Source of the DNA: an uncultured Oscillospiraceae bacterium
Lineage (GTDB): Bacteria > Bacillota > Clostridia > Oscillospirales > Oscillospiraceae
Length of the DNA: 64,000 nucleotides
NCBI GenBank assembly: GCA_947631395.1
Contig: CANRLF010000012.1
Span: 1 to 64,000 of the forward strand
Reading direction: 5' to 3'
Shown: positions 1 to 64,000 of the stretch, piece after piece
Position numbering within the stretch: the stretch's first letter is position 1
How the letters are laid out: each line of letters begins with the position of its first letter
Position numbers and translations under genes: made by a program
Notes under the pieces: generated by a model
Told to the model about the DNA's origin: nothing
The model's input: only the letters and a program-made list of their open reading frames with translations
The model's database searches: none

Positions 1-132
1 TAGTCGGTAAATGCAAAGAACTTATGCCGAAATCGGATTTTTATCGGTAACGCCCCTTCACCAACCCACCAGGCCCCGCCGGGGCAATGAGTTCTCTTTG
101 CCTGCAAACATGTAAATATGCTTTAGTGGAAA

Positions 133-216
133 TTAAGCGATAAGCATACCTGGTGCCGTATGAAAGATAAACACTGGGTCATTTTTGCTCCGGTTATTAT
201 CTTTTTCTGTTTTCAC
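133..216 (-). CDS. Possible 27-residue peptide with strong ribosome site
   Basis: A GTG-started frame of 27 codons (begins VKTEKDNNRSKN, ends PGMLIA) is preceded by a textbook AAGGAGG seven bases upstream, at 223-229 on the complementary strand. A 7-bp inverted repeat (239-245 with 258-264) lies just upstream of that ribosome site. The peptide is hydrophilic at its start and matches no family I recognise. It could be a genuine small protein, a leader peptide, or the truncated start of a longer element-borne gene. Short frames occur by chance, so only the ribosome site argues for translation. Confidence 0.25.
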   Translation of the reverse strand: MKTEKDNNRSKNDPVFIFHTAPGMLIA

Positions 217-238
217 GAATTAGCCTCCTTGTATTCTT

Positions 239-264
239 AGTAACGCGGCTGCCAAACCGTTACT
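239..264. repeat. 7-bp inverted repeat upstream of short frame
   Basis: AGTAACG (239-245) pairs with CGTTACT (258-264) around a 12-base loop. It sits about ten bases upstream of the AAGGAGG serving the minus-strand short frame, so it could be a leader hairpin. Confidence 0.5.
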
Positions 265-349
265 ATCATACCTGGAGGCTTAATTCCTCTCAATCACCTT
301 TCGGGCTTGCGTTAAGCTTGCCCGTTTTGTCTTTGCTGAAGCCGTTCCC

Positions 350-466
350 TTACCCCGGTAGAACCGGGGGTTTATTTCGTTGCGTTAACGCACCAATCAT
401 ACCCTCAACAAGCGATAATACTTGGTGGGGGTACTTTTGCGACATTGAGGTATCTGGGGCACTCAT
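350..466 (-). CDS. Possible 38-residue peptide
   Basis: An ATG-started frame of 38 codons (begins MSAPDTSMSQKY, ends KPPVLPG) ends inside the hairpin at 353-369. There is no clear ribosome site in front of it. It is collinear with the short frame at 133-216. I do not recognise it. It may be a fragment of an element-encoded gene or chance. Confidence 0.15.
   Translation of the reverse strand: MSAPDTSMSQKYPHQVLSLVEGMIGALTQRNKPPVLPG
353..369. repeat. Perfect 7-bp GC hairpin
   Basis: CCCCGGT (353-359) and ACCGGGG (363-369) flank the loop AGA. The following GTTTATTT gives it some terminator character on the plus strand. Subterminal hairpins of this kind also occur at ends of IS200/IS605-type elements, but no such transposase is present here. 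Confidence 0.45.
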
Positions 467-524
467 AATTTGCACTTTTTCCGGTCAAATCCTGCAAAAA
501 CAATGTAAAATGATGGTGGGCTTA

Positions 525-553
525 TTGACATTCCCTGTGACAGCTGATAAAAT
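525..553 (+). promoter_or_regulatory. Sigma-A type promoter of lipoprotein gene
   Basis: TTGACA at 525-530 and TAAAAT at 548-553 are separated by exactly 17 bases. Transcription would begin near 560 and run into the lipoprotein gene at 618. Confidence 0.75.
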
Positions 554-617
554 ATGGTTGGAAATGACTGACTTTTTTAATAATCAGTCAAAACATTCAG
601 AAAAGAGGGAAAAGAAC

Positions 618-1190
618 ATGAAAAAGGGTATATATGTCTGTGCCGCATTGGTACTGGTACTGACGTTAGCACTGGCCGGGTGCGGACTGTTCTCCGGCGG
701 CAGCTCCGACAAGGGCGGCGGGAAGACCGACGCCATAAGCCTGCTTGACGGCCAGAGGACCTACAAGCTTCCCGACGTGGACTACGACACCCTGTATCTG
801 TGCCAGGTGGACGTAAATCCCGATGACGAGAACGCCCTCCTCAGCGAGTTTTTGGAGTTTGGTATTCAGAAGGAGTACCACCTCACCTACGCGAAGGACA
901 GCAAGGCCATCCGGCAGGACGACATCTACATCTGCGACACCGCCGAGAACGCCAAGGCCATGTACGACGCTTTCGTGGAAATGGCCGGTTCCGAAGAGAA
1001 CTTCACCCTTTACGAGGACGACCCCTCCATGATCGTTCTCGTCTTCGATCAGGAGATGGTGGAGGGCACCATCCTCCAGTTCGCCGGGTACGGCATCGGG
1101 CTTGACGCCGACGCCGACGCCGCCACCTACGCCCAGTTCGACGCGGATATATACAGCGGCTATCTCATCGACGTCACGGCCGCGGAGTAA
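618..1190 (+). CDS. Predicted lipoprotein, unknown function (190 aa)
   Basis: The start is the ATG at 618, because it follows an AGAGGGA ribosome site and opens directly into a lipoprotein signal peptide: positive MKK, a hydrophobic stretch, then lipobox LAGC with the lipidated cysteine at residue 22. A Gly/Ser/Lys-rich linker follows, then about 150 residues of acidic globular sequence without a family I recognise. It should sit on the outer face of the membrane. A consensus promoter precedes it and a strong terminator-like hairpin follows it. The ABC exporter genes start 65 bases later with no obvious promoter of their own, so this protein may be the first gene of the exporter transcript. 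A link to the exporter is inference from position only. Confidence 0.75.
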   Translation: MKKGIYVCAALVLVLTLALAGCGLFSGGSSDKGGGKTDAISLLDGQRTYKLPDVDYDTLYLCQVDVNPDDENALLSEFLEFGIQKEYHLTYAKDSKAIRQDDIYICDTAENAKAMYDAFVEMAGSEENFTLYEDDPSMIVLVFDQEMVEGTILQFAGYGIGLDADADAATYAQFDADIYSGYLIDVTAAE

Positions 1191-1206
1191 GCGTTCGTCT
1201 AAGCCA

Positions 1207-1234
1207 AAAGCGCCGCCTTCATACGCGGCGCTTT
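1207..1234 (+). terminator. Hairpin terminator/attenuator after lipoprotein
   Basis: A perfect 10-bp stem (1207-1216 with 1225-1234), whose 3' arm ends in TTT and is followed by CCTTTC. The next gene starts at 1256 with no room for a separate promoter downstream, so it may be a partial terminator that lowers exporter expression relative to the lipoprotein. Confidence 0.7.
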
Positions 1235-1255
1235 CCTTTCAGGGGGAAGCGAATT

Positions 1256-3010
1256 ATGAGAATAAAGAAAAGGGAGCGAAACCCGGAGGTACGTTGGAAA
1301 AGCGTCTTTCAGGTGGTCAAACGCTCACACATCCCGTGGCTCTGGGTGGCGCTGGCCTTCGGGGTGAACCTGATACAGAACGAGCTTCTCATCAGGATCC
1401 CCACCTCCACGGCATCGCTGCTTGGCGGGAGCCTTGAGGCCTCGGCCCTCCGGGACACCATCTTTTACTATGTGTCCTACGCGGTGGTGCTGACTGTCTG
1501 GAACCTGCTGTTTGCCCAGGCGTCGTGCCTGGCGGTGAAGCGGGCTCGCGACAACCTGTGGGGGAAGATGCTCCGGGTACATATGTCCTTCTACGACGGC
1601 AACGACCCGGCGGAGCTGATGAGCGCCGTTACCAGCGACATCTCCTACGGTATCGACCAGACCACCTATCTGATGATCTACCTGATCCCGGAGCTTTACT
1701 ATGTGTACCGGGCCACCAGGACCATCGGCAACTACCACTGGCTTCTGGTAGTGGGGATCGTGGCTTTTGTGCCCATCAAATACATCTACTCCGTTATCGT
1801 GGGTAAGATCTTCTACAAGGCGGAGGCCGGCATCTACGAGGAGATCGGCGGCCTCACCGGATACCTTGCCGAGCGGGTGCGGAACCTGCCCCTCATCAAG
1901 ACCTTCACCAACGAAAAGCGCGAGCGGGAGAACGGCCGGAGGACTGTGGACAAGCTGGTCCGGGCCAACATGAAGGAGGTCAAGGTGGGCGCCGCCTCCT
2001 CGGCCATGATCCAGATCATCGACTTTATCCAGCAGTTCCTGCTGATCGTGCTGGGCGTGGTGCTTCTCCAGCAGAAGAAGATCACCATGACCCAGTGGGT
2101 GGCGTTCTTCCTCTTTAGCCAGGAGCTGATCAACACCATGTCCCATGTGGTCAACGAGTGGCTGGCCATCAAGATGGTGAAGGCGGCCCTCTGCCGCGCG
2201 GCCAAGATCTACGACGCACCGGAGGAGGACCTGGAGGCCCCCGGCGACGAGCCCATCCCTGAGACGGGGCGGGACGTGGTCTTTGACTCCGTCACCTTCT
2301 CTTACGGCGACAAGCAGGCGCTGAAGGATGTCTCCTTCAAAGTGCCGGAGGGCCAGACCGTGGCCATCGTGGGCCTGTGCGGCAGCGGCAAGACCACGTC
2401 ACTGAACCTTTTGGAGCGTTTCTACCGCCCGGACGGCGGCCAGATCACCCTGGGCGGCGTGGACATCGGCAGAATGCCCCTGGACGCTTACCGGCGGTGC
2501 TTCTCCTACGTCCAGCAGCGGCCCGAGATCTTCAGCGGCACCGTGCGCGAGGCGCTGACTTATGGCGTGGGCCGGGAGGTCACTGACGAGGAGCTCATGG
2601 AGGCCGCCCGCGTCACGGGCATAGCCGACTACATCGAGAAACAGCCCCAGGGGCTGGATACGCAGATCGCGCCCTCCGGCGGTTCCCTGTCCGGCGGACA
2701 GGTCCAGCGGCTGGTGCTGGCACGGGAGTTTTTGCGGGGCGCGGACGTGCTTTTGTTGGACGAGCCCACCTCGGCCCTGGACGCCCAGACGGCCAGGGGA
2801 GTCCAGGACGCCGTGCTCACGACCTTCTCCGGCAAGACCATCATCATGGTCACTCACGATCTGAACCTCACCCGCAGTGTGGATAAGATCGTGGTCCTGG
2901 AGGACGGGGAGCTGGTGGGCCAGGGGACCTACGACAGCCTTATGGCCGCCTGCCCGCTGTTTGGCGAGATGGTGGCCGCACAGGCCAGAGAGAAGGAGGC
3001 GGAGGCATGA
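1256..3010 (+). CDS. ABC exporter half-transporter 1 (TMD-NBD, 584 aa)
   Basis: A fused ABC exporter subunit: an N-terminal six-helix membrane domain (about residues 20-310) and a C-terminal ATPase domain. Visible ATPase motifs are Walker A GLCGSGKTTS (about residue 373), Q-loop region YVQQRPEIF, signature LSGGQ (about 478), Walker B VLLLDEPTSALD, and the switch histidine in VTHD. The Walker A cysteine is unusual but the lysine and threonine are intact. It overlaps the next ABC gene by four bases, the usual layout of a heterodimeric exporter. The substrate cannot be read from sequence. The downstream chaperone, thioredoxin and FTR-like genes suggest a peptide or redox-sensitive cargo, which is inference. 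Ribosome site GGGGGAAG lies before the ATG. Confidence 0.9.
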   Translation: MRIKKRERNPEVRWKSVFQVVKRSHIPWLWVALAFGVNLIQNELLIRIPTSTASLLGGSLEASALRDTIFYYVSYAVVLTVWNLLFAQASCLAVKRARDNLWGKMLRVHMSFYDGNDPAELMSAVTSDISYGIDQTTYLMIYLIPELYYVYRATRTIGNYHWLLVVGIVAFVPIKYIYSVIVGKIFYKAEAGIYEEIGGLTGYLAERVRNLPLIKTFTNEKRERENGRRTVDKLVRANMKEVKVGAASSAMIQIIDFIQQFLLIVLGVVLLQQKKITMTQWVAFFLFSQELINTMSHVVNEWLAIKMVKAALCRAAKIYDAPEEDLEAPGDEPIPETGRDVVFDSVTFSYGDKQALKDVSFKVPEGQTVAIVGLCGSGKTTSLNLLERFYRPDGGQITLGGVDIGRMPLDAYRRCFSYVQQRPEIFSGTVREALTYGVGREVTDEELMEAARVTGIADYIEKQPQGLDTQIAPSGGSLSGGQVQRLVLAREFLRGADVLLLDEPTSALDAQTARGVQDAVLTTFSGKTIIMVTHDLNLTRSVDKIVVLEDGELVGQGTYDSLMAACPLFGEMVAAQAREKEAEA

Positions 3011-4716
3011 AGGCGATGAAACGCTACGTCAACATCTTCCGGGGCGTGAGACTGCCCTGGATCTCCATGCTTGTGCTCCTGATCGTGTCGGTGATCGAGG
3101 TGACCCTGGGACTTGCCAGCGTGGAGCTGACGGCGTCCATCATCGACGCCAGCCAGAGCACCATAGACGGGCAGAGGCTGGCCCGCTACGCGGTGAACCT
3201 GGCCCTCACCGTGGCCGTCACCGTGTTCGAGACGTATTATGGCGGCCTTGTGGATCAGAAGATCGGCGCGGGCGTACGCGTGAAGATCTGGGACAAGCTG
3301 ATGCGCCTGCCCCTGTGCTACTACGACACCGAGAGCGCCAACGACCTGGTGAGCCGTGTCACATCGGACCCCAGCTCCGCCAGCACGTACATCACCGTGG
3401 GCATCAGCTGCATCACCACGGTCTACGCCACAGTGACGGCGTTCACCCAGCTTTTCAAGTTCCACACCGGCCTGGCCACATGGTCGCTGCTGATCATCCC
3501 CGCCACCATCGGCATTGGCGCGATATACTCCATACTCTCCTACCACTCCTCCCTGCTGGGGACCAGGGCCTCCGCCAAGACCGTGGGCTACATGACCGAG
3601 CACGTACACAATCTGCGGCTCATCAGGGCCCTGGGCACTGAGGGGTACGAGAAGAACAAGTCCAGGGCCATCTTCAAGCGCCAATACTGGACCGACCTCT
3701 ACTCCCAGAGCACCGTCGGTTACATCGCCATCAGCATCCAGGTCCTTGGGTGCATGTCCCTGGCCATATCCTTTGTGGCCGGCGGCAAGATGGTGGCCGA
3801 CGGAACGTTGAGCGTGGGGACGCTTATTATCTTCTACGGCTTCTCGTCCATGGTGTCGATACACCTGTCTAACCTCTTCATGGCCTTCGGCTCCATTATC
3901 GGCGCCAACGGCACCCTGAAGAAGGTATCCCAGCTGCTGGAGCAGGCGGACGAGACCGGCGGCGGCCAGGCCGTTGACGGCGAGGAGGACATAGTTCTGG
4001 AGAACGTATCCTTCGCCTATAAAGACGTGCCGGTGCTGTCCGATATTTCCTGCCGCCTGCCCCGGGGCAAGGTCACGGCCATCGTAGGCACCAACGGCGC
4101 GGGTAAATCCACTGTACTGAAGCTGCTGGAGCGGATGTACAAGCCGGACGGCGGCCGCGTACTCTTTGGGGACCGGGATGTGGAGGACTACAGCCTGGAC
4201 TCCTGGCGGCGGGCGCTGGCCATCGTGGCCCAGGACACGCCCCTCATGTCCGGTACGGTGCGGGAGAACCTGACCTACGGCTTAGACCGGGAGATCGGCG
4301 AGGAGGAGCTTGAAAAGGCGGCAAGGCTTGCCAATGCCTACGACTTCATTATGGAGACTCCCGGCGGCTTCGACGCGGAGGTGGGCCCCGGCGGGAGCAA
4401 TTTCTCCGGCGGTCAGAGGCAGTGCCTGGCCATCGCCCGCGCGGTGCTACGTTCCCCCCGGTATCTCCTTTTGGACGAGGCCACCAGCAACCTGGACGCC
4501 AAGTGCGAGGATCAGGTATCCACCGCTCTCGACCACCTGATGGAGGGCCGTACCACCGTGATGATCGCCCACAGCTTCCGGGCCACCCTGGCCGCGGATC
4601 AGGTCATCGTCATGGACAACGGCCATATCGTGGGCACGGGTACGCCGGAGGAGCTGCTCCGGACCAACGCCTATTATCAGACCTTCGCCCGTCGCGGCGA
4701 AAAGGAGGCAGTATGA
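3007..4716 (+). CDS. ABC exporter half-transporter 2 (TMD-NBD, 569 aa)
   Basis: The partner subunit of the preceding gene, with the same order of membrane domain then ATPase. Motifs are Walker A GTNGAGKST (about residue 361), Q-loop region VAQDTPLMSGTV, signature FSGGQ (about 466), Walker B YLLLDEATSNLD and H-loop IAHS. Its start codon lies inside the last codons of the first ABC gene and its stop (TGA 4714-4716) overlaps the start of the chaperone-like gene, so the genes are translationally coupled. Both ATP sites look competent, with no missing catalytic glutamate of the sort seen in some asymmetric heterodimers. Multidrug, lipid or peptide export are all possible. Confidence 0.9.
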   Translation: MKAMKRYVNIFRGVRLPWISMLVLLIVSVIEVTLGLASVELTASIIDASQSTIDGQRLARYAVNLALTVAVTVFETYYGGLVDQKIGAGVRVKIWDKLMRLPLCYYDTESANDLVSRVTSDPSSASTYITVGISCITTVYATVTAFTQLFKFHTGLATWSLLIIPATIGIGAIYSILSYHSSLLGTRASAKTVGYMTEHVHNLRLIRALGTEGYEKNKSRAIFKRQYWTDLYSQSTVGYIAISIQVLGCMSLAISFVAGGKMVADGTLSVGTLIIFYGFSSMVSIHLSNLFMAFGSIIGANGTLKKVSQLLEQADETGGGQAVDGEEDIVLENVSFAYKDVPVLSDISCRLPRGKVTAIVGTNGAGKSTVLKLLERMYKPDGGRVLFGDRDVEDYSLDSWRRALAIVAQDTPLMSGTVRENLTYGLDREIGEEELEKAARLANAYDFIMETPGGFDAEVGPGGSNFSGGQRQCLAIARAVLRSPRYLLLDEATSNLDAKCEDQVSTALDHLMEGRTTVMIAHSFRATLAADQVIVMDNGHIVGTGTPEELLRTNAYYQTFARRGEKEAV

Positions 4717-5585
4717 TGAAAACAAAAGTGACAAAGCTCTATGACGTGGATCTCATCCCCACGCCGGAGGGCATCTCGGACTGGCATGTGGACGAAGCCA
4801 GTGTGGACGCTCTGCTGGAGACCCTGGCCGCCCAACGCTCCACGGAGGCTGAGGTCCGGGAGGTTCAGATGGGGGACACGGTATTCTGCGCCGCCGGCGG
4901 GAAATACGCCGGTCGGACCGTCCTCATCTATCCTGGCCGGAACATGCCCGGAGCGGAGGCGGCGGAGAAAGCCGTTCTCGGTTCCGCTCCCGGCGGCACG
5001 GTCAAGACGGAGCTCGGTGGCGCGCCCGCTGTCCTCACGGTGAAAAAGATCGTCAGCCGCGCTCCGGCCAAGATCGACGACGCGCTTATCCGGGACGAAA
5101 ACATCGACGGCGTGGACACCGTGGAGAAATACCGGGTGTACATCAAAGATAAGACCGAGGAGCAGAACCGCTCCTTCTCCGCCAAGCACCTGTCCGCAGC
5201 ACTCCGGGAGGAGTTGATCGCCAGAAGCGAATATGAGGTGGACGAGGCGGAGCAGGAGGCCTGGACGGACAACGCCGCCCAGGAGATGCTGAAAATGTAC
5301 GAGGCGGAGGGCATCGACCCCCACGTCCCCGAGGAGGGGACGGACTTCCTGACGGACGAGGAGGTAATGGAAAACTTCAAAAATCAGCTCCGCCCGCAAT
5401 TCCTTGCCTTGGCTGTGAGCCGTGCCTTCTGTGAGGAGCGCGGCGTCGTCTTCGGGGAGGAGGAGCGGAAGCTCTACGCCGATAACGGCTATACCGGCGA
5501 CGATGCGGAGGGGAGCTTTATGGACTCCAAAATGTGGGAGATCCTCTACAACATAGCCCTTAAGAGATTGGAGGAAGCGAAATGA
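4716..5585 (+). CDS. Trigger-factor-like chaperone lacking ribosome-binding domain (289 aa)
   Basis: The middle of the protein resembles the FKBP-type prolyl-isomerase part of trigger factor (GDTVFCAAGGKYAG... region), and the rest, rich in charged helices, resembles the trigger factor C-terminal chaperone domain. It is shorter than true trigger factor (about 430 residues) and lacks the N-terminal ribosome-docking module, so it is unlikely to be the housekeeping Tig. Two adjacent ATGs (4713, 4716) are possible starts. AAGGAGG at 4702-4708 is better spaced for the second. The stop overlaps the thioredoxin start. No signal peptide is seen, so it should act in the cytoplasm, perhaps keeping a client unfolded for the ABC exporter (inference). 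Confidence 0.75.
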   Translation: MKTKVTKLYDVDLIPTPEGISDWHVDEASVDALLETLAAQRSTEAEVREVQMGDTVFCAAGGKYAGRTVLIYPGRNMPGAEAAEKAVLGSAPGGTVKTELGGAPAVLTVKKIVSRAPAKIDDALIRDENIDGVDTVEKYRVYIKDKTEEQNRSFSAKHLSAALREELIARSEYEVDEAEQEAWTDNAAQEMLKMYEAEGIDPHVPEEGTDFLTDEEVMENFKNQLRPQFLALAVSRAFCEERGVVFGEEERKLYADNGYTGDDAEGSFMDSKMWEILYNIALKRLEEAK

Positions 5586-5896
5586 TCCAAGAGGCAACAG
5601 CCAAGACCTTTGACAGTCTCATCGACACAGAATACGCCGTGGTGGACTGCTACGGCGACTACTGCGGGGCCTGCGTCATGCTGGAGCCCGTCTATAAGGA
5701 GGCCGCCGCGGACCTGGCCGGTATCCGGTTTATTGAGATAAACATCACCCATGAGTGGGACATCGCCGAGCGGTTCGGCATCGACGCCATGCCCACCCTG
5801 CTCTTTTTCCGGGGCGGCAAGGAGGTACACCGCATCGAGGGGAGCATGGACCGGGAGGAGCTTAACCGGCAAATCGCGGTCATGCTCTATGAATAA
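5582..5896 (+). CDS. Thioredoxin-family protein with CGAC active site (104 aa)
   Basis: A single-domain thioredoxin fold of normal length. The active site reads YGDYCGAC (Cys28, Cys31) instead of the classical WCGPC, and the cis-proline is present in AMPT (Pro71). The changed dipeptide between the cysteines alters redox potential in characterised thioredoxins, so it may serve a dedicated partner rather than general reduction. Its ATG overlaps the stop of the trigger-factor-like gene, and the FTR-like gene follows 12 bases after its own stop. The natural reading is that the FTR-like protein is its reductase or electron partner (inference). There is no signal peptide. Confidence 0.9.
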   Translation: MIQEATAKTFDSLIDTEYAVVDCYGDYCGACVMLEPVYKEAAADLAGIRFIEINITHEWDIAERFGIDAMPTLLFFRGGKEVHRIEGSMDREELNRQIAVMLYE

Positions 5897-5908
5897 GGAG
5901 GCGCGGCC

Positions 5909-6109
5909 ATGGGAAGGATTCGTGTGAATGAGGACCCGGAGGTAGTGCGCAAGATCCGTGAGGGCCTGAAGCGCACCGGCGGCTACTGCCCCTGCCGCAC
6001 TGAGCGCAAACCCGAATATAAGTGCGTCTGCCAGGAGTTCAAGGCCCAGTGCGCCGACCCGGATTTTGAGGGCTACTGCCACTGCAAGCTCTACTACAAG
6101 GAAAAGTGA
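5909..6109 (+). CDS. Ferredoxin:thioredoxin reductase catalytic-chain-like protein (66 aa)
   Basis: A short cysteine-rich protein whose motifs match the catalytic (beta) chain of ferredoxin:thioredoxin reductase: YCPCR (Cys27, Cys29), CVC (Cys39, Cys41), an extra Cys48, and CHCKLYY (Cys57, Cys59). In the family such cysteines hold a 4Fe-4S cluster next to a reactive disulfide that reduces thioredoxin using ferredoxin electrons. Here the second CxC pair is closer to the first than in plant and cyanobacterial enzymes, and the protein is much shorter. A perfect AAGGAGG (5895-5901) precedes the ATG. It lies directly after a thioredoxin gene, supporting a ferredoxin to FTR to Trx relay without NADPH. 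Confidence 0.8.
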   Translation: MGRIRVNEDPEVVRKIREGLKRTGGYCPCRTERKPEYKCVCQEFKAQCADPDFEGYCHCKLYYKEK

Positions 6110-6136
6110 GCTAAAAACTCCCCTCTCAGATAAGAT

Positions 6137-6194
6137 ATGCTCCCCCTATCAGAGACAGTGAAAAGGAAAAGCACTGTCAAGATAGGGGGAGCAT
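6137..6194. terminator. 58-base two-part hairpin after the redox operon
   Basis: An outer perfect 14-bp stem (6137-6150 with 6181-6194) encloses an inner 7-bp stem (GACAGTG 6154-6160 with CACTGTC 6172-6178). It follows the FTR-like gene and lies before the convergent AbrB-like gene, so a bidirectional terminator is likely, although the T-run after it is short. Confidence 0.6.
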
Positions 6195-6264
6195 TTCTGT
6201 CACGCAAGCTCCCCGTTTTTTGCGCGAATGTCTTGTTTTAATTGGGTATTAATTATAATATGTA

Positions 6265-6441
6265 CTACTCCGCCCCGATCCTCTCCTCCAGCGCCATCAT
6301 CGCCAGGCAAAACCGCTCCCACTGTGTCAATGCTGTCAGTGACGGGTCGCCGTCACGGATGCGCAGGGTGCGGCGGATCTCCTTTGGGATGACCACCCGC
6401 CCCAGGTCGTCTATGCGCCTGACAATACCGGTTGCCTTCAT
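6265..6441 (-). CDS. Short AbrB/SpoVT-type DNA-binding protein (58 aa)
   Basis: The first 35 residues (MKATGIVRRIDDLGRVVIPK..., then IRRTLRIRDGDP) are a classic AbrB/SpoVT swapped-hairpin DNA-binding domain. In typical relatives the GDP motif is followed by LEIF and further beta strands. Here it is followed by an unrelated hydrophobic tail (SLTALTQW... to GAE) and a stop. It may be a genuine short regulator or a gene truncated by deletion or frameshift. AGGAGG is eight bases before the ATG, and a 7-bp inverted repeat (6452-6458 with 6471-6477) overlaps that ribosome site, possibly an autoregulatory operator or hairpin. Confidence 0.7.
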   Translation of the reverse strand: MKATGIVRRIDDLGRVVIPKEIRRTLRIRDGDPSLTALTQWERFCLAMMALEERIGAE

Positions 6442-6568
6442 TTTGAAGTCCTCCTGTCTCTATTTGTTTCGACAGGAATTAGTATCCGCCGTAATCCCGC
6501 CAATATTCATACTGATTTTCTTTAAAAAGCAGACATTTAAAAAAGCCCGCTTTTTATTTGAGATAGTA

Positions 6569-7507
6569 TTATTGGCCAAAATTTAGGGAACCCCCGTCCT
6601 CTCTCCGTCCCCGGGAGAAAATATTTACAGAAAATTTCAAAAAAGCACAAAAACAGCATTGTAATTCCCGGCCGCGTGTGCTAAAATGTGTATATCTGTA
6701 TATAGTACCCGCCGGTCCCACCGGCACCACCAGGCGGGAGACGTAGTTCTCTGAGTCGATGTCCCTCCCGGTGTAGGGGGCGACAAGGCCCAGGACGCGG
6801 ACGTAGCCCGCGGGCTTCAAGCCGCGCTCCCGGATCTCCCGGCCGAACTCGTTGAAGGCGTAGGCTCTGCGGGAGTAGTTGCCGTAGCCCAGACAGGAGA
6901 AGCCCCGGCAGGCGGGGATGGTCACGGCCTCCTCCGGCGCCTCGTCCGGCTCCAGCGGGACGCAGCAGATGAAGTCCATCTCCTTATCCTCAAAGGCGCT
7001 GTCCAGATAATCGGTGCGCTTGTTGATGATAAACAGCGGCTCGGACTTAAGCAGCCGATAGCCCTTCTCCACCGCCTCATGGTAGAGATCGTACATGGCC
7101 CAATAGCGATCCTCCACCGTCGTCCCCTGATATTCCCGGCAGTAGCAGACGTACTCCGGCAGATCCACGAACTCAAAGCTCAGATGGTCCTTTTTCTCCA
7201 CCCGGAGCTTTACCTCCTCATAGGCCCGCTTGAACAGTAAAAACCGTTCCTCCATCCGCTCCAGGAGCTCCCGCGACGTCCCGTTGGCGCGGTAGTAGAG
7301 GGCGGCGTCGTCATAGGTCATGCCCATTTGCAAAAAGGACAGGATCTGCATGATCTGGCTTACGTTGTGGTTGTCATACCAGCGGTAGCCCGTCTCGCTG
7401 TCCACCTTGGCTGGGGTGAGCAGTCCGCGGTTTTCAAGCCGCATGAGAGTGGACCGGGACACCCCGCAGCTCTTACTTACCTGATTAATTGAGAAAAATT
7501 CGTCCAT
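6569..7507 (-). CDS. MerR-family regulator with effector-binding domain (312 aa)
   Basis: Residues 1-70 form a MerR winged helix (FFSINQVSKSCGVSRSTLMR, then GYRWYD), followed by a coiled dimerisation helix and a GyrI-like ligand-binding domain (from about residue 100), the architecture of drug- or metabolite-sensing BmrR/TipA-type activators. The ATG at 7507 is chosen because GGGAGG lies eight bases upstream. A longer frame has no ribosome site. The last 45 or so residues, encoded by AT-rich sequence, look unlike the family and may be readthrough past a lost stop. The divergent promoter at 7525-7555 has the 19-bp spacer used by MerR activators, so the giant surface protein at 7701 is the likely target. 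Confidence 0.85.
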   Translation of the reverse strand: MDEFFSINQVSKSCGVSRSTLMRLENRGLLTPAKVDSETGYRWYDNHNVSQIMQILSFLQMGMTYDDAALYYRANGTSRELLERMEERFLLFKRAYEEVKLRVEKKDHLSFEFVDLPEYVCYCREYQGTTVEDRYWAMYDLYHEAVEKGYRLLKSEPLFIINKRTDYLDSAFEDKEMDFICCVPLEPDEAPEEAVTIPACRGFSCLGYGNYSRRAYAFNEFGREIRERGLKPAGYVRVLGLVAPYTGRDIDSENYVSRLVVPVGPAGTIYRYTHFSTRGRELQCCFCAFLKFSVNIFSRGRREDGGSLNFGQ

Positions 7508-7524
7508 TTTTTTGGCCTCCCCTA

Positions 7525-7555
7525 TTGACTTGTTCATGGGTGAACATGGTATTAT
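7525..7555 (+). promoter_or_regulatory. MerR-type promoter with 19-bp spacer and operator
   Basis: TTGACT (7525-7530) and TATTAT (7550-7555) are 19 bases apart, two more than optimal, and an inverted repeat GTTCA-TGGG-TGAAC (7532-7545) fills the spacer. MerR regulators activate such promoters by twisting the DNA. It points toward the giant SLH protein and overlaps the divergent regulator's upstream region. Confidence 0.7.
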
Positions 7556-7608
7556 TATGATGATAAATGTAAAAAACTGATTTGTCAAGCGTTTCTTGAA
7601 ATGAAAGC

Positions 7609-7666
7609 TTTATCATGGCTGGGCCGGCCCAGCCATGTCCGTGGGGTTCCCCACGGACATGATAAA
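7609..7666. repeat. Cloverleaf-like nested inverted repeats in leader
   Basis: An outer 9-bp stem (TTTATCATG 7609-7617, CATGATAAA 7658-7666) encloses two hairpins: a 24-bp perfect palindrome at 7614-7637 and a 10-bp stem with a TT loop at 7637-7658. In RNA or extruded DNA this would give a three-way junction. It lies in the predicted 5' leader of the giant surface protein, about 35 bases before its start. Confidence 0.75.
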
Positions 7667-7700
7667 CTCTAACTACCGATGTGAAAGCGAGGATGGAATG

Positions 7701-10700
7701 ATGAAAAAACGGATCATAAGCGTATTCCTCTCTGCCGTGCTGGTCTTTGCCCTGCTGCCCGTAGCGGCGTGGGCGGCGGACGTCCCGTTCGAAAACAACG
7801 GCGGCAACGGCACAGCGGGCAACCCGTATCAAATCAACGACCTGGACCAGTTCGAGGCGTTCCGGAATTATATCAACGCGGATGCTGACGGCGGCAAAGA
7901 CGAGTATTTTAAGCTGACGGCACCTATTGATATGTCTGCAAATTACAGCGCGGGAAGCAACACATCATGGACACCGATTGGAACGGAAGACAATCCATTT
8001 TCAGGCACATTTGACGGCGGCGACTTCGAGATAAGCGGACTTTACATAAACACTGAGGATTACTACACAGGTCTGTTTGGGTATTCCACCGGCACGATCA
8101 AAAATCTCACCGTTTCGGGCAGTGTCACCGGCGACACATATACGGGCGGCATTGTGGGAGAAAACGAAGGCGGCAGCGTCGAAAATTGCTGTAACAAAAA
8201 CGCGGTAAATGGCGTTTCCTCTACAAGCGGCATTGCGGGATACAACAAAGGCGGCAGCATTGAAAATTGCTATAATACGGGAGCAGTAACGGGCACTGGC
8301 AATTGCATAGGCGGCATCGCGGGAAACAACAGCGGGAGCGTTAAGAATTGCTATAACACGGGAACGGTGAGCGGCGCCGGTTATGTAGGCGGCATTGTGG
8401 GAGAAAACAGCATCGCCGTCATTGTGGGCGACAGCGGCAACATTAAAAGCTGCTATAACACGGGAACGGTGAGCAGCACAAACGCCACCTATATCGGCGG
8501 CATTGTGGGATCCACCGGAGGCAACGTTAAATATTGCTACTACCTTGATACCTGCGGCGCGGGAGGAAGATTTGGCGGCACGTCAAAAACCACCGACAAA
8601 TTCGCCTCCGGCGAGGTGGCGTGGCTTTTGCAAAGCAAGCAGGATACGCCCGATCAGCAGGTGTGGGGACAGAAGCTCAGCGACGAGGCGGACGAGTATC
8701 CCGTGCTGACGACCGATGCAACTAAAAAGGTGCTGAAGGTTACGTTCGCGACGCAGGAGAACAAAAATTATGATGTTAAGTACACAAATCTAAATAAAAC
8801 GGTAACGCTGCCGGAAAATCCCTCAAAGACTAATTATACGTTTGAAAAGTGGGCAAAGACGCAGGAGGCGGACGGTGAAAAGTTTGACGAGGAAACCCTC
8901 GTTACCGAGGATATGACCGTCTACGCCGTCGGACGCGACCATTTCGGCGGCGACGAGGATGAAATTCTACTGAACGGAACTTACGGCTACGCGGATGCGA
9001 TTACGGTCAATTTGGACGAGCATATGAAGTATGCGAACACACGTATTTCGTCCGAGGGTAAGTTTACATACGAAATAATCGACAAGGGCAACACAAATGC
9101 AAGTATAATAAGTGATAATACGCTGTCGGTTCCGACAGGGCTTAACGCGGATGATTATACGATTACTGTTAAGGCAACAGAAAAAACGCCGCAGTATTCG
9201 CTTATGAGCGTGGAGAGCTACGATACGGTAGTTGTGACGCTCACGGTCAAGGTGAGCATAGCGAAAGCCACGGCCACCGTGACCGCGCCCACGGCAAATA
9301 CGACGCTGACCTACACCGGCACGGCGCAGGAGCTGATCGATGCGGGAAGCGTTGAAAGTGTTTCAAGTGTTTCGGGCTGCGGGACAATGCAGTACAGCCT
9401 TGATGGGGACACCTATTCCGCCGACATCCCCACAGGAGAGGGCGCGAAAACGTACACCGTCTACTGGAAGGTGGACGGTGCGGACAAGACGAATTACAAT
9501 TATGTCGGCGAGACCAGTGGTTGGGTTACCGCCACCATCGGCAAAGCCGCCTCGGAGGTGACGGTCACCGCCAGCGAGAATCCCACCTACGGCAACGAGA
9601 TCACGCTGACGGCGACGGTTGAATCCGGAGCTATCGCCGCAACAAACCTCAGTGGTACGGTACAGTTTAAGGTTGGCGGCGAAAACTTCGGTGATCCAGT
9701 AAGTGTGGATATGTCCACCGGCACGGCGACGCTGACGATTGGTACTAACGACAGCGAATTGCAGAAAAAGCTGTTCGGCGATGACGGCACGACCAGCGTC
9801 ACGGCGATGTATGAGGGGAATGACAATATTGCCGAGAGCGAAGAAAGTGTAGAAAAGAGTGTGACGGTCGGTCAGAAAGAACTGACGTTCAGCTTTACGG
9901 CAGACGAAAAGACTTACGATGGTGGGACCGATGTTAAAGGTACGTTGACCAGAACGACTGACCTCGTGAGCGGGGACAGCGACGTTCAGGCCAATTATAC
10001 CGCAACCGCTTCCAGCAAAGACGTGAACGATTCGGTTGATGTCACGGTGAACGTCGCGCTGAGCGGAAGCGATGCGAAGTATTATACCGCTAAAGACCCA
10101 ACTGACGTTAAGGTGAAAATCGTCAAGGCGGAGAATACCTCAGTCACCGTGGCGATAGGAAAAACTGATCTGATATATAGCGGCACGGATCAGGAGCTTA
10201 TTAAGACTGAGGGAAGCTCTGAAAATGGTACGATGAAGTACTTCGTGGGCAGCAAAGCTCCGGAAACCGGCCCTGACGATTGGAAAGACGCCGCCGATAT
10301 TAAAGGTAAGGACGCGGGGACGTACACGATCTGGTACTATGTCGTGGGCGACGGGAACCACAACGACACCACGCCCGCCAGCATAACCGTTGAGATTGCG
10401 CAGAAAGAAGTTACGCTGACGTGGACGGGCCACGAGAGCCTGACCTATGATGGCTCGGCGCACACCATCAGTGCTGCCGTTAACAACAAGGAAGGCGACG
10501 ACGAGGTCAATGTGACGGTTGCGGTGACAGCCAACGGCGGCGAGACCGGGGCGAGTGGCGCTACTGCGACGAACGCCGGGAGCTACACCGCTGAAGCCAC
10601 CGGGCTCACCGGCACCGCGGCGGGGAACTATAAGCTGCCCGATAACCCCACGCAGGCTTTCACCATCGGCAAGGCCACGGTGACCTTCTCGATTGACGGA

Positions 10701-13700
10701 ACAACAACATTTACATACAGTACGGCGCTTCATACGGTTAATGTTAAAGAGGGTGAGGACGACACCAAACTCCCAAGCGCCGGAAATCCCTATTCCGTCA
10801 TATACGCCGACAATGACGAAGAAACAAGAACCGGCGAGGCCACTGACGGTAAAACCGACGTTGGGACTTACGGCGTTTGGGTTAAGTTGTCAACAGACGC
10901 CTATAAAAATTACATGTTCGCGGGCGACAAGCAGGAGCTCAAGGTCGGCACCATGGAGATTACGAAGGCCGAGCTGACCCTTGATGTCACCGGCTCCGCG
11001 ATTACCTACGGCGATACGCTGAGCGAGAGCGAACTCACCGGCACAGCCACGATTGGCGATAGCACCGAAATCAACGGCACTTGGGCGTGGGAAACCGGGA
11101 GCGTGTATCCCACTGTGTCCGGTAGCAACAACTACAAGGTGACATTCACGCCGAACGAGGAGTATCAGGGCAACTTCACCGCCGAAAGCCTGAGCACGAC
11201 GATCACAATTACCGTCAAGCCCTATGAACTGACGCCGCAGGTGGAGTCCGTGGATGGTAAGGTCTATGACGGGAATGTAACTGCTCAAAATGGCAAGCTG
11301 AAATTCAAGGAAGATTTGAATAAAGAGCCGTTCAGCGGGAATTTGCCCAGCGCGACAGGTAACTTTGAGTTTACCGACAAGAACGTGGGGACAAGTAAGC
11401 ACGTCAAAGTGACAGAAATCACACTCAATAACTCCACGGATTATACCCTTAAAGAGAGTTCGATCTCCGATGCCGAGACAAGCGCGGAGATCACGGCCAA
11501 GTTGGTGACGCTGACGTGGAAAAACGACACCGGCCTGACCTATGACGGTACGGCAAAGAACGTCACTGCTGAGATTTCCGGGGGCAAGGTGGAAACCGAC
11601 GACCTCTCCGTAACAGTAGCGGGCGGCAACCAGATCAACGCGAACAAAACCGGAGAGCGGTACACCGCCACGGCGACCCTCACCGGTGATGATGCCAAGA
11701 ACTACTCGCTGAGCAATGCCACACAGAACTACACCATCTCCCCAGCCGAGGTGAGCTTTACAATCGACAAGGAGGTCAAGGCGGATTGGGAAGCGAAGGG
11801 AGAAACAAACGACAACCCCAATCCGGATGGCTACAAGCTCAGCGGTAGCGGCACGGCTTACGCGCTCAGCATGACCTACGACAGCTACGGGCACACGGCC
11901 AACGTGGCGCCGGGGGAGGATCAGATCATCACGGCCGCGGCCGCCAACGGCTACACTGTGACCTACAAGAAGGGCGACGCCGAGTCATCTGAAGTCCGGG
12001 ACGCCGGGAAGTATGAAATTTACGTGACTATCAACCCTGTGACGGATGAAGTATACAACTTCAAGTTTGCCGATCAGGGTGAGGACGTCCACGAGCTGCA
12101 GATCGGCACGATTGAGATAACGCCCTATGAGGTCACGGTGATTTGGACGCACTTGAGCTACGTCTACCACGCGCACACCATGCACCCCGACATTCGGGTG
12201 CAGAACCCCTTTAAGAACGATAACAACCAGTTACTTCCGGGGCAAGGGCTGCCTTCCGGTTTCAACGTCGAACATCCTGAAAACTACACCGGGGAGTATC
12301 TGGTGGCCTTCGCCGCCACCGACGGCTCCGATGTGAAGGAGTACACCGTGACGGCTGGGCTCTACGGCCAGAAAGCCGCGAACTACACCGTGAAGAACCC
12401 TGAGGCGACGGTGACTATCGTCCCCGCGCCAGTGACATTCACCGTGAGCGATAACGTGTGGGATCTCACGGGAGCACACCCCTCCACTGTTACGCTGAGC
12501 CCCGTCTGGGGCGTGGTGTCCACGGAGCCGGATAAGGACGTGAGCGCCAACCACCAGTATCCCGATCCGGGGACGGCGGTCAGATCGGAGCTTAATACGA
12601 AGATCGCCTACAAAATGGACGGCAAGGAGATAACCGCCCCCGACGTGCCCACCGAGGCCGGAACATATGAGGTCTGGGTGGAGATTGGCAACACGAACTT
12701 CCGCCACTCCGCCACCTCCGACGGCGCGTCCCACAAGGTGGGCGAGCTGGTACTCACCAACGATCTCGCCAGCGTCAAGACCTACAAAGTCACCTTTGAG
12801 ACCGGTTATGAGGGCGGTGAGGCCCCAGAGACCATGGAAAATCTCCTTGAGGGCCAGATGGTGATCCTCCCCGCGGGGCTGACCCGCGAGGGTTACCTCT
12901 TCCAGGGTTGGAGCCACGGCGGCATCACATACAGGCCCAATGAGGAGTTCCCCATGCCGGCCTCCGACGTGACCTTCAAGGCCGAGTGGCTGGCCATGGA
13001 GGAGACTCGCTCGGTCGGCGGCACGGTAGTGCAGGAGGTGGAGGGCGGCGACCCCAAGCCGCTGCTCGGCGCCACCGTGACCCTGAAGCAGGGCGATAAC
13101 GAGGCCGGCGAGGCGATCACCGACGCCGACGGTAATTTCTTGTTTGAACACCTGACGCCAGGTATCTACAACCTGGAGGTTCGGTACTTTAACGGGAGCT
13201 CCACGGTGGTCAAGACCTTCCGGGTGGACGTGGAAAAGGACAGCTTAGACGGTGAGACCTATATCATGCCCGACGGGGCGCTGAATACCGTGGTGGAGGC
13301 TGATGTCACCGCCGTGGTGGATATGCAGGACATTGTGAAAGAGCCCGCCGACAGCGCCGATGACGGGATATACACTAAAGATGACGACGATATTGTCAAG
13401 GACGGCGGTACGGTGGAGTTCAAGATGACCGTCAAGGGCGCGGAACTTGGGCCTGACCAGATCGAGGAGCTTCCCGTGTCGGAGGAGCAGATCGGCATGG
13501 TGCTGGATCTGGAGCTGACAAAGACGGTGACAAGTAGTAGCGGCACCAATACAACAGAGATTGATGACTCCAAGGTTCCCATCACGACTGTGATTCACCT
13601 GCCTGCGGAGATACAGGGCAAGAGCGGATACACGGTGTATCGCTTCCACAATGTTGGGGGCGAGGAGGAGATGCAGACAATCACTACCTCCAGGAACGCG

Positions 13701-14639
13701 AGCGGCGAGTATCTTCAGGTTATCAGGGATGGAACGGCTATTGAGATCCACGCCACGCTCTATTCCGTTTATGTGCTGACGTGGTATCAACGCTCCGGCG
13801 GTGGCGGCGTGGTCGCCTATCCTGTGACTCTTCCGGAGGACCTGGAGCACGGCGACGTGAGTGTGAATTACCCCAACGCCGCCCCGGGCGTCAACGTGAC
13901 GCTGACGGTGACGCCCGACGAAGGCTATGAGCTTGACGAGCTCACTGTCACCGACAGGAACGGCAACATCATCCCTGTCACCGACAACGGCGACGGGACA
14001 TACAGCTTCACAATGCCGAGCAGCGGAGTGGTCGTAAGTACCGAATTTAAGCTCACCGTCTGCGACGGCGGCGACGACTGCCCCAGCAGAGCCTTCCAGG
14101 ATCTTGACGTGACGGCCTGGTATCACGAGTACACCGACTACGTTATCGAAACAAAGCTGATGCAGGGCAGCGGCGGGCTCTTCAAGCCCAATGGCACACT
14201 GACCCGCGCCGAGATGGTCACCGTTTTGTGGAACATGAACGGCAGAGGCGTTGTGAATTATCTTATGACCTACGGTGACGTCAGCGAGGGGGACTGGTAC
14301 GCTGAGGCCATCCGGTGGGCCACCAGCGAGGGCGTGGTTGACGGCTATGACAACGGCAACTTCGGCCCCAACGACAAGATAACCCGCGAGCAGATGGCGA
14401 AGATGCTGTATAATTACGAGAAGAAGTACGGCGACGGCGGCTTCACGGGCGAGTGGATGTTCCCGCTTCCCTTTGCCGACACCGCCAAGATAAACGACTG
14501 GGCCTATGAGGCGGTAGCGTGGTGCTACATGAACGGCGTAATAAACGGCAAGGACGGCAACGTCTTTGACCCCGCCGGAAACGCCCTCCGTTGCGAGCTG
14601 GCGAAGGCCCTGACCGTGTACAACCAGATCGACGACTAA
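7701..14639 (+). CDS. Giant SLH-anchored surface protein with GLUG and MBG/YDG repeats (2312 aa)
   Basis: Exported and wall-associated. In order: signal peptide ending near AAWA (residues 1-25); GLUG-type repeats (about 125-290, units such as VKNCYNTGTVSG and GGIVGE); an InlB-type repeat (about 335-390); many MBG/YDG and bacterial Ig-like modules (about 500-1690, recurring LTYDG, KVYDG, PTYGNE cores); a second InlB-type repeat; a carboxypeptidase-regulatory-like domain (about 1770-1840); a GGGG-linked repeat domain; and three SLH domains at the C terminus (about 2130-2310) that bind pyruvylated wall polymer. Start: the second of two adjacent ATGs (7698, 7701) is better spaced from GAGGA. Its promoter is of MerR type. 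Probably an adhesin or scaffold. The ligand is unknown. Confidence 0.9.
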   Translation: MKKRIISVFLSAVLVFALLPVAAWAADVPFENNGGNGTAGNPYQINDLDQFEAFRNYINADADGGKDEYFKLTAPIDMSANYSAGSNTSWTPIGTEDNPFSGTFDGGDFEISGLYINTEDYYTGLFGYSTGTIKNLTVSGSVTGDTYTGGIVGENEGGSVENCCNKNAVNGVSSTSGIAGYNKGGSIENCYNTGAVTGTGNCIGGIAGNNSGSVKNCYNTGTVSGAGYVGGIVGENSIAVIVGDSGNIKSCYNTGTVSSTNATYIGGIVGSTGGNVKYCYYLDTCGAGGRFGGTSKTTDKFASGEVAWLLQSKQDTPDQQVWGQKLSDEADEYPVLTTDATKKVLKVTFATQENKNYDVKYTNLNKTVTLPENPSKTNYTFEKWAKTQEADGEKFDEETLVTEDMTVYAVGRDHFGGDEDEILLNGTYGYADAITVNLDEHMKYANTRISSEGKFTYEIIDKGNTNASIISDNTLSVPTGLNADDYTITVKATEKTPQYSLMSVESYDTVVVTLTVKVSIAKATATVTAPTANTTLTYTGTAQELIDAGSVESVSSVSGCGTMQYSLDGDTYSADIPTGEGAKTYTVYWKVDGADKTNYNYVGETSGWVTATIGKAASEVTVTASENPTYGNEITLTATVESGAIAATNLSGTVQFKVGGENFGDPVSVDMSTGTATLTIGTNDSELQKKLFGDDGTTSVTAMYEGNDNIAESEESVEKSVTVGQKELTFSFTADEKTYDGGTDVKGTLTRTTDLVSGDSDVQANYTATASSKDVNDSVDVTVNVALSGSDAKYYTAKDPTDVKVKIVKAENTSVTVAIGKTDLIYSGTDQELIKTEGSSENGTMKYFVGSKAPETGPDDWKDAADIKGKDAGTYTIWYYVVGDGNHNDTTPASITVEIAQKEVTLTWTGHESLTYDGSAHTISAAVNNKEGDDEVNVTVAVTANGGETGASGATATNAGSYTAEATGLTGTAAGNYKLPDNPTQAFTIGKATVTFSIDGTTTFTYSTALHTVNVKEGEDDTKLPSAGNPYSVIYADNDEETRTGEATDGKTDVGTYGVWVKLSTDAYKNYMFAGDKQELKVGTMEITKAELTLDVTGSAITYGDTLSESELTGTATIGDSTEINGTWAWETGSVYPTVSGSNNYKVTFTPNEEYQGNFTAESLSTTITITVKPYELTPQVESVDGKVYDGNVTAQNGKLKFKEDLNKEPFSGNLPSATGNFEFTDKNVGTSKHVKVTEITLNNSTDYTLKESSISDAETSAEITAKLVTLTWKNDTGLTYDGTAKNVTAEISGGKVETDDLSVTVAGGNQINANKTGERYTATATLTGDDAKNYSLSNATQNYTISPAEVSFTIDKEVKADWEAKGETNDNPNPDGYKLSGSGTAYALSMTYDSYGHTANVAPGEDQIITAAAANGYTVTYKKGDAESSEVRDAGKYEIYVTINPVTDEVYNFKFADQGEDVHELQIGTIEITPYEVTVIWTHLSYVYHAHTMHPDIRVQNPFKNDNNQLLPGQGLPSGFNVEHPENYTGEYLVAFAATDGSDVKEYTVTAGLYGQKAANYTVKNPEATVTIVPAPVTFTVSDNVWDLTGAHPSTVTLSPVWGVVSTEPDKDVSANHQYPDPGTAVRSELNTKIAYKMDGKEITAPDVPTEAGTYEVWVEIGNTNFRHSATSDGASHKVGELVLTNDLASVKTYKVTFETGYEGGEAPETMENLLEGQMVILPAGLTREGYLFQGWSHGGITYRPNEEFPMPASDVTFKAEWLAMEETRSVGGTVVQEVEGGDPKPLLGATVTLKQGDNEAGEAITDADGNFLFEHLTPGIYNLEVRYFNGSSTVVKTFRVDVEKDSLDGETYIMPDGALNTVVEADVTAVVDMQDIVKEPADSADDGIYTKDDDDIVKDGGTVEFKMTVKGAELGPDQIEELPVSEEQIGMVLDLELTKTVTSSSGTNTTEIDDSKVPITTVIHLPAEIQGKSGYTVYRFHNVGGEEEMQTITTSRNASGEYLQVIRDGTAIEIHATLYSVYVLTWYQRSGGGGVVAYPVTLPEDLEHGDVSVNYPNAAPGVNVTLTVTPDEGYELDELTVTDRNGNIIPVTDNGDGTYSFTMPSSGVVVSTEFKLTVCDGGDDCPSRAFQDLDVTAWYHEYTDYVIETKLMQGSGGLFKPNGTLTRAEMVTVLWNMNGRGVVNYLMTYGDVSEGDWYAEAIRWATSEGVVDGYDNGNFGPNDKITREQMAKMLYNYEKKYGDGGFTGEWMFPLPFADTAKINDWAYEAVAWCYMNGVINGKDGNVFDPAGNALRCELAKALTVYNQIDD

Positions 14640-14661
14640 TCCCCAACACCACCCCCATTTA

Positions 14662-14682
14662 GCCCCTCCCTCCGGGAGGGGC
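14662..14682. repeat. 9-bp inverted repeat in intergenic space
   Basis: GCCCCTCCC (14662-14670) and GGGAGGGGC (14674-14682) form a hairpin with a 3-base loop shortly after the surface protein stop. It resembles the dispersed GC-rich intergenic repeats at 21.4 and 37 kb. Confidence 0.6.
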
Positions 14683-14721
14683 CACGGGGTGGGCTTCAGC
14701 CCGCAGGCGCAACTCAAAATC

Positions 14722-14750
14722 CGCGGCCCATTCGGGCCGCGCCCTTTTTT
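14722..14750 (+). terminator. Rho-independent terminator of giant surface protein
   Basis: CGCGGCCC (14722-14729) pairs with GGGCCGCG (14734-14741) around ATTC, followed closely by six T residues (14745-14750). Confidence 0.85.
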
Positions 14751-14751
14751 G

Positions 14752-14800
14752 CCTTCCCCGCCCGGGCGGGGAAGGGCAGGGATTAGGTGGGCTCCGCGGC
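14752..14800. repeat. Dispersed intergenic repeat, family C copy 1
   Basis: A GC-rich palindromic unit (CCTTCCCCGCCCGGGCGGGG core) followed by AAGGGCAGGGAT and AGGTGGG. A near-identical unit occurs at 37123-37170 in another intergenic region, so it is a dispersed non-coding repeat. Confidence 0.65.
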
Positions 14801-14835
14801 GCCGGCCGCGCCTCTTCCCACCGCGTTATTGACAG

Positions 14836-14865
14836 TTGACAAGCCGACAGCTCGTGTTGTAAAAT
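14836..14865 (+). promoter_or_regulatory. Promoter of SLH carboxypeptidase-like gene
   Basis: Two overlapping -35 candidates (TTGACA at 14829-14834 and 14836-14841) and TAAAAT at 14860-14865, 18 bases from the second. The gene begins at 14898. Confidence 0.65.
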
Positions 14866-14897
14866 GTCGAAAAATCGTTAAAAAGGGGAAACAGCCT

Positions 14898-16307
14898 ATG
14901 AGATCCTCTGTCAAAAGCTCGCTTTGCGTTCTGCTCGCCATGATTTTGGCGATTTCGTTACTCCCGGTCGGTACGGCGCGGGCGGTGGCGGACCCGAAGA
15001 TCACGGCGTCTGCCGCCATAGTTATGGACTACGACACGGGCGTGGTGATCTACGCCAAGGACCCTGACACCCTCCGTGCGCCGGCGTCCATGACGAAGGT
15101 TATGACTGCGTACATAGTCTACGAGGAGATGTCGAAGGGCTCCTTCACCATGGACACGCCGGTGCCCATCAGCGACTACGTGGCCAGGATCTCCAGAGAC
15201 GACGTCAACTACCAGATGTCCGTGCCGCTTCCTTACGGCGGGACTGTGCCGGTGAGGACGCTCCTTTCGCTTATGCTGGTCTACTCCGCCTCCGCCAGCG
15301 CCACGGCGCTCGCCGAGTTCGTGTCCGGCACTGAGGAGGCGTTTGTGAAGCGCATGAACGAGACCGCCTCGCGCCTGGGCCTCAACGCCAGCTACATAAA
15401 CCCCCACGGCCACAAGCTCAACTACATCACCGCCAGATCCCAGGCACAACTCATAAGGCTGTTTATCCAGAAATATCCCCAGGTCCTGGAGATAACCTCC
15501 CTCCCCAGCGTTAACTTCAACGGCAAGGATTACAAGACCACCAACTACCTTTTGGCCGGCGAGAAGTATGAATATGACGGCGTTGACGGCTTCAAAACCG
15601 GATACATCAGGGCCTCCGGCTACTGCCAGGCGGTGACGTCCGTGAAAAACGGCCGCAGGCTCATCGCCGTGGCGATGAACTCCTCCTCGGGAGAAACGAG
15701 GGCCACGGACTGTGTGAAGCTCCTGGATTACGGCTACGGCATCGTGGACGAGATGGAGCTCACGGGCTCTTACCTCGACACCGTGGGCCACTGGGCCCAG
15801 GCCGCCGTCGGCGAGCTCCACCTTGCCGGGGTGGAGCTCCACACGGACGAGATAATGTTCCGCCCGAACGACGAGATCACCCGGGCGGAATTTGTGGCGA
15901 TGCTGTACACGGCCCTTGAGATAAGCGACGAGCTGCCGGGCGTGGTCCCGGGCAACTCCGCCGTGGTCAGGCCCTTCAGCGACATATCCGACTGCTGGGC
16001 CTCAAGCTACATCATACGGGCCTGGGAGCGCGGCATCGCCGGCGGCACCGGCGAGGGGCGCTTCTCGCCCAACGCGCCGATCACGCGCCAGGAGATCATG
16101 GTACTGCTTGACAGGGTCCTGGACCTTCCGGACATCAACGGGCTGAACTTCTCCGACACGGGCTCCATCGCCTTCTGGGCGCTGGACGCCTGCGCCAGAG
16201 TCACCGCCGCCGGCATAATCCAGGGCTCCGGAGGTCGCCTCAACCCCACCGGCCGGGCCTCCCGGGCGGAGGCGGCCCAGATCGTCGCCCGTGTGGTGGC
16301 GATCTGA
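14898..16307 (+). CDS. SLH-anchored D-alanyl-D-alanine carboxypeptidase-like protein (469 aa)
   Basis: A peptidase S11 (PBP5/DacA-type) domain at residues 30-290 that would trim the terminal D-Ala from peptidoglycan stem peptides. The signal peptide is at residues 1-30. The nucleophile motif is SMTK (Ser64, Lys67) and the third motif is KTG in DGFKTGYI. The second motif, normally S-x-N, reads S-A-S (Ser130-Ser132), so activity may be altered or lost. The C-terminal 180 residues form three SLH domains (units ending FRPNDEITRAEF, FSPNAPITRQE, LNPTGRASRAE) that tether it to the wall, a Clostridia-style arrangement. The ATG at 14898 opens the signal peptide. Confidence 0.88.
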   Translation: MRSSVKSSLCVLLAMILAISLLPVGTARAVADPKITASAAIVMDYDTGVVIYAKDPDTLRAPASMTKVMTAYIVYEEMSKGSFTMDTPVPISDYVARISRDDVNYQMSVPLPYGGTVPVRTLLSLMLVYSASASATALAEFVSGTEEAFVKRMNETASRLGLNASYINPHGHKLNYITARSQAQLIRLFIQKYPQVLEITSLPSVNFNGKDYKTTNYLLAGEKYEYDGVDGFKTGYIRASGYCQAVTSVKNGRRLIAVAMNSSSGETRATDCVKLLDYGYGIVDEMELTGSYLDTVGHWAQAAVGELHLAGVELHTDEIMFRPNDEITRAEFVAMLYTALEISDELPGVVPGNSAVVRPFSDISDCWASSYIIRAWERGIAGGTGEGRFSPNAPITRQEIMVLLDRVLDLPDINGLNFSDTGSIAFWALDACARVTAAGIIQGSGGRLNPTGRASRAEAAQIVARVVAI

Positions 16308-16343
16308 CGGCGGACAAAAACTTTTTAAGTCCCCCGCGCGGCA

Positions 16344-16372
16344 TTGTAAAATTTCCCCGCCCGTTGTATAAT
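16344..16372 (+). promoter_or_regulatory. Promoter of aquaporin gene
   Basis: TTGTAA (16344-16349), 17-base spacer, perfect TATAAT (16367-16372), about 40 bases before the aquaporin start. Confidence 0.75.
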
Positions 16373-16411
16373 GGCAGAGGTAACCCAATAAATTCTAAAG
16401 GAGTGTTGATT

Positions 16412-17074
16412 TTGAACAGCGCAAAGAAATACATCGCGGAGTTTATCGGAACCTTCGTCCTGGTGTTCTTCGCCTGCGGCACAGCCGCCGTGGTGGGCGT
16501 GTCCGGCACCGGCTATCTGCTGACGGCCCTGGCCTTCGGCTTCGTCATCGTCGCGATGGCCTACTCCATCGGCAACATCTCCGGCTGCCACATCAATCCC
16601 GCCGTGTCCATCGCCATGCTCGTCTCGGGCAAGATGACCCTCGGTGACTTCCTGGGCTACGTGGTGGCCCAGTTCCTCGGCGCCATCGCCGGAGCCGCCG
16701 TGCTCTCCTCCTTCCTGGGCTCCGACTCGGCCCTGGGCGCCAACAACCTCTATAACGGCGACATACTCCTGAGCCTGGTCATCGAGATCATCCTCACCTT
16801 CGTGTTCGTCCTGGCCATCTTGGGCGTCACCAGTAAGACGGAGAACTCCTCAGTGGCCGGTATCGTCATTGGCCTCTCCCTGACGCTGGTCCACATCCTT
16901 GGCATCTCCTTCACCGGAACCTCCGTGAACCCCGCCAGGAGCTTCGGCCCCGCCATCTTCGCCGGCGGCGAATACCTGAAGAACGTGTGGGTGTTCCTCC
17001 TTGCGCCCCTCATCGGCGGCGTACTCGCGGCCCTCTGCTATAAGTTCCTCACCAAGGACGACAAGCAGGGCTGA
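16412..17074 (+). CDS. Aquaporin (MIP family, 220 aa)
   Basis: A six-helix MIP channel with both NPA half-helix motifs: HINPAVS (Asn62) and SVNPARS (Asn173). The arginine right after the second NPA and the histidine at about residue 161 match the narrow, water-selective filter of AqpZ rather than a glycerol facilitator. I chose the TTG at 16412 because AAAGGAG lies eight bases upstream and the protein then starts with the family-typical cytoplasmic NSAKKYIAEFIGTF. An ATG at 16364 in the same frame falls within the promoter. It has its own promoter and terminator, so it is probably a single-gene unit in the plasma membrane. Confidence 0.9.
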   Translation: MNSAKKYIAEFIGTFVLVFFACGTAAVVGVSGTGYLLTALAFGFVIVAMAYSIGNISGCHINPAVSIAMLVSGKMTLGDFLGYVVAQFLGAIAGAAVLSSFLGSDSALGANNLYNGDILLSLVIEIILTFVFVLAILGVTSKTENSSVAGIVIGLSLTLVHILGISFTGTSVNPARSFGPAIFAGGEYLKNVWVFLLAPLIGGVLAALCYKFLTKDDKQG

Positions 17075-17093
17075 CAGCGGACAAAAATACGCT

Positions 17094-17140
17094 ATACCCG
17101 GGACCTGAAATTCCGATTTCAGATCCCGGGTATTTCTGTT
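17094..17140 (+). terminator. Terminator after aquaporin gene
   Basis: An outer 10-bp stem (17094-17103 with 17124-17133) continues into an inner CTGAAAT/ATTTCAG stem, followed by TTCTGTTT. A very similar two-part hairpin sits at 30173-30212. Confidence 0.75.
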
Positions 17141-17234
17141 TCATAAGACATCTGTGTAAACTCCTCCTCACACCCCCGCCCCGGCCCACCTGTGACGTCG
17201 GCCAGCCAAATAAAAATTTTTTTGATTTAGGGTA

Positions 17235-17263
17235 TTGACAAACGCCACCGGGGGTGGTAAACT
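17235..17263 (+). promoter_or_regulatory. Promoter of the feo operon
   Basis: TTGACA (17235-17240), 17-base spacer, TAAACT (17258-17263). The inverted repeat at 17271-17288 lies right at the expected transcription start. Confidence 0.75.
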
Positions 17264-17270
17264 TTCGGAT

Positions 17271-17288
17271 GGTTAGCGAAGGCTAACC
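17271..17288 (+). promoter_or_regulatory. Inverted repeat at feo transcription start (candidate operator)
   Basis: GGTTAGC (17271-17277) and GCTAACC (17282-17288) flank GAAG. The GGTTAG/CTAACC half-sites recall DtxR/IdeR-type iron boxes, but the spacing is wider than the classical 19-bp box. A metal-dependent repressor site is plausible. A leader hairpin is the alternative. Confidence 0.45.
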
Positions 17289-17344
17289 GATTGTTGGCCC
17301 GGGTAGTTAGAGAAAATTAACTTAAATTAGCCGGAGGTAACTAT

Positions 17345-17566
17345 ATGGCTCCACTTACCGTCGCCGAAAACGGCGAGACCTGCACCGTTGTGAAGATCAC
17401 GGGCCGGGACGAGGTCCGTCAGCACCTGGCGGAGCTGGGGTTTGTGGTCGGCACCGACGTGACCGTAGCCAGCCGGATGGGCGGAAGCCTCATCGTGGCC
17501 GTCCGGGACTCCCGGGTGGCGCTGGGACGGGACATGGCGAACCGCGTCATGGTCGATCTGGGGTAA
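17345..17566 (+). CDS. feoA: FeoA-type SH3-like protein 1 (73 aa)
   Basis: A small cytoplasmic FeoA domain covering the whole protein (VVKITGRDEVRQHLAELGFV... then SLIVAVRDSRVALGRDMANRVMV), the SH3-like fold that accompanies the ferrous-iron pump FeoB and is thought to modulate its GTPase domain. GGAGG is seven bases before the ATG. It is the first gene of the operon, followed by a second FeoA and then FeoB. The two FeoA copies are clearly divergent, so they are unlikely to be a recent duplication and may have separate roles. Confidence 0.9.
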   Translation: MAPLTVAENGETCTVVKITGRDEVRQHLAELGFVVGTDVTVASRMGGSLIVAVRDSRVALGRDMANRVMVDLG

Positions 17567-17594
17567 CGCCCCTTAAAAAGAAGGAGGAGATATT

Positions 17595-17816
17595 ATGAAA
17601 ACATTGAAGGACGCCGCCGTGGGCTCCACGGTGACGGTGGCGAAGATCCATGGCGAGGGCGCCCTCAGGCGCCGCATCATGGACATGGGCGTGACAAAGG
17701 GCGTGGAAATATACGTCCGCAAGGTGGCGCCCCTGGGGGACCCAATCGAAGTCACGGTCCGGGACTATGAGCTGAGCATCCGGAAGGGCGACGCTGAGAA
17801 CATAGAGATAGCCTGA
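17595..17816 (+). CDS. feoA: FeoA-type SH3-like protein 2 (73 aa)
   Basis: A second complete FeoA domain (TVTVAKIHGEGALRRRIMDM, then GVTKGVEIYVRKVAPLGDP and IEVTVRDYELSIRKGDA). This copy has the conserved ...RRxxDMGxxxG..., ...APLGDP... and ...LRK-type pattern and looks the more canonical of the pair. AAGGAGG lies seven bases before the start. It sits 28 bases after the first FeoA and 69 bases before feoB. Expected to bind FeoB at the inner membrane face. Confidence 0.93.
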   Translation: MKTLKDAAVGSTVTVAKIHGEGALRRRIMDMGVTKGVEIYVRKVAPLGDPIEVTVRDYELSIRKGDAENIEIA

Positions 17817-17830
17817 TTTTTTGGGCCGCG

Positions 17831-17870
17831 AAGTTAGCTATAATTAATTATTTTTAGAAATACCTAACTT
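17831..17870 (+). promoter_or_regulatory. Inverted repeat before feoB, with TATAAT inside
   Basis: AAGTTAG (17831-17837) and CTAACTT (17864-17870) flank an AT-rich segment holding TATAAT (17839-17844), and the right arm ends just before the feoB AGGAGG. It may be a regulatory hairpin or a metal-repressor site with an internal promoter. No convincing -35 was found. Confidence 0.35.
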
Positions 17871-17885
17871 ATAGGAGGGATACCA

Positions 17886-20129
17886 ATGGACATAAAGATC
17901 GCCCTGGCGGGCAACCCAAACAGCGGCAAGACCACCATGTTCAACGACCTGACGGGATCGAACCAGTACGTGGGCAACTGGCCCGGGGTCACGGTGGAGA
18001 AAAAGGAGGGGCGGCTCCGCGGCCACCGGGACGTGGTGATCCAGGATCTGCCGGGGATATATTCCCTGTCACCGTACACCTTGGAGGAGGTGGTGAGCCG
18101 CAGCTATCTGGTGAACGAGAAGCCCGACGCCATACTCAACATCGTGGACGGCACCAACATCGAGCGCAACCTGTACCTCACCACACAGCTCATTGAGCTG
18201 GGCATACCCGTTGTGGTGGCCCTCAACATGGCCGACCTCGTCCGCAAGAACGGTGACACCGTAGACATCGAAAAGCTCAGCCGGGCACTGGGCTGTCAGG
18301 TCATCGAGACCTCCGCCCTGAAGGGCGAGGGTTCCAGGGAGGCCGCGGAGCTTGCGGTGAAGGCGGCGGCGGAGAAAAAGGCCGTGGAGCTGCCACCCGT
18401 ATTCCAGGGCAGTGTTGAACACGCCATAGCCCACATCGAGGAGTCCATCGAGGGCAAGGTGGACGGACGGTTCCTGCGCTGGTACGCCATAAAGCTGTTC
18501 GAGCGTGACGAAAAGGTCCGGGCGGAGCTGGCCCTTGATAAGGAGCTGTGGAAGCACATAGAGGGCCACATCGCCGACTGCGAGGCGGAGCTGGACGACG
18601 ACGCGGAGAGCATAATCACGAACCAGCGTTACGCGTACATAGCCGGCGTGGTGAAAAGGGCCGTCAGGAAAAAGCGCCAGGGCCAGAAGCTCAGCGTATC
18701 GGACAAGATCGACCGGGTGGTCACGAACCGTATCCTGGCCCTGCCCATCTTCATCGCCATCATCGTCCTCATCTACGCCATCGCCATGGGCCCCTCCCCA
18801 CAGGCGCTCATCGACGGCCCCGACGAAAACGGGGAGCTCGGCGAGTGGGGCATCGGCATCGGCACCTGGGGCACCGACTTTGCCAACGACGTGGTATTTG
18901 GCCAGTGGGTACCGGATCTTATTGACAAGGCGCTTTTGAACGACGCCGGCGAGCCCATCGTGGCGGATTGGCTGTATAGTCTTATCCAGGACGGAATAGT
19001 CGCCGGCGTAGGCGGGGTCCTGGGCTTCGTGCCCCAGATGCTCGTGCTGTTTTTGCTCCTGTCCATCCTTGAGGACGTGGGCTATATGTCCAGGGTCGCA
19101 TTTATAATGGACAGGATATTCAGGCGCTTCGGCCTGTCGGGCAAATCCTTCATCCCCATGCTCGTGGCCACAGGCTGTGGCGTCCCGGGGCTCATGGCCT
19201 CCAGGACCATCGAGCAGGACCGTGACCGGAAGATGACTCTTATGACCACCACCTTCATGCCCTGCGGGGCGAAGCTGCCGATAATCGGCCTCATCGCCGG
19301 GGCCCTCTTCGGCGGTTCGGCGCTTATCGCGGCCTCGGCCTACTTCATCGGCATGGGCTCCATCGTGGTGTCCGGCGTGATGCTCAAAAAATTCAAGGCC
19401 TTCGCCGGTGAGCCCGCCCCCTTCGTCATGGAGCTCCCCCCGTACCACGTGCCCTCCGTGGGCGGCGTCCTTCGGGCCACCTGGGAGCGCGGCTGGTCGT
19501 TCATAAAGCGTGCCGGCACCGTCATAGTCCTCGCCTCCATCGCCGTCTGGTTCCTCCAGTATTTCGGCGTGGAGAATGGCTCCTTCGGGCCGGTGGAGGA
19601 CCAGGATAACTCCCTCATGGCCGCCGTCGGCGGGGCCATCGCCTGGATATTCACTCCCCTCGGCTTTGGCAACTGGCGGGCCGCCGTGGCCTCCATCTCC
19701 GGCCTCGTGGCAAAGGAGAACGTCATCAACACCTTCTCCATCCTCTATCACTTCGCCGGTGAGATAAGCGAGAACGGCGAGGAGATCTGGGGCCTCATCG
19801 CCGCGGATTACACCGCCGTGTCCGCCTTCTCCTTCATGGTCTTTAACCTCCTCTGCGCCCCGTGCTTCGCGGCCATCGGCGCCATAAAGCGGGAGATGAA
19901 CAACTGGAAATGGACCCTGGCGGCCGTGGGGTATATGTGCCTGTGGGCCTATGTGCTTGCCCTCATCATCTACCAGCTCGGCGGCATCATCGGCGGCACC
20001 GTTGGCTTCAATATCTTCACCGTCGTGGCCGTCCTGCTCCTTGCGGGCATACTCTACCTTCTCTTCAGGCCCAACCCCTACGACAAAAACGGCCAGCGCC
20101 TTAAAACCAGGGAGGCCGCCAATGCCTGA
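17886..20129 (+). CDS. feoB: Ferrous iron transporter FeoB (747 aa)
   Basis: The membrane pump for Fe2+ under anoxic conditions. The N-terminal GTPase carries G1 GNPNSGKTT (residues 9-17), G3 DLPG (54-57) and G4 NMAD (114-117). A helical GDI-like domain follows (about 165-275), then the membrane core with two Gate motifs (region around LEDVGYMSRVAFIMDR, CGVPG in the core, and the repeat later in the protein) and a C-terminal hydrophobic end. Length is normal. AGGAGG precedes the ATG. It forms one unit with two upstream feoA genes, and its last codons overlap the small Cys-rich partner. Confidence 0.97.
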   Translation: MDIKIALAGNPNSGKTTMFNDLTGSNQYVGNWPGVTVEKKEGRLRGHRDVVIQDLPGIYSLSPYTLEEVVSRSYLVNEKPDAILNIVDGTNIERNLYLTTQLIELGIPVVVALNMADLVRKNGDTVDIEKLSRALGCQVIETSALKGEGSREAAELAVKAAAEKKAVELPPVFQGSVEHAIAHIEESIEGKVDGRFLRWYAIKLFERDEKVRAELALDKELWKHIEGHIADCEAELDDDAESIITNQRYAYIAGVVKRAVRKKRQGQKLSVSDKIDRVVTNRILALPIFIAIIVLIYAIAMGPSPQALIDGPDENGELGEWGIGIGTWGTDFANDVVFGQWVPDLIDKALLNDAGEPIVADWLYSLIQDGIVAGVGGVLGFVPQMLVLFLLLSILEDVGYMSRVAFIMDRIFRRFGLSGKSFIPMLVATGCGVPGLMASRTIEQDRDRKMTLMTTTFMPCGAKLPIIGLIAGALFGGSALIAASAYFIGMGSIVVSGVMLKKFKAFAGEPAPFVMELPPYHVPSVGGVLRATWERGWSFIKRAGTVIVLASIAVWFLQYFGVENGSFGPVEDQDNSLMAAVGGAIAWIFTPLGFGNWRAAVASISGLVAKENVINTFSILYHFAGEISENGEEIWGLIAADYTAVSAFSFMVFNLLCAPCFAAIGAIKREMNNWKWTLAAVGYMCLWAYVLALIIYQLGGIIGGTVGFNIFTVVAVLLLAGILYLLFRPNPYDKNGQRLKTREAANA

Positions 20130-20307
20130 CACAGTGACCGCTAACCTTATGACAATAATAGTCGCCGCCGCAATCGCCGTGGCAGTGGGTCTCATCATAT
20201 TCAGCATGGTGCGCTCCCACAAAAAAAGCGGCCCCTCCTGCGGCCCCACCTGCAGCTGCTGTCCCCACGCCGGCGCGTGTCATCATCACATAAGCCAGGA
20301 CCGCTGA
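20122..20307 (+). CDS. FeoB-associated Cys-rich membrane protein (61 aa)
   Basis: One N-terminal transmembrane helix (about residues 8-29) followed by a short cytoplasmic tail rich in cysteine and histidine: GPSCGPTCSCCPHAGACHHH. This matches the small FeoB-associated Cys-rich family encoded after feoB in many Firmicutes, possibly an iron-handling helper analogous to FeoC. The ATG (20122) lies inside the last codons of feoB with GGGAGG just upstream, giving translational coupling. Confidence 0.85.
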   Translation: MPDTVTANLMTIIVAAAIAVAVGLIIFSMVRSHKKSGPSCGPTCSCCPHAGACHHHISQDR

Positions 20308-20368
20308 AAAAACTATTCTCTCCCAACCTCCATTTTTTATTCCTTTCACCCGTCAGCGGTCAAAAATA

Positions 20369-20394
20369 AAGGGTCGGTCATAAGACCGGCCCTT
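20369..20394. terminator. Bidirectional terminator between feo and coat genes
   Basis: An 11-bp stem (20369-20379 with 20384-20394, one G-T pair) around ATAA. It is followed by TTTT on the plus strand and by TTTATTTTT on the minus strand, serving both convergent operons. Confidence 0.85.
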
Positions 20395-20404
20395 TTGCCC
20401 TGTT

Positions 20405-20653
20405 TTAGCTTACGCTCGTGAATTTCTGCTTGACCTGATCGATCTTGCTCTGGGGGGCGTTCTCGGTCTGGTACCAGCCCTTCTGGGTCATCTGCTTGTA
20501 GATGTTGTCCTGCATACACAGAGCGTCGGTCAGCGAGTCCTTGAAGGCGCAGTTGACCTTGGGAGTGGAGGACTCGATAGCGCCGTGCATATAGAGGTCG
20601 CACACGCCCTTGGTGGTCAGAAGAATGTTCTCCATGATGGTCTTGTCGTCCAT
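20405..20653 (-). CDS. CotF-like spore coat protein (82 aa)
   Basis: A small helical protein with the spore coat protein F (CotF) pattern: MDDKTIMENILLTTKGVCDL near the start, then MHGAIESSTPKV and FKDSLTDALCMQDNIYKQM. In endospore formers these ferritin-like helical proteins are laid down in the coat. It is the second gene of a two-gene minus-strand unit, 13 bases after its partner. AGGAGGTAAC precedes the ATG. The operon ends at the bidirectional terminator shared with feo. Confidence 0.8.
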   Translation of the reverse strand: MDDKTIMENILLTTKGVCDLYMHGAIESSTPKVNCAFKDSLTDALCMQDNIYKQMTQKGWYQTENAPQSKIDQVKQKFTSVS

Positions 20654-20666
20654 TTTCGTTACCTCC

Positions 20667-20840
20667 TTACACGAGGGCGTAGAACCGGCCGAAGATCTGC
20701 CTGTTCTTGTCCACTAATTGCTGGGCCTGAGCCTTGAGCTGGGGGTCGGTCAGCGTGTTCACCGCGTCCTGGCACTGCTTGGAGAGAAATTCAGCGTGGT
20801 CCAGGGCGTCCTCGATATAGAGCAATTCCTTTGAGCTCAT
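20667..20840 (-). CDS. Small spore coat-associated protein (57 aa)
   Basis: Mostly helical (KELLYIEDALDHAEFLSKQC... then LTDPQLKAQAQQLVDKNRQI), similar in character to half of a CotF-type helical hairpin and to small coat proteins paired with CotF in Clostridia. The ATG at 20840 follows GAGGTG. The longer in-frame extension has no ribosome site. It is probably co-transcribed with, and may associate with, the following CotF-like protein. Confidence 0.7.
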   Translation of the reverse strand: MSSKELLYIEDALDHAEFLSKQCQDAVNTLTDPQLKAQAQQLVDKNRQIFGRFYALV

Positions 20841-20951
20841 TTTTATCACCTCGGGTTTATTTTGCCTCGGATCAACGGTTTTATTCAGCGGACTTGCCCG
20901 CATATTGCCAGAGTCTCAGGAATAAAATCTCAGTGAAAGAGGTGACGGAAT

Positions 20952-21425
20952 ATGAAGATCAATTTTAAAAAGCTTTTTATATGCCTTATCATCCCCCTGG
21001 GCGTCGGGGCCCTGGCGTCGGTGCTTTCCATGTCCGGCATGAGGGGATTTGCGGCCCTCGAAAAGCCCCCGCTTACGCCGCCGGGGTGGCTCTTCCCGGT
21101 TGTCTGGACGGTCCTCTATCTGATGATGGGTCTGGCGTCGTACCTGGTCCTGGAGTCCCGCAAGCCCAAGGAGCACATAGACGCGGCGATGACCGTCTAC
21201 GGCTGCCAGCTTTTAGTCAATTTCTTCTGGCCAATACTCTTTTTCCGCTTTGAGCTGTACCTGTTTTCCTTCTTCTGGCTCGTCGCCCTCTGGGTCCTCA
21301 TCATCGCCACCACGGCAATATTCAGAAAGCTTAATAAGACCGCCGGCCTTTTAATGATCCCCTACCTCCTCTGGGTCACCTTCGCCGGATACCTGAATAT
21401 GGGCATATACCTCCTAAACCCCTGA
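20952..21425 (+). CDS. TspO/MBR-family membrane protein (157 aa)
   Basis: Five transmembrane helices with TspO hallmarks: PPLTPPGWLFPVVWTVLYLMMG in the first loop and second helix, FFWPILFF in the third, and LLWVTFAGYLN in the last. TspO proteins bind porphyrins and are tied to tetrapyrrole or stress responses in bacteria. The molecular role is debated. Length is normal. The ATG follows GAGGTG. It is transcribed alone, diverging from the coat genes. Confidence 0.93.
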   Translation: MKINFKKLFICLIIPLGVGALASVLSMSGMRGFAALEKPPLTPPGWLFPVVWTVLYLMMGLASYLVLESRKPKEHIDAAMTVYGCQLLVNFFWPILFFRFELYLFSFFWLVALWVLIIATTAIFRKLNKTAGLLMIPYLLWVTFAGYLNMGIYLLNP

Positions 21426-21445
21426 CCCCCTCCCACGCGGAAAAG

Positions 21446-21494
21446 GCTCCCCGTTTCACAATGGGGAGCTGTCGAGCAAAGCGAGACTGAGGGG
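21446..21494. repeat. Dispersed intergenic repeat, family A copy 1
   Basis: A GGCTCCCC/GGGGAGC hairpin followed by TGTCG, a GC-paired spacer, and GACTGAGGGG. The same arrangement occurs at 37020-37069 and 37197-37246, always between genes. Confidence 0.65.
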
Positions 21495-21500
21495 TTCTAC

Positions 21501-21625
21501 CCCACGAAAATGTTGCGCCTCACGGCGCGTATTGAAAAGCGGAAGGGTTTTAGAACCCTCCCCTACGGCAATTATAGAAAAATCTCGCAATCACCCCGTA
21601 GGGGCGGGTTCCAAACCCGCCCGCC
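21501..21625. repeat. Dispersed intergenic repeat, family B copy 1
   Basis: The order is ATGTTGCGCCT(CAC)GGCGC, ATTGAA, an AGGGTT/AACCCT hairpin, CCCTACGG, a variable AT-rich centre, CCCGTAGGGG and CGGGTT/AACCCG. The same order is found at 36857-36981. The outer CCCTACGG and CCGTAGGG pair across the variable centre, so the unit can fold as a multi-hairpin structure. Confidence 0.7.
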
Positions 21626-21672
21626 GCCCGTCCCCGCCGCAGACGAAAAAGGCTCCCTTCTCTGAGGGGAGT

Positions 21673-22095
21673 CTACCCGCGCTCCCTCCCGCGCGTGAAG
21701 TCCATCTCAAGCCTCTTCAGTATCTCCGCGTCCGCGGGGCAGAAGTCGTGATCCGGGATCTGTGAGGGCGTTATCCAGGCGAGGGCCGAGTGCTCCAAAA
21801 GCCGCGGCTCGCCGCTTACGATCTCGGCGTTATACAGCGTGAGCTCCACGGTGATGTCCGGGTAGCGGTGGACGAGGCGCATATACACGTCCCGGGGCTC
21901 AACGGTTATGTCCAGCTCCTCCCGGCACTCCCGGATGAGGGCCTGCTCGCCGGTCTCCCCGGCCTCCGCCTTCCCGCCTACGAACTCCCAGAGCAGCCCC
22001 CGGGCCTTGTGGGGCGGCCTTTGGCAGATGAGGAACCTGCCGTCTCTCCATATGAGCGCCGCCGAGACCCTGACCGGCGCGTCGTTTGTGTCCAT
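21673..22095 (-). CDS. NUDIX hydrolase, MutT/8-oxo-dGTPase type (140 aa)
   Basis: A single NUDIX domain with a complete box: GGKAEAGETGEQ, then ALIRECREELDITV, giving the G-x5-E-x7-RE-U-x-EE-x-G-like pattern (the final glycine is replaced by Asp in ELDI). The N-terminal VSAALIWRDGRFLICQRP and LLWEFVGGK resemble MutT/NudG-type enzymes that remove oxidised or unusual nucleotides such as 8-oxo-dGTP. The ATG at 22095 follows CGGAGG. It lies just after the murC terminator on the same strand. Confidence 0.9.
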   Translation of the reverse strand: MDTNDAPVRVSAALIWRDGRFLICQRPPHKARGLLWEFVGGKAEAGETGEQALIRECREELDITVEPRDVYMRLVHRYPDITVELTLYNAEIVSGEPRLLEHSALAWITPSQIPDHDFCPADAEILKRLEMDFTRGRERG

Positions 22096-22119
22096 GGTAC
22101 GTACCTCCGAAAAAATCAA

Positions 22120-22139
22120 CGGGACGCCCGGGCGTCCCG
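22120..22139 (-). terminator. Terminator of murC
   Basis: A 20-bp perfect palindrome. On the minus strand it is followed by TTGATTTTTT. It lies between the murC stop and the NUDIX start. Confidence 0.75.
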
Positions 22140-22144
22140 CTTTT

Positions 22145-23524
22145 TCATTTCTCAACAATATCCTGACAGACCTTGAATATATTTCCCGCACCCACGGTCA
22201 GTACCACGTCGCCCGGCTTGACCTCTGCGATGAGCCGCTTTTCCAGCTCCTCAAAGGTGGGGCAGAACTCAGCCCCGGCCACGTTGGAGGCAAGGTCTGC
22301 GGAGGAGATGCCGATGGTGTTTTTCTCCCTGGCGGCGTATATCTCCGCGAGGAACACCTTATCCGCGCGCCTGAGCTCCGCAACGAAGTCGTCAAACAGG
22401 GCCTTGGTCCTGGAGTAGGTGTGGGGCTGGAAGGCCAGCACCACCCGCCCGTCGGTTATGGACCGCACCGCGTCAAGAAGGGCGTGGAGCTCTCCCGGGT
22501 GGTGGGCGTAATCGTCATAGACCCGCGCCCCGTTCAGCGTCCCCTTGTACTCAAACCGCCTCCCCGCGCCGCGGAAGACCGCCAGGCCCTTCGCCACCGC
22601 CTCACCGGGGATGCCCAGCTCGATTGCCGCCGCCGCGGCGGCCAGGGCGTTCTTCACGTTGTGTACGCCGGGGATGTTGAGCCTTATATGGCAGTAGGTC
22701 CTCATCTTGTACATCACGTCGAACTCGCTGACGCCGTTACTTACCGTGAGGTTCTTCGCGACGATGTCCGCCTCCCGTGAGAAGCCGAAGGTGACCACCC
22801 GACGCCTTATCCCGTCCAGGGCGTCCATGGTGTTCCTGTCGTCCATATTTGCTATGACACAGCCGGTGTAGCTCGGCACCAGCTCCGCGAAGGCCCGGAA
22901 GGACCTCTTCACGTCCTCCAGGTCCTTGAAGAAATCCAGATGGTCCGCGTCAACGTCCAGGATCACGGCGATGGTGGGGGAGAAGCTGAGGAAGGAGTTA
23001 TAATATTCGCAGGACTCCAGCACGATGGTGTCCCCCTTGCCCACCCGGTAGCCGGAGTGCAGGAGCTCCAACGTGCCGCCGATCATTACGGTGGGGTCCA
23101 TATCGGCGGCCATGAGGATGTGTGTGCACATGGACGTGGTCGTGGTCTTGCCGTGGGTGCCTGATATGCACAGGGCGTTTTTGTAGTGGCGCATCAGTAC
23201 GCCCCAGGCCTCGGCCCGCTCAAATACAGGAATGCCGTTGTCCCGGGCGTACTCCACCTCGGGATTGTCGTCGTGGGCCGCCGCGGTTCGTATGACGAAA
23301 GCCGCCCCCAGGACGTTCTCGCTCCTGTGGCCGATGTGTACGGTTATGCCCGCGCGGCGCAGCTCCATGACCGACTCGCTCTCGTTTATGTCCGATCCCG
23401 TCACCGGTACGCCCCGGTCGTGGAGCACCTTCGCCAACGGTGACATGGAGACGCCGCCGATCCCGATAAGGTGACAGTGCCTCTTTTGGTTTATGAAGTT
23501 CTCAAGCTCGGATATTCTGTCCAT
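22145..23524 (-). CDS. murC: UDP-N-acetylmuramate--L-alanine ligase MurC (459 aa)
   Basis: The cytoplasmic enzyme that adds the first amino acid, L-alanine, to UDP-MurNAc in peptidoglycan synthesis. It has the three Mur ligase parts: an N-terminal Rossmann domain (HLIGIGGVSMSPLA), a central ATPase with P-loop SGTHGKTTTTSM, and a C-terminal domain with DDYAHHPGEL and FQPHTYSRT, the diagnostic MurC strings. Normal length. The ATG at 23524 follows GGAG. A longer in-frame start lacks a ribosome site. The divergent cca promoter occupies the upstream region. Confidence 0.96.
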   Translation of the reverse strand: MDRISELENFINQKRHCHLIGIGGVSMSPLAKVLHDRGVPVTGSDINESESVMELRRAGITVHIGHRSENVLGAAFVIRTAAAHDDNPEVEYARDNGIPVFERAEAWGVLMRHYKNALCISGTHGKTTTTSMCTHILMAADMDPTVMIGGTLELLHSGYRVGKGDTIVLESCEYYNSFLSFSPTIAVILDVDADHLDFFKDLEDVKRSFRAFAELVPSYTGCVIANMDDRNTMDALDGIRRRVVTFGFSREADIVAKNLTVSNGVSEFDVMYKMRTYCHIRLNIPGVHNVKNALAAAAAAIELGIPGEAVAKGLAVFRGAGRRFEYKGTLNGARVYDDYAHHPGELHALLDAVRSITDGRVVLAFQPHTYSRTKALFDDFVAELRRADKVFLAEIYAAREKNTIGISSADLASNVAGAEFCPTFEELEKRLIAEVKPGDVVLTVGAGNIFKVCQDIVEK

Positions 23525-23548
23525 AAAAGCTCCGAAATCAAAATCATA

Positions 23549-23577
23549 TTGAATTTTTTGAACCAAGTAATTATAAT
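23549..23577 (+). promoter_or_regulatory. Promoter of cca
   Basis: TTGAAT (23549-23554), 17-base spacer, perfect TATAAT (23572-23577). It reads toward cca. Confidence 0.75.
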
Positions 23578-23644
23578 ACTTTCAGCGAAATATTACAACT
23601 GCTTTTTTGGCTGTTTTTTTATTATTTGCGGGGAGGTGGCTTAT

Positions 23645-24802
23645 ATGCCGGGTTTTCCCGGATTTGTGGCGGACGTGCTGGACGCGTTGGCCTCCTCGGG
23701 ATACGCCGCCTTCGCCGTGGGCGGGTGCGTCAGGGACCTTCTGCTTGGGCGGGAGCCCCACGACTGGGACGTGGCCACCGACGCCACGGACCGGGAGATA
23801 ACGGACATCTTCCCGCGCACCGCCCCCACCGGGGTGAAATACGGCACTGTCACGGTCATAATGCCCGGGGGGCAGGTGGAGGTCACCACTTTCCGCCGGG
23901 ACGGCGCGTACCTGAACGCCAGAAAGCCCGACAGCGTGGAGTTCGTGGGCGACGTCCGTGAGGACCTGGCCCGCAGGGACCTGACCGTAAACGCCATGGC
24001 CATGGACCGGCAGGGGAGTATCATCGACCCCTTCGGCGGCCGGGAGGACCTCGACAGACGCCTGCTCCGGTGCGTCGGCGATCCGGAGAGGCGTTTTTCC
24101 GAGGACGCCCTCAGGATGTTCAGACTCCTGCGCTTCAGCGCGCAGCTTGGCTTTAAGTGCGACGGGGCCGCCCTCGCCGCTGTAAAAAGGCTGGCGCCCC
24201 TGGCCGGGCGCCTCTCCGCCGAGCGCGTAAGGGACGAGCTGATAAAGACCCTGACGTCCCCGGCGCCGGAGGCGGCGGCCCTGATGATAGAATATGGCCT
24301 TCTCTCCGGTTTTATGTCCGAAAACGCCAAAATCATCCCCTGGGAGCGCCTTCGGGCCGTCCCCGGCGACATGCGTCTGCCGGTATTCGCCATCCTCGCC
24401 GGCCGGGCCGGGGCCGTGGAGTCGGCCGAGACCTTACTCACGGCCCTTCGCTGTCCCGCCGCCGACAGACGCCTTGCGCGGGAGGCCGCCGAGATCGGCC
24501 CCGCCTCCGACGGGCTGGCGATACGCCTGGCCCTGGCCACGCGCTCCGACAGGGCCGTGCTCGTCTCCGCCGCCGCGGACGGACATTACGTGCTGGCGAG
24601 GGACCTTCTTAATGCCGGAGCTTTTACGCGTGTGCGGGACCTGGCCGTCACCGGCGAGGACCTGAAGCGCCTTCCCGCGAAGGCCATCGGCCCCACCCTC
24701 CGCGCCCTGGCCCTGGCCGTCACCGCCGGCAAGGTCCCGAACTCCCGCCGGGAGCTTTTGAAGCTGGCCTACGAAAGAAGCGCCGGCTTTCCTCAGAGCT
24801 GA
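23645..24802 (+). CDS. cca: CCA tRNA nucleotidyltransferase (385 aa)
   Basis: A class II (eubacterial) CCA-adding enzyme that builds or repairs the tRNA 3' CCA end. Visible are GGCVRDLLLG followed by HDWDVATDA with the metal-binding D-x-D, the RRD motif (RRDLTVNAMA), and the amino-acid-like template region EDALRMFRLLRFSAQLGF. The C-terminal helical body is alanine-rich and shorter than in E. coli, without an HD phosphohydrolase domain. The ATG at 23645 follows GGGAGG by about eight bases. Single gene with its own promoter and terminator. Confidence 0.93.
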   Translation: MPGFPGFVADVLDALASSGYAAFAVGGCVRDLLLGREPHDWDVATDATDREITDIFPRTAPTGVKYGTVTVIMPGGQVEVTTFRRDGAYLNARKPDSVEFVGDVREDLARRDLTVNAMAMDRQGSIIDPFGGREDLDRRLLRCVGDPERRFSEDALRMFRLLRFSAQLGFKCDGAALAAVKRLAPLAGRLSAERVRDELIKTLTSPAPEAAALMIEYGLLSGFMSENAKIIPWERLRAVPGDMRLPVFAILAGRAGAVESAETLLTALRCPAADRRLAREAAEIGPASDGLAIRLALATRSDRAVLVSAAADGHYVLARDLLNAGAFTRVRDLAVTGEDLKRLPAKAIGPTLRALALAVTAGKVPNSRRELLKLAYERSAGFPQS

Positions 24803-24817
24803 ACATGTCTTATATAT

Positions 24818-24851
24818 AAAAATTGCCGGAATTTTCATTCCGGCAATTTTT
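24818..24851. terminator. Bidirectional terminator between cca and SLH/transglutaminase gene
   Basis: A perfect 15-bp stem (24818-24832 with 24837-24851) around TTTC, A-rich on one side and T-rich on the other, with more T residues downstream. It serves the convergent genes. Confidence 0.9.
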
Positions 24852-24888
24852 CGCTTTTTATCTAAATATCCGCCCGGGTATCTTGGCC

Positions 24889-27800
24889 TTACAGGTCGAA
24901 CTTATCCAGGAACCTTGAGAGTATTGTGGCGGCCACGGCCCGATTTGCCACGGTCCCCGGCTCCAGCTTACCGGCGTCGGTGCCGTTCACAAGGCCGTTG
25001 TCGATGGCCCAGATCATGGCGTCCCTGGCCCAGGGGCTCACGTCCTTGGCGTCGGGGTAGCCCGACAGACTGCCGGTGACGGCGGGGCTGTCCATGTACC
25101 TGTACAGCATGGTGACGAACTGCTCCCGGGGCAGATCGGCTCCGGGGTTTGTGCCATCGGAGATGCCCGCGCTGACGGCCCAGTCCATACCGGCCTTGTA
25201 CCACGGGTCGGAGCCGGTGGTGTCAACTCCGCTTAGCCTTGCCAGTATGGTCATCAGCTGGCCGCGGCCCGTTTTCATGTCGGGGTTGAAGTTGCCGTTC
25301 TGATCTCCCAGTATGAGCCCCCTGGAGGACACGGTCTCGACGGCCTCAGCGTACCATTTGCTCCGGCTCACATCGGGGAAGGGGTCGTGGGCCTTGGGCT
25401 CAGCCGCGCCGCACACCGTGCACTTGCCGTTTTTGTAGCTGTGGCCGGTGGCGGGGATCTCGGCGATCGTCTCCTCATGCCCGCAGACGGAGCACACATT
25501 TACGCTTCGCCCGGCCGCGGTGCAGGTGGGGGCGACGTACTCCACACCGTAGGCGTGGGGCGGAAGCTCGCCCTCGACTGTCACGACCACGAGGTCGCCG
25601 CAGACGGAGCATATGTATGTCTCGGTGGCGTGGTGCGCGCAGGTGGCCTCGGAGGTGACCAGTATATCGTTCCCGGGGATGTGTTCGGCCAGCGGCAGGA
25701 CCACGTCCTCTTTGGTGTCGGAAAGGGCCCCGGCGCCCTCAACATAGACGGCGGCGGTGTATATCCCCGTTCCGGTGGTGAGGCACGTGGAGGGCTCCAC
25801 GGTCTTGACAAGCGTCAGATCCGCGGCGAAGGTTTCAACGTGTGAGGGATCGTTCTTGCACCTGAGCGTCACGCAGGCGTAGGGCTCGCCGCCCTCGACC
25901 GTCCACGTCCAGCGGCAGTCGGAGGTGTCCCAGCTGTGCCCCAGGGCCGGTATCACGGTGGGCTTCTCGATTATCTGCCCACAGCCGGAGCACACGGTGC
26001 CGCCCTTAGTGCCCTGAGTGTCGCAGGTGGGAGCCACGTCCTTCATGGCCACGGGCGTGTGGTCGTCGCTCACCATCTTCTGCCCACAGCGGCTGCACTT
26101 CGTCCCGGCGGTGTGTCCGCTGAAATCGTGGCCCAGGGCCAGTATGACCTCCTCGTGGGTTTTCCAGAGGCCGCAGACGGAGCACTTCTCCCCGGCGGTG
26201 TGGCCGTTCTCGGTGCAGGTGGCGGCGACGGCGGGAGTTTTCACAAAGACATGTCCGTCGGTGCACACAAACTCGTGGCAGACCTCGCATTTTCCGGTGG
26301 CGTCAGGGGAGTGGGGGAGCCGTGAGCCCTCCTTGGCGCGTGTATCCACGGTCCCACAGCCGTAATCGCAGGTGGCCTGCTCAATGGCCTCGGTGGCGCA
26401 GGTGGCCGGCGTCACGACCTTGTAGCTGCTGAATTTGTGATCCGGCGCCCCGGCGGTATCCAGCACGGTGGAGGTCACGTCGCAGTACTGGCACTTGGCT
26501 GTTTTCTCAAGGCCCCTGCACGTGGCGGCGCCGTTTACGTATTTTGTAAAGATATGGCCCAGAGCCGGCGTGGTCTCTCCGTCGGAGAGCTCCGCCTCGC
26601 ACCTGGAGCAGTGGGACACGGCCCGATGGCCCTCCTCACCGCAGGTGGCGGCCTTCTCGGGCTCGTCGGTCACCGGCACGTGGCCCAGGGCGGGAACGAC
26701 GTGTGCCTGGCTTACGACCTGCCCGCAGGTGTCGCAGACAAGAGCCTGGGCGTAGCCGTCCTCGGTGCAGGTGGCGGCCTTCTCGGCCTTGCCGGGGACC
26801 TTGCTCACACTGGCGTGAAGGCACGCGTCAGGCACCACGGTGGTCCGGCCGAGCTTCTGATCCTCGTCATGTACGGACTCCGGCACGAAGGTCACGTTCA
26901 GCACGTCGCTGTGCTCAAGGGCCTCGCCGCTGACGGTGAAGGTGTCGCCGTGCACCGCTATGGGCTCGCCGCCCAGTGACACCGTGTCCACCGCAAAGCC
27001 CGCGTCGGGCTTTACGGTAAATGTTTTCTTATCGCCGGAGGCGAGCTTCACGTTGCCGTATTCCCCCACGGCGTCGTGGCCGTCCACGCTCACACTGCCG
27101 TTGCCGTCGGACACGACAACCAGGGTGTTGTCCGCCTCGGCCTTTGAGGACGTCTTTTTCACGGCCACTATCTCAAAGGGCGAGAAGGCGTCGCACATTA
27201 TTACCATGCCGTAGGGCGTGGGGACGATGGTGATCTCCTCCACGCTCAGTATGTGATCCCCGTCCCTGTGACCGGCCTCGCCGTAGTGCTCGCACTTGTT
27301 GTTGGCGTCACAGCGCGTGAAGTGGTATGCCTTCAGCTCCACGTCGCCTTTCCCCAGTGACTCGTATGTCACACCGGCGGGATAGCCCACCTGGACCCTC
27401 AGGGACTCGCCCTTGTTGGGCTTCAGCTTCACCATGGGGCAGATGCGGTTGAAGTTTATCTCGAACACGGAGGAGCCGATCACGTCGGACTCGTCGTAAC
27501 CGTATTTCTTCTCCACCATGCCGTTCAGAGTCTCGTATTCCTCCCGATTGCCGGAGCCCTTGCTCTTATCCTCCACCACCAGCATCAGCCTTCCGTTGAG
27601 CTCGTCGCGCTTTATCTGCTCGTCCAGCTTCTTCAGGGTGTCGGAGTCCGTGCCTCCGGCCACCGCCAGCTCGTGGAGGTCCAGGTTCTCCGGCGCGTCA
27701 AGGAGCGTCGGCTGGCCCCAGAGGTTCCAGTCGATGCCCTGACTGCGGTAGCAGGCCGGGCAAAGGCCGGGCACCGTGCACACGAAGGCGAAGTTGTTGG

Positions 27801-29859
27801 GGAACTTCCCGGACCTGGAGCCCACCACGCCCTCGATGGCGAAGCTGTACTCCGTCACGTCGTCTATCCACTGGTCGGAGGCCCTGAAGTTGAACTCCAC
27901 GCCAGTGATGATACAGCCCTTGTCCACATCGCACCCGCGATCGCCGTGGTTTGCGGCGTTGGGGCAGGCGGATGGGTCGTCGGCGTATTTGTATATCCAC
28001 TTAAAATCGGTGTAGCCGCCGTCCATGTCGACTATGCCGTCCCGGCCGGTGTCAAAGGGCAGCTCCCCGGCTATCTGCACCACCTTGTCCCCGCCGGTGT
28101 GGAGGTCCTGCTGGATGGTGGTGTAGCGGACGCGCACTTCCTGGGCCGCGGCGATGGCCGTGTCGTTCTCAACTCCGCCGGGGGAGGAGTAGGCCGCCGC
28201 CGGGTGGCTCAGGTCGTCGTCAAAGGTGACCACCACCCTGTACTCACTGCCCGCCGTGTGGGAGGAGTTTGGCGCGGGAGTCTGTGTCAGCACATACGGC
28301 GGAGCCTCATAGGAGGAATTGACGTTATAGAGCAAACCAGAGCGGGCCACGATCTCGCTGTCGTCCCCGTGGAAAAATCCCGCCTCAGGGTGACTGGAAA
28401 GCCAGCTCGTGGCGGCGTTGGAGGTCCACTGGCTCCTGTGGTCCGGCTCCCGCGAGGTGACGGCGATCTCCACATACTCGCAGGTGGGCGTGTATATGCG
28501 CAGAGCCCCGCCGTAGTCGCCGAAATACGGGTTGTTCTTTGACACCAGGAACGTGGCGTCGGCGTAGTACCAGTCCTCCATCACATGGGCAGTGCCGTCC
28601 GGGTGATAGTCATACATCTTCACTATGAAATAGAAGCCCTTCTGCCTGGCGTGGGCGGCGTCCATGCCCTTGAAGGTGGCGGAGAACACGCCCGCGGGCA
28701 CCCCCTCCATGGAGGCGCCGGAGGAGTAGTCCACCCTGAGGCCGTTGTCGTCCCCAAAGGCCGTGTCCCCGGAGTAGGAGGAGGTCTCAAGGGTCGGATA
28801 CGAAAACTCGAAGTTGCCCGTGGAAACGAAGCCCGAGGGCACCCAGTGCTCGCCCACTACGTTCTGGCCCACGAGCAGATACGTGTTCGTCTCCTTCTCG
28901 TCGAGGCCGAAGTTGAAGGTCAGATCCCTCTTGCCCTGCCAGTCGGCGGTGAGGGGATCGTCCCAGGTGGCGTCCACCGCGTACCAGTGGTCCAGCCCCC
29001 TGGAGCTTATATTTACGGCGTTCCACATGTGGTCCTCAGGTGTCCCGTCCGTCTGAAGGCCGTGGACGAGCACACACTCTATCCCCAGCCTCGTAAGGCA
29101 CACCTGCATTGTCCTGGCGTATGCCTCGCAGACGCCCTCGTGGGTAACTATGCCGTAAAGCGTCCTTATGTATTTGGCGTTGTCCGCGTCGTGGCACTCG
29201 ATCTCGTACCTGTAATGTATCTTCCTGGTCACCTGGTCGTGGACCGAGGTCACCAGCGCCGCCATCCTGTCGGTCTCTGAATAGGAGCCGTCGGGGTCCG
29301 CGGAGTTCAGGCTCTTCAGGGCCTCCTCGCATATGGCGGTGACGGCCTCGTCCAGGGCCGCGTCCTTCTTCGCCACGTCGCTTATCGTCCGCCCGCCGAG
29401 GAGGTACGTCGCGCCCCTGCCGGGCCCCACCAGCACGTGATAGCCGTCGTTGCCGTGAGTCACGCGGAAGGACAGATACCCCGAGTCTATGTACCACAGC
29501 TCCGAGTGATCCAGATCCAGCGCGTCCTTGGCCGCGCAGAAGTCGTTGAATATGTCCTTGTTGCCCTTGGAGTACGCGACGGCGTCCTCATCGGTTATGA
29601 GCGGCTGTCCGCCGCCCTTGGCCGTAAGCCCCATGAGGTCGATGCTCCTGGTGCCCTCGTAGTAAAGCTCCCTGTCATCGCCCGTGAACTCCCCGAGCAG
29701 CTTATCGTAGATCGCCCTGGCCCTCGTTCCCAGCTGACTGTAAAAATAGTCCGAGTCCGCGGGAACAGGCTCATAGGCCGCCTTCGCCGGCGCGAAGGCC
29801 GTCACTGCGCCAAGCACCATCGCCAGCGCCAGAACAGTACCGATAATTCTTTTTCCCAT
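24889..29859 (-). CDS. SLH-anchored transglutaminase-like surface protein with CxxC repeats (1656 aa)
   Basis: A secreted wall protein. Signal peptide at residues 1-28. A transglutaminase-like (papain-fold) domain lies around 200-305 with a full triad: Cys244 in GVCEAYA, His277 in DHMWN, Asp296 in DATWDDP. A large central region of beta-rich sequence follows, then about 400 residues (roughly 1065-1480) of repeating Cys-x-x-Cys units separated by ALGH or GHxF strings, likely small zinc- or disulfide-stabilised modules. Three SLH domains (about 1490-1656) close it. The ATG at 29859 follows GAGGG and opens the signal peptide. A perfect consensus promoter lies upstream, suggesting abundant expression. 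It may act on or cross-link proteins at the surface, or be a protease-like relative. Confidence 0.88.
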   Translation of the reverse strand: MGKRIIGTVLALAMVLGAVTAFAPAKAAYEPVPADSDYFYSQLGTRARAIYDKLLGEFTGDDRELYYEGTRSIDLMGLTAKGGGQPLITDEDAVAYSKGNKDIFNDFCAAKDALDLDHSELWYIDSGYLSFRVTHGNDGYHVLVGPGRGATYLLGGRTISDVAKKDAALDEAVTAICEEALKSLNSADPDGSYSETDRMAALVTSVHDQVTRKIHYRYEIECHDADNAKYIRTLYGIVTHEGVCEAYARTMQVCLTRLGIECVLVHGLQTDGTPEDHMWNAVNISSRGLDHWYAVDATWDDPLTADWQGKRDLTFNFGLDEKETNTYLLVGQNVVGEHWVPSGFVSTGNFEFSYPTLETSSYSGDTAFGDDNGLRVDYSSGASMEGVPAGVFSATFKGMDAAHARQKGFYFIVKMYDYHPDGTAHVMEDWYYADATFLVSKNNPYFGDYGGALRIYTPTCEYVEIAVTSREPDHRSQWTSNAATSWLSSHPEAGFFHGDDSEIVARSGLLYNVNSSYEAPPYVLTQTPAPNSSHTAGSEYRVVVTFDDDLSHPAAAYSSPGGVENDTAIAAAQEVRVRYTTIQQDLHTGGDKVVQIAGELPFDTGRDGIVDMDGGYTDFKWIYKYADDPSACPNAANHGDRGCDVDKGCIITGVEFNFRASDQWIDDVTEYSFAIEGVVGSRSGKFPNNFAFVCTVPGLCPACYRSQGIDWNLWGQPTLLDAPENLDLHELAVAGGTDSDTLKKLDEQIKRDELNGRLMLVVEDKSKGSGNREEYETLNGMVEKKYGYDESDVIGSSVFEINFNRICPMVKLKPNKGESLRVQVGYPAGVTYESLGKGDVELKAYHFTRCDANNKCEHYGEAGHRDGDHILSVEEITIVPTPYGMVIMCDAFSPFEIVAVKKTSSKAEADNTLVVVSDGNGSVSVDGHDAVGEYGNVKLASGDKKTFTVKPDAGFAVDTVSLGGEPIAVHGDTFTVSGEALEHSDVLNVTFVPESVHDEDQKLGRTTVVPDACLHASVSKVPGKAEKAATCTEDGYAQALVCDTCGQVVSQAHVVPALGHVPVTDEPEKAATCGEEGHRAVSHCSRCEAELSDGETTPALGHIFTKYVNGAATCRGLEKTAKCQYCDVTSTVLDTAGAPDHKFSSYKVVTPATCATEAIEQATCDYGCGTVDTRAKEGSRLPHSPDATGKCEVCHEFVCTDGHVFVKTPAVAATCTENGHTAGEKCSVCGLWKTHEEVILALGHDFSGHTAGTKCSRCGQKMVSDDHTPVAMKDVAPTCDTQGTKGGTVCSGCGQIIEKPTVIPALGHSWDTSDCRWTWTVEGGEPYACVTLRCKNDPSHVETFAADLTLVKTVEPSTCLTTGTGIYTAAVYVEGAGALSDTKEDVVLPLAEHIPGNDILVTSEATCAHHATETYICSVCGDLVVVTVEGELPPHAYGVEYVAPTCTAAGRSVNVCSVCGHEETIAEIPATGHSYKNGKCTVCGAAEPKAHDPFPDVSRSKWYAEAVETVSSRGLILGDQNGNFNPDMKTGRGQLMTILARLSGVDTTGSDPWYKAGMDWAVSAGISDGTNPGADLPREQFVTMLYRYMDSPAVTGSLSGYPDAKDVSPWARDAMIWAIDNGLVNGTDAGKLEPGTVANRAVAATILSRFLDKFDL

Positions 29860-29961
29860 AATGTTATCCCTCACTTTTCAGGGCGTGATCGGTCACACCA
29901 GGTTGTGCGGCGGCATTGCCCAATCGCAAAAAGCCACAACATGTTTGGTTGACGTAATTAA

Positions 29962-29990
29962 ATTATAGGATACTTACAGGAGATTGTCAA
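29962..29990 (-). promoter_or_regulatory. Perfect consensus promoter of SLH/transglutaminase gene
   Basis: On the minus strand, TTGACA (29985-29990), exactly 17 bases, then TATAAT (29962-29967). Both hexamers are perfect. The leader before the start at 29859 is about 95 bases. Confidence 0.85.
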
Positions 29991-30084
29991 GAAATAAACA
30001 ATCAGGAAATCATTAATATTTTCGTAATATTTTCCCGCCCAACATCACCCATAAATCTCCCCAGCTTGTAAAAACAATTAGATA

Positions 30085-30115
30085 TTTTTTCCGAGGACAT
30101 GCGCCTCGGAAAAAA
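30085..30115. repeat. 12-bp inverted repeat with T/A ends
   Basis: TTTTTTCCGAGG (30085-30096) and CCTCGGAAAAAA (30104-30115) flank a 7-base loop. The U-rich arms make it a possible terminator in either direction, lying between the C39 gene and the next minus-strand promoter. Confidence 0.6.
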
Positions 30116-30172
30116 TCCCTTTTGTTTTGCGGAGTGTGCGGCCCTTCGGGCCGTGCGCGGAGCAAAACAGCA

Positions 30173-30212
30173 GGACCCGGGATTTGAAATTCTAATTTCA
30201 AATCCCGGGTCC
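30173..30212. terminator. 18-bp perfect hairpin after C39 peptidase gene
   Basis: Arms at 30173-30190 and 30195-30212 around TCTA. It resembles the terminator at 17094-17133 in sequence and layout. The T-run is weak, so it may act as an mRNA 3' end stabiliser as well as a terminator. Confidence 0.6.
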
Positions 30213-30241
30213 GCACGTATCCCCCCTGTCTGAAAAGGCCT

Positions 30242-31087
30242 TCAGGCCTTTTCAGACAATAGCGCCCATATATCCTTTATCTGCGGCCTCAGGGCCTCGT
30301 AGGTCCAGGTCCTGGCCGTATTTTTCGGGTCGTTGGGGTCCCGGATGACGTAGCCGCCGTTTTTCCGGCCGATAAGGAGGATGAAGTGGCCGGAGTCGGT
30401 GAAATCCCCGGGGCCCAGCACCAGCGCCACAAGGCCGCCCGTGTCAAGGGTCGAGTCTATAAGCGACTTCTCCAGCGGAAGCTCCCGGGAGCTCACCCCC
30501 AGCCCCCGGGCCCCGTCGGTAAAAAGGGCCCACGCGGTGCCCTTGCCGTCGTAGCAGTAGCCGTTCTCCTCGGCGTACCTGGCCACAAAAAGCGGGTTTA
30601 AGTCCCTGTTCCCGGTGAGGTACATCGCCGCCATGCTCATGCACGTGGGCCCACAGCCCGAAAGCCCGAAGAGGTTCCCGGCGTACCTGGCGTAGCCCCA
30701 CCGTTCGTCCCACTGGTGAAGGTCCGGTACGGTGGACAGATCAAGCCCGGAGAGGTCTATGTCCTCCGGCTCCGGCTCGTCGTGGGGGTCGAGACACCCC
30801 AGGGCGAAGTCCCTGGCCTCGGGTATCCGGTCATATAGCTTCCTGGGCTGCTCAGGCAGCTCCTCCGGCGAGTGGCCGGAGCTCACAGGCGCGTCGCCGA
30901 CCGGCCCGGCCTCGCCGCCCTCGTCCGCAGTCCCGGAGTCAGTGGCGGAAACGGCGGAGGAGTATATTATAGGCTCCCTCGGCTTATCGCCGGAGGAGGC
31001 CAGCGCCAGCAGCCACACCAGCGCGAATATACCCACCCCGCCGAATAAAACGGCGGGAACATTGCTCTTCCTTCTTCTCCCGTGCAT
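30242..31087 (-). CDS. Membrane-anchored C39-family cysteine peptidase (281 aa)
   Basis: An N-terminal positive stretch (MHGRRRKS) and one membrane helix (about residues 11-31) are followed by an acidic low-complexity linker (about 35-115) and a papain-fold C39-like domain. The catalytic residues are visible: Cys145 in GLSGCGPTC, His234 in SGHFILL and Asp250 in IRDPND. The oxyanion glutamine may be in LHQWDERWG. The domain should face outward. C39 domains usually cut leader peptides at GG sites when attached to ABC transporters, but this stand-alone, wall-side form more likely processes peptides or wall proteins. It lies downstream of a two-component system and carries a promoter motif shared with the response regulator. 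Confidence 0.85.
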   Translation of the reverse strand: MHGRRRKSNVPAVLFGGVGIFALVWLLALASSGDKPREPIIYSSAVSATDSGTADEGGEAGPVGDAPVSSGHSPEELPEQPRKLYDRIPEARDFALGCLDPHDEPEPEDIDLSGLDLSTVPDLHQWDERWGYARYAGNLFGLSGCGPTCMSMAAMYLTGNRDLNPLFVARYAEENGYCYDGKGTAWALFTDGARGLGVSSRELPLEKSLIDSTLDTGGLVALVLGPGDFTDSGHFILLIGRKNGGYVIRDPNDPKNTARTWTYEALRPQIKDIWALLSEKA

Positions 31088-31151
31088 GAAAAAACCTCCC
31101 CTGTGCTTTTGCGAGCATAATAGGGGAGGAATGTATAAAAACTGACAAGGG

Positions 31152-31169
31152 GATGTATCAAAACTGCAT
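31152..31169. promoter_or_regulatory. Candidate response-regulator box upstream of C39 gene
   Basis: GATGTATCAAAACTGCAT matches the site at 34116-34133 upstream of the response regulator at 16 of 18 positions, the only differences being the central AA/TT. A possible -35 (TTGATA, minus strand) lies inside it, with TTATAC 17 bases further on. Confidence 0.55.
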
Positions 31170-31172
31170 AGA

Positions 31173-32021
31173 TCACATATTTACGCTTATGTGCAAAGCG
31201 TAGGTAAATCCCTCGTGCTCCACACTGCGTATGGACACCGGCATGGAGTAGTATGTGTTGTCGTAGGGGATTATGGCCGAGACGGACTGGGGCGAGGTGA
31301 CTGAGACGTCGCTGTACTGTATATCCAGCGGGGAGAGGATCTGAGAGATCAGGCTCAGGTACCCCGCCATGAACTTTTCGTCGGTGACCTTGCCGTTCTC
31401 TTTGTCGGTCATCGGCCAGGAGCTCACCGAGCCCTCGCCGGAGCTCTGATCGTTGCCGGTGACGCCCGCCCCGGACAGCGCGGCCTTCCCGTGGGGATAG
31501 GAGATCTGCCTGAAGGCGAGACAGCTGCCGCCTTCGTCGTCGAATATGACCGTCACATCCCGGGAGTCCGAGGTGTACACGGCGGTCCAGGTCAGCAACG
31601 CGCTGTTGTCCGCGGCCACCCGCAGCTGCGGGGTCAGGCTCACCTCAAATTCCGATACGCTCTTATCCATAAGTGACATGCCCCTGACAAGGGCGCTCGC
31701 GTGTTCCCGGGCCTCCTCCTCCGTGAGGCTCCTGCCTGAGGCCAGATACACCTCCGTGGCCCCCGGGTCGCCGACGAGCGCCAGCCGTTGCGCCATGCTG
31801 AGATTTGATAGTAAGCTCAGCTGTACCTCGTCCGCCGGGAGGATGTCGTCGGAGCGGGCCAGGGTCCTGTCCCTGGCCGCCAGGACTATCCCGGGCAGGA
31901 AGAAGCTCGCCACGCACAAAAGCGCCGTGACGGTATAGACGATGATGGCTGTCCTGCTCCGGCGAAGGCCGGAGAAAATTCGCCCGACCGGCCCCGGGCC
32001 GGAGCGTTCCTTATCCCTCAT
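31173..32021 (-). CDS. Membrane-anchored protein encoded with two-component system (282 aa)
   Basis: One membrane helix near the N terminus (about residues 24-48) and an extracytoplasmic region of about 230 residues that I cannot assign to a family. The outer part is mixed polar and beta-rich, with a Ser/Gly-rich stretch around residues 185-205. Its ATG lies 11 bases inside the histidine kinase gene, with GGAGGG seven bases upstream, so it is translationally coupled to the kinase. That makes it a likely accessory of the sensor, for example a signal-binding or inhibitory partner (inference). Confidence 0.75.
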   Translation of the reverse strand: MRDKERSGPGPVGRIFSGLRRSRTAIIVYTVTALLCVASFFLPGIVLAARDRTLARSDDILPADEVQLSLLSNLSMAQRLALVGDPGATEVYLASGRSLTEEEAREHASALVRGMSLMDKSVSEFEVSLTPQLRVAADNSALLTWTAVYTSDSRDVTVIFDDEGGSCLAFRQISYPHGKAALSGAGVTGNDQSSGEGSVSSWPMTDKENGKVTDEKFMAGYLSLISQILSPLDIQYSDVSVTSPQSVSAIIPYDNTYYSMPVSIRSVEHEGFTYALHISVNM

Positions 32022-33414
32022 CCGCTATCCCTCCGTTCAGTATTGCCGTTATGCTTGTGCCGCGGCCCTCCACGGACCGTATCTCGAGCTTCCCGGAGTG
32101 TAGCGCCGCTATCTCGTTGCAGAGCGCCAGCCCCAGCCCCGCGCCGCCCTGGGCCCTGGAGCGCGACTTGTCCACCCGGTAGAAGGCCTCGGTTATCTTC
32201 GCAAGCTCCGTCTCGGGTATGCCCCTTCCGTTGTCGGTGACGGATATGGCACAGCCCGTGTCCGTCATCTCGGAGGAGATGAATATGGCCCCGCCGGAGT
32301 CCATGGCCTTCCTTGCGTTGTCCACAAGGTTTATTATTAGTGATTTCACAAGATCCGGCTCCAAAAGGCACCGGCCGTCCGCCGCCCGGTAGCGCAGAGT
32401 AATGTCGTAGCCCTGGAGCTGAGGCCGCATCACCCGGACTATCCCCGCGACGATGGCGGCGGGGGAGGCAACCTTCAGCTCAAAGTCCCTCTTTTTCAGT
32501 ATGAGCAGGTCAAGCAGCTTTATGGACAGGCTCTCGAGCCTCCTGCCCTCGGAGAATATGTAGTTCGCGGCCTCCTGCTCCTCCTCCTGGGTGAGCATCC
32601 GCCGCCTTATAAGGTCCGCGTAGCCTATTATGCTCGTCATCGGGGTTTTCAGCTCGTGGGCGAAGGAGCCCATGAACTCCGTCTGCCGCCGGACGGAGTC
32701 CTGGAGCTCCGCGATGTTCTCCTCCAGCTTGTCCGCCATGGCGTTGAACTCCCCCGCCAGCGTCTCGAGCTCGTCGCCGCTTGTCACGTTGGCGCGGCTG
32801 GAAAGGTCCCCCTGGGCTATCTTCCTTGAGGTCCTGGCAAGCCGCGTCAGGGGCCTGGTCAACAGCGCCGCCATGAGCCATGAGCCGGCGGCGCCGATCA
32901 ATATCGTCAGCCCCAGCAGCCGCCGGTAGGTCGAAAGCTGAGACTCGCGAAGGGCGTATATGTCCGATATGTCCGTCAGTATATAGACCGACAGAGTCTG
33001 GCTGTTCACGTTCACCCGGCCGGACACCTGCAGGTACTGGCTCTCCTCCCCGGTCCAGTATGTCACCGAGCACTCCCCGGGCCTGGTGGCGACGGTATCC
33101 GGCTTTATGCCCTCCGGCACGTCGCCGGAGGCGTATACCGGCGAGCCGTCCGTGTACAGGAACACTCCGTCCCACAGCGCCCCGCCCCCCAGGGACCTGA
33201 GGGCCGAGACTATGTCATCCAGCCCTGACTGCGTGGATATGGAGTTTACGAGCTGAAGCGTGTTCTGCACCGTGTTATAAGAGCCCAGGGCCGACTGCCG
33301 CTCGCTCTGGAGCATTGCGTCAAAGGACGCCGAGACGAGCAAGCTCCCGCATATGCCGAAGATGATCGCCAGAAGCGCCACCGTCCCCAGGGTCAGCTTG
33401 ACCCGGAGCTTCAT
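32011..33414 (-). CDS. Sensor histidine kinase (467 aa)
   Basis: Two membrane helices (about 7-27 and 163-186) bracket an extracytoplasmic sensor of about 130 residues. A HAMP linker follows, then a HisKA domain with the phospho-histidine in FAHELKTPMTSIIGY, and a HATPase domain with N-box NLVDNARKAM, G1 DNGRGIP and G2 GGAGLGLAL. All catalytic motifs are intact. The start codon overlaps the stop of the response regulator gene, and its end overlaps the membrane protein gene. Its signal is unknown. The neighbouring peptidase and SLH proteins suggest an envelope cue. Confidence 0.93.
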   Translation of the reverse strand: MKLRVKLTLGTVALLAIIFGICGSLLVSASFDAMLQSERQSALGSYNTVQNTLQLVNSISTQSGLDDIVSALRSLGGGALWDGVFLYTDGSPVYASGDVPEGIKPDTVATRPGECSVTYWTGEESQYLQVSGRVNVNSQTLSVYILTDISDIYALRESQLSTYRRLLGLTILIGAAGSWLMAALLTRPLTRLARTSRKIAQGDLSSRANVTSGDELETLAGEFNAMADKLEENIAELQDSVRRQTEFMGSFAHELKTPMTSIIGYADLIRRRMLTQEEEQEAANYIFSEGRRLESLSIKLLDLLILKKRDFELKVASPAAIVAGIVRVMRPQLQGYDITLRYRAADGRCLLEPDLVKSLIINLVDNARKAMDSGGAIFISSEMTDTGCAISVTDNGRGIPETELAKITEAFYRVDKSRSRAQGGAGLGLALCNEIAALHSGKLEIRSVEGRGTSITAILNGGIADEG

Positions 33415-34070
33415 GTCCCGGCCTCCAATCGGTAGCCCACCTTGTGGACTGACACCAGCTTGTCCTCCCAGCCCACCTTGCGCCGCAGTCTCTGGATGTG
33501 CAGGTCCACCGTGCGGCTCCCCACGTTGTAGTCCCCGCCCCAGACCCGCTCATATATGGTCTCCCGGTATAGGGCCGCCCCGGGGTTCCGGGCGAAGAGA
33601 AGGAGCAGGTTGTACTCCTTGTTCGTCAGCGGTATCTCCTCGCCGTCCCTGGTGACCCGCATGGACCTTGTGTCGATTGACAGCCCCGCGATCTCAATGA
33701 CGCTGGCCAGCTTATTGTACCGGCGCAGGACCACCTCCACCCGGGCCAGGAGCTCCACTATCTCAAAGGGCTTAACTATGTAGTCCTCCGCGCCTATTTT
33801 AAGGCCGTGCACCCTGTCGGATATGTCCCCCTTGGCGGTGAGGAATATGACCGGCACCCCCAGGGGGCGGATGTAGTCCATCAGCTCAAAGCCCGTCGCC
33901 CCGGGCAGCATTATGTCCAGCAAAATGAGGTCAAAGGTCTCCTTCTCCAGTATATCCGCCGCCTCCAGCCCGTCGTAGGCGCACACGCAGTTGTAGCCGG
34001 CCTTTGTAAGGCTCATTTTTATAAGCGTGGCGATGGGCCGCTCGTCATCCACTATCAGTATCCGCACCAT
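33411..34070 (-). CDS. OmpR/PhoB-family response regulator (219 aa)
   Basis: A receiver domain (ILIVDDERP, acidic pair Asp8/Asp9, phospho-acceptor Asp52 in LLDIMLPG, Thr78 and Lys100 in VKPFE) is joined to a winged-helix DNA-binding domain (EIPLTNKEYNLLLLF, then VDLHIQRLRRKVG). The ATG at 34070 gives the standard N terminus. GAGGGAG lies somewhat far upstream. It overlaps the kinase gene by four bases. An 18-bp motif in its own upstream region recurs before the C39 peptidase gene, suggesting autoregulation and control of that gene. Confidence 0.92.
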   Translation of the reverse strand: MVRILIVDDERPIATLIKMSLTKAGYNCVCAYDGLEAADILEKETFDLILLDIMLPGATGFELMDYIRPLGVPVIFLTAKGDISDRVHGLKIGAEDYIVKPFEIVELLARVEVVLRRYNKLASVIEIAGLSIDTRSMRVTRDGEEIPLTNKEYNLLLLFARNPGAALYRETIYERVWGGDYNVGSRTVDLHIQRLRRKVGWEDKLVSVHKVGYRLEAGT

Positions 34071-34115
34071 TTCAAGACACACTCCCTCACTTTAATGCCC
34101 ATATATTACATCAAA

Positions 34116-34134
34116 GATGTATCAATTCTGCATC
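34116..34134. promoter_or_regulatory. Candidate response-regulator box upstream of regulator gene
   Basis: GATGTATCAATTCTGCATC, between the divergent response regulator and HAD genes, is nearly identical to 31152-31169. The flanking sequence repeats related GATGTAAT elements (34107-34121 region and 34154-34160). Confidence 0.55.
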
Positions 34135-34137
34135 ATC

Positions 34138-34166
34138 TTGTAATTTTATGAAAGATGTAATACAAT
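34138..34166 (+). promoter_or_regulatory. Promoter of HAD hydrolase gene
   Basis: TTGTAA (34138-34143), 17-base spacer, TACAAT (34161-34166), reading toward the gene at 34205 and directly next to the candidate regulator box. Confidence 0.65.
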
Positions 34167-34204
34167 AATAGCAGAATATCGGCAAATTTGAAAGCGGTGA
34201 ATTT

Positions 34205-35053
34205 ATGAAAAACGAAAAACCCACTGTGGCCCTGATGTACGACTTCGATAAGACCCTGTGTACCCGGGACATGCAGGAGTACAGCTTCATCCCCAACGTC
34301 AATATGACGCCCGAGGAATTTTGGCGGGAGTCCAACGACCTTGCCGCCAGGGAGAAGATGGACGGGATACTGGCCTATATGTACGTGATGCTGGAGCGGG
34401 CCCGGGCGGCCAGATGCTCCATCCGCCGCGACAGCTTCGTCAGCTTCGGCCGGGACCTTGAGTTTTTCCCCGGCGTGGAGGGGTGGTTTGAGCGCGTGAC
34501 GGACTTCGGCCGCCGCCAGGGGGTGGAGATCCGGCACTACATAATCTCCTCGGGCCTCCGGGAGATAATCGAGGGCTCCCGGATATTCAGACATTTCGCC
34601 GAGGTGTTCGCCTGCGAATTTCTCTATAACGTGGACGGCGTGGCGGTGTGGCCCAAGAATGTGGTGAACTACACCACCAAGACCCAATTCCTCTTCCGCA
34701 TAAATAAGGGCGTCACCGATCTCTCCGACGACAGGTCCCTAAATGAGTTTACCCCCGAGGACAAGCGGCCCGTGCCCTTCAGGAACATGATATACATAGG
34801 CGACGGCGTGACGGACGTGCCCTGCATGAAGCTCGTCAGGGTCAACGGCGGCTGCTCCGTGGCCGTGTACCCCGAGGGCAGTACCGCCACCGCCAGCGCG
34901 CTCCTGCGCGACGGCCGGGCCGACTTCATGCTCCCGGCGGACTACCGTGAGGGCGGCGAGCTCGACGAGACGGTCAAGACCGTCATCCGCGCCATCGCCT
35001 TGAATGACCGCCTTCGCCGCCAGAGCGCCGGCCAGATGGAGCTGTTGCGGTGA
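34205..35053 (+). CDS. HAD-superfamily hydrolase (282 aa)
   Basis: A cytoplasmic phosphatase-like protein. Motif I is YDFDKTLC with nucleophile Asp13 and general acid Asp15, motif II is the IISSG string, and motif IV is IGDGVTD with the metal-binding aspartates. The helical cap between motifs I and II resembles the phosphoserine-phosphatase branch (C1 cap). The substrate cannot be told. It is coupled to the DUF1294 gene by a four-base overlap and diverges from the two-component system. Confidence 0.88.
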   Translation: MKNEKPTVALMYDFDKTLCTRDMQEYSFIPNVNMTPEEFWRESNDLAAREKMDGILAYMYVMLERARAARCSIRRDSFVSFGRDLEFFPGVEGWFERVTDFGRRQGVEIRHYIISSGLREIIEGSRIFRHFAEVFACEFLYNVDGVAVWPKNVVNYTTKTQFLFRINKGVTDLSDDRSLNEFTPEDKRPVPFRNMIYIGDGVTDVPCMKLVRVNGGCSVAVYPEGSTATASALLRDGRADFMLPADYREGGELDETVKTVIRAIALNDRLRRQSAGQMELLR

Positions 35054-35322
35054 AATACGTCCTTATAGTTTACATCCTGGGCGTGAATATCTGTACCTAC
35101 GCCCTATACGCCGTCGACAAGCGCCGCGCACGCCTCCGTATGTGGCGTGTGCCCGAGTGGGAGCTCCTGCTCTTCTCCGCCCTCGGCGGCTCCCTCGGCG
35201 CCCTCTTCGCCATCCACGGCCTGCACCATAAGACGAAAAAGGGGAAGTTTATTTTCCTGGTGCCGACCTTCTTTGTGCTGGATTGCGCGGTGTTCGCGTA
35301 TATTTTTTGGAGAATTTTATAA
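35050..35322 (+). CDS. DUF1294 family membrane protein (90 aa)
   Basis: A small protein with two to three membrane helices and the DUF1294 signature: YALYAVDKRRAR near the first helix, then RVPEWELLLFSALGGSLGAL and HHKTKKGKFIF. It starts with GTG overlapping the HAD gene stop. Function unknown in the literature I know. It is often seen as a small stand-alone membrane protein in bacteria. Confidence 0.88.
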   Translation: MKYVLIVYILGVNICTYALYAVDKRRARLRMWRVPEWELLLFSALGGSLGALFAIHGLHHKTKKGKFIFLVPTFFVLDCAVFAYIFWRIL

Positions 35323-35329
35323 AAACCAC

Positions 35330-35360
35330 TTGACTGTAAAGCCGCTTTATGCCTTATCCT
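35330..35360 (+). promoter_or_regulatory. MerR-type promoter of MerR-RDD gene (19-bp spacer)
   Basis: TTGACT (35330-35335) and TATCCT (35355-35360) are 19 bases apart, with the dyad TAAAG-CCG-CTTTA (35337-35349) in the spacer, the layout of an autoregulated MerR promoter. The gene begins at 35384. Confidence 0.75.
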
Positions 35361-35383
35361 TATCGCGAAAGGGGGCAATAAAG

Positions 35384-36856
35384 ATGACGATAAACGAGGT
35401 AGAGGCCCGCACGGGGCTCGACAGGGGTACCGTCAGGTACTATGAAAGCGAGGGCCTGATAGACCCTCAGCGTGAGGCCAACGGGTACAGAAATTATACG
35501 GCGGCCGACGTTGAAAAGCTGGAGAAGGTGAAGCTCCTCCGGACGCTCCGGTTCTCCCTCGACGACATCAGGGCCATGGACGCCGACGGCGGTGACTTCT
35601 CCGACAGGATAAGGGCCAGGATAAAGAGCCTTGACGCCGCCAAGGCCGACATCGCCGACGGGAAAAGGATCCTTGAGCGGATGCTCAGTGAAAACGCCCG
35701 CTATGAGACCCTGGACGCGAAGGCGTACCTTGTGGCGATGGAGGAGAAAAAGGAGCTCGCGGCCCCGGACGCGGAAAAAGCGCCGGACACGGAAGCCCCG
35801 GAGGCCTCGGCGGAGGAGGCCCCCACCGCCTCTCCCTGGAGGCGGTATTTCGCCAGAGGCTTTGACTACGGGCTCTATTATCTCATTATCACGACGCTTG
35901 TCTGCGACGTGTTCAACGCGTCCTATCCAAAGCTGCTCACTATGCCCCACCTTGGCGTATGGGCGGCCGGCCTTATGATCGCCGCCGCGCTTTTATTTGA
36001 GCCTCTGGCGCTCCACCTCTTCGGCACGACGCCCGGCAAGCTCATAATGGGTATACGCGTCACGGACCGGGAGGGGAAGAAGCTGTCCTGGAACGCCGCG
36101 CTTCTCAGGACCCTGGAGGTCCTGCTGGTGGGCGAGGGGCTTATGATCCCGGTGCTGAGCACCGTCCTGTGTATCAGATCCTTTGTGAAGTCAAGACGCG
36201 GCGAGAGGCTCTTCTGGGAGGACGAGAGCCGCCTTGAGCAAAGAGGCGAGTCCGGCGTCAGGGCGACGGTCCTTATCGCCGGCTGGATACTTGTATTTGC
36301 CCTCTGGCTGCTGGCCATATTCGCGCCGGTGTTTTTGCCCAACCTCGGGGAGCTCACGCCGGAGGAGCTGTCGGAAAACTATAATAGGACCGTGAAATTT
36401 TTTGAAATGAAGGAGGACTGGGCCCTTCAGCCCGACGGGAGCTGGACGTACACATCGCCGAGGCCCGCCTCCGGCGTCGAGACGCCGGATACCTCCGCCA
36501 TAGCCCCGCCGGAGAGGGTGGAGTACACCCTGCGGGACGGCGTGATAGTCTCTCTTCGTTTCGTCCGCCAGGGAGGCGGAAGCGGGGACGAAAGCCGGTC
36601 CGTGAAGCCCGCCTGGTCGCAGGCGCGGCTCCTCACAATGAGCCTCGTAGGCGCCGACAACGGCCCCCTGGGCCACGTGAGCGTGGCGGAAGCCGTCTCG
36701 ATGTGGAAGGAAACAGAATTTGACATCACCCTCGGCAACTGGCGCGCCCGTTTCAACGTCCATACCGACGGCCGGTTACTTCAAAACGATATGCTTACAG
36801 TCGGAAACGGGGACATATACTGGACCTCCGAGCTCGTGATTGAAAAGATAATGTGA
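35384..36856 (+). CDS. MerR-RDD fusion: DNA-binding domain joined to a membrane domain (490 aa)
   Basis: Residues 1-70 are a MerR helix-turn-helix and wing (INEVEARTGLDRGTVRYYES, RNYTAADVEKL), followed by a helical linker to about 125 and an acidic Ala/Pro/Glu spacer. From about 150 there is an RDD membrane domain (WRRYFARGFDYGLYY and GTTPGKLIMGIRVTD), a further membrane helix near 290-310, and an extracytoplasmic C-terminal region of about 170 residues of unknown fold. This would be a membrane-tethered transcription regulator sensing something in or beyond the membrane. The ATG at 35384 begins the MerR domain. The promoter has a MerR-type 19-bp spacer, pointing to autoregulation. Confidence 0.88.
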   Translation: MTINEVEARTGLDRGTVRYYESEGLIDPQREANGYRNYTAADVEKLEKVKLLRTLRFSLDDIRAMDADGGDFSDRIRARIKSLDAAKADIADGKRILERMLSENARYETLDAKAYLVAMEEKKELAAPDAEKAPDTEAPEASAEEAPTASPWRRYFARGFDYGLYYLIITTLVCDVFNASYPKLLTMPHLGVWAAGLMIAAALLFEPLALHLFGTTPGKLIMGIRVTDREGKKLSWNAALLRTLEVLLVGEGLMIPVLSTVLCIRSFVKSRRGERLFWEDESRLEQRGESGVRATVLIAGWILVFALWLLAIFAPVFLPNLGELTPEELSENYNRTVKFFEMKEDWALQPDGSWTYTSPRPASGVETPDTSAIAPPERVEYTLRDGVIVSLRFVRQGGGSGDESRSVKPAWSQARLLTMSLVGADNGPLGHVSVAEAVSMWKETEFDITLGNWRARFNVHTDGRLLQNDMLTVGNGDIYWTSELVIEKIM

Positions 36857-36981
36857 CCCCCAAAAAAATGTTGCGCCTCCGGCGCATATTGAATAGTGGA
36901 GGGTTTAGAACCCTCCACTACATCTATCACGGAAAATTTACCGTTACCCCCGTAGTGGCGGGTTCCCAAACCCGCCCGCTT
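36857..36981. repeat. Dispersed intergenic repeat, family B copy 2
   Basis: Same order of elements as 21501-21625: ATGTTGCGCCTCCGGCGC, ATTGAA, an AGGGTTTAGAACCCT hairpin, an AT-rich variable centre, and CGGGTTCCCAAACCCG. It begins directly at the stop codon of the MerR-RDD gene. Confidence 0.7.
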
Positions 36982-37019
36982 TTCAATAAGCGCCGCAAGG
37001 CGCACCCTTATTCTCTTAA

Positions 37020-37069
37020 GCTCCCCTTCGTAAGGGGAGCTGTCGCCCGCAGGCGACTGAAGGGTCGAG
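37020..37069. repeat. Dispersed intergenic repeat, family A copy 2
   Basis: GCTCCCC-TTCGTAA-GGGGAGC hairpin, TGTCGCCCGCAGGCGACTGA, AGGGTCGAGG. Nearly identical to 37197-37246. Confidence 0.7.
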
Positions 37070-37122
37070 GGTATAGCCGTGCGCAACCCCTCCTCCCTCA
37101 CCCCTACCTCCCCCGCGTGGTC

Positions 37123-37170
37123 GCCTTCCCCGCCCGGGCGGGGAAGGGCAGGGATGAGGTGGGATCCGCG
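37123..37170. repeat. Dispersed intergenic repeat, family C copy 2
   Basis: CCTTCCCCGCCCGGGCGGGG followed by AAGGGCAGGGATGAGGTGGG. It matches 14752-14800 and lies between the two family A copies. Confidence 0.65.
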
Positions 37171-37196
37171 CCGCAGGCGCACCCTTGTTCCCTTAG

Positions 37197-37246
37197 GCTC
37201 CCCTTCGTAAGGGGAGCTGTCGCCCGCAGGCGACTGAGGGATCGAG
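37197..37246. repeat. Dispersed intergenic repeat, family A copy 3
   Basis: Same hairpin and tail as 37020-37069, about 177 bases further on, with related flanking text (CGCAGGCGCACCCTT before, GTGCGCAA after), so the block looks like a partial tandem duplication. A further CGGGTT/AACCCG fragment of family B follows at 37305-37331. Confidence 0.7.
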
Positions 37247-37383
37247 GGTGTAGGCGTGCGCAAATGCTCCAGACTCCTCCCCCTACCCCCTCCTCAGAGA
37301 GGAGGGGCGGGTTCCCAAACCCGCCCGCGTGAGCGGCCCCGGTTTTGCTTAACTTAATCACATCGCCGGCGTGTAGGCTTTTT

Positions 37384-38736
37384 TCATATGGTGAGCGTTC
37401 CGGAGTCGGACTCTAAGAGAAGCAGGATCTGCTCCTCTCTTCCCGTCTCGGCGTTGAGATACACCAGGACGTGGCGGCCCTCCGGGGTCTTGCACAGGTA
37501 CTCCTCGCACAGGACCTCGTTTTTCCCGGCGGTGGGGATAAGCGCCGGCCGGTGGGAGCTCACGGCCAGATACGGCGACAGTGCCACGTTTTCCGTATCA
37601 AAGGCAACATTGCCCAGCGTCCGCACCGTGTGGCAGGTGAGGTACCCCTCGGCCTCCATGCCCACCACCGCGCCGGTGTCCGAGGCCACAGTGACCTTCA
37701 CAAGGTCCGGGTAGCATATGACCCCGTCCTGCTTACCCGCGAAATTTATGACTATCTCTCCGCCCTCCGCGGTGTGATATGTCGGCTCCATGTCCCCAAA
37801 GCCGTGGCGATCCAGGAACCTGGCGGCCGTCTTGACGGCGTCCTCCGGGGTGACGGTGCCCTCCCGGGGCTCACGTACAGTGCCGAAATATATGACTTTG
37901 CCGCCGGTTTTCGTCACCTCCAGCGTCTCTATCTCCCCGCCGTTCTGGCGGGTGAGGACATACACCGGTATCCGCCCCTCCCGGTAGGTGGCTGTGGTGA
38001 AGCTCGGCGACTTCAGACCAAGGAAATCCGCCGCCGCCTTCCTCGCGCCCTCCTCGTCCACCTCCGAAAGGCCCTCAAGGGCCCTGGGGCTCGCACTCTC
38101 TATATGCCCGGAGAAGGGCCCGTCGTATATGAGGCTCGGCATCTCCGGAAGCTCCTCCTCCATGTCCCTGAAGCTCCTTGAAAAGCCCACCAGGTCCTCC
38201 TCAGCGCCGGCTATCTGCCCCTCGGCCCTCTCCAGCTCCTCCACGCTCACCTCCCCGGTGAGCATCCTTGCCGTGAGCTCCCCCAGCGCCTCCGACACCT
38301 GGGTGGCGCTTTCCGACAGAGTCAGCAGATTTTTCCGCTCCTCCTCCGAAAGCTCGCTTCCCCGGGCGGCGCTCCGGGAGAGTGACAGCATATAGTCGCC
38401 GGTTTTCGCGAGAAACGCGGCAGTGTGCTCGAGCTCTATGTTCCCGTAGGGCAGTGACGCGATGGCCTGGCTGGCGGCTGAGGCGTGGGCGTAGCCCTGC
38501 GCGCACAGGTCGCTGACCATGGAGGGCGTGGCGGCGCAAAGGGTCTTTTTCAGTGACGCGTCCAGCCCCTCCACGCAGTCGCCCAGCTCCACGAAGGCGT
38601 TGTCATAGCCCACCTCCACGGCCCTCCGAAGGTCGTCCCTGTCGGAGTTTGCCCTGGACAGCATCACCGCCATCGTCAGGACGGCGGCGAGAGAGTATAT
38701 TATGATAAGCCTCCCGGCCTTTTTTGTCATATACAT
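37384..38736 (-). CDS. ypeB: Germination protein YpeB (450 aa)
   Basis: An N-terminal membrane anchor (about residues 8-25), a helical N-terminal domain and three PepSY-like beta domains in the second half (such as KAAADFLGLKSPSFTTATYR and VTPEDAVKTAARFLDRHGF), the architecture of YpeB. In spores YpeB is needed for localisation and stability of the cortex-lytic enzyme SleB, which is normally encoded next to it. No sleB is seen here. The ATG at 38736 is chosen because AAGGGG is eight bases before it. That ribosome site lies in the 3' arm of the gltX terminator hairpin, which could restrict translation from readthrough transcripts. Confidence 0.9.
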   Translation of the reverse strand: MYMTKKAGRLIIIYSLAAVLTMAVMLSRANSDRDDLRRAVEVGYDNAFVELGDCVEGLDASLKKTLCAATPSMVSDLCAQGYAHASAASQAIASLPYGNIELEHTAAFLAKTGDYMLSLSRSAARGSELSEEERKNLLTLSESATQVSEALGELTARMLTGEVSVEELERAEGQIAGAEEDLVGFSRSFRDMEEELPEMPSLIYDGPFSGHIESASPRALEGLSEVDEEGARKAAADFLGLKSPSFTTATYREGRIPVYVLTRQNGGEIETLEVTKTGGKVIYFGTVREPREGTVTPEDAVKTAARFLDRHGFGDMEPTYHTAEGGEIVINFAGKQDGVICYPDLVKVTVASDTGAVVGMEAEGYLTCHTVRTLGNVAFDTENVALSPYLAVSSHRPALIPTAGKNEVLCEEYLCKTPEGRHVLVYLNAETGREEQILLLLESDSGTLTI

Positions 38737-38743
38737 AAAAAAC

Positions 38744-38778
38744 ACCCCTTTTGACCTTATAATAGGTCAAAAAGGGGT
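38744..38778 (-). terminator. gltX terminator overlapping the ypeB ribosome site
   Basis: Arms 38744-38757 and 38764-38778 pair over 14 bases with one bulge around TATTAT. On the minus strand TGTTTTTT follows, then the ypeB ATG. The distal arm contains the AAGGGGTG ribosome site of ypeB. Confidence 0.8.
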
Positions 38779-38796
38779 ATTTTAATCTGAGAAAAT

Positions 38797-40287
38797 TTAT
38801 GAAAGCATGGAAATCGCGGCGCGGACGCGCTCGAGTGTACGGCCTTTACCCAATATCCGGGCGATCTCCACCGCCCCGCCGGGTGTCACGGCCTTGCCTG
38901 TTATGGCTATGCGCAGGGGCCACATAATTTTGGCGTTTTTCACGCCCTCCGCCTCCGCCATGTCCGTGAGTACCTTCAGGATAGTCTCATCGTCCCAGCT
39001 TTCAGCGGCCTCAAGGGCCGGCAGGAGCTTTTTCAGGGTGTCCAGAGAGCCCGGCACGTCGGTCTTTGATTTTTTGTGGACGTAGAGATCCGTGGAGTAC
39101 TCCGGCACCGCGTCAAAGAAGTCCACCTTCTCCGGGATGTCCGAGAGCTTTTCCGTGCGCTGCTGTAAGAGGGCGGCGATTTGGGAAATATCAAGGTCGG
39201 AGCTCGTCACGGCCTTTTTTATCCAGGGCTCCGCCACACGCCCGAAGTCCTCAGCCGGCATGGCCCGCAGGTACTCGGCGTTAAAGTACGTGAGCTTATT
39301 TATGTCGAATACCGCCGGGGACTTGCTGACGCCGTGAATATCAAATATCTCCGCAAGCTCCGAAAGGGAGTATATCTCCCTCTCCCCGCCGGGTGACCAG
39401 CCCAGAAGCGCCACATAGTTCACCACGGCCGGGGTGAGGTAGCCCGCGGCGATAAGATCCTCATAGCTCGGGTCCCCGTGGCGCTTGGACATTTTCCGCG
39501 TATTGCCCGTCTCGCTGTCCGTGACCATAACGGAGGAGCAGTGGACATATGTCGGCACCGGCCAGCCGAAGGCGTCGTAGAGCAGGTTATATTTCGGCGC
39601 GGAGCTCAAATACTCAGCGCCCCTCACAACGTGCGTTATGCCCATCAGGTGGTCGTCGATGACGTTCGCGAAGTTATATGTTGGCAGTCCGTCGGATTTT
39701 ATAAGGATCTGGTCCTCCAGCTCCTTGTTCTTCACGGTTATGTCCCCGTAAACCGCGTCGTGGAAGGTGGTGGAGCCGCTGTCCGGCATCTTCTGCCTTA
39801 TGACATAGCTCTCCCCCGCGGCGGCGCGCCGGTCCGCCTCCTCCCGTGAAAGGCTCCTGCACGGGTCCGGGCCCCGGTCAAAATCCCCGGAGTCCTCCTC
39901 CGACTCGGTCTTTTCGCAAAAGCACCGGTAGGCGTGGCCGCTCTCGATGAGGAGCTCCGCGTACTCCTTATAGAAGCCCCGGCGCTCCGTCTGGATGTAC
40001 GGCCCCACGGGGCCGCCCACGTCCGGGCCCTCGTCGTGGTCAAGGCCGCACTCGGCCAGGGTCCGGTATATGACGTCCACCGCCCCCTCCACCAGCCTGC
40101 CCTGGTCTGTGTCCTCAATGCGCAGGATGAATTTTCCCCCGGCGTGGCGGGCTATGAGCCATGTGTAGAGGGCCGTGCGCAGATTGCCCACATGCATGTA
40201 CCCCGTGGGACTGGGGGCGAAGCGGGTGCGCACGCCGTCATGGGGTATGCGCGCCTCCATATCCGAAAGCCATTTTTTATCGGGCAT
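38797..40287 (-). CDS. gltX: Glutamyl-tRNA synthetase (496 aa)
   Basis: A class I aminoacyl-tRNA synthetase that charges tRNA with glutamate. The HIGH-type motif is in FAPSPTGYMHVGN, the KMSKS-type motif is KMSKRHG, and the zinc-like CxC element is RCFCEKTE. The C-terminal anticodon-binding helical domain is complete and the length is normal. GGAGG is six bases before the ATG. It diverges from the FHA-FtsW gene and its terminator overlaps ypeB. In Clostridia such an enzyme may also charge tRNA-Gln for later amidation. Whether that is so here cannot be seen. Confidence 0.95.
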   Translation of the reverse strand: MPDKKWLSDMEARIPHDGVRTRFAPSPTGYMHVGNLRTALYTWLIARHAGGKFILRIEDTDQGRLVEGAVDVIYRTLAECGLDHDEGPDVGGPVGPYIQTERRGFYKEYAELLIESGHAYRCFCEKTESEEDSGDFDRGPDPCRSLSREEADRRAAAGESYVIRQKMPDSGSTTFHDAVYGDITVKNKELEDQILIKSDGLPTYNFANVIDDHLMGITHVVRGAEYLSSAPKYNLLYDAFGWPVPTYVHCSSVMVTDSETGNTRKMSKRHGDPSYEDLIAAGYLTPAVVNYVALLGWSPGGEREIYSLSELAEIFDIHGVSKSPAVFDINKLTYFNAEYLRAMPAEDFGRVAEPWIKKAVTSSDLDISQIAALLQQRTEKLSDIPEKVDFFDAVPEYSTDLYVHKKSKTDVPGSLDTLKKLLPALEAAESWDDETILKVLTDMAEAEGVKNAKIMWPLRIAITGKAVTPGGAVEIARILGKGRTLERVRAAISMLS

Positions 40288-40333
40288 GATGTACCTCCAA
40301 ATTTCATTCTGGACATAATATAGCGTATTTTGA

Positions 40334-40362
40334 TTGGAAATTCAAGACGAATGTGCTATAAT
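40334..40362 (+). promoter_or_regulatory. Promoter of FHA-FtsW/PBP operon
   Basis: TTGGAA (40334-40339), 17-base spacer, and TATAAT (40357-40362) preceded by an extended TGC. Confidence 0.75.
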
Positions 40363-40372
40363 AGCCGTAATT

Positions 40373-40402
40373 GTCGGCGAGGGCCTCCGGACCCTTGCCG
40401 AC
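40373..40402 (+). repeat. 11-bp leader hairpin before FHA-FtsW
   Basis: GTCGGCGAGGG (40373-40383) pairs with CCCTTGCCGAC (40392-40402), including one G-T pair, around CCTCCGGA. It starts about ten bases after the -10 box, so it would be at the 5' end of the mRNA. No riboswitch family is recognisable. Confidence 0.6.
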
Positions 40403-40456
40403 TCGTGGGGAACAAAAGGGATTTTTGATGAGTTTTAATGGAAAGGGGGTCCCGGC

Positions 40457-42196
40457 GTGGACTTTCTCAACAGCCTCTCCCTTGTCGGGGCCTCTGAGGA
40501 GATAACCGCGGTGTCCAGGCTCATATTGCCGGCCCTGGCGCTTGTCATCGTCATAAGGTGCGCCGTGTCCATGCTGACCGGCAGGGGAGAGAGCGAGATC
40601 TGGGGCTATATAGCCCTCCCCAACGGCGCAAAATGTGAGCTCGTGAATTGGGAGAACATCGTGGGCCGCGGAAGGTCCTCGGACGTGACTTTGGGCTACA
40701 AGTCCGTTTCCCGGACCCACGCGGCCCTGACGCGGGACGACATGGGCCATTGGAGCGTCATGGACCTGGGCTCAAAGGGCGGCACCAGGGTCCGCGGCCG
40801 GGAGATAGATGAGCCCACGGCCCTGCGCTCCGGGGACTCGGTGGAATTTGGCGGCGTGAGCTGTACCTTTGTGGCCTCCACGGCGAAGGACGAGCGGGAC
40901 CGGGCGAAGCTCCGCCAGCGCCCCGGCGTGAGGATCCGCCCCGGCATAACGCTTATGATGCTCACCTTATTTACGCTCATCCTCGGCGTCCAGCACACCG
41001 CCGCGGCGGGGGAGGAGCTGAACGTCATGGTGCCCGTGACGTTCCTCGCCCTTGTGGCCGTGTTCTGGGGCTGTTATCTTATAACGAGGGCCCTGGACCG
41101 CACCGGCTTTGAGCTGGAGATACTTGCCTTTTTCCTGGTATCCGTGGGCTTTTCCGTGTGCGCCGGCTCCGACCCGGAGGCGCTTTTCAAGGAGCTGATG
41201 TGCCTTGCGGCGGGCCTCGTCCTATACTTCGTCATCGGCTGGTATCTCCGGGACCTTAATCGGGCCAGGCGCATGCGCACGCCCATGGCGGCGGTGGGAC
41301 TGGGACTTCTTATCGTGAATTTACTTACGGCCAAGAGCATCTTCGGGGCGAAAAACTGGCTGAGCATCGCGGGTATATCCTTCCAGCCCTCGGAGTTTGT
41401 GAAGATATGCTTTATTTTCACCGGTGCCGCCACATTGGACAGGCTCTTTGCCAGGCGCAACCTCATCGCCTTCGTGGGCTTCGCCGCGGCCAGCGTCGGG
41501 TGCCTTGCGGCCATGAGCGACTTCGGCACGGCGGCGGTATTTTTCGTGACCTACATCATCATAGCCTTCATGCGCTCGGGCAGCTTCGCCACGGTGTTCC
41601 TGTCCGTGGCCGGCACGGGCCTGGGGGCCTTTATCGTAATGACCGCCCGGCCCTACGTCATGCGGCGCTTCGCCACCTGGGGCCACGCCTGGGACTTCCC
41701 CCAGGCCGGCGGCTTTCAGCAGACGCGGACAATGGCCGGGGCGGCCTCCGGCGGACTTTTCGGCCTGGGTGGCGGCCGGGGCTGGCTCCACCGGGTGTTC
41801 GCCGCGGACACCGACATGGTTTTCGGCGTCGTCTGTGAGGAGCTTGGGCTCATAATGGGCATCCTCACCGTGGCGGCGATACTCATAATCGCCGTTTTCG
41901 CCATCCGCTCCGCGGGCTCCGCCCGGAGCTCCTTTTACGCCATAGCCGCCTCGGCGGCGGTGACCGTCATGCTCACACAGCTCATCCTGAACGTATTCGG
42001 CTCTCTGGACATACTTCCCTTCACCGGGGTGACCTTCCCCTTAGTGTCAAAGGGCGGCTCGAGCCTCATCGCCACCTTCGGACTTCTGGCCTTTGTGAAG
42101 GCCGCGGATACCCGGCAAAACGCCAGCTTCGCCATAAGGGCCGGCAGGAAGCGCGAGCGCCGCAGACCGGATCGGGAGGAGGCGGAGCGGGAATGA
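40457..42196 (+). CDS. FHA-domain FtsW/RodA/SpoVE-type glycosyltransferase (579 aa)
   Basis: After a first membrane helix (about residues 22-41) there is a cytoplasmic FHA domain (about 50-140: IVGRGRSSDVTLG, SVSRTHAAL, GSKGGTRVRG) that reads phosphothreonine. Ten membrane helices of a SEDS protein follow, with family strings FGAKNWL, QPSEFVKI, SDFGTA and the C-terminal FTGVTFPLVSKGGSSL. SEDS proteins polymerise lipid II into glycan strands together with a class B PBP, and the next gene is a PBP overlapping by four bases. The FHA domain suggests control by a Ser/Thr kinase of the PASTA/PrkC type, which is not in this window. The GTG start has AAAGGGGG upstream. Confidence 0.92.
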   Translation: MDFLNSLSLVGASEEITAVSRLILPALALVIVIRCAVSMLTGRGESEIWGYIALPNGAKCELVNWENIVGRGRSSDVTLGYKSVSRTHAALTRDDMGHWSVMDLGSKGGTRVRGREIDEPTALRSGDSVEFGGVSCTFVASTAKDERDRAKLRQRPGVRIRPGITLMMLTLFTLILGVQHTAAAGEELNVMVPVTFLALVAVFWGCYLITRALDRTGFELEILAFFLVSVGFSVCAGSDPEALFKELMCLAAGLVLYFVIGWYLRDLNRARRMRTPMAAVGLGLLIVNLLTAKSIFGAKNWLSIAGISFQPSEFVKICFIFTGAATLDRLFARRNLIAFVGFAAASVGCLAAMSDFGTAAVFFVTYIIIAFMRSGSFATVFLSVAGTGLGAFIVMTARPYVMRRFATWGHAWDFPQAGGFQQTRTMAGAASGGLFGLGGGRGWLHRVFAADTDMVFGVVCEELGLIMGILTVAAILIIAVFAIRSAGSARSSFYAIAASAAVTVMLTQLILNVFGSLDILPFTGVTFPLVSKGGSSLIATFGLLAFVKAADTRQNASFAIRAGRKRERRRPDREEAERE

Positions 42197-43512
42197 AAAG
42201 AGTCCGCACCCGGGCTATGGCCGTGGCGCTTATCGTGGCGCTGGCCGTGGGCCTTCTGGGCTTTTACGTGGTCAGATACGCCCTCCACGGGGGCCAGTGG
42301 GTGGCCTTCACCTCCAACGGCGACGCCTACACAGGCGGAAAGCTGAAGGCCGGGAGGATAGTCGACAGGAACGGCGAGACGCTTTACAGCGTGGAAAACG
42401 GCGTCGGGAGCTACAGCCCCGACGAGATCACCCGCCGCTCCACCCTCCACTCACTGGGCGACCGGGCCGGGAACATCGGCACCGGGGCCATATATAAATA
42501 CGCCGACAGGATCCTGGGCTACGACCCGGTGAACGGCCTGTACAGCCCCGGCGGAGGCACCTTCCATATGTCCCTGGACGCCGACGTGTGCAGGGCCGCC
42601 TATAAGGCCTTGGGCGACAGGAGCGGCGCCGTGACGGTCATAAACTACTTAACAGGCGAGGTGCTCTGCGCCGTGTCCACGCCCTCCTTCGACCCCGACG
42701 ACCCGCCGAAGATCGCCCCGGACGACACCTCCGGCATCTACATGAACAGGGCCCTGTCCGCGGCCTACACCCCGGGCTCCGTGTTCAAGGTGGTGACGCT
42801 GGCGGCGGCGCTGGAGAACATAGAGGGGATAGAGGACAGGAGCTTCCACTGCGACGGGACCTACGACGTGGGCGGCGGCCAGGTGACCTGCCCCAGGGCC
42901 CACGGCGATATGAAGCTGGAGGACGCCCTGGCAAACTCCTGCAACTGCGCCTTCGGTGAGCTGGCCGTGGAGCTTGGCGGCGACACCCTTAACGGGTACG
43001 CCGAAAAATACGGCCTGACCTCAAGGCTCAGCGTGGACAGCATCCTCACCGCCTCCGGAAAATTCGACGTTGCCCCCGCGGAGTCCCTGAACCTGGCCTG
43101 GTCCGGCGTCGGCCAGTATAACGACCTGGTGACGCCCATCGCCATGGCACGGCTTATGGGGGCCATCGCCAACTCCGGCAAAGCCCCGGAGCTCACCGAG
43201 GTCCGGCGCGGCTCTAACCTCGGCGTGGACTACCGCCGCGTGATGATGTCCTCCACCGCCGGAAAGATCGACCCGATGCTCGACTACTGCGTCGCCCACA
43301 CCTACGGCGACGAGAACTTCCCGGGCCTGGAGCTCCGCGCCAAATCCGGCACCGCCGAGACAGGCGGCGGGGACACCAACGCCTGGTTCGCCGGATACCT
43401 CAACGACCCGGAGCACCCCTACGCCTTCGCCGTTTGCGTCGAAAAGGGCGGCGGCGGAGCCTCCACCGCCGGCCCCATAGCCAACGCCGTCCTCCAGGCG
43501 GCAGTGAAATAA
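42193..43512 (+). CDS. Penicillin-binding transpeptidase, short class B type (439 aa)
   Basis: One N-terminal membrane anchor (about residues 8-28), a small non-catalytic region (about 45-150) and a transpeptidase domain with all three motifs: Ser196-x-x-Lys199 in PGSVFKVVT, Ser249-Cys-Asn251 and Lys384-Ser-Gly in KSGTAETGG. It cross-links peptidoglycan on the outer face. It is shorter than typical PBP2/PBP3, matching the compact PbpA-type partners of FHA-containing FtsW/RodA proteins. The ATG overlaps the SEDS gene stop, giving a tight polymerase/cross-linker pair. Confidence 0.93.
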   Translation: MKRVRTRAMAVALIVALAVGLLGFYVVRYALHGGQWVAFTSNGDAYTGGKLKAGRIVDRNGETLYSVENGVGSYSPDEITRRSTLHSLGDRAGNIGTGAIYKYADRILGYDPVNGLYSPGGGTFHMSLDADVCRAAYKALGDRSGAVTVINYLTGEVLCAVSTPSFDPDDPPKIAPDDTSGIYMNRALSAAYTPGSVFKVVTLAAALENIEGIEDRSFHCDGTYDVGGGQVTCPRAHGDMKLEDALANSCNCAFGELAVELGGDTLNGYAEKYGLTSRLSVDSILTASGKFDVAPAESLNLAWSGVGQYNDLVTPIAMARLMGAIANSGKAPELTEVRRGSNLGVDYRRVMMSSTAGKIDPMLDYCVAHTYGDENFPGLELRAKSGTAETGGGDTNAWFAGYLNDPEHPYAFAVCVEKGGGGASTAGPIANAVLQAAVK

Positions 43513-43531
43513 ATGTCATTTACGATATAAG

Positions 43532-43567
43532 AATTTCCCCGTCGGCGTAATTGCTGACGGGGAAATT
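43532..43567. terminator. Hairpin after PBP gene
   Basis: Arms 43532-43543 and 43556-43567 form a perfect 12-bp stem with a GGC/GCT extension into the loop. The flanking T-run is weak, and the convergent gene ends about 50 bases away, so bidirectional use is likely. Confidence 0.6.
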
Positions 43568-43619
43568 AGTTGAATTAACGCTTAAAAACCTTCTTCAAGC
43601 ATTTACCGGCAAACGGAGC

Positions 43620-43931
43620 TCAATCTTCCTTTGTCAATACCTTCCTCTGCCAGGTCCGCTTTCCGCACTCAGGGCATCTCATGTATCGCGTCCTTCCGGC
43701 GTGGGGCGCCAGGTTGGTCTGCCAGTAGGTCGGCACATACCGGTGGCCGCAGCCTTGGCACTCATAGTATCCGGCCTTCTGCTCAATACCCACCGCGATA
43801 AAGGCGACTGTGAAGATCATCACAAGAGCAAACGCGAGCAGCACGACCCGCAGCCACACCGGCATTGCGACAAAGCAAGCCACAAACACCAGAACAAGCC
43901 CGGTGAGAACCGCCGGTTGATTTTCGCCCAC
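43620..43931 (-). CDS. Small membrane protein with zinc ribbon (103 aa)
   Basis: Two membrane helices (about residues 8-25 and 28-48) and a C-terminal zinc ribbon with two CxxC knuckles (YECQGCGHRY and MRCPECGKRTW). No enzyme function is apparent. Such ribbons bind zinc and often mediate protein contacts. The first possible start is the GTG at 43931, only 21 bases after the XRE gene stop. It has no strong ribosome site, so coupling to the upstream gene or a later start is possible. Confidence 0.65.
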   Translation of the reverse strand: MGENQPAVLTGLVLVFVACFVAMPVWLRVVLLAFALVMIFTVAFIAVGIEQKAGYYECQGCGHRYVPTYWQTNLAPHAGRTRYMRCPECGKRTWQRKVLTKED

Positions 43932-43951
43932 TCCACCGCGGGTCGACCGCC

Positions 43952-44944
43952 TTACCTGTCCCGCGTTTCCTTATCCCGGTCTATGACCAGATTGCACAGG
44001 CACATGACAACGGCGAACAGTATCCCCGCTACCGGCCAGACTACCCATGTGATTTCCCAATCCTTCGTCAGAAAGCTCCACCCGAGATACACGGCGGTGG
44101 CGGTCAGCCAGTAGGCCGTAGAGACGGTCTCCTTGACGCGGGTCTTTCTCTGATCCCGCGGGGCGTAGTCCCCCTCCTTCAAAAGCTTCTGCATACTGGC
44201 CCAGCGCACACCGGCAAGGGTGAAGAGGGCCGCCCCGATCCCCGCCAGCAGTATCGTGACGGACAGCATCACCACAATAAAATATTCTTTTTTCACAAAT
44301 AAACCGATAAAAAGCGGTATAGGTGAGAGAACGCACAGGCATGTGGCGATAATGTTGCTTTTTGCGTAAGCGGGCCTGTACGCCTTCTGCCGCTCCTTTA
44401 CCATCCCGTCAACGCCGTATTCCGTTTCAAATGGCTCCTTGTCGATAAACTCGAAAGGCGCGTTCTTAAAGCCGCATGAGACGAAGATCGCCACGGCGAC
44501 AGCCACAAGAATGAGCAAAATGATGAGTCCCGCTCCCGCGACCAGATTTAGGGTGCCTTGGGAACCCGGCGCTTCTGCCGCGGCACTGAAAAGAAGAAGC
44601 GGGATCACGGCGACAATACACAGCAGGGTCGCCGCGGCAATACGTTTGGCCGCCCGTCGCCTCCACTCTAAAAACTCGTTGGCGAGGGCGAGCGAGACCC
44701 GCTTTACCGGTTCGCGGTCCATATCGTCCGTAAACTCCTCGCCCTCGATCTCGTCCTTGAGAAGGTAGTCCGTGGTGACGCCGAAGAGCCGGCTCAACGC
44801 CAGAATTTTCTCCAGATCCGGCACGGTCTGCGCGCCCTCCCACTTGGAAACCGCCTGCCGGGACACCTGCATCTTGTCCGCAAGCTCCTCCTGGGACCAG
44901 CCGTTCTTTTTTCTCAAATTCGTGATTTTGTCCGCTAAGATCAT
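43952..44944 (-). CDS. XRE-family regulator fused to a membrane domain (330 aa)
   Basis: Residues 1-65 form an XRE/Cro helix-turn-helix (LADKITNLRKKNGWSQEELA, VSRQAVSKWEGAQTVPDL). After a charged linker there are about six membrane helices between residues 100 and 325. This is the common Firmicutes pattern of a membrane-tethered helix-turn-helix regulator. The signal is unknown. The ATG at 44944 follows GGAGGG. It is followed by the small zinc-ribbon membrane protein, likely co-transcribed. Confidence 0.88.
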   Translation of the reverse strand: MILADKITNLRKKNGWSQEELADKMQVSRQAVSKWEGAQTVPDLEKILALSRLFGVTTDYLLKDEIEGEEFTDDMDREPVKRVSLALANEFLEWRRRAAKRIAAATLLCIVAVIPLLLFSAAAEAPGSQGTLNLVAGAGLIILLILVAVAVAIFVSCGFKNAPFEFIDKEPFETEYGVDGMVKERQKAYRPAYAKSNIIATCLCVLSPIPLFIGLFVKKEYFIVVMLSVTILLAGIGAALFTLAGVRWASMQKLLKEGDYAPRDQRKTRVKETVSTAYWLTATAVYLGWSFLTKDWEITWVVWPVAGILFAVVMCLCNLVIDRDKETRDR

Positions 44945-45119
44945 TTTTCGTCCCTCCGCATAGATTTGTCGGCGGCCATATCCGCCTGCCGCTGAAAAAA
45001 TCATAGCGTTTTTCCCGGTTGCAGTCCACCAAACACCGGCTGGAAATCTGTCAACCGGGGGTTGCGTGTGCCTTTATTTATACTACACTATCAGCATCCA
45101 TAACGATTTACTTTAAAGG

Positions 45120-46085
45120 TCAAGATAATACCTCGATTTTAATATCTCCGGTGGATGTTTTTAGCTCACATTTACCGCCCGTTATTGTTTTCGGTACGGA
45201 AACGCGGCCGGTGGAGGTCTCGGTCAGGAAAACCTTGTCGGAAAGCAAAGTACCCGTGACATCCCCTGTATCAGTATCAACGTAAATCTCAGCGGCATCG
45301 CTGCGGTCAAGCGTTATGTCGCCGGTGTCGCTCTCGATTGTAAAGCTTCCCGCCCCGATCACATTTTTCAATGTTATGGAGCCGGTATCGCTTTCCGCGT
45401 AAAGATCATTACAGGAGGTATCCGTAAGCTCCACCCTTCCGGTATCCGTTTCGATTTTGATACTATCGCCCACATCCGCTGTGTTTACCCGGATCCGGCC
45501 TGTGTCCGTTGTCAGCTTCAGCTGTTCCGTCACAATATCCTCCAATCGGATGTCACCGGTACTCAATTTTATCTCGATGCCTCGCGATGCGGACGCGAAA
45601 CAATCCACATCGGAGGTATCTCCGTCAATTTTAAGCGTATCAAAGGAAAAATCCTTTGGGATCGCAATATCGCCCGTATCCGTCTCTATGGACAGAGAAT
45701 CGTACTCATTCCGCGGTAGATATACGGTCATCTTCGGTCGGTCAAAGGAAATGGAAAAATGTTCATACCATTTGCGGGTGTCGACCGTATTGACCGTCAG
45801 CGTACCGTTTTGTACGGAAGCTGAATGTCTTACCTTTTCATCTTCAAAGCAAACGATCTTGCACCGTCCGTTGTCGGCGGGGACAAACTCGATCTCGGTC
45901 GTCTCGACGTCGATGGATATGTTTTTAAAATCACCGTCTACCTCATAAATGTTGGTTGTGTATGTAACAGTACCGAGCTTGTTAAGGTCCCAACCGTTTG
46001 CGATCATCGCGCCTGTAAAAAGAATTACGCCAAGCGCGACTAAAGCCAGCGCGACTGTCAGCCATATTTTTACCGCTTTGCTCAT
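45120..46085 (-). CDS. DUF4097-type beta-repeat membrane-anchored protein (321 aa)
   Basis: One N-terminal membrane helix (about residues 7-29), then a regular right-handed beta-repeat region in which the unit (x)TDTGDI or similar recurs many times (IETDTGDIAI, LTTDTGRIRV, IETDTGRVEL, IESDTGDITL), typical of DUF4097 adhesin-like domains. It is the third gene of a PadR/DUF1700/DUF4097 operon, a widespread Firmicutes envelope-stress-like module. Of two adjacent ATGs (46088, 46085) the second is better spaced from AAGGAGG. The end of DUF1700 overlaps this start. Confidence 0.9.
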   Translation of the reverse strand: MSKAVKIWLTVALALVALGVILFTGAMIANGWDLNKLGTVTYTTNIYEVDGDFKNISIDVETTEIEFVPADNGRCKIVCFEDEKVRHSASVQNGTLTVNTVDTRKWYEHFSISFDRPKMTVYLPRNEYDSLSIETDTGDIAIPKDFSFDTLKIDGDTSDVDCFASASRGIEIKLSTGDIRLEDIVTEQLKLTTDTGRIRVNTADVGDSIKIETDTGRVELTDTSCNDLYAESDTGSITLKNVIGAGSFTIESDTGDITLDRSDAAEIYVDTDTGDVTGTLLSDKVFLTETSTGRVSVPKTITGGKCELKTSTGDIKIEVLS

Positions 46086-46678
46086 CATGCCGCCTCCTTT
46101 CCGACGAACAGAGATTTAAACCACAAAGCCGCCCTTTTTGTGAGCTTTAAGGTTCCTTTTGTCACGGCCTTGCACCCGAAGAAGAGAAAAATAGACAGGC
46201 CCGCGCAGCAAAGGCCGATTGAAAACATCGCGATCCCACTAAGCCCGTTGCCCTGAGCGGTGAAAGCCGAGATCACTCCGCCAAGGGCTCCGGCCCAAAG
46301 GGATACCTCTACTGCCCACAGCGAAATGACCACCGACCACACGACAATATAGACCGCGAGGATCACGGCAAAGGCGGCGATCAAAAGAGGAAGCCATACC
46401 GGAAACCCTAATACAAGAAGTACGATTTCCCACGGTCGCATGGATCTGCCCGGCTTGATTTTCTCTTTTACCAGCCTTGTGAGCGGTGTATCCGTCAATA
46501 TTTGCGAAATAACATCGTCCACTGTCCCGATCGCTCCCACCGCTTCGGCCTCAGATAGCCCCTCCTCCATGCGGTCATCGATCATTTCACTGTAAAAAAT
46601 CAGCCGTTCTTCTATATCCTCCCGCGGCATACCGGACAAGCCGTTGCGAAGCCGGTCAAGAAACTCCTGCTTATTCAT
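46085..46678 (-). CDS. DUF1700 (HAAS) family membrane protein (197 aa)
   Basis: An N-terminal helical HAAS-type domain (MNKQEFLDRLRNGLSGMPRE, YSEMIDDRMEEG, EAEAVGAIG) and three to four membrane helices. The family partners PadR-like regulators and DUF4097 proteins, possibly as an anti-regulator or signal relay at the membrane. Of the in-frame starts, the ATG at 46678 has AAGGAGG nine bases upstream, whereas the earlier ATG touches it. It overlaps the PadR gene end. Confidence 0.9.
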   Translation of the reverse strand: MNKQEFLDRLRNGLSGMPREDIEERLIFYSEMIDDRMEEGLSEAEAVGAIGTVDDVISQILTDTPLTRLVKEKIKPGRSMRPWEIVLLVLGFPVWLPLLIAAFAVILAVYIVVWSVVISLWAVEVSLWAGALGGVISAFTAQGNGLSGIAMFSIGLCCAGLSIFLFFGCKAVTKGTLKLTKRAALWFKSLFVGKEAA

Positions 46679-46991
46679 TTCCGTCATCCTCCTTGGTTAC
46701 GAACCGGTATATTGACAGTATTTCTCCCCATTCGTCCTTGAAATCCTCGATGCGCTTTAGCCCCGCGCCGGTAATATGATAATATTTTCTGAGTCGACCG
46801 CCGTGTTCGACAGAGCGAACGGTCAGCATATTTGCCGTTTCCAGGCGTTTCAGAATGGTATATAAGGTCGATTCGGAAAGATCAAGATATGGCTTCATAT
46901 CTTTTATGATCTGGTAACCGTATGAATCCTTGCTTTTGATCGCCGCTAAAACGCACACATCCAGCAAACCGCGTTTCAACTGAATATCCAT
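46671..46991 (-). CDS. PadR-family transcriptional regulator (106 aa)
   Basis: A PadR winged helix: KRGLLDVCVLAAIKSKDSYG, then LSESTLYTILKRLE and GGRLRKYYHITGAG, with a short C-terminal dimerisation helix. It is the first gene of the PadR/DUF1700/DUF4097 operon and so probably represses it. AGGAGG is six bases before the ATG. A strong sigma-A promoter lies just upstream, with ATAC/GTAT half-sites in and around its spacer that could be the operator. Confidence 0.93.
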   Translation of the reverse strand: MDIQLKRGLLDVCVLAAIKSKDSYGYQIIKDMKPYLDLSESTLYTILKRLETANMLTVRSVEHGGRLRKYYHITGAGLKRIEDFKDEWGEILSIYRFVTKEDDGNE

Positions 46992-47015
46992 ACAATACCT
47001 CCTGTCACGCTATAC

Positions 47016-47044
47016 ATCATATCACGAAGTATCCACTTTGTCAA
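47016..47044 (-). promoter_or_regulatory. Promoter of PadR operon
   Basis: Minus strand: TTGACA (47039-47044), 17-base spacer, TATGAT (47016-47021). Confidence 0.8.
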
Positions 47045-47047
47045 CAC

Positions 47048-47081
47048 AAAAAGCGGCAGGACTCGAACCCGCCGCCTTTTT
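47048..47081 (-). terminator. Terminator built on a tRNA T-arm-like sequence
   Basis: An A/T-flanked stem (47048-47060 with 47068-47081). On the minus strand its apex reads GCGGGTTCGAGTCCTGC, the classic tRNA T-arm, ending in CTTTTT. It lies between the MATE gene and the PadR promoter. Confidence 0.65.
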
Positions 47082-47200
47082 CAGCTTATATCAAATCGTT
47101 ATCACGGGCGATAACGGGAAAAGGTTCGGATTTTTTACCGGTGGACCGTAACTGAAAATTATACCACGTATTACAAGGTCAACATTCATTTTGCAAGCCC

Positions 47201-48526
47201 TCACGCTCGAAGCCGGTTCATCCATCCCCGCCGCCTGAAAACGACGAGGGAAACGGCGAAACGGACACATTCTTCTAAGGACAGGGTGAGATAGACCAGG
47301 GGGACGGGCCAGTGGAAAACGAAGGCCGAGAGAAGCCCCAAGGGTACGCCGAAAAGCCAGGTACCCACAAGGTCGATGGCCATGACGTATGTCGTTTTCC
47401 CGCCACTGCGCAATATGCCGCTGCCCATGATCATGTTCATCACCTTGAAGGGCATGACCGCGGCGTAGGCGCTGAGTATCTGTACCGTCAGCTCCCGGAC
47501 GCCCGCCTCCACCTTAAATATCCGCACATACCACGGGCTTACGTAGAAAATCATCGCGGAAAGTAAGAGCGAGCCCGCCAGGCCGTAGAGGAGGAGCTTT
47601 TTCGCCTCCCGGTAGGCCGCCTCCCTGTCCCCGTCCCCAAGGCGCTTGCCGGTGAGAATCGCCGCCGCCTGACTCAGGCCGCACAGTGCCCCGATCGCCA
47701 GGGACTGCACGGGGTTCGTCAGCGTCATTGCGGCGCTGGCACCTGTCCCCAGATGCCCGTAAATCCCCGCGTACACATTTTCACCCAGCACCCACATAAA
47801 TTCGCTGACCAGTAGCGGTAGCAGCATGGAGAGATACTGTTTCCAATCAAAGGGCCCGGTTGCGGCGCTTTCCGTCCTCTCCCGGTATTTCAGATACATT
47901 ACCAATATGACCGCGAAATAGACAAGCTGTGAGATCAGCGTGGCCAACGCCGCTCCCTTGACGCCGAGAGCCGGTGCGCCCAGCTTTCCGAAAATCAATA
48001 TCCAGTTAAGACCCGTGTTGACCGCCGCCGACGCGATCCCGGCGTACAGCGGGAGAGAGGCCTTTTCCATACACCGCAGACAGGTGGACAGGATGGTGAC
48101 CCCCGCCGCGGGGAGGAAGGTACCGGACACGATGGCGAGATACCGCCCCGCCGCCTCAACTGTGGCGCGGTCGTCGATGTAGAGGCCCATGATTTTCTCC
48201 GGCGCGGCGACGCCGACCAGCGTAAACAGCGCGGCGAGGATGAGGCATACCCGCAGATTGAGAACCATGCTCCGCCGGGTCTCGGCGGCATTTTTCTGTC
48301 CCATGTACTGGGAGATCATTATCCCCGCCACCGCGCCCACCGCGGAAACCACCACGTTGAATATCCCCGTAAATTTCCCGGCCAGCCCCACAGCGGCCAC
48401 CTCCACGCCCCCGAGCTGGCCGATCATCACCTGATCTGCCACGCCGAAGGACGCCTGGAGCATGGATTGCAGTGCCACCGGCACAGCCAGGGCGCAGACG
48501 GAACGGAGGAAAGACTGATTTTTCAT
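47201..48526 (-). CDS. MATE-family efflux transporter (441 aa)
   Basis: About twelve membrane helices with the MATE start pattern (LAVPVALQSMLQASFGVADQV..., GGVEVAAVGLAGK), consistent with a cation-coupled multidrug exporter of the DinF/NorM superfamily. Normal length. The ATG at 48526 follows GGGAGG. It lies downstream of a LacI regulator and a nitrilase-like gene on the same strand. These could be co-regulated, but the substrate is unknown. Confidence 0.92.
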   Translation of the reverse strand: MKNQSFLRSVCALAVPVALQSMLQASFGVADQVMIGQLGGVEVAAVGLAGKFTGIFNVVVSAVGAVAGIMISQYMGQKNAAETRRSMVLNLRVCLILAALFTLVGVAAPEKIMGLYIDDRATVEAAGRYLAIVSGTFLPAAGVTILSTCLRCMEKASLPLYAGIASAAVNTGLNWILIFGKLGAPALGVKGAALATLISQLVYFAVILVMYLKYRERTESAATGPFDWKQYLSMLLPLLVSEFMWVLGENVYAGIYGHLGTGASAAMTLTNPVQSLAIGALCGLSQAAAILTGKRLGDGDREAAYREAKKLLLYGLAGSLLLSAMIFYVSPWYVRIFKVEAGVRELTVQILSAYAAVMPFKVMNMIMGSGILRSGGKTTYVMAIDLVGTWLFGVPLGLLSAFVFHWPVPLVYLTLSLEECVRFAVSLVVFRRRGWMNRLRA

Positions 48527-48599
48527 AAAAACACCTCCCGACAGGCCAATCATAACCCGTCAAGAGGTATGCTTTCAAATCTTAAATCCGTAAGTAGTG

Positions 48600-48623
48600 A
48601 CAAAAATCGAGCTTGATTTTTGT
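48600..48623. repeat. 9-bp AT-rich inverted repeat between MATE and LacI genes
   Basis: ACAAAAATC (48600-48608) and GATTTTTGT (48615-48623) around GAGCTT, close to the LacI gene stop. Possible terminator or operator. Confidence 0.45.
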
Positions 48624-48629
48624 ACAAAT

Positions 48630-49628
48630 TCACATCCGGCGCGTACTTCCGCGCACGACCAGCTCCGTAGGGAGCGTAACGGAGAGCTCAACATTCTCCC
48701 CGGCCCGCATTTTCGTAATGGCGTCTAAGGCATATTTAGCCCGCGCCGCCGTGTCCTGCCGGACCGTGGTAAGCGCGGGATACACGAGGGCGCACAGGGG
48801 CGTGTCGTCAAATCCGGCGACGGATATATCCCCCGGTATGTCCACGCCGCTGCTCTGAAGAAAATGGATAAGGTCCACGGCGTAGTAATCCGACACGGCA
48901 AATATGGCGGTGAAGCTCCTGATTTGCGAAAGACGCTCCCGGTAGAAGTCCATCCGCTCCGCGCGCTTTTTCGGTATCATCATAAACTCCGCCCCGCTCC
49001 CGAAGCCCTCGCGAAAGCCCTTCCATCGCGCAAGATCCATATCCACATCGTTGTCCGAGATGCACAGGGCCCGCTCGTGCCCGCAGAGGCGGAAATACTC
49101 GCCCACCTGAAAGCCCCCGTGCCGGTCGTCTATGTTCACGGCGCAGACGCGCCGGGCCGTGACGCCGCAGGCGTCATAGACCGCGAAGGGTACGCGGACA
49201 TTCTCCCTGAGGCGCCCGTAATCCGCGCCGCAAAAGCCAATGAGCACCAGCCCCTCTAAGTTCCACATGGTGGCGAAGGGGACGATCTCGTCAAGCTCCT
49301 CCACTGTCCTCACCATCATCTGCAATCCCCGACGGGCCGTCTCAGCGCCCAGGGAGTTCAGCGCCGAGGCGATAAAGGCGTCCTCTAATATATGGGCCTC
49401 GTATTTCTCGTGGGCGTGGATCACCACCCCCAGGATCTTCGCCGGGTTCTCCGCCAACAGCACCTCCGCCGCCCGGGGCAGATACCCCCGCTCCTCCAGC
49501 GCCCTGCGCACCCTTGCCGCCGTCCGCTCCGACACCATCCCTGTCTTGCCGTGGAGCACATACGACACCGCCGCCGTACTGAGCCCCAGCTCCTCCGCAA
49601 TATCCGAAAGCCGCACCTTTTCTTCCAT
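48630..49628 (-). CDS. LacI-family transcriptional regulator (332 aa)
   Basis: An N-terminal LacI helix-turn-helix (VRLSDIAEELGLSTAAVSYV, then VSERTAARVRRALEERGY) and a periplasmic-binding-protein-like sensor domain (from about residue 60) with the DDTPLCALVYPALTTVRQD region typical of the family. The ligand, usually a sugar or a purine, cannot be read. It is placed between a nitrilase-family gene and a MATE exporter, all on the minus strand, so these are candidate targets. Confidence 0.93.
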   Translation of the reverse strand: MEEKVRLSDIAEELGLSTAAVSYVLHGKTGMVSERTAARVRRALEERGYLPRAAEVLLAENPAKILGVVIHAHEKYEAHILEDAFIASALNSLGAETARRGLQMMVRTVEELDEIVPFATMWNLEGLVLIGFCGADYGRLRENVRVPFAVYDACGVTARRVCAVNIDDRHGGFQVGEYFRLCGHERALCISDNDVDMDLARWKGFREGFGSGAEFMMIPKKRAERMDFYRERLSQIRSFTAIFAVSDYYAVDLIHFLQSSGVDIPGDISVAGFDDTPLCALVYPALTTVRQDTAARAKYALDAITKMRAGENVELSVTLPTELVVRGSTRRM

Positions 49629-49681
49629 GTCACACCCCTGTTACGCGTCCCGAAAATGGGCCTTTGTCTGCTCCTGTCGGG

Positions 49682-50533
49682 CTAACGCCTCGCAAGAATA
49701 CCATATAATTCGGGCCGCCTGTTTCGCGGATTCTGCGCCTCCCGTTTTCTGTACTCTCTGAGCATGGCTATATCCAACCGGGCGAGAAAGACGCCCTCGG
49801 CTCCGTCTGCTTCCAACACGCACATATCCCGGGAGCCGGGCAGCTCACGCAGGTATGCCACACCGTCAAACAGCGTGGAATGGCCGTTGCAGTCCGGGTG
49901 AGGCGCGGGATAATTGCAGGTGGCGATGGCAAGCATATCTTCATACGCGCGGCCGCGCAACTGGGACAGGCGGTTTATCTCCATCGGGCAGGCATTGGGC
50001 ACCAGCAAAAGCTCCGCGCCATGGAGCATGAGAATGCGGGCGCTCTCCGGGAACTCACGGTCATAGCAGATCATGGAGCCCACCGTAATATCTCCCTTTG
50101 CGGTGTCGAGGGCGGCGACGGGGAAGTCGTCCCCGGCACACAGGACGCTCTCGTCATCCGGCTGGCCGAAATCACAGATATGGACCTTGGAATACTTGTA
50201 GACCAGCCGCCCGAAACGGTCAAACAGGCAGATGCTGTTTTTCGGCCCGTCGTTGCTCTTCTCCAAAAAGGTAATGCCGATGGCCATTTCGAGCTCTTTG
50301 GCAAGCGTCGCAAAGCGCGTGACAAACTCTCCGCCCGCTGGAACGGCCAACCCGTCCAGCTTCTCCGCGTCATGCGGGATGGTATACCCGCTGCTCCACA
50401 TCTCCGGGAACAAAGCAATGTCCGCGCCCCGCGCACTGGCCTCTTTGCAGCATCGAACACCTTTTTCCATGTTCTGCTCAATGCCCCCTGTGGGCATGAT
50501 TTGAAGCAGAGCGATGTTTATCGAATTGGTCAT
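49682..50533 (-). CDS. Nitrilase-superfamily carbon-nitrogen hydrolase (283 aa)
   Basis: An amidase of the nitrilase fold with the complete Glu-Lys-Cys triad: Glu44 in FPEMW, Lys116 in YSKVH and Cys156 in MICYDREFPE. Length and motifs fit N-carbamoyl-putrescine/omega-amidase-like branches that release ammonia from small amides. The exact substrate is undetermined. AAAGGA precedes the ATG. Located upstream of a LacI regulator, so it may belong to an inducible utilisation unit for a nitrogen compound. Confidence 0.9.
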   Translation of the reverse strand: MTNSINIALLQIMPTGGIEQNMEKGVRCCKEASARGADIALFPEMWSSGYTIPHDAEKLDGLAVPAGGEFVTRFATLAKELEMAIGITFLEKSNDGPKNSICLFDRFGRLVYKYSKVHICDFGQPDDESVLCAGDDFPVAALDTAKGDITVGSMICYDREFPESARILMLHGAELLLVPNACPMEINRLSQLRGRAYEDMLAIATCNYPAPHPDCNGHSTLFDGVAYLRELPGSRDMCVLEADGAEGVFLARLDIAMLREYRKREAQNPRNRRPELYGILARR

Positions 50534-50582
50534 TACAGTATCCTTTCTATTATTATCTGCTCCCCGAAAAACGGGAAGTTGC

Positions 50583-50903
50583 CTATTTCTTCTTTTTCAA
50601 TTTTGGTGCCGGCAATTCCTCATACATGACGTTAAATAAACCTGTCAAAAACTCCCTGTTATCAACTTCGTCCACCGACAGCATCTCTTTTGCTCCCTCA
50701 TAGGGTAATTCATAGGTCGCTGTTGGCATATAGCTGATTGCCGCTTTTATTGGTTTTACAAGCAACCTGTCATCATAGATACCGCCTACGATTTTGCCAC
50801 GGTAATAGATGACAAATTCTCCCATCATAGCCCGATATGTAATTTCATCCAATTCGGATAACTGCTCTAAAATAAAGTCTAAATATTCTTTACTCGACGC
50901 CAT
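50583..50903 (-). CDS. TfoX N-terminal domain protein (106 aa)
   Basis: A single TfoX/Sxy N-terminal domain (SSKEYLDFILEQLSELDEIT, YRAMMGEFVIYYRGK, GIYDDRLLVKP) ending in a lysine-rich tail (PKLKKKK). In Proteobacteria TfoX/Sxy is a competence co-activator. Isolated N-domain proteins are common in Firmicutes and their role is not established. GAGGTGG precedes the ATG. It marks the start of the AT-richer stretch that runs to about 54.7 kb. Confidence 0.88.
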   Translation of the reverse strand: MASSKEYLDFILEQLSELDEITYRAMMGEFVIYYRGKIVGGIYDDRLLVKPIKAAISYMPTATYELPYEGAKEMLSVDEVDNREFLTGLFNVMYEELPAPKLKKKK

Positions 50904-51042
50904 TATTCCACCTCAAATCTCAATTTTTCGCACTGATTCACTCCCTGAAAAAAAGGAAGTTGCTATGGAAATTATCTTAAATACCATTGATCCGCTCACC
51001 TCAAATCCCAATGTGTCCCGTTCAACTCAAAAAGAATGTCCC

Positions 51043-51186
51043 TCACACACGACTTGCCAGCATATCAGCAAATCGAGCAATATCCCCCGCAAAGCCCGCG
51101 CCTGTAAGATATATTTCCCTGACCTCTCCCGGATAGCGGGTCACTTTCACCTTCAAATCCCTTCTTTCAGCCTCGTTCAGTAAGAA
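51043..51186 (-). pseudogene. C-terminal fragment of a degraded gene
   Basis: A 47-codon open stretch with no proper start reads like coding sequence (EAERRDLKVKVTRYPGEVRE, then IYLTGAGFAGDIARFADMLA) and ends at a TGA at 51043. An in-frame stop lies just upstream of it. The protein-like composition contrasts with the surrounding AT-rich noncoding text. I do not recognise the family. Confidence 0.35.
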
Positions 51187-51751
51187 TTATACCAGTTTCA
51201 TTTCCTGCTGACAAGCAAAAAGGCGTGTATAAAGCCCGCCGTAAAACGCCAAATGTCATTAAGTTAAGGACCCTACTCCAAATTGGCATTTTGCCGAAAG
51301 GGCCAGGGGCTATGAGAGTTACAATATGATCATGTTGAAACCGAATGTAGACTTTCTCCTGCGCGTCAAAGACGGCGTTGGAGCGAAACGTAACAAGGAA
51401 ATCAGCTCAATTTTTCTGCAAGTACCGAAAAAGAATTACAAACAAAGCCCAAAAACACGAACCGCGCAGACGCCCGAAATCTTTCCCCGGCTTCACCTAT
51501 CGCGTGGCGGCTTGTTTTCGCGAAAGCCCGGAAAATCACCCACAAAAGTAGCCGCTTTGGGACCTTCCTGCTCAATTTCTTTCTTATTTAGAAAAAATTT
51601 CAACAAGAAAAGGTAAAGGGTAATACAGAATTTCTTAATGAAACGGCTGGAAATAAGAAGGGGAGTAGCGCCATAATATGCCAAATTTAACGGTGTCAAC
51701 TGGAAATTAAATGCCCCACGCCATATGAGTATTTGCAAAGCGGTTATATTT
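51187..51751. other. AT-rich stretch without a convincing gene
   Basis: Several unbroken frames exist on both strands, but none has a ribosome site or a recognisable domain. The part around 51480-51560 is more GC-rich and reads on the minus strand as a peptide ending PGFRENKPPRDR, possibly the tail of a decayed or repeated gene. Otherwise nothing can be supported. Confidence 0.3.
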
Positions 51752-51794
51752 GCAAAAAGGACGGTATTGCGTTTACAATACCGTCCTTTTTTGC
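51752..51794. terminator. Strong bidirectional terminator
   Basis: Stem 51752-51769 with 51776-51794 (18 bp, one extra T) around CGTTTA, with A-rich and T-rich outer parts. It serves the SMI1/KNR4 gene on the minus strand. Confidence 0.85.
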
Positions 51795-51888
51795 ACACGA
51801 TAAATGGTCGCGAGAGTATGTATGGAAGTGCGGCCTTTTTTCCAAAAGGATTTTGAAACGTCCCGACAAACAGGAATTTATAGGCATA

Positions 51889-52323
51889 TTAAATTTCGTC
51901 ATTATAATATCGAGTGATAAGCTCCGCCATGCTTGCGGCTACCTGTTTCCAACAAAACTCTTCGTGCTCCCAAATATAGATAGCGGTTTCATCAATAATA
52001 CCGTCAGAGTCAGCACGATAGCAATAGTAATCCCCGCAACCGTTTGTTGCAAAGAATATAAATTTATCCAGCTCTTTCGCAAATTCTTCATCGCTGTACA
52101 TTTCTTGAGTTTCTCTGTTGAGTCTGGCTTGATCAACGATCTCTTTTGCAGACAAAAGAAGATATTTGTCGCCGTTTAATTCCCGAAGCAGTGCCCTTAG
52201 CTCTTTCGGAAAGGGATAGCCAACTGCTTTTTCGGCGCCGTCTATCTCGTATTCGGGGCAAGGCGGTTGTATTTTTACAAACTCGTTGTCTTGCGTTAAT
52301 TCTATAATCAGTTCTCTGTACAT
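51889..52323 (-). CDS. SMI1/KNR4-family protein (144 aa)
   Basis: The N-terminal half has the SMI1/KNR4 (SUKH) pattern: IDGAEKAVGYPFPKELRALL, RELNGDK, and later FIFFATNGCGDYYCY and IYIWEHEEFCWKQVA. SUKH proteins often act as immunity proteins against contact-dependent or polymorphic toxins, but no toxin gene is visible nearby, so it may be an orphan immunity gene. The ATG at 52323 follows AAGGAGG. It is in an AT-rich patch with other orphan genes. Confidence 0.85.
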   Translation of the reverse strand: MYRELIIELTQDNEFVKIQPPCPEYEIDGAEKAVGYPFPKELRALLRELNGDKYLLLSAKEIVDQARLNRETQEMYSDEEFAKELDKFIFFATNGCGDYYCYRADSDGIIDETAIYIWEHEEFCWKQVAASMAELITRYYNDEI

Positions 52324-52442
52324 ACATGCCTCCTTGGCTCTGTAAATTCCCGTTTGTCGAACAGTCATCCATACGACATTTAAATATTACATCACGCAAA
52401 TGTGAAGAAATCTGTAACGCGTTAAACAGCAAATAAAGCAGC

Positions 52443-52637
52443 TCAAAACCAATTAAGTGGATTTGAGAGCTCCAGAAGAAACGTGAAAAATATATCTTTG
52501 AATTTCTTCTTTGCTTCGTCTTTTCCCTTACTTCTCGCTTTCAAAGCACAGATGAAAGAAATCAGAATAACAATGGGGAAATAAATGAAGGCTATCAGAA
52601 GAATAACAAATATGAAATTGATTATATGCTCCACCAA
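52443..52637 (-). CDS. Small membrane protein (64 aa)
   Basis: One long or two short membrane helices (NFIFVILLIAFIYFP, IVILISFICAL) followed by a lysine-rich amphipathic stretch (KARSKGKDEAKKKF) and a hydrophobic end. The TTG at 52637, or the GTG three bases further in, is preceded by GGGGAGG with good spacing. The longer in-frame extension has no ribosome site. Function unknown. Such proteins can be toxins, immunity factors or transport helpers. Confidence 0.55.
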   Translation of the reverse strand: MVEHIINFIFVILLIAFIYFPIVILISFICALKARSKGKDEAKKKFKDIFFTFLLELSNPLNWF

Positions 52638-52891
52638 ATGTATACCTCCCCTATTCTTCTCTATCCAACTTGAATCTGTCGGCAATGATTTCAAGGGACA
52701 CAAAATGAATGAGCCAAAGAACGTCAAAAAGGACGCCCCCCTCTGATAAAACCGCGCCTGTATATACACTTTCCGCTCTACGCATAATCACCATTCCCAT
52801 TATTGAGGCGGAGTATTATTCTCTAATCTCCAAATACCAATTAGTCGAACATTTTCTCACTCGATATTTAACATTGAAAAGTGAATCCCTT

Positions 52892-53218
52892 TTACCATGT
52901 GGTTTTGCTTTCAGCCCATTCCTGTAATGCCTGCCTGCTGATGATGTAATTCTCCCCAACTTCATATGATGCCGAATCCAACTCTCCTGATTCCAAAAGC
53001 TGCGTAATGTCCTCGTTGGTAAGCCCCAGATACGCGGCCGCCTCTGATTCTGAGAGAAAGTCCCCGAAGTCCGCTTTTTTACCGTCGACGCTGACCCCAA
53101 AATGGTTAGGTACTTCAGCGGTATCCGGCAAATTGTGGGCGATAATGATACCGGAGGCCAAAATCGCGACCGCGATCACACAGCACCCAAAAAAATTACA
53201 AAGTCCACTGTTTTTCAT
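52892..53218 (-). CDS. Membrane-tethered helix-turn-helix protein (108 aa)
   Basis: One membrane helix near the N terminus (about residues 8-27), then an excisionase/MerR-like helix-turn-helix in the C-terminal half (FLSESEAAAYLGLTNEDITQ, YIISRQALQEWAE), as in many small DNA-binding domains that read SEAAAYLG. If the helix acts as a signal anchor, the domain would be outside the cell, which would not suit DNA binding, so the topology or the role is unusual. GGAGGGG is eight bases before the ATG. No neighbour suggests a target. Confidence 0.75.
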   Translation of the reverse strand: MKNSGLCNFFGCCVIAVAILASGIIIAHNLPDTAEVPNHFGVSVDGKKADFGDFLSESEAAAYLGLTNEDITQLLESGELDSASYEVGENYIISRQALQEWAESKTTW

Positions 53219-53282
53219 AGGGAAAACCCCTCCTTTGAACCAATTTTATACTTCATGTCAGTTAAGATCAACCTTAAGGCTC

Positions 53283-54437
53283 TTAGGCGAGTCTGGCCCA
53301 TCGAACCGCTAAAGCCTCCAAAATATCCGTCAGTCGCTCGGTACTGTATTCGCCGTCCAGATAATTAACGTACGCCATCATCTGGCCCTTAACCGCCACG
53401 GCCTCCATGCCACCCTCCACAAGCCACGCTCCATCTAAGCCCTCAATGTCTACAGGAGTGTACTCGTCCAAGCTCTTAGTAAATGTCATGTTCACCGTCA
53501 GGCAATCCGTCCAATCCATGGGATCAAGCCAGGGCGCCAGCTTGTACACATCCTGATAGATCGTGGCGGCCACGTGTCCGGGGTTTTTTACATATTCCCT
53601 GGTATCCCAGTATTCCGCCAAAAAGGAACAGGTGTGATCTCTCTCGCAGTCATTGCCCATAAATTCGGTCCGCTCCCCCGACCAACCTATGTCGCTGAGG
53701 ACTATGTACGGACCGTCAGGCGATGCGGGGAGAACGCCGCGTTGCATTGTCGCCAGTTGCAACGCCGCCAGGATCAGGCACAGATACGACGCCCAGCGAA
53801 CGCAGTGGACGAGCGCAAAACGGACACGCCCTTTGCTCTTCGGCGCATGATCCAGTGGGACGCCCTTTTTTAGCAGCCGGTAGGTCCGGCTGATCTGCCA
53901 ATGGTTGAACGTATCCTCCGCAAAAGCGGAAATCAGCAATAGGCAGTATGCCGCAATCGCCACCGGCAGTATGAGCCACGCTCTCCGCAATCCGGGGACG
54001 ACCTCAACGGTACTGCCGCTGAGAGAGAAAATAAGTGACGCAAACAGCATCATCAGCCCCAGGGCGATCAGTGTGCCGATCAGCATCCGACGATGAAGGC
54101 CCTTCATGGTCCCGGCTTGCTGACGGGGGTCCTGATAAAATTCCGGCGCGTCGTTCCCGTCCGGGGACCTGAAATAGTGGAGCATCCCGCGGCTGGTGAC
54201 ATACTCCCAGCCGCAGTCCTCAAAAACAGTCTTCTGTTCCTCCGGAATACCGTCCAAAGGCGATGTATCGGCCACCTCCACCCGGTATCTGGCCTTGCAG
54301 GGCTCCACGCGCTTAAACTTACTGCGGTACCCACCTCGGCGCACAAGCCGCCAGCCTCTGGATTCCATATCCTCGTAGAATTTTTCGTTCTCTCCCAGGG
54401 CATAATCGCTGGGATGAAGCTTATATTTATATTTCAT
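53283..54437 (-). CDS. DUF2812 family membrane protein (384 aa)
   Basis: The N-terminal DUF2812 domain (KFYEDMESRGWRLVRRGGYR, YRVEVAD, FEDCGWEYVTSRGMLHYFR) is followed by two or three membrane helices between about residues 120 and 240 and a C-terminal extracytoplasmic part of about 150 residues. In related genomes DUF2812 proteins are usually encoded with a PadR regulator and may act as its membrane partner, but none is adjacent here. AAGGTGG precedes the ATG. It lies in the orphan-gene stretch. Confidence 0.85.
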   Translation of the reverse strand: MKYKYKLHPSDYALGENEKFYEDMESRGWRLVRRGGYRSKFKRVEPCKARYRVEVADTSPLDGIPEEQKTVFEDCGWEYVTSRGMLHYFRSPDGNDAPEFYQDPRQQAGTMKGLHRRMLIGTLIALGLMMLFASLIFSLSGSTVEVVPGLRRAWLILPVAIAAYCLLLISAFAEDTFNHWQISRTYRLLKKGVPLDHAPKSKGRVRFALVHCVRWASYLCLILAALQLATMQRGVLPASPDGPYIVLSDIGWSGERTEFMGNDCERDHTCSFLAEYWDTREYVKNPGHVAATIYQDVYKLAPWLDPMDWTDCLTVNMTFTKSLDEYTPVDIEGLDGAWLVEGGMEAVAVKGQMMAYVNYLDGEYSTERLTDILEALAVRWARLA

Positions 54438-54614
54438 TTTTTAGCCACCTTACTGCTCGTTGCTTTGTGCCATTTGGAGACATATACTCCATACTTTTTG
54501 TTGCCTCTACCCTGTCTGACAGATGCCATAATCAAATTTTGTCTCGAAGCTTTATTACGGACATCCGCCAATAATTTTTATTATACCACCCCAATGCGAA
54601 GAAAGCTACTGTCC

Positions 54615-54658
54615 GTTAAGACGTTTTTCTCAACATGTTAAGACGTTTTTCTCAACAT
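54615..54658. repeat. 22-bp tandem duplication
   Basis: Two perfect back-to-back copies of a 22-bp unit (54615-54636 and 54637-54658), each ending in CTCAACAT. It directly abuts a second tandem duplication. Confidence 0.85.
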
Positions 54659-54706
54659 GCCATTTGCTCTTTGAAATAAACGGCCATTTGCTCTTTGAAA
54701 TAAACG
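54659..54706. repeat. 24-bp tandem duplication
   Basis: Two perfect back-to-back copies of a 24-bp unit (54659-54682 and 54683-54706), each containing TTTGCTCTTTGAAATAAACG. The 368-bp gap 54438-54805 holds no gene, only these repeats and AT-rich sequence. Confidence 0.85.
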
Positions 54707-54805
54707 GACTATGGACAAAAAAGGTTTTTTGATGTAAAATAACATTTTACAAGTCGTCAGAAACGGGCCCGGGAGCTTTACAAAGGATTTGGGGGGAGAT
54801 TTGCC

Positions 54806-55432
54806 ATGGTAATTTTGAGGATCGTCCTCGCCGGGATCGCCGGCTATCTTATAGGGTCCCTGTCCTCGGCGGTGATCGTATCCTACGCCGTCAACCACAC
54901 CGACGTGAGGAATTACGGCAGCGGCAACGCCGGGGCCACAAACATGGCCAGGATATTCGGCATGGGCGTGGGCGTCGCCACACTGCTGCTCGACGGGCTC
55001 AAGACCGCCGGGGCCATGTCCCTCGGCCGGCTAATCGGCGGGGAGTACGGCTTTCTCCTCTCGGGCTTTACGTGCCTTATGGGCCACTGCTTCCCAGTGT
55101 ACTTCCACTTCAAGGGCGGAAAGGGCGTGTCCGTGGGAGCGGCCATCGGCCTTATGCTCAGCTGGAAGGTCTTTGTCCTTCTCGTCGCCGTGTTTTTCAT
55201 CACCTTCGCCCTGACCCAGAGGGTATCGCCGGCCTCCATGATGTGCGCTCTGACCTTCGTGCCCATCGAGTTCATCGTCGGCATCCGCGGCACCTGGACC
55301 ACGGTGCTCGGGATCGCCGCGGGACTTACGGTGCTGATAATGCACCGTGAGAATTTCAAGCGCCTTTTGCGTGGCGAGGAGAAGAAATTCCGCCCCCGCA
55401 GGACCGGCGACAAGCCGGAAAAAAGGGAATGA
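54806..55432 (+). CDS. plsY: Glycerol-3-phosphate acyltransferase PlsY (208 aa)
   Basis: The integral membrane enzyme that moves the acyl group from acyl phosphate to glycerol 3-phosphate, the first step of phospholipid synthesis in Firmicutes. Family strings are GYLIGSLSSAVIVS, RNYGSGNAGATNMAR and GHCFPVYFHFKGGKGVSVG, with five to six helices. A charged C-terminal tail (EEKKFRPRRTGDKPEKRE) is extra to the core. GGGGGGAG precedes the ATG. It starts the run of envelope genes that continues with uppP and ftsK. Confidence 0.95.
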   Translation: MVILRIVLAGIAGYLIGSLSSAVIVSYAVNHTDVRNYGSGNAGATNMARIFGMGVGVATLLLDGLKTAGAMSLGRLIGGEYGFLLSGFTCLMGHCFPVYFHFKGGKGVSVGAAIGLMLSWKVFVLLVAVFFITFALTQRVSPASMMCALTFVPIEFIVGIRGTWTTVLGIAAGLTVLIMHRENFKRLLRGEEKKFRPRRTGDKPEKRE

Positions 55433-55485
55433 TCCCGAAAGGCCCGGCAAATTCCGAAAAAACTATGGCTTTTTTCAAAAAATTG

Positions 55486-55494
55486 TGATATAAT
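55486..55494 (+). promoter_or_regulatory. Extended -10 promoter element before uppP
   Basis: TGATATAAT (55486-55494) gives a TG-extended, perfect -10. The -35 region is poor, which extended promoters tolerate. Confidence 0.55.
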
Positions 55495-55546
55495 AAATCC
55501 GTATACCCATATATTTTGGACAAATAAACATGGGGAGGTCAGGAAA

Positions 55547-56386
55547 TTGAATATTTTTATGGCCGCTTTTTTGGGGCTTATCCAGGGACTTACCGAGTTC
55601 CTGCCCGTGTCCAGCTCGGGGCATCTGTCCATACTCCAGAACCTGTTCAAGCTGGATTACGCCGAGAGCGAGCACCTTCTTTTTGACGTGCTGCTGCATG
55701 TTGGGACGCTGGCGGCGGTGTTCGTGTTCTACTGGAAGGACATAAGGACCATGGTGAAGGACACCGTGGGCTTTATCGCCGGCAACACCAACGACTCCGG
55801 CGAGCAGGGGCGCTTCAAGCCCTCCGTCAGGATGGTGTTCCTCATAATCATCGCCACCCTGCCTCTCGTCGTCGTATTGCCCTTCATGGACTCCATCGAG
55901 AGACTGGCCGGCAACACGCCCTTTATCTCCTTCGCCCTTATCGTCACCGGCCTTTTGGTGTACATATCCGGAAAGCTCGCTGAGGGCCGCAAGACCGAAA
56001 AGACGTCCACCGTGCTTGACGCCGTCATCGTCGGCGCGGCCCAGGCCGTCGCCACGATACCGGGCCTCTCCCGCTCCGGGACCACCATCACCGTGGGACT
56101 CTCCCGCGGTTACAAGCGTGAGTTCGCCGTGCGCTTTTCCTTCCTCCTGTCCGTCCCGGCGATACTCGGCTCCACCGTCGTCACCCTCATAAAGGCCATC
56201 TCCGCCGGTATAAACTGGGCCAACGTTCCGGCGTATCTCGTCGGTATGCTCATCGCGGGGGTCGTGGGATATTTCGCCCTTGTGTTTTTGAAGAAGCTCG
56301 TCATGTCCGGCGATGCCTTCTCGAAATTCGCCTATTACTGCTGGGGTATCGGTATACTCTCACTGATAATTTCACTGTTCGTATAA
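55547..56386 (+). CDS. uppP: Undecaprenyl-diphosphatase UppP/BacA (279 aa)
   Basis: The membrane phosphatase that recycles the undecaprenyl carrier for peptidoglycan and other wall polymers. Diagnostic motifs: GLTEFLPVSSSGHLSI near the N terminus and GLSRSGTTITVGL in the second half. About eight helices, normal length. The TTG at 55547 is chosen because GGGGAGG lies eight bases upstream. The protein then begins with the family-typical NIFMAAFLGLIQG. Confidence 0.95.
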   Translation: MNIFMAAFLGLIQGLTEFLPVSSSGHLSILQNLFKLDYAESEHLLFDVLLHVGTLAAVFVFYWKDIRTMVKDTVGFIAGNTNDSGEQGRFKPSVRMVFLIIIATLPLVVVLPFMDSIERLAGNTPFISFALIVTGLLVYISGKLAEGRKTEKTSTVLDAVIVGAAQAVATIPGLSRSGTTITVGLSRGYKREFAVRFSFLLSVPAILGSTVVTLIKAISAGINWANVPAYLVGMLIAGVVGYFALVFLKKLVMSGDAFSKFAYYCWGIGILSLIISLFV

Positions 56387-56393
56387 CAAATCC

Positions 56394-56414
56394 GGGCCGG
56401 CGTGAGACCGGCCC
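56394..56414 (+). repeat. 7-bp GC hairpin between uppP and ftsK
   Basis: GGGCCGG (56394-56400) and CCGGCCC (56408-56414) around CGTGAGA, with no T-run. Possibly an attenuating or mRNA-processing hairpin rather than a full terminator. Confidence 0.5.
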
Positions 56415-56437
56415 ATCCACACGGATCGAGGTTTAGA

Positions 56438-59242
56438 ATGGCTGAACAAAAGAAAAAAACTACTGCCGGGGGGACCTCCGGCAGTAAAGCGTCAAACAGC
56501 AAAAAACAGAGCGCGAAGAGCGCGCCCAAAAGGAGCTCCACCGGCGCCGCGGCCAAGGCCGCGGCCGCACAGAAGCGCCTGGAGGAGCGCCGCCGGCACA
56601 GACGCCGGGCCTTATGGGCCTTGGCGCTGGCGGCCCTGGGCCTTTTTACCCTTTTGGGGTATTTCACCACCGACGGTGTGGTGATAAGGCTCCTCCGCGG
56701 CCTCCTGACGGGCCTCTTCGGCGGCGGCTTTTACCTCCTGCCGCCCATGCTCATCATCGCCGCGGGTATCCTCGCCATATCCCGGGACGAGCACATCGGC
56801 GGCCGCGTCGTCAGCGCCGTGTCCGTCCCCGTGATCGTCGCGGCTTTCTGCCAGATATTCTCAAAGGCCGATTACTCCCTGAGCGGCAGTATGTTCAAGG
56901 CCCTGTGGACCGACGGCCAGAACGTGGTGGGCGGCGGAGCCCTGGGCGGGTGTCTTGCCATACTTTTCAAGACGCTCTTCGGCGTGGCCGGCGCGGCCAT
57001 AGTGCTTGTGTGCCTCGGGACTCTGGCGGTGATGAGCATCACCGGCCTCACCCTCAGATCCCTCATCGACCTTGTCAGGGACAACAAAAACGCCAGGACC
57101 CAGCGTGAGCTGGAGGAGTACATGAATGAGCCCGAGCCCGAGCCGGAGCCTGTGAGACCGGCGCCGGTGAAGGGCACGACCCGCCGCAGGGCGATAGACA
57201 TACCCATGGACGAGACCGACGCCCCGGCGCCGGAACCGACCCGGGAGGAGAAGAAGGGCGGCCTGTTCAACCGCAAGGGCGCCGCCCCGGCCCCGGACAG
57301 CGTATACGCGACCCGTGAGGAGCTGTCCACCGGCAAGACGGCCCAGGACGAGCCCCTCAGCGTCCGCCAGGCCCGTGAGCGCGGCCTCGGGATAAACGAG
57401 GCCATAGAGCGCACAAGGGAGCCCGCCCCCGCGCCGGTGCCCCTCAGCGTGGAGGTCGTGAGCCGTGAGGCCGTAAAGCCCGCGGCGTCAGCCGCCGCCG
57501 CTGTCACCGCCGCATCTGCCGCCGCGGCCGCCTCCGTCCAGCCGTCGTCCAGGGACGCCGTCCCCGCCCCGGAGCCGCCCAAGGCCGAGACCGTCGGCAG
57601 GGGCGAGGCCGAGAAGGAGGCCCAGGCCATCGGGAGCCTCATCGAGGAGGGGGCCAAGCGGGACCTCGCCGAGGCCATGCACGAGTACAAATTCCCGCCG
57701 GTGTCACTGCTCAGCGAGCCGGTGCGCCAGGGCAGCCGCGACAGCCAGGACGAGCTCATGGCCACCAAGGAGCGTCTGGAGCTGTGCCTTAGGTCCTTCG
57801 GCGTGAACGTCACCGTATCAAATATCGTCCACGGCCCCAGCATAACAAGGTACGAGATGGAGCTGGAGATCGGCGTAAAGCTCAATAAGCTGACGAACCT
57901 TGCCGACGACATAGCCCTGGCTCTGGGCGTGACGGGCGTGCGCATCGCCGCCATACCCAACCGCATATCCACCGTGGGCATCGAGGTGCCCAATAAGAAC
58001 GTCAGCACCGTGTACCTCCGGGAGATAATCACCGCGCCGGAATTTAAAAACGCCAAATCGAAGCTCACTTTCGCCATAGGCAAGAACATCTCCGGCGACG
58101 TGATGGTGGGGAACATATCGAAGCTCCCGCACCTCTTGGTTGCCGGCACCACGGGATCGGGCAAGTCCGTGTGCTTAAACTCCCTCATCCTGAGCCTCAT
58201 GTACAAGGCCACGCCCGAGGAAGTAAAATTCATAATGATCGACCCGAAGATGGTGGAATTTAAGATATACAACGGCATACCGCACCTGCTCATCCCCGTG
58301 GTGACGGAGGCCAAGAAGGCCGCCGGAGCCCTCCAGTGGGCGGTGGTGGAGATGATGAAGCGTTACCGCATATTCTCCGACGCCGGAGCCCGGGACATCG
58401 CCGGCTACAACGAGCAGCTCGCTCCAGGGGACGCCAAAATGCCCCAGATAGTGGTCATAATCGACGAGCTGGCGGACCTTATGATGATCGCCGCCAAGGA
58501 GGTGGAGGAGTCCATCTGCCGGGTTGCCCAGATGGGCCGCGCCGCCGGTGTGCACCTGGTCATCGCCACTCAGAGCCCCAGGGCCGACGTTATAACCGGC
58601 CTTATGAAGGCCAACATCCCCTCCCGCATAGCCCTGAAGGTCGCCTCCTCGTTGGAGTCCCGTATAATCCTGGACGCCGGCGGCGCGGCGGACAAGCTGG
58701 TGGGCAACGGCGATATGCTCTACGCCCCCATCGGAGCTTCCAAGCCCACCCGTATCCAGGGCACCTGGGTGTCGGACGAGGAGCGGGAGCAGGTGGTGGA
58801 GTATGTCAAAAACGCCTCCGGCGAGGCCAGCTACTCCGAGGACGTCATATACGAGATCGAGAAGGCCGTGCAGGATAAGGAGAACGGCGGCAAGGCCGCC
58901 CAGCCCTCCGGCGAGGACAAGTTCAAGGACTACGACGAGCTCCTGCCCCAGGCGGCGGACATCATTTTCGAGACAAATCAGGCCAGCGTCAGTATGCTCC
59001 AGCGCCGCCTGAAGCTGGGTTACGCCAGGGCGGCCAGGATCGTGGACCAGCTGGAGGAGGTGGGCGTCCTTGGGCCCTTCGAGGGCTCAAAGCCCAGGCA
59101 GATAGTCATCACCCGGGCCCAGTGGCAGGAGATGCAGTTCCTTAACGGCACCGCCCCCACCGAAGGCGCCCCGGCGCCGGAGCCCGTGGGCCCGGAGCAG
59201 ACCGTGTTCACGGCGGACGATCTTTTTGACGAAGGGGAGTGA
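56438..59242 (+). CDS. ftsK: DNA translocase FtsK/SpoIIIE (934 aa)
   Basis: Four membrane helices (about residues 60-225) after a basic N terminus, a long Pro/Ala/Glu-rich cytoplasmic linker (about 240-430), then the RecA-like motor with Walker A TTGSGKSV (about 571-578) and Walker B VVIIDELADLMM (about 671), and a C-terminal gamma winged helix (LLPQAADIIFETNQASVSML, RRLKLGYARAARIVDQLEE) that reads the polar guide sequences. It pumps chromosome DNA through the division or sporulation septum. The ATG at 56438 follows GAGG. The longer frame would start inside the upstream hairpin. Confidence 0.96.
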   Translation: MAEQKKKTTAGGTSGSKASNSKKQSAKSAPKRSSTGAAAKAAAAQKRLEERRRHRRRALWALALAALGLFTLLGYFTTDGVVIRLLRGLLTGLFGGGFYLLPPMLIIAAGILAISRDEHIGGRVVSAVSVPVIVAAFCQIFSKADYSLSGSMFKALWTDGQNVVGGGALGGCLAILFKTLFGVAGAAIVLVCLGTLAVMSITGLTLRSLIDLVRDNKNARTQRELEEYMNEPEPEPEPVRPAPVKGTTRRRAIDIPMDETDAPAPEPTREEKKGGLFNRKGAAPAPDSVYATREELSTGKTAQDEPLSVRQARERGLGINEAIERTREPAPAPVPLSVEVVSREAVKPAASAAAAVTAASAAAAASVQPSSRDAVPAPEPPKAETVGRGEAEKEAQAIGSLIEEGAKRDLAEAMHEYKFPPVSLLSEPVRQGSRDSQDELMATKERLELCLRSFGVNVTVSNIVHGPSITRYEMELEIGVKLNKLTNLADDIALALGVTGVRIAAIPNRISTVGIEVPNKNVSTVYLREIITAPEFKNAKSKLTFAIGKNISGDVMVGNISKLPHLLVAGTTGSGKSVCLNSLILSLMYKATPEEVKFIMIDPKMVEFKIYNGIPHLLIPVVTEAKKAAGALQWAVVEMMKRYRIFSDAGARDIAGYNEQLAPGDAKMPQIVVIIDELADLMMIAAKEVEESICRVAQMGRAAGVHLVIATQSPRADVITGLMKANIPSRIALKVASSLESRIILDAGGAADKLVGNGDMLYAPIGASKPTRIQGTWVSDEEREQVVEYVKNASGEASYSEDVIYEIEKAVQDKENGGKAAQPSGEDKFKDYDELLPQAADIIFETNQASVSMLQRRLKLGYARAARIVDQLEEVGVLGPFEGSKPRQIVITRAQWQEMQFLNGTAPTEGAPAPEPVGPEQTVFTADDLFDEGE

Positions 59243-59247
59243 CCTGA

Positions 59248-59769
59248 ATGAAGCTGAACGCCTCGCGGATAAAGATCGGCGTCGCCAGGAAGATGGCCGT
59301 CTACGGCTTCTTGGCCCAGGCGGTGGCGGACCTGATGATCGGCCTTGCCATGCTCATGGGCTCCGGGGTCATCGCCGTCGTGGGCTCCATCGCCGGGATC
59401 GTCACGGTGGCGGGCTTCGTGGTGGCCTTCTGCGGCTTTCTGATGATGTACTTTATCCGCGGCCGGAAGCGCCATTTGACCATCGCCTTTTTGATGCTGG
59501 TGTACTTCCTCGTCAACTTCATGCTTCTTAATCCGGCCCTCATTCAGCTATTGCTGAGCCTCGCGTATACCGGCGTGATGCTCTGGTCGGCCATCTCGGA
59601 CAGGAAGCCCCGTGTCGCCGCCGCCACCGGCGCGGCCATGGTCCTCTATGCCGTGTCGCCCTTCGCCCTTGGGGCGATGAAGCTCCCGGATACGGTGATG
59701 AGCCTGTTCACCGCCGTGATCTCCGCCTATTGCGCCGCCGCCGTGGCCTATTACGCCTATAACGAGTGA
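59248..59769 (+). CDS. Polytopic membrane protein, unknown (173 aa)
   Basis: About five membrane helices (starting near residues 16, 38, 77, 100 and 125) after a short basic amphipathic start (MKLNASRIKIGVARK). No family recognised. It begins five bases after the ftsK stop with GGGGAG upstream, so it is very likely co-transcribed with ftsK. Confidence 0.75.
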   Translation: MKLNASRIKIGVARKMAVYGFLAQAVADLMIGLAMLMGSGVIAVVGSIAGIVTVAGFVVAFCGFLMMYFIRGRKRHLTIAFLMLVYFLVNFMLLNPALIQLLLSLAYTGVMLWSAISDRKPRVAAATGAAMVLYAVSPFALGAMKLPDTVMSLFTAVISAYCAAAVAYYAYNE

Positions 59770-59804
59770 CCCCGAAAAGGGCCCATAAAAAACACATATT
59801 TTTC

Positions 59805-59842
59805 CTTTATCCGCCGCGGGACGCCCCGTCCGGCGGATAAAG
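59805..59842. terminator. Hairpin after ftsK operon
   Basis: CTTTATCCGCC (59805-59815) and GGCGGATAAAG (59832-59842), with a further GGAC/GTCC pairing inside the loop. The T-run is weak, so terminator or mRNA 3' stabiliser. Confidence 0.6.
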
Positions 59843-59908
59843 TATTTATATGACATAAAATACCTGAATTTACACTTTTTTGGTATTTATAAAAATAAAA
59901 TAAAAAGA

Positions 59909-59937
59909 TTGACAATAAAATAACGATATGTTACTAT
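59909..59937 (+). promoter_or_regulatory. Promoter of CxxC-repeat SLH protein
   Basis: TTGACA (59909-59914), 17-base spacer, TACTAT (59932-59937) in a strongly AT-rich region. The leader of about 75 bases contains CCCCC/GGGGG complementary runs. Confidence 0.8.
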
Positions 59938-60020
59938 AGGTTCAAGAAGGGACCGTCGGGTCGTATTGCCCCCGTTAAGGGGATGGGGGCGCCCGCGCCG
60001 GCCCACCAGGAGGGAGACCT

Positions 60021-62783
60021 ATGAAAAACACATTTAAAAAGCTCATATGCGCGGCGCTCTGCGTCGTGATGATCGCGGCGACAGCCGCCGTCCCGGTCCT
60101 GGCCGTGGACACCCACAGCCACAGCGAGGTGAAGGCCTTACCTGTGGTCCTCCTGGAGGACGCGGGCGGTGAAACTCCCGCCGATGACGGCCGCTGTGAT
60201 CACAACTGGGTGAACAAGTCCTCCGCCGAGGGCTACAACTGCCAGCTCGGCACCTGCTGGATCCACTACAAGGAGTGTACCAAGTGCGGGGCCCAGCAGC
60301 AGATAGCCTTTAGGGAATTTGACGGCATGAATTTGGGACAGCACCAGTGGGTGGAGAGTACATACAGGTCCGACTGCCCTGACAATCCCACGGTGGAGAA
60401 GCGTTGCAGCATCTGCCACGACACCAAGATCACAGAGGGCGGCCACAAGTGGGTGAAGGACGGCCCGGAGATCCCCGGCGCCTACTGCACCGACAACGCC
60501 TCCCAGAAATACCGTTGCTCCTCCTGCGGAGCGACCAAGACCGAGAATAACGGCTCCAGGGGCAGTCACACCTTTGAGACGGTGGAGACGGAACCCACCT
60601 GCACCGAACCCGGTTACAGGCTCAGCCGTTGCAAGACCTGCGGCTATGAGACGAACCGCACCGTATATAAAAACCCCCTGGGCCACAAGTGGGTAAACGA
60701 CAGCGGCGACCACACCGTGGGCCGCACCTGCTCCGTCTGCGGACTCACCACCAGCGGCACCTCCCACACCTGGTCCGACTGGAAGTCCGACGAGACGAGC
60801 CACTGGGTGGAGTGCACCCAGTGCAAGACCAAGTCCTCCCTGGGCTCCCACGTCTATGTGGGCGGCCGGTGCGACATCTGCGGCAAGACCAAATCAGGCG
60901 GAAGCTCGTGCCAGCACGAGTGGAAGATCACCGGAAGATTCGGAGTCCTCAACCACTATGAGCAGTGTGGCCTGTGCGGCGAGACCAGACAGATCAGCTG
61001 CCGTGAAGCCAACAAGACCAAGCCCAGGAGCTACTGCACCGATCCCCTTTACTGCCAGTGCGGCAACAAGATGCAGGACGGCCAGAAGAACCACAACTTC
61101 GGCACCTGGATCTGCCACGACGATACCCACGAGCACAAGTGCCTGAACATCGGTTGCGGCTACGGCACCGTCGAGCACCACAACATCGTCATCGTGGGCG
61201 GCGTCGCCAAGTGCTCCGTCTGCAGCTTCATAGATAAGACCGTATCCGTGCCCCACAGCCACTCCTACGGCGCGTGGACGGCCGCCAACGGCGGTTGCGT
61301 CAGGCGTTGCACCGACCCCACCTGCGGTGACGTGGTCGTCACCGCCCACACCCTCAGCGCCGCGGACTGCGCCGGGAACGCCACGTGCACAAGGTGCGGA
61401 GCCACCGTAAAGACAACCGCCAACTCCGCAAATCACGTGGGCGGCACCGAGATACGCAACGCCCGGGCGGCGGCGGTGGGCGTGGCCGGCTACACCGGCG
61501 ACACCTGGTGCCTCACCTGCGGGAAGATGGTGTCCCAGGGCACGGCCATAGAGGCCCTGAAGTCCGACCACGTACACACCTATAACGTCACCAAGCACGA
61601 CGCCACCGGCCACTGGCAGGAGTGCCAGTGCGGCGACAGGAAAGCCACCGCCAGGCACACCGGCGGCCAGGCCACCTGCGCCACCCAGGCCGTATGCTCC
61701 GTCTGCGGCGAGAGCTACGGCGAGCTGAACGCCTCCCGGCACGTGGGCGGCACCGAGATCCTCAACGCCCGGGCCGCCGAGGTCGGCGTTGCCGGCTACA
61801 CCGGCGACACACACTGCCTCGGGTGCGGGGCCCTTATGACCCGCGGTCAGGAGATCCCGGCCCTGGCCGAGAGCCACCGGCACACCTACACCCTCCGCTT
61901 TGACTCCACCGCCCACTGGCAGGAGTGCCAGTGCGGCGATAAGAAGGACGTGGCGGAGCACACATACGAGGAGGGCTTCTGCTCCGTTTGCGGCGACGAC
62001 GAGCCCGTCAAGGTGGAGGCCCACGTCCACACCTTCTCCGCCGGCTGGGACTGCGACTCCGTTTCCCACTGGCACACCTGCGCCACCTGCGGCAGTAAGG
62101 CCGACGTGGTTGGCCACGTGTTCACCGACGGCCGTTGCGGCGACTGCGGCATGACTTACAGCCGCTATGAGGGCCTCGCCCACGTGGAGCAGGACAGGAA
62201 GCTCGCCCGGGAACAGCTCACATCCGGCGACAGCGTCATCACGAAATTCGATGACGTCAAGAACGATTGGTACACCCTGGACGTCCAGCGCGTCAACAAC
62301 TACGGCCTTATGAAGGGCACCGGCGACGGCTTCGGCGTGAACAAGACCACCAGCCGTATCGAGATAATGACCATCATCGCCAGGATAAACAACGTGGAGG
62401 GGGCCGACGGCTCCGACTGGACAGCGACTCAGCAGGCCGCCGAGGACTGGGCCGTGGGTAACGGCATCGCCGACGCGGGCTCCCGCGCCGCCGACGTCAG
62501 CCGCGAGGAGCTTGTCCTCATGCTGTGGCGCAATGCCGGCAAGGCCACCGTGGGTACGGACCTGAGCAGGTTCACCGACGCGTCCGCCCTGACGGGCGAC
62601 TCCGTCGAGGCCATGAAATGGGCCGTCAGGGAGAACATCATCACCGGCCGCGAAAGCTCCGACGGCGTTCTCAGCATCGACCCCGCCGCCAGCGCCTCCC
62701 GCGCCGAGATCGCCGCCATCCTCACCCGCTACATCGACGCCACCGCCGGCGACACCATCGACATCGCCGCCATCGAGAAATAA
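60021..62783 (+). CDS. SLH-anchored Cys-x-x-Cys repeat surface protein (920 aa)
   Basis: Signal peptide at residues 1-29. Residues about 58-715 are a chain of small Cys/His modules with paired CxxC knuckles (CTKCGA, CSICHD, CSSCGA, CKTCGY, CSVCGL and so on) and recurring HxW or HTx strings, so a string of zinc-ribbon-like or disulfide-linked units on the cell surface. Within it a module of about 100 residues is duplicated (units begin HVGGTEIRNARAA and HVGGTEILNARAA, each ending HWQECQCGD). Three SLH domains (about 735-915) anchor it. GGAGGGAG precedes the ATG. Related CxxC modules occur in the SLH/transglutaminase protein at 24889-29859. No enzyme domain is seen. Confidence 0.88.
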   Translation: MKNTFKKLICAALCVVMIAATAAVPVLAVDTHSHSEVKALPVVLLEDAGGETPADDGRCDHNWVNKSSAEGYNCQLGTCWIHYKECTKCGAQQQIAFREFDGMNLGQHQWVESTYRSDCPDNPTVEKRCSICHDTKITEGGHKWVKDGPEIPGAYCTDNASQKYRCSSCGATKTENNGSRGSHTFETVETEPTCTEPGYRLSRCKTCGYETNRTVYKNPLGHKWVNDSGDHTVGRTCSVCGLTTSGTSHTWSDWKSDETSHWVECTQCKTKSSLGSHVYVGGRCDICGKTKSGGSSCQHEWKITGRFGVLNHYEQCGLCGETRQISCREANKTKPRSYCTDPLYCQCGNKMQDGQKNHNFGTWICHDDTHEHKCLNIGCGYGTVEHHNIVIVGGVAKCSVCSFIDKTVSVPHSHSYGAWTAANGGCVRRCTDPTCGDVVVTAHTLSAADCAGNATCTRCGATVKTTANSANHVGGTEIRNARAAAVGVAGYTGDTWCLTCGKMVSQGTAIEALKSDHVHTYNVTKHDATGHWQECQCGDRKATARHTGGQATCATQAVCSVCGESYGELNASRHVGGTEILNARAAEVGVAGYTGDTHCLGCGALMTRGQEIPALAESHRHTYTLRFDSTAHWQECQCGDKKDVAEHTYEEGFCSVCGDDEPVKVEAHVHTFSAGWDCDSVSHWHTCATCGSKADVVGHVFTDGRCGDCGMTYSRYEGLAHVEQDRKLAREQLTSGDSVITKFDDVKNDWYTLDVQRVNNYGLMKGTGDGFGVNKTTSRIEIMTIIARINNVEGADGSDWTATQQAAEDWAVGNGIADAGSRAADVSREELVLMLWRNAGKATVGTDLSRFTDASALTGDSVEAMKWAVRENIITGRESSDGVLSIDPAASASRAEIAAILTRYIDATAGDTIDIAAIEK

Positions 62784-62799
62784 AAAAGCAAAAAATATC

Positions 62800-62828
62800 C
62801 GCGGCAAGGGCCACCGGCCCTTGCCGCG
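62800..62828 (-). terminator. Terminator of GNAT gene
   Basis: A perfect 13-bp stem (62800-62812 with 62816-62828). On the minus strand it is followed by ATATTTTTTGCTTTTTTA. The SLH gene ends on the other side, so it may serve both. Confidence 0.85.
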
Positions 62829-62843
62829 AAGTTGTTTAGACCG

Positions 62844-63395
62844 TTATTTAAGCTCAGGGAAGGGGATAAACGGGGCAGGGGAGTCATTTGACTCGTGGAG
62901 GATCTTCTGCATCCAGACCACGTCCACCCAGCGCCCGAGCTTGAAGGCGCACTTTGAAAACCTTGCCACCCGCTCAAAATCGAGGCTCGAGTGGAACTTG
63001 ATGCTCTCCCGGTTCGGGTGGGAGATACACGCCTGCATACTGGCAATGTTCTGACGGCGCAGGATCACCTCAAGCTCCGAATAGAGCATACGCCCGATCC
63101 CAAGGCGGTGGAAGCCGTCCCGGACGTAGACGCTGACCTCGGCGGACCATATGTACGCCACCCTGGAGCGGAAGGCCCCGGCGTAGGCGTAGCCCACTAT
63201 CTGCCCGTCAAGCTCCGCCACCAGATACGGGTACCTCTCAAGAGTCCGGCTCACGCGGTCGGCAAACTCCTGGACTGTGGGCACGTCGTACTCAAAGGTC
63301 ACCGTCGTGCCCGTGACATACGGCGCGTAGATCTCCAGGAGCTCCGGAGCGTCGGAGGGCTTGGCTATTCGTATGGTGGGAGTCCTCGTATCCAT
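62844..63395 (-). CDS. GNAT-family N-acetyltransferase (183 aa)
   Basis: A GNAT acetyltransferase resembling the phosphinothricin acetyltransferase branch: TIRIAKPSDAPELLEIYAPY, VTGTTVTFEYDVP, VEVSVYVRDGFHRLGIGRML-type acetyl-CoA motif (Q/RxxGxG/A reads HRLGIG) and FHSSLDFERVARF. The substrate may be a small amine or herbicide-like compound. True resistance cannot be inferred. AGGAGAGG precedes the ATG. Confidence 0.9.
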   Translation of the reverse strand: MDTRTPTIRIAKPSDAPELLEIYAPYVTGTTVTFEYDVPTVQEFADRVSRTLERYPYLVAELDGQIVGYAYAGAFRSRVAYIWSAEVSVYVRDGFHRLGIGRMLYSELEVILRRQNIASMQACISHPNRESIKFHSSLDFERVARFSKCAFKLGRWVDVVWMQKILHESNDSPAPFIPFPELK

Positions 63396-63498
63396 AAAAG
63401 ACCTCTCCTACTGTATTTTTTTTAGTATAAAACAAAATCCCCCTGAACGGAATAGTAATTTTGCAAAAATGAGGCGGCCATGTTTTACGAAAAATTTG

Positions 63499-63527
63499 TT
63501 GACTTGCCGGGAAGCGGATATTAAAAT
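63499..63527 (+). promoter_or_regulatory. Promoter of rightmost gene
   Basis: TTGACT (63499-63504), 17-base spacer, TAAAAT (63522-63527). Confidence 0.7.
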
Positions 63528-63559
63528 AGGATAAGCAGATAAAAAGGGGGGACAGGTCC

Positions 63560-64000
63560 GTGAGGGTCATCAGGATATACGATGTGGCGCTTCAGTACAT
63601 ATTTATATTCCTGTTCGCCGGGAGCCTGGTGGCCGGGGTATTCAGCTGGCCCTGGTTCATCGTGGCCGCGGTGGCCCTGATCTTGTACTTCGTCTGGGGC
63701 TTTTGGCGGCTCAGGTGCCCCTGGTGCGGGGGACCGGTGGAGGTCAGCGACCTCATCCGGGCGAGGCGCCGCCAGTGCCACTGTCCCGCCTGCGGACATG
63801 AGATCATCGTGGTGACGAAGCTCGGACGCCTGCCCGAGGAGCCGGAGGAGCCAGCGCCCCCGGTGACCCCGGCGGAGCAGGAGCCGGGCTGGCCTGAGGA
63901 CGCCGACAGCCGCCGGAGCTCCCCGACAAGGCGCGAGACCTTCTCGCCCGAGGTGATGGTCGACCCCGACGCCACCATCGAGGAGGCCGTAGCGGCCATA
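63560..64000 (+). CDS. Membrane protein with zinc ribbon, cut by window edge (at least 147 aa)
   Basis: GTG start after GGGGGGAC. Two closely spaced membrane helices (about residues 12-48) are followed by a zinc ribbon (RCPWCGGPVEV, CHCPACGHEIIVV) and a proline/acidic linker (PEEPEEPAPPVTPAEQEP). The frame is still open at base 64000, so the C-terminal domain is missing. The layout (helices then ribbon) is similar to the 103-residue protein at 43620-43931. The family is not identified. Confidence 0.8.
   Translation, partial: MRVIRIYDVALQYIFIFLFAGSLVAGVFSWPWFIVAAVALILYFVWGFWRLRCPWCGGPVEVSDLIRARRRQCHCPACGHEIIVVTKLGRLPEEPEEPAPPVTPAEQEPGWPEDADSRRSSPTRRETFSPEVMVDPDATIEEAVAAI

Follow-up and report, generated by a model that had tools for sequence, protein, structure and literature searches.

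Copies of trigger factor that lack the N-terminal ribosome-binding domain are already known, and the Firmicutes genomes with several trigger factor copies belong mostly to Clostridia (PMC11559001); in that article's main text, the terms 'ABC transporter' and 'thioredoxin' are absent and ABC-type transporters are named only as commonly kept duplicates. The locus described here lies in a window of 64,000 nucleotides from an uncultured Oscillospiraceae bacterium (contig CANRLF010000012.1). Like these paralogues, its trigger-factor-like (TF-like) protein has a PPIase-like and a C-terminal domain, no ribosome-binding domain and a separate full-length tig elsewhere in its own genome; unlike them, it is fixed beside an ABC transporter pair and a thioredoxin.

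Other described systems resemble parts of the locus. As in CydDC, a heterodimeric, presumed ABC exporter is tied to thiol chemistry, but the scores of the window pair stay below the CydC and CydD cut-offs, and a dedicated chaperone and reductase are present. The last protein of the operon shares its predicted fold, the CxC...CxC...CxC order and the association with a redoxin with the ferredoxin disulfide reductase (FDR) of M. acetivorans (4tpu) and the Grx/FDR fusion of Desulfotalea (7pwe); it differs from them in having only 66 residues and no fused domain, and its cysteine spacing is X9/X15 against X14/X12 in 7pwe. The clostridial FFTR systems, in which a thioredoxin and a reductase without NAD(P)H motifs have a transporter and a two-component system as neighbours, recall one variant of the cassette (G741), whereas the window carries a putative Fe-S protein of the FDR type; 'trigger factor' does not appear in the paper on those systems. 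In E. coli, CyuA is paired with the importer CyuP for cysteine fermentation (PMC9040844). A CyuA-type desulfidase likewise stands near the transporter in part of the cassette lineages, although the ABC pair replaces CyuP and a chaperone, a thioredoxin and a peptidase are added. The whole combination was not found in the titles and abstract beginnings of the best matches in the open-access literature.

Organization of the operon

Six genes follow each other on the + strand. The leftmost (618..1190) encodes a 190-aa lipoprotein with a lipobox, LAGC, recognized by eye; it matches no known family in Pfam or NCBIfam, and the lipoproteins of the cassettes match no substrate-binding family. ABC1 (1256..3010, 584 aa) and ABC2 (3007..4716, 569 aa) are ABCB-type half transporters with a membrane and an ATPase domain; the Walker A and signature motifs are GLCGSGKTT and LSGGQ in ABC1 and GTNGAGKST and FSGGQ in ABC2. 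In Pfam, only ABC_membrane and ABC_tran exceed their cut-offs in either protein, an N-terminal C39 peptidase being absent. Next come a predicted trigger-factor-like holdase of 290 aa with a short FKBP-like domain and C-terminal arms (4713..5585), a thioredoxin of 104 aa with the active site YCGAC and no tryptophan ahead of the motif (5582..5896), and a ferredoxin:disulfide-reductase-like protein of 66 aa with the pattern CPC-X9-CVC-X15-CHC (5909..6109).

The coordinates agree with the initial annotation, which had described overlapping start and stop codons from ABC1 to the thioredoxin and a 12-base gap before the FTR-like gene; every one of these overlaps measures 4 bases. In all nine related loci, the overlap between the TF-like and thioredoxin genes is 4 bases and the gap is 11-14 bases. 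The lipoprotein, also proposed as a member, does belong to the cassette: it precedes ABC1 in all seven loci (L074, L075, L077-L081) that, among the ten of the same arrangement, are uncut inside ABC1, and a lipoprotein occupies the same position in L146. All six genes are under purifying selection, with NG86 dN/dS values against five relatives (L074, L075, L077-L079) of 0-0.08 for the FTR-like gene, 0.09-0.15 for the thioredoxin, 0.08-0.25 for ABC1, 0.13-0.24 for ABC2, 0.16-0.31 for the lipoprotein and 0.23-0.33 for the TF-like gene; such low values throughout indicate that the block is not a product of chance.

The trigger-factor-like protein

The TF-like protein aligns with the trigger factor profile TIGR00115 (E=2.4e-12, 46.4 of 180.2 bits) over positions 121-349 of 410, and its AF2 model (pLDDT 93) matches trigger factor from residues ~106-111 to ~405-415, that is, without the N-domain but with the PPIase-like and C-terminal chaperone domains. 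Profile alignment, model and fold match thus uphold the earlier proposal of a trigger factor devoid of its ribosome-docking module. The ribosome-binding GxRxG motif is missing from the first 100 residues of 18 of 19 TF-like proteins, and the sole match, GKRPG near residue 84 of L071 TF1, falls inside the PPIase-like part. The cassette proteins form one clade against the canonical tig proteins (support 100/100) in a tree that took 16 of the 19 former and 14 of the 31 latter, the absent N-domain standing as gaps in the cassette rows.

Cys59 is common to 13 of 18 aligned relatives (14 of 19 counting the window); the five of 19 without it are the type C proteins and the second TFs of type B. The tree is compatible with a single gain of this residue, so the idea that it accompanies the reductase through repeated, independent events was rejected, and its link to the reductase is taken only as a lead.

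The thioredoxin and the reductase-like protein

The thioredoxin matches PF00085 at 78.5 bits, and C28, C31 and P71 are invariant in 12 of 12 aligned sequences; it scores below the TIGR01068 equivalog cut-off (74.4 vs 96.8 bits) and has YCGAC instead of WCGPC. The CGAC site noted initially is genuine in the window but not a constant of the cassettes, where CGPC, CGSC and CVPC are also found.

Taken alone, the 66-aa protein finds no match in Pfam or NCBIfam, DUF2695 coming nearest in Pfam at E 0.14; PF02943 gives no match to it at E<=1 and none in its own genome at E<=10. Among the 24 members of its alignment, window included, 21 give weak to moderate PF02943 (FeThRed_B) matches at E<=1 (best 7.7e-07), 17 match DUF2695 at the same threshold (best 0.0029), and all retain C27, C29, C39, C41, C57 and C59 as three CxC pairs. 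The AF2 model (pLDDT 94.6) has the catalytic fold of FDR/FTR; two ferredoxin disulfide reductases, 4tpu and 7pwe, are its sole credible Foldseek matches, at E values of 0.02-0.05, with none at 0.001. The VIA lists for both models name no further family, an absence that carries no weight. Plant and cyanobacterial FTRs are spaced CPC-X16-CPC-X8-CHC, a pattern that the 66-aa protein does not follow. Of the FTR catalytic-chain homologue first proposed, then, the FTR/FDR-type fold and the six invariant cysteines stand, while the name 'ferredoxin-thioredoxin reductase' is too narrow, since every credible fold match is a ferredoxin:disulfide reductase and the cysteines are spaced differently.

The FTR tree places eight of its nine cassette-linked members in a single clade (100/99), separate from 20 stand-alone FTRs, which indicates that the gene was inherited with the cassette; the tree holds three Lapin-type copies (window, L077, L079), omits the stand-alone L222 of G592, missed by the pattern, and its bootstrap had not settled. 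The FTR near the G619 cassette falls outside this clade, with no settled place among the stand-alone copies, and that linkage therefore looks separate. No reductase lies inside the cassettes of G592, whose FTR is on a different contig, and G769; the reductase is hence not obligatory. In G741 (L116), a thioredoxin-reductase-like flavoprotein without NADPH motifs takes the place of the FTR, and no FTR-like match was found in that genome; the flavoprotein keeps CATC and lacks GGGDxA and HRRxxxR, both seen in L208, the one usable yardstick. Judged by these motifs, the swap would fit a ferredoxin-driven thiol relay. The idea of the reductase as a constant part was rejected on these three genomes. 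The FTR-thioredoxin pair also occurs without a transporter, a fact overlooked by the initial annotation.

Distribution and variation of the cassette

Conservation of gene order past close strains had been set beforehand as a test, and such conservation was found. The block recurs with unchanged order in another genus at 28-74% identity (28% for the lipoprotein, then 48, 45, 38, 47 and 74%) and is present in a different family of the same order (L146); rearranged cassettes retain the ABC pair, the TF-like protein and the thioredoxin. In an ABC tree made by a quick method, the first and second ABC genes show the same main subclades; the tree holds a single background row, as the motif filter removed the second ABCs of L082 and L083 along with other background loci, so that a one-clade origin of the cassette ABCs is not proven. 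A class-level scan with the TF profile matched 13 of 391 genomes at E<=1e-24, two of which are own-genus cassettes, with E below 1e-85; the remaining 11 (E 7.4e-28 or weaker, frames of 435-492 aa) read as probable ordinary trigger factors, and a wide spread beyond the order was rejected on this resemblance. The named scan was built on two short peptide patterns, and distant cassettes may therefore escape it.

Companion genes that the initial annotation lacked lie near the cassette in roughly half of the lineages: a LytTR regulator, a PreP-like M16C peptidase or a probable cysteine desulfidase. Over about 317 kb, a response regulator is found in 6, a histidine kinase in 4, M16C in 4 and a CyuA-type gene in 5 of 11 cassette lineages, the lineages being our own grouping (one assembly contributes both L081 and L083, and G592 and G619 share a genus); none of the four turned up in 28 control loci (340 kb). 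Once the query-source lineages (L145, L082, L118) are dropped, the counts are 3/8, 2/8, 2/8 and 2/8, respectively. None of the four occurs near the window-genus operons examined (the genus is represented by five of the eight Lapin loci, and the second G028 cassette belongs to it), and each is absent in 5-7 of the 11 lineages. M16C adjoins CyuA in six cassette genomes (G1212, G1294, G741, G706, G769 and G619); in the family of G592, 27 other CyuA loci were examined and all lacked M16C nearby.

Outside the lipoprotein-to-FTR block, downstream similarity is confined to L072 and L073, the nearest two of nine related loci; upstream, two other loci of the nine match, over 51-90 bases. The linked small precursor peptide gene that had been anticipated was not found in the flanks of these nine loci. 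As the flanks are unconserved beyond the nearest relatives, a linked precursor was rejected as a cassette feature; the cargo may be unlinked, or encoded in contig parts beyond those covered. Anti-phage defence was likewise rejected: PADLOC matches are limited to the two ABCs, with none for the other four proteins.

Discussion

The kept cassette suggests a pump that handles a cysteine-containing protein or peptide, held reduced and unfolded. The analysis shows the make-up of the cassette, its conserved joint inheritance, the predicted folds and the purifying selection. Our tentative explanation, to which we give slightly less than even confidence, is an ABC transporter cassette with its own chaperone and redox partners, devoted to a cysteine-containing polypeptide. 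ABC1 and ABC2 would form a heterodimeric ABCB-type transporter with its own cytosolic holdase, a ribosome-free trigger factor paralogue. We infer that ferredoxin donates electrons to the 66-aa reductase, that this protein carries an Fe-S cluster and that its acceptor is the CGxC thioredoxin; through contacts expected between the parts, the thioredoxin would keep the cysteines of the polypeptide reduced, perhaps along with Cys59 of the holdase, which would hold the chain unfolded at the cytosolic mouth of ABC1/ABC2, and the ATPase would power its passage, with the lipoprotein working on the outer face. In the extended versions, the GHKL/LytTR system would sense a signal, and the PreP-like peptidase and the cysteine desulfidase would clear away the peptide and its cysteine. 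Most ABCB-type transporters export, and the export direction is assumed from this kinship. The PDB relatives listed for both ABCs include the yeast a-factor exporter, which carries a polypeptide, but are mostly multidrug, bile-salt and lipid exporters, which counts against a polypeptide. Also weighing against this explanation are the lack of a visible cargo gene, the cassettes without an internal reductase, the lineages free of the extended genes, the TF-like proteins devoid of Cys59 and the weak Foldseek E values of the 66-aa model.

The pair might instead export cysteine or another low-molecular-weight thiol in the manner of CydDC, with the thioredoxin and FDR keeping the thiol reduced, CyuA degrading the excess and the TF-like protein serving transporter assembly. 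A thioredoxin in every cassette form and the SDH_alpha/CyuA-type linkage in 5 of 11 lineages speak for this, as do the CydD and CydC models among the best 25 NCBIfam matches of both ABCs. We nevertheless find it rather unlikely: the scores against TIGR02857 and TIGR02868 are far from the curated cut-offs (239.9 of 435 and 213 of 329.05 bits for ABC1, 189.2 and 179.2 bits for ABC2), a fast-evolving holdase and a peptidase would be superfluous for a small thiol, and in 6 of 11 lineages the surroundings of the cassette yielded no CyuA. A linked RiPP or bacteriocin, to which the LytTR/GHKL regulators near some cassettes and the below-cut-off matches of both ABCs to peptide-exporter models might point, is very improbable, as neither ABC has the C39 peptidase domain and, the nearest relatives excepted, there is no conserved flank to house the precursor.

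Uptake and destruction of disulfide-rich peptides is also improbable in our judgement. The lipoprotein would capture the peptide, the exporter-fold ABC pair import it, thioredoxin and FDR open its disulfides, the TF-like protein hold the chain, the PreP-like peptidase cut it and CyuA ferment the cysteine; the exporter habit of ABCB-type transporters, the lipoproteins without a substrate-binding family match and the lack of the extended genes near the window-genus operons examined stand against it. In its favour, peptidase, desulfidase and sensor are accounted for in one path, the M16C-CyuA adjacency contrasts with the other CyuA loci, and E. coli CyuA goes with an importer (PMC9040844). Clostridial thioredoxin systems are frequently dedicated to stress, and the chaperone, thioredoxin and reductase could have repair as their only task, on the transporter or the cell during oxygen stress, with no shared substrate; the TF-like protein is, however, a cassette-only clade in the tree made, and the combination survives rearrangement and deep divergence, which makes a mere protection operon quite doubtful.

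With the polypeptide transporter cassette as the preferred explanation, a trigger factor family without the ribosome-binding domain has a constant genetic neighbourhood, made up of an ABC transporter and a putative disulfide-reducing relay, and this makes its function testable. A bolder form, in which a ribosome-free trigger factor, a private FDR-thioredoxin pair and an ABCB heterodimer would make up a ferredoxin-powered, redox-gated transport-and-disposal route for polypeptides, completed in the full version by a sensor, a PreP-like peptidase and a desulfidase, seems to us a long shot; if true, a gut anaerobe could dismantle disulfide-rich peptides of its host or competitors. Should the relay prove real, ferredoxin electrons would serve the membrane transport of a thiol-containing substrate.

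Results

Six open reading frames on the forward strand of the window make up the cassette: a lipoprotein (618-1190), the transporter pair ABC1 (1256-3010) and ABC2 (3007-4716), a trigger-factor-like protein (TF, 4713-5585), a thioredoxin (Trx, 5582-5896) and a 66-residue protein with six cysteines (5909-6109). As the initial annotation described, the genes overlap from ABC1 to Trx, by 4 bases each, and a 12-base gap precedes the last one. The window begins at base 1 of its contig (G000:C12). Comparison with five relatives shows purifying selection on each of the six genes. We regard this anatomy and its conservation as close to certain. Beyond the cassette are a 58-residue AbrB-type protein (6265-6441, reverse strand) whose SpoVT match is confined to the first 32 of 180 positions, a MerR-family regulator whose C-terminal part is long (6569-7588, reverse strand) and a 2334-residue repetitive surface-type protein (7635-14639, forward strand) whose C-terminus reads by eye like S-layer homology repeats.

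The proposal that the gene order extends beyond close strains was borne out, since ten of the 12 loci from a TF alignment scan of 84,980 species genomes, the diverged L081 included, have the window's arrangement. It is found in L072-L079 (titled 'Lapin' and presumably from the rabbit gut; TF 68-97% identical), in L080 (from iMGMC, presumably of mouse gut origin, and labelled Lachnospiraceae; TF 57%) and in L081 (lipoprotein 28%, ABCs 48 and 45%, TF 38%, Trx 47%, FTR-like protein 74%). All six genes are present in 7/10; in L072, L073 and L076 the contig end falls inside ABC1. G1212, a genome of the same taxonomic order, repeats the arrangement, and G1294 is cut by its contig.

Rearranged forms also occur. 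L082 and L083 read TF1, Trx, FTR, TF2, ABC, ABC, with no lipoprotein seen by eye in either cassette; L083 and L081 share one assembly. At L071 (10577-11506) and L082 (11566-12516) the operon encodes an additional TF-like protein that has diverged strongly, and one transporter may thus be served by two distinct holdases. Genomes G592 and G619 have ABC, ABC, TF, Trx, lipoprotein, and a diverged second cassette of that type, cut by the contig, lies on the opposite strand of L076 (4716-7085), facing the window-type cassette. G741 reads TrxR-like (thioredoxin reductase-like), membrane protein (by eye), TF, Trx, ABC, ABC, small secreted-type protein, response regulator, and G706 matches it from TF through the regulator; the secreted-type protein of both has no clear lipobox by eye. 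G769 reads TF, Trx, CyuA, M16C, lipoprotein, ABC, ABC, small protein, response regulator. By eye, 8/11 lineages have a lipoprotein in the cassette, and at L115 (9519-10969, forward strand) two similar lipoprotein genes stand in tandem 3' of the cassette thioredoxin.

A single-protein TF search matched 3/400 genomes of the family, the window's own counted. Within the order, 218/394 genomes match the TF profile at E<=1e-12 and seven at cassette grade (E<=2e-27); we take the remaining matches (1e-21 or weaker), six of which were inspected, to be ordinary trigger factors or ones of some other kind. Of 197 genomes in G592's family, 8 match at E<=1e-24, five of them at E<=6.1e-66. From these counts the cassette is rare, patchy, yet diverged. 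TF-like proteins with an N-terminal lipoprotein-type signal (by eye) at L119 (G128), L125 (G107) and L147 (G1203) are apparently a different, extracytoplasmic kind of paralogue.

The six cysteines of the 66-residue protein are invariant in 24/24 aligned sequences and presumably follow the plant FTR pattern, four for a putative cluster and two for a putative disulfide. The ferredoxin disulfide reductases 4tpu and 7pwe were the sole credible fold matches of its model, and searching PDB sequences by profile gave two hits, 7pwe first (E=0.081). The protein is commoner than the cassette (35/149 relatives); eight of nine cassette-linked copies form one clade of their own (100/99), and the ninth (G619) falls outside. 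A same-strand Trx gene adjoins the FTR-like gene in 12/29 non-cassette loci by similarity to the window's Trx, and in at least five more (L037, L042, L043, L053, L062) by reading ORF lists; FTR plus Trx is therefore a wider module contained in the cassette. At L037 two membrane-associated proteins, one CcdA-like and the other membrane-anchored (by eye), directly precede FTR (9258-9455, reverse strand) and Trx, which suggests a further link between the pair and extracellular thiol chemistry. A 72-residue FTR-like gene at L050 (4872-5090, reverse strand) has a phage-like neighbourhood and adjoins apparent genes for anaerobic ribonucleotide reductase, its activase and dUTPase (by eye), and the phage may in this way bring reductant to the class III enzyme; 24/24 FTR-like proteins match phrog_38239.

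Discussion

The common core is the ABC pair, a ribosome-free trigger factor and a thioredoxin, often with a reductase that is apparently independent of NADPH. G592 and G619 have an FTR-like gene, and no thioredoxin reductase match above 62 bits was found in their genomes; in G741 and G769 thioredoxin reductases exceed the curated cut-off, and a search for FTR-like genes found none. Alongside the cassette FTR, a reductase scores 366 bits in G1212 and 330 bits, just under the cut-off, in the window's genome. The TrxR-like protein encoded two genes 5' of TF in G741 retains CATC and lacks the two NADPH motifs of the ordinary enzyme of G769. In Clostridia, enzymes of this kind are considered to take electrons from ferredoxin (PMC10880999, PMC12796991). 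The strongest indirect argument for a ferredoxin-driven relay, which we infer, is that one lineage has a different reductase in this position, likewise lacking an NADPH site.

Pfam neighbours include a LytTR response regulator (RR), a GHKL kinase (HK), an M16C/PreP peptidase and an SDH_alpha (serine dehydratase alpha chain) protein which, by motif and length, we take to be a CyuA-type cysteine desulfidase; an NCBIfam search gave it no match. Among 11 cassette lineages, RR occurs in six, HK in four, M16C in four and CyuA in five (3/8, 2/8, 2/8 and 2/8 with the three query-source lineages left out); the 28 control loci, which surround stand-alone FTR genes and total 340 kb, have none of them. 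No M16C, RR or HK lay within 1.5 kb of CyuA at 27 loci from non-cassette genomes of G592's family, where M16C is found in 7/100 genomes, including 3/4 cassette genomes sampled. Nor did CyuA lie within 1.5 kb of M16C in four non-cassette genomes (L203, L204, L206, L207) or seven window-side loci (L192-L197, L201), some flanks being cut. The window's genome has both genes away from the cassette's contig, on C3 and C8. A weak TF-like match (25%, E=6e-06) lies 5' of G393's M16C gene (L197:494-1246, forward strand), and a TIGR03905 TSCPD-domain protein (L082:16143-16406, forward strand) has the ABC pair on one side and two-component genes on the other. Part of the combination has a published precedent, a C. 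difficile trxA2-trxB4 locus with a two-component system and an ABC transporter (PMC10880999).

A cytosolic holdase and a disulfide reductase would keep a substrate unfolded and reduced; they point to a cysteine-containing polypeptide, and the M16C peptidase and desulfidase point likewise. Import through the exporter-fold pair is the most interesting alternative to export and would account better for the extended cluster; the assumption of export comes from the solved structures listed as relatives, which are ABCB exporters and include that for yeast a-factor. Counted against the outline are that no cargo gene was found, that a reductase is not in every cassette, that the 66-residue protein scores moderately, that the ABC tree contained few background rows, and that the extended genes are absent in roughly half of the lineages and around those operons of the window's genus that were examined. 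With export as the assumed direction, ABC1/ABC2 would carry the cysteine-containing polypeptide out of the cell, and we hold the outline of a chaperone- and redox-equipped ABC transporter for such a substrate tentatively, with slightly less than even confidence.
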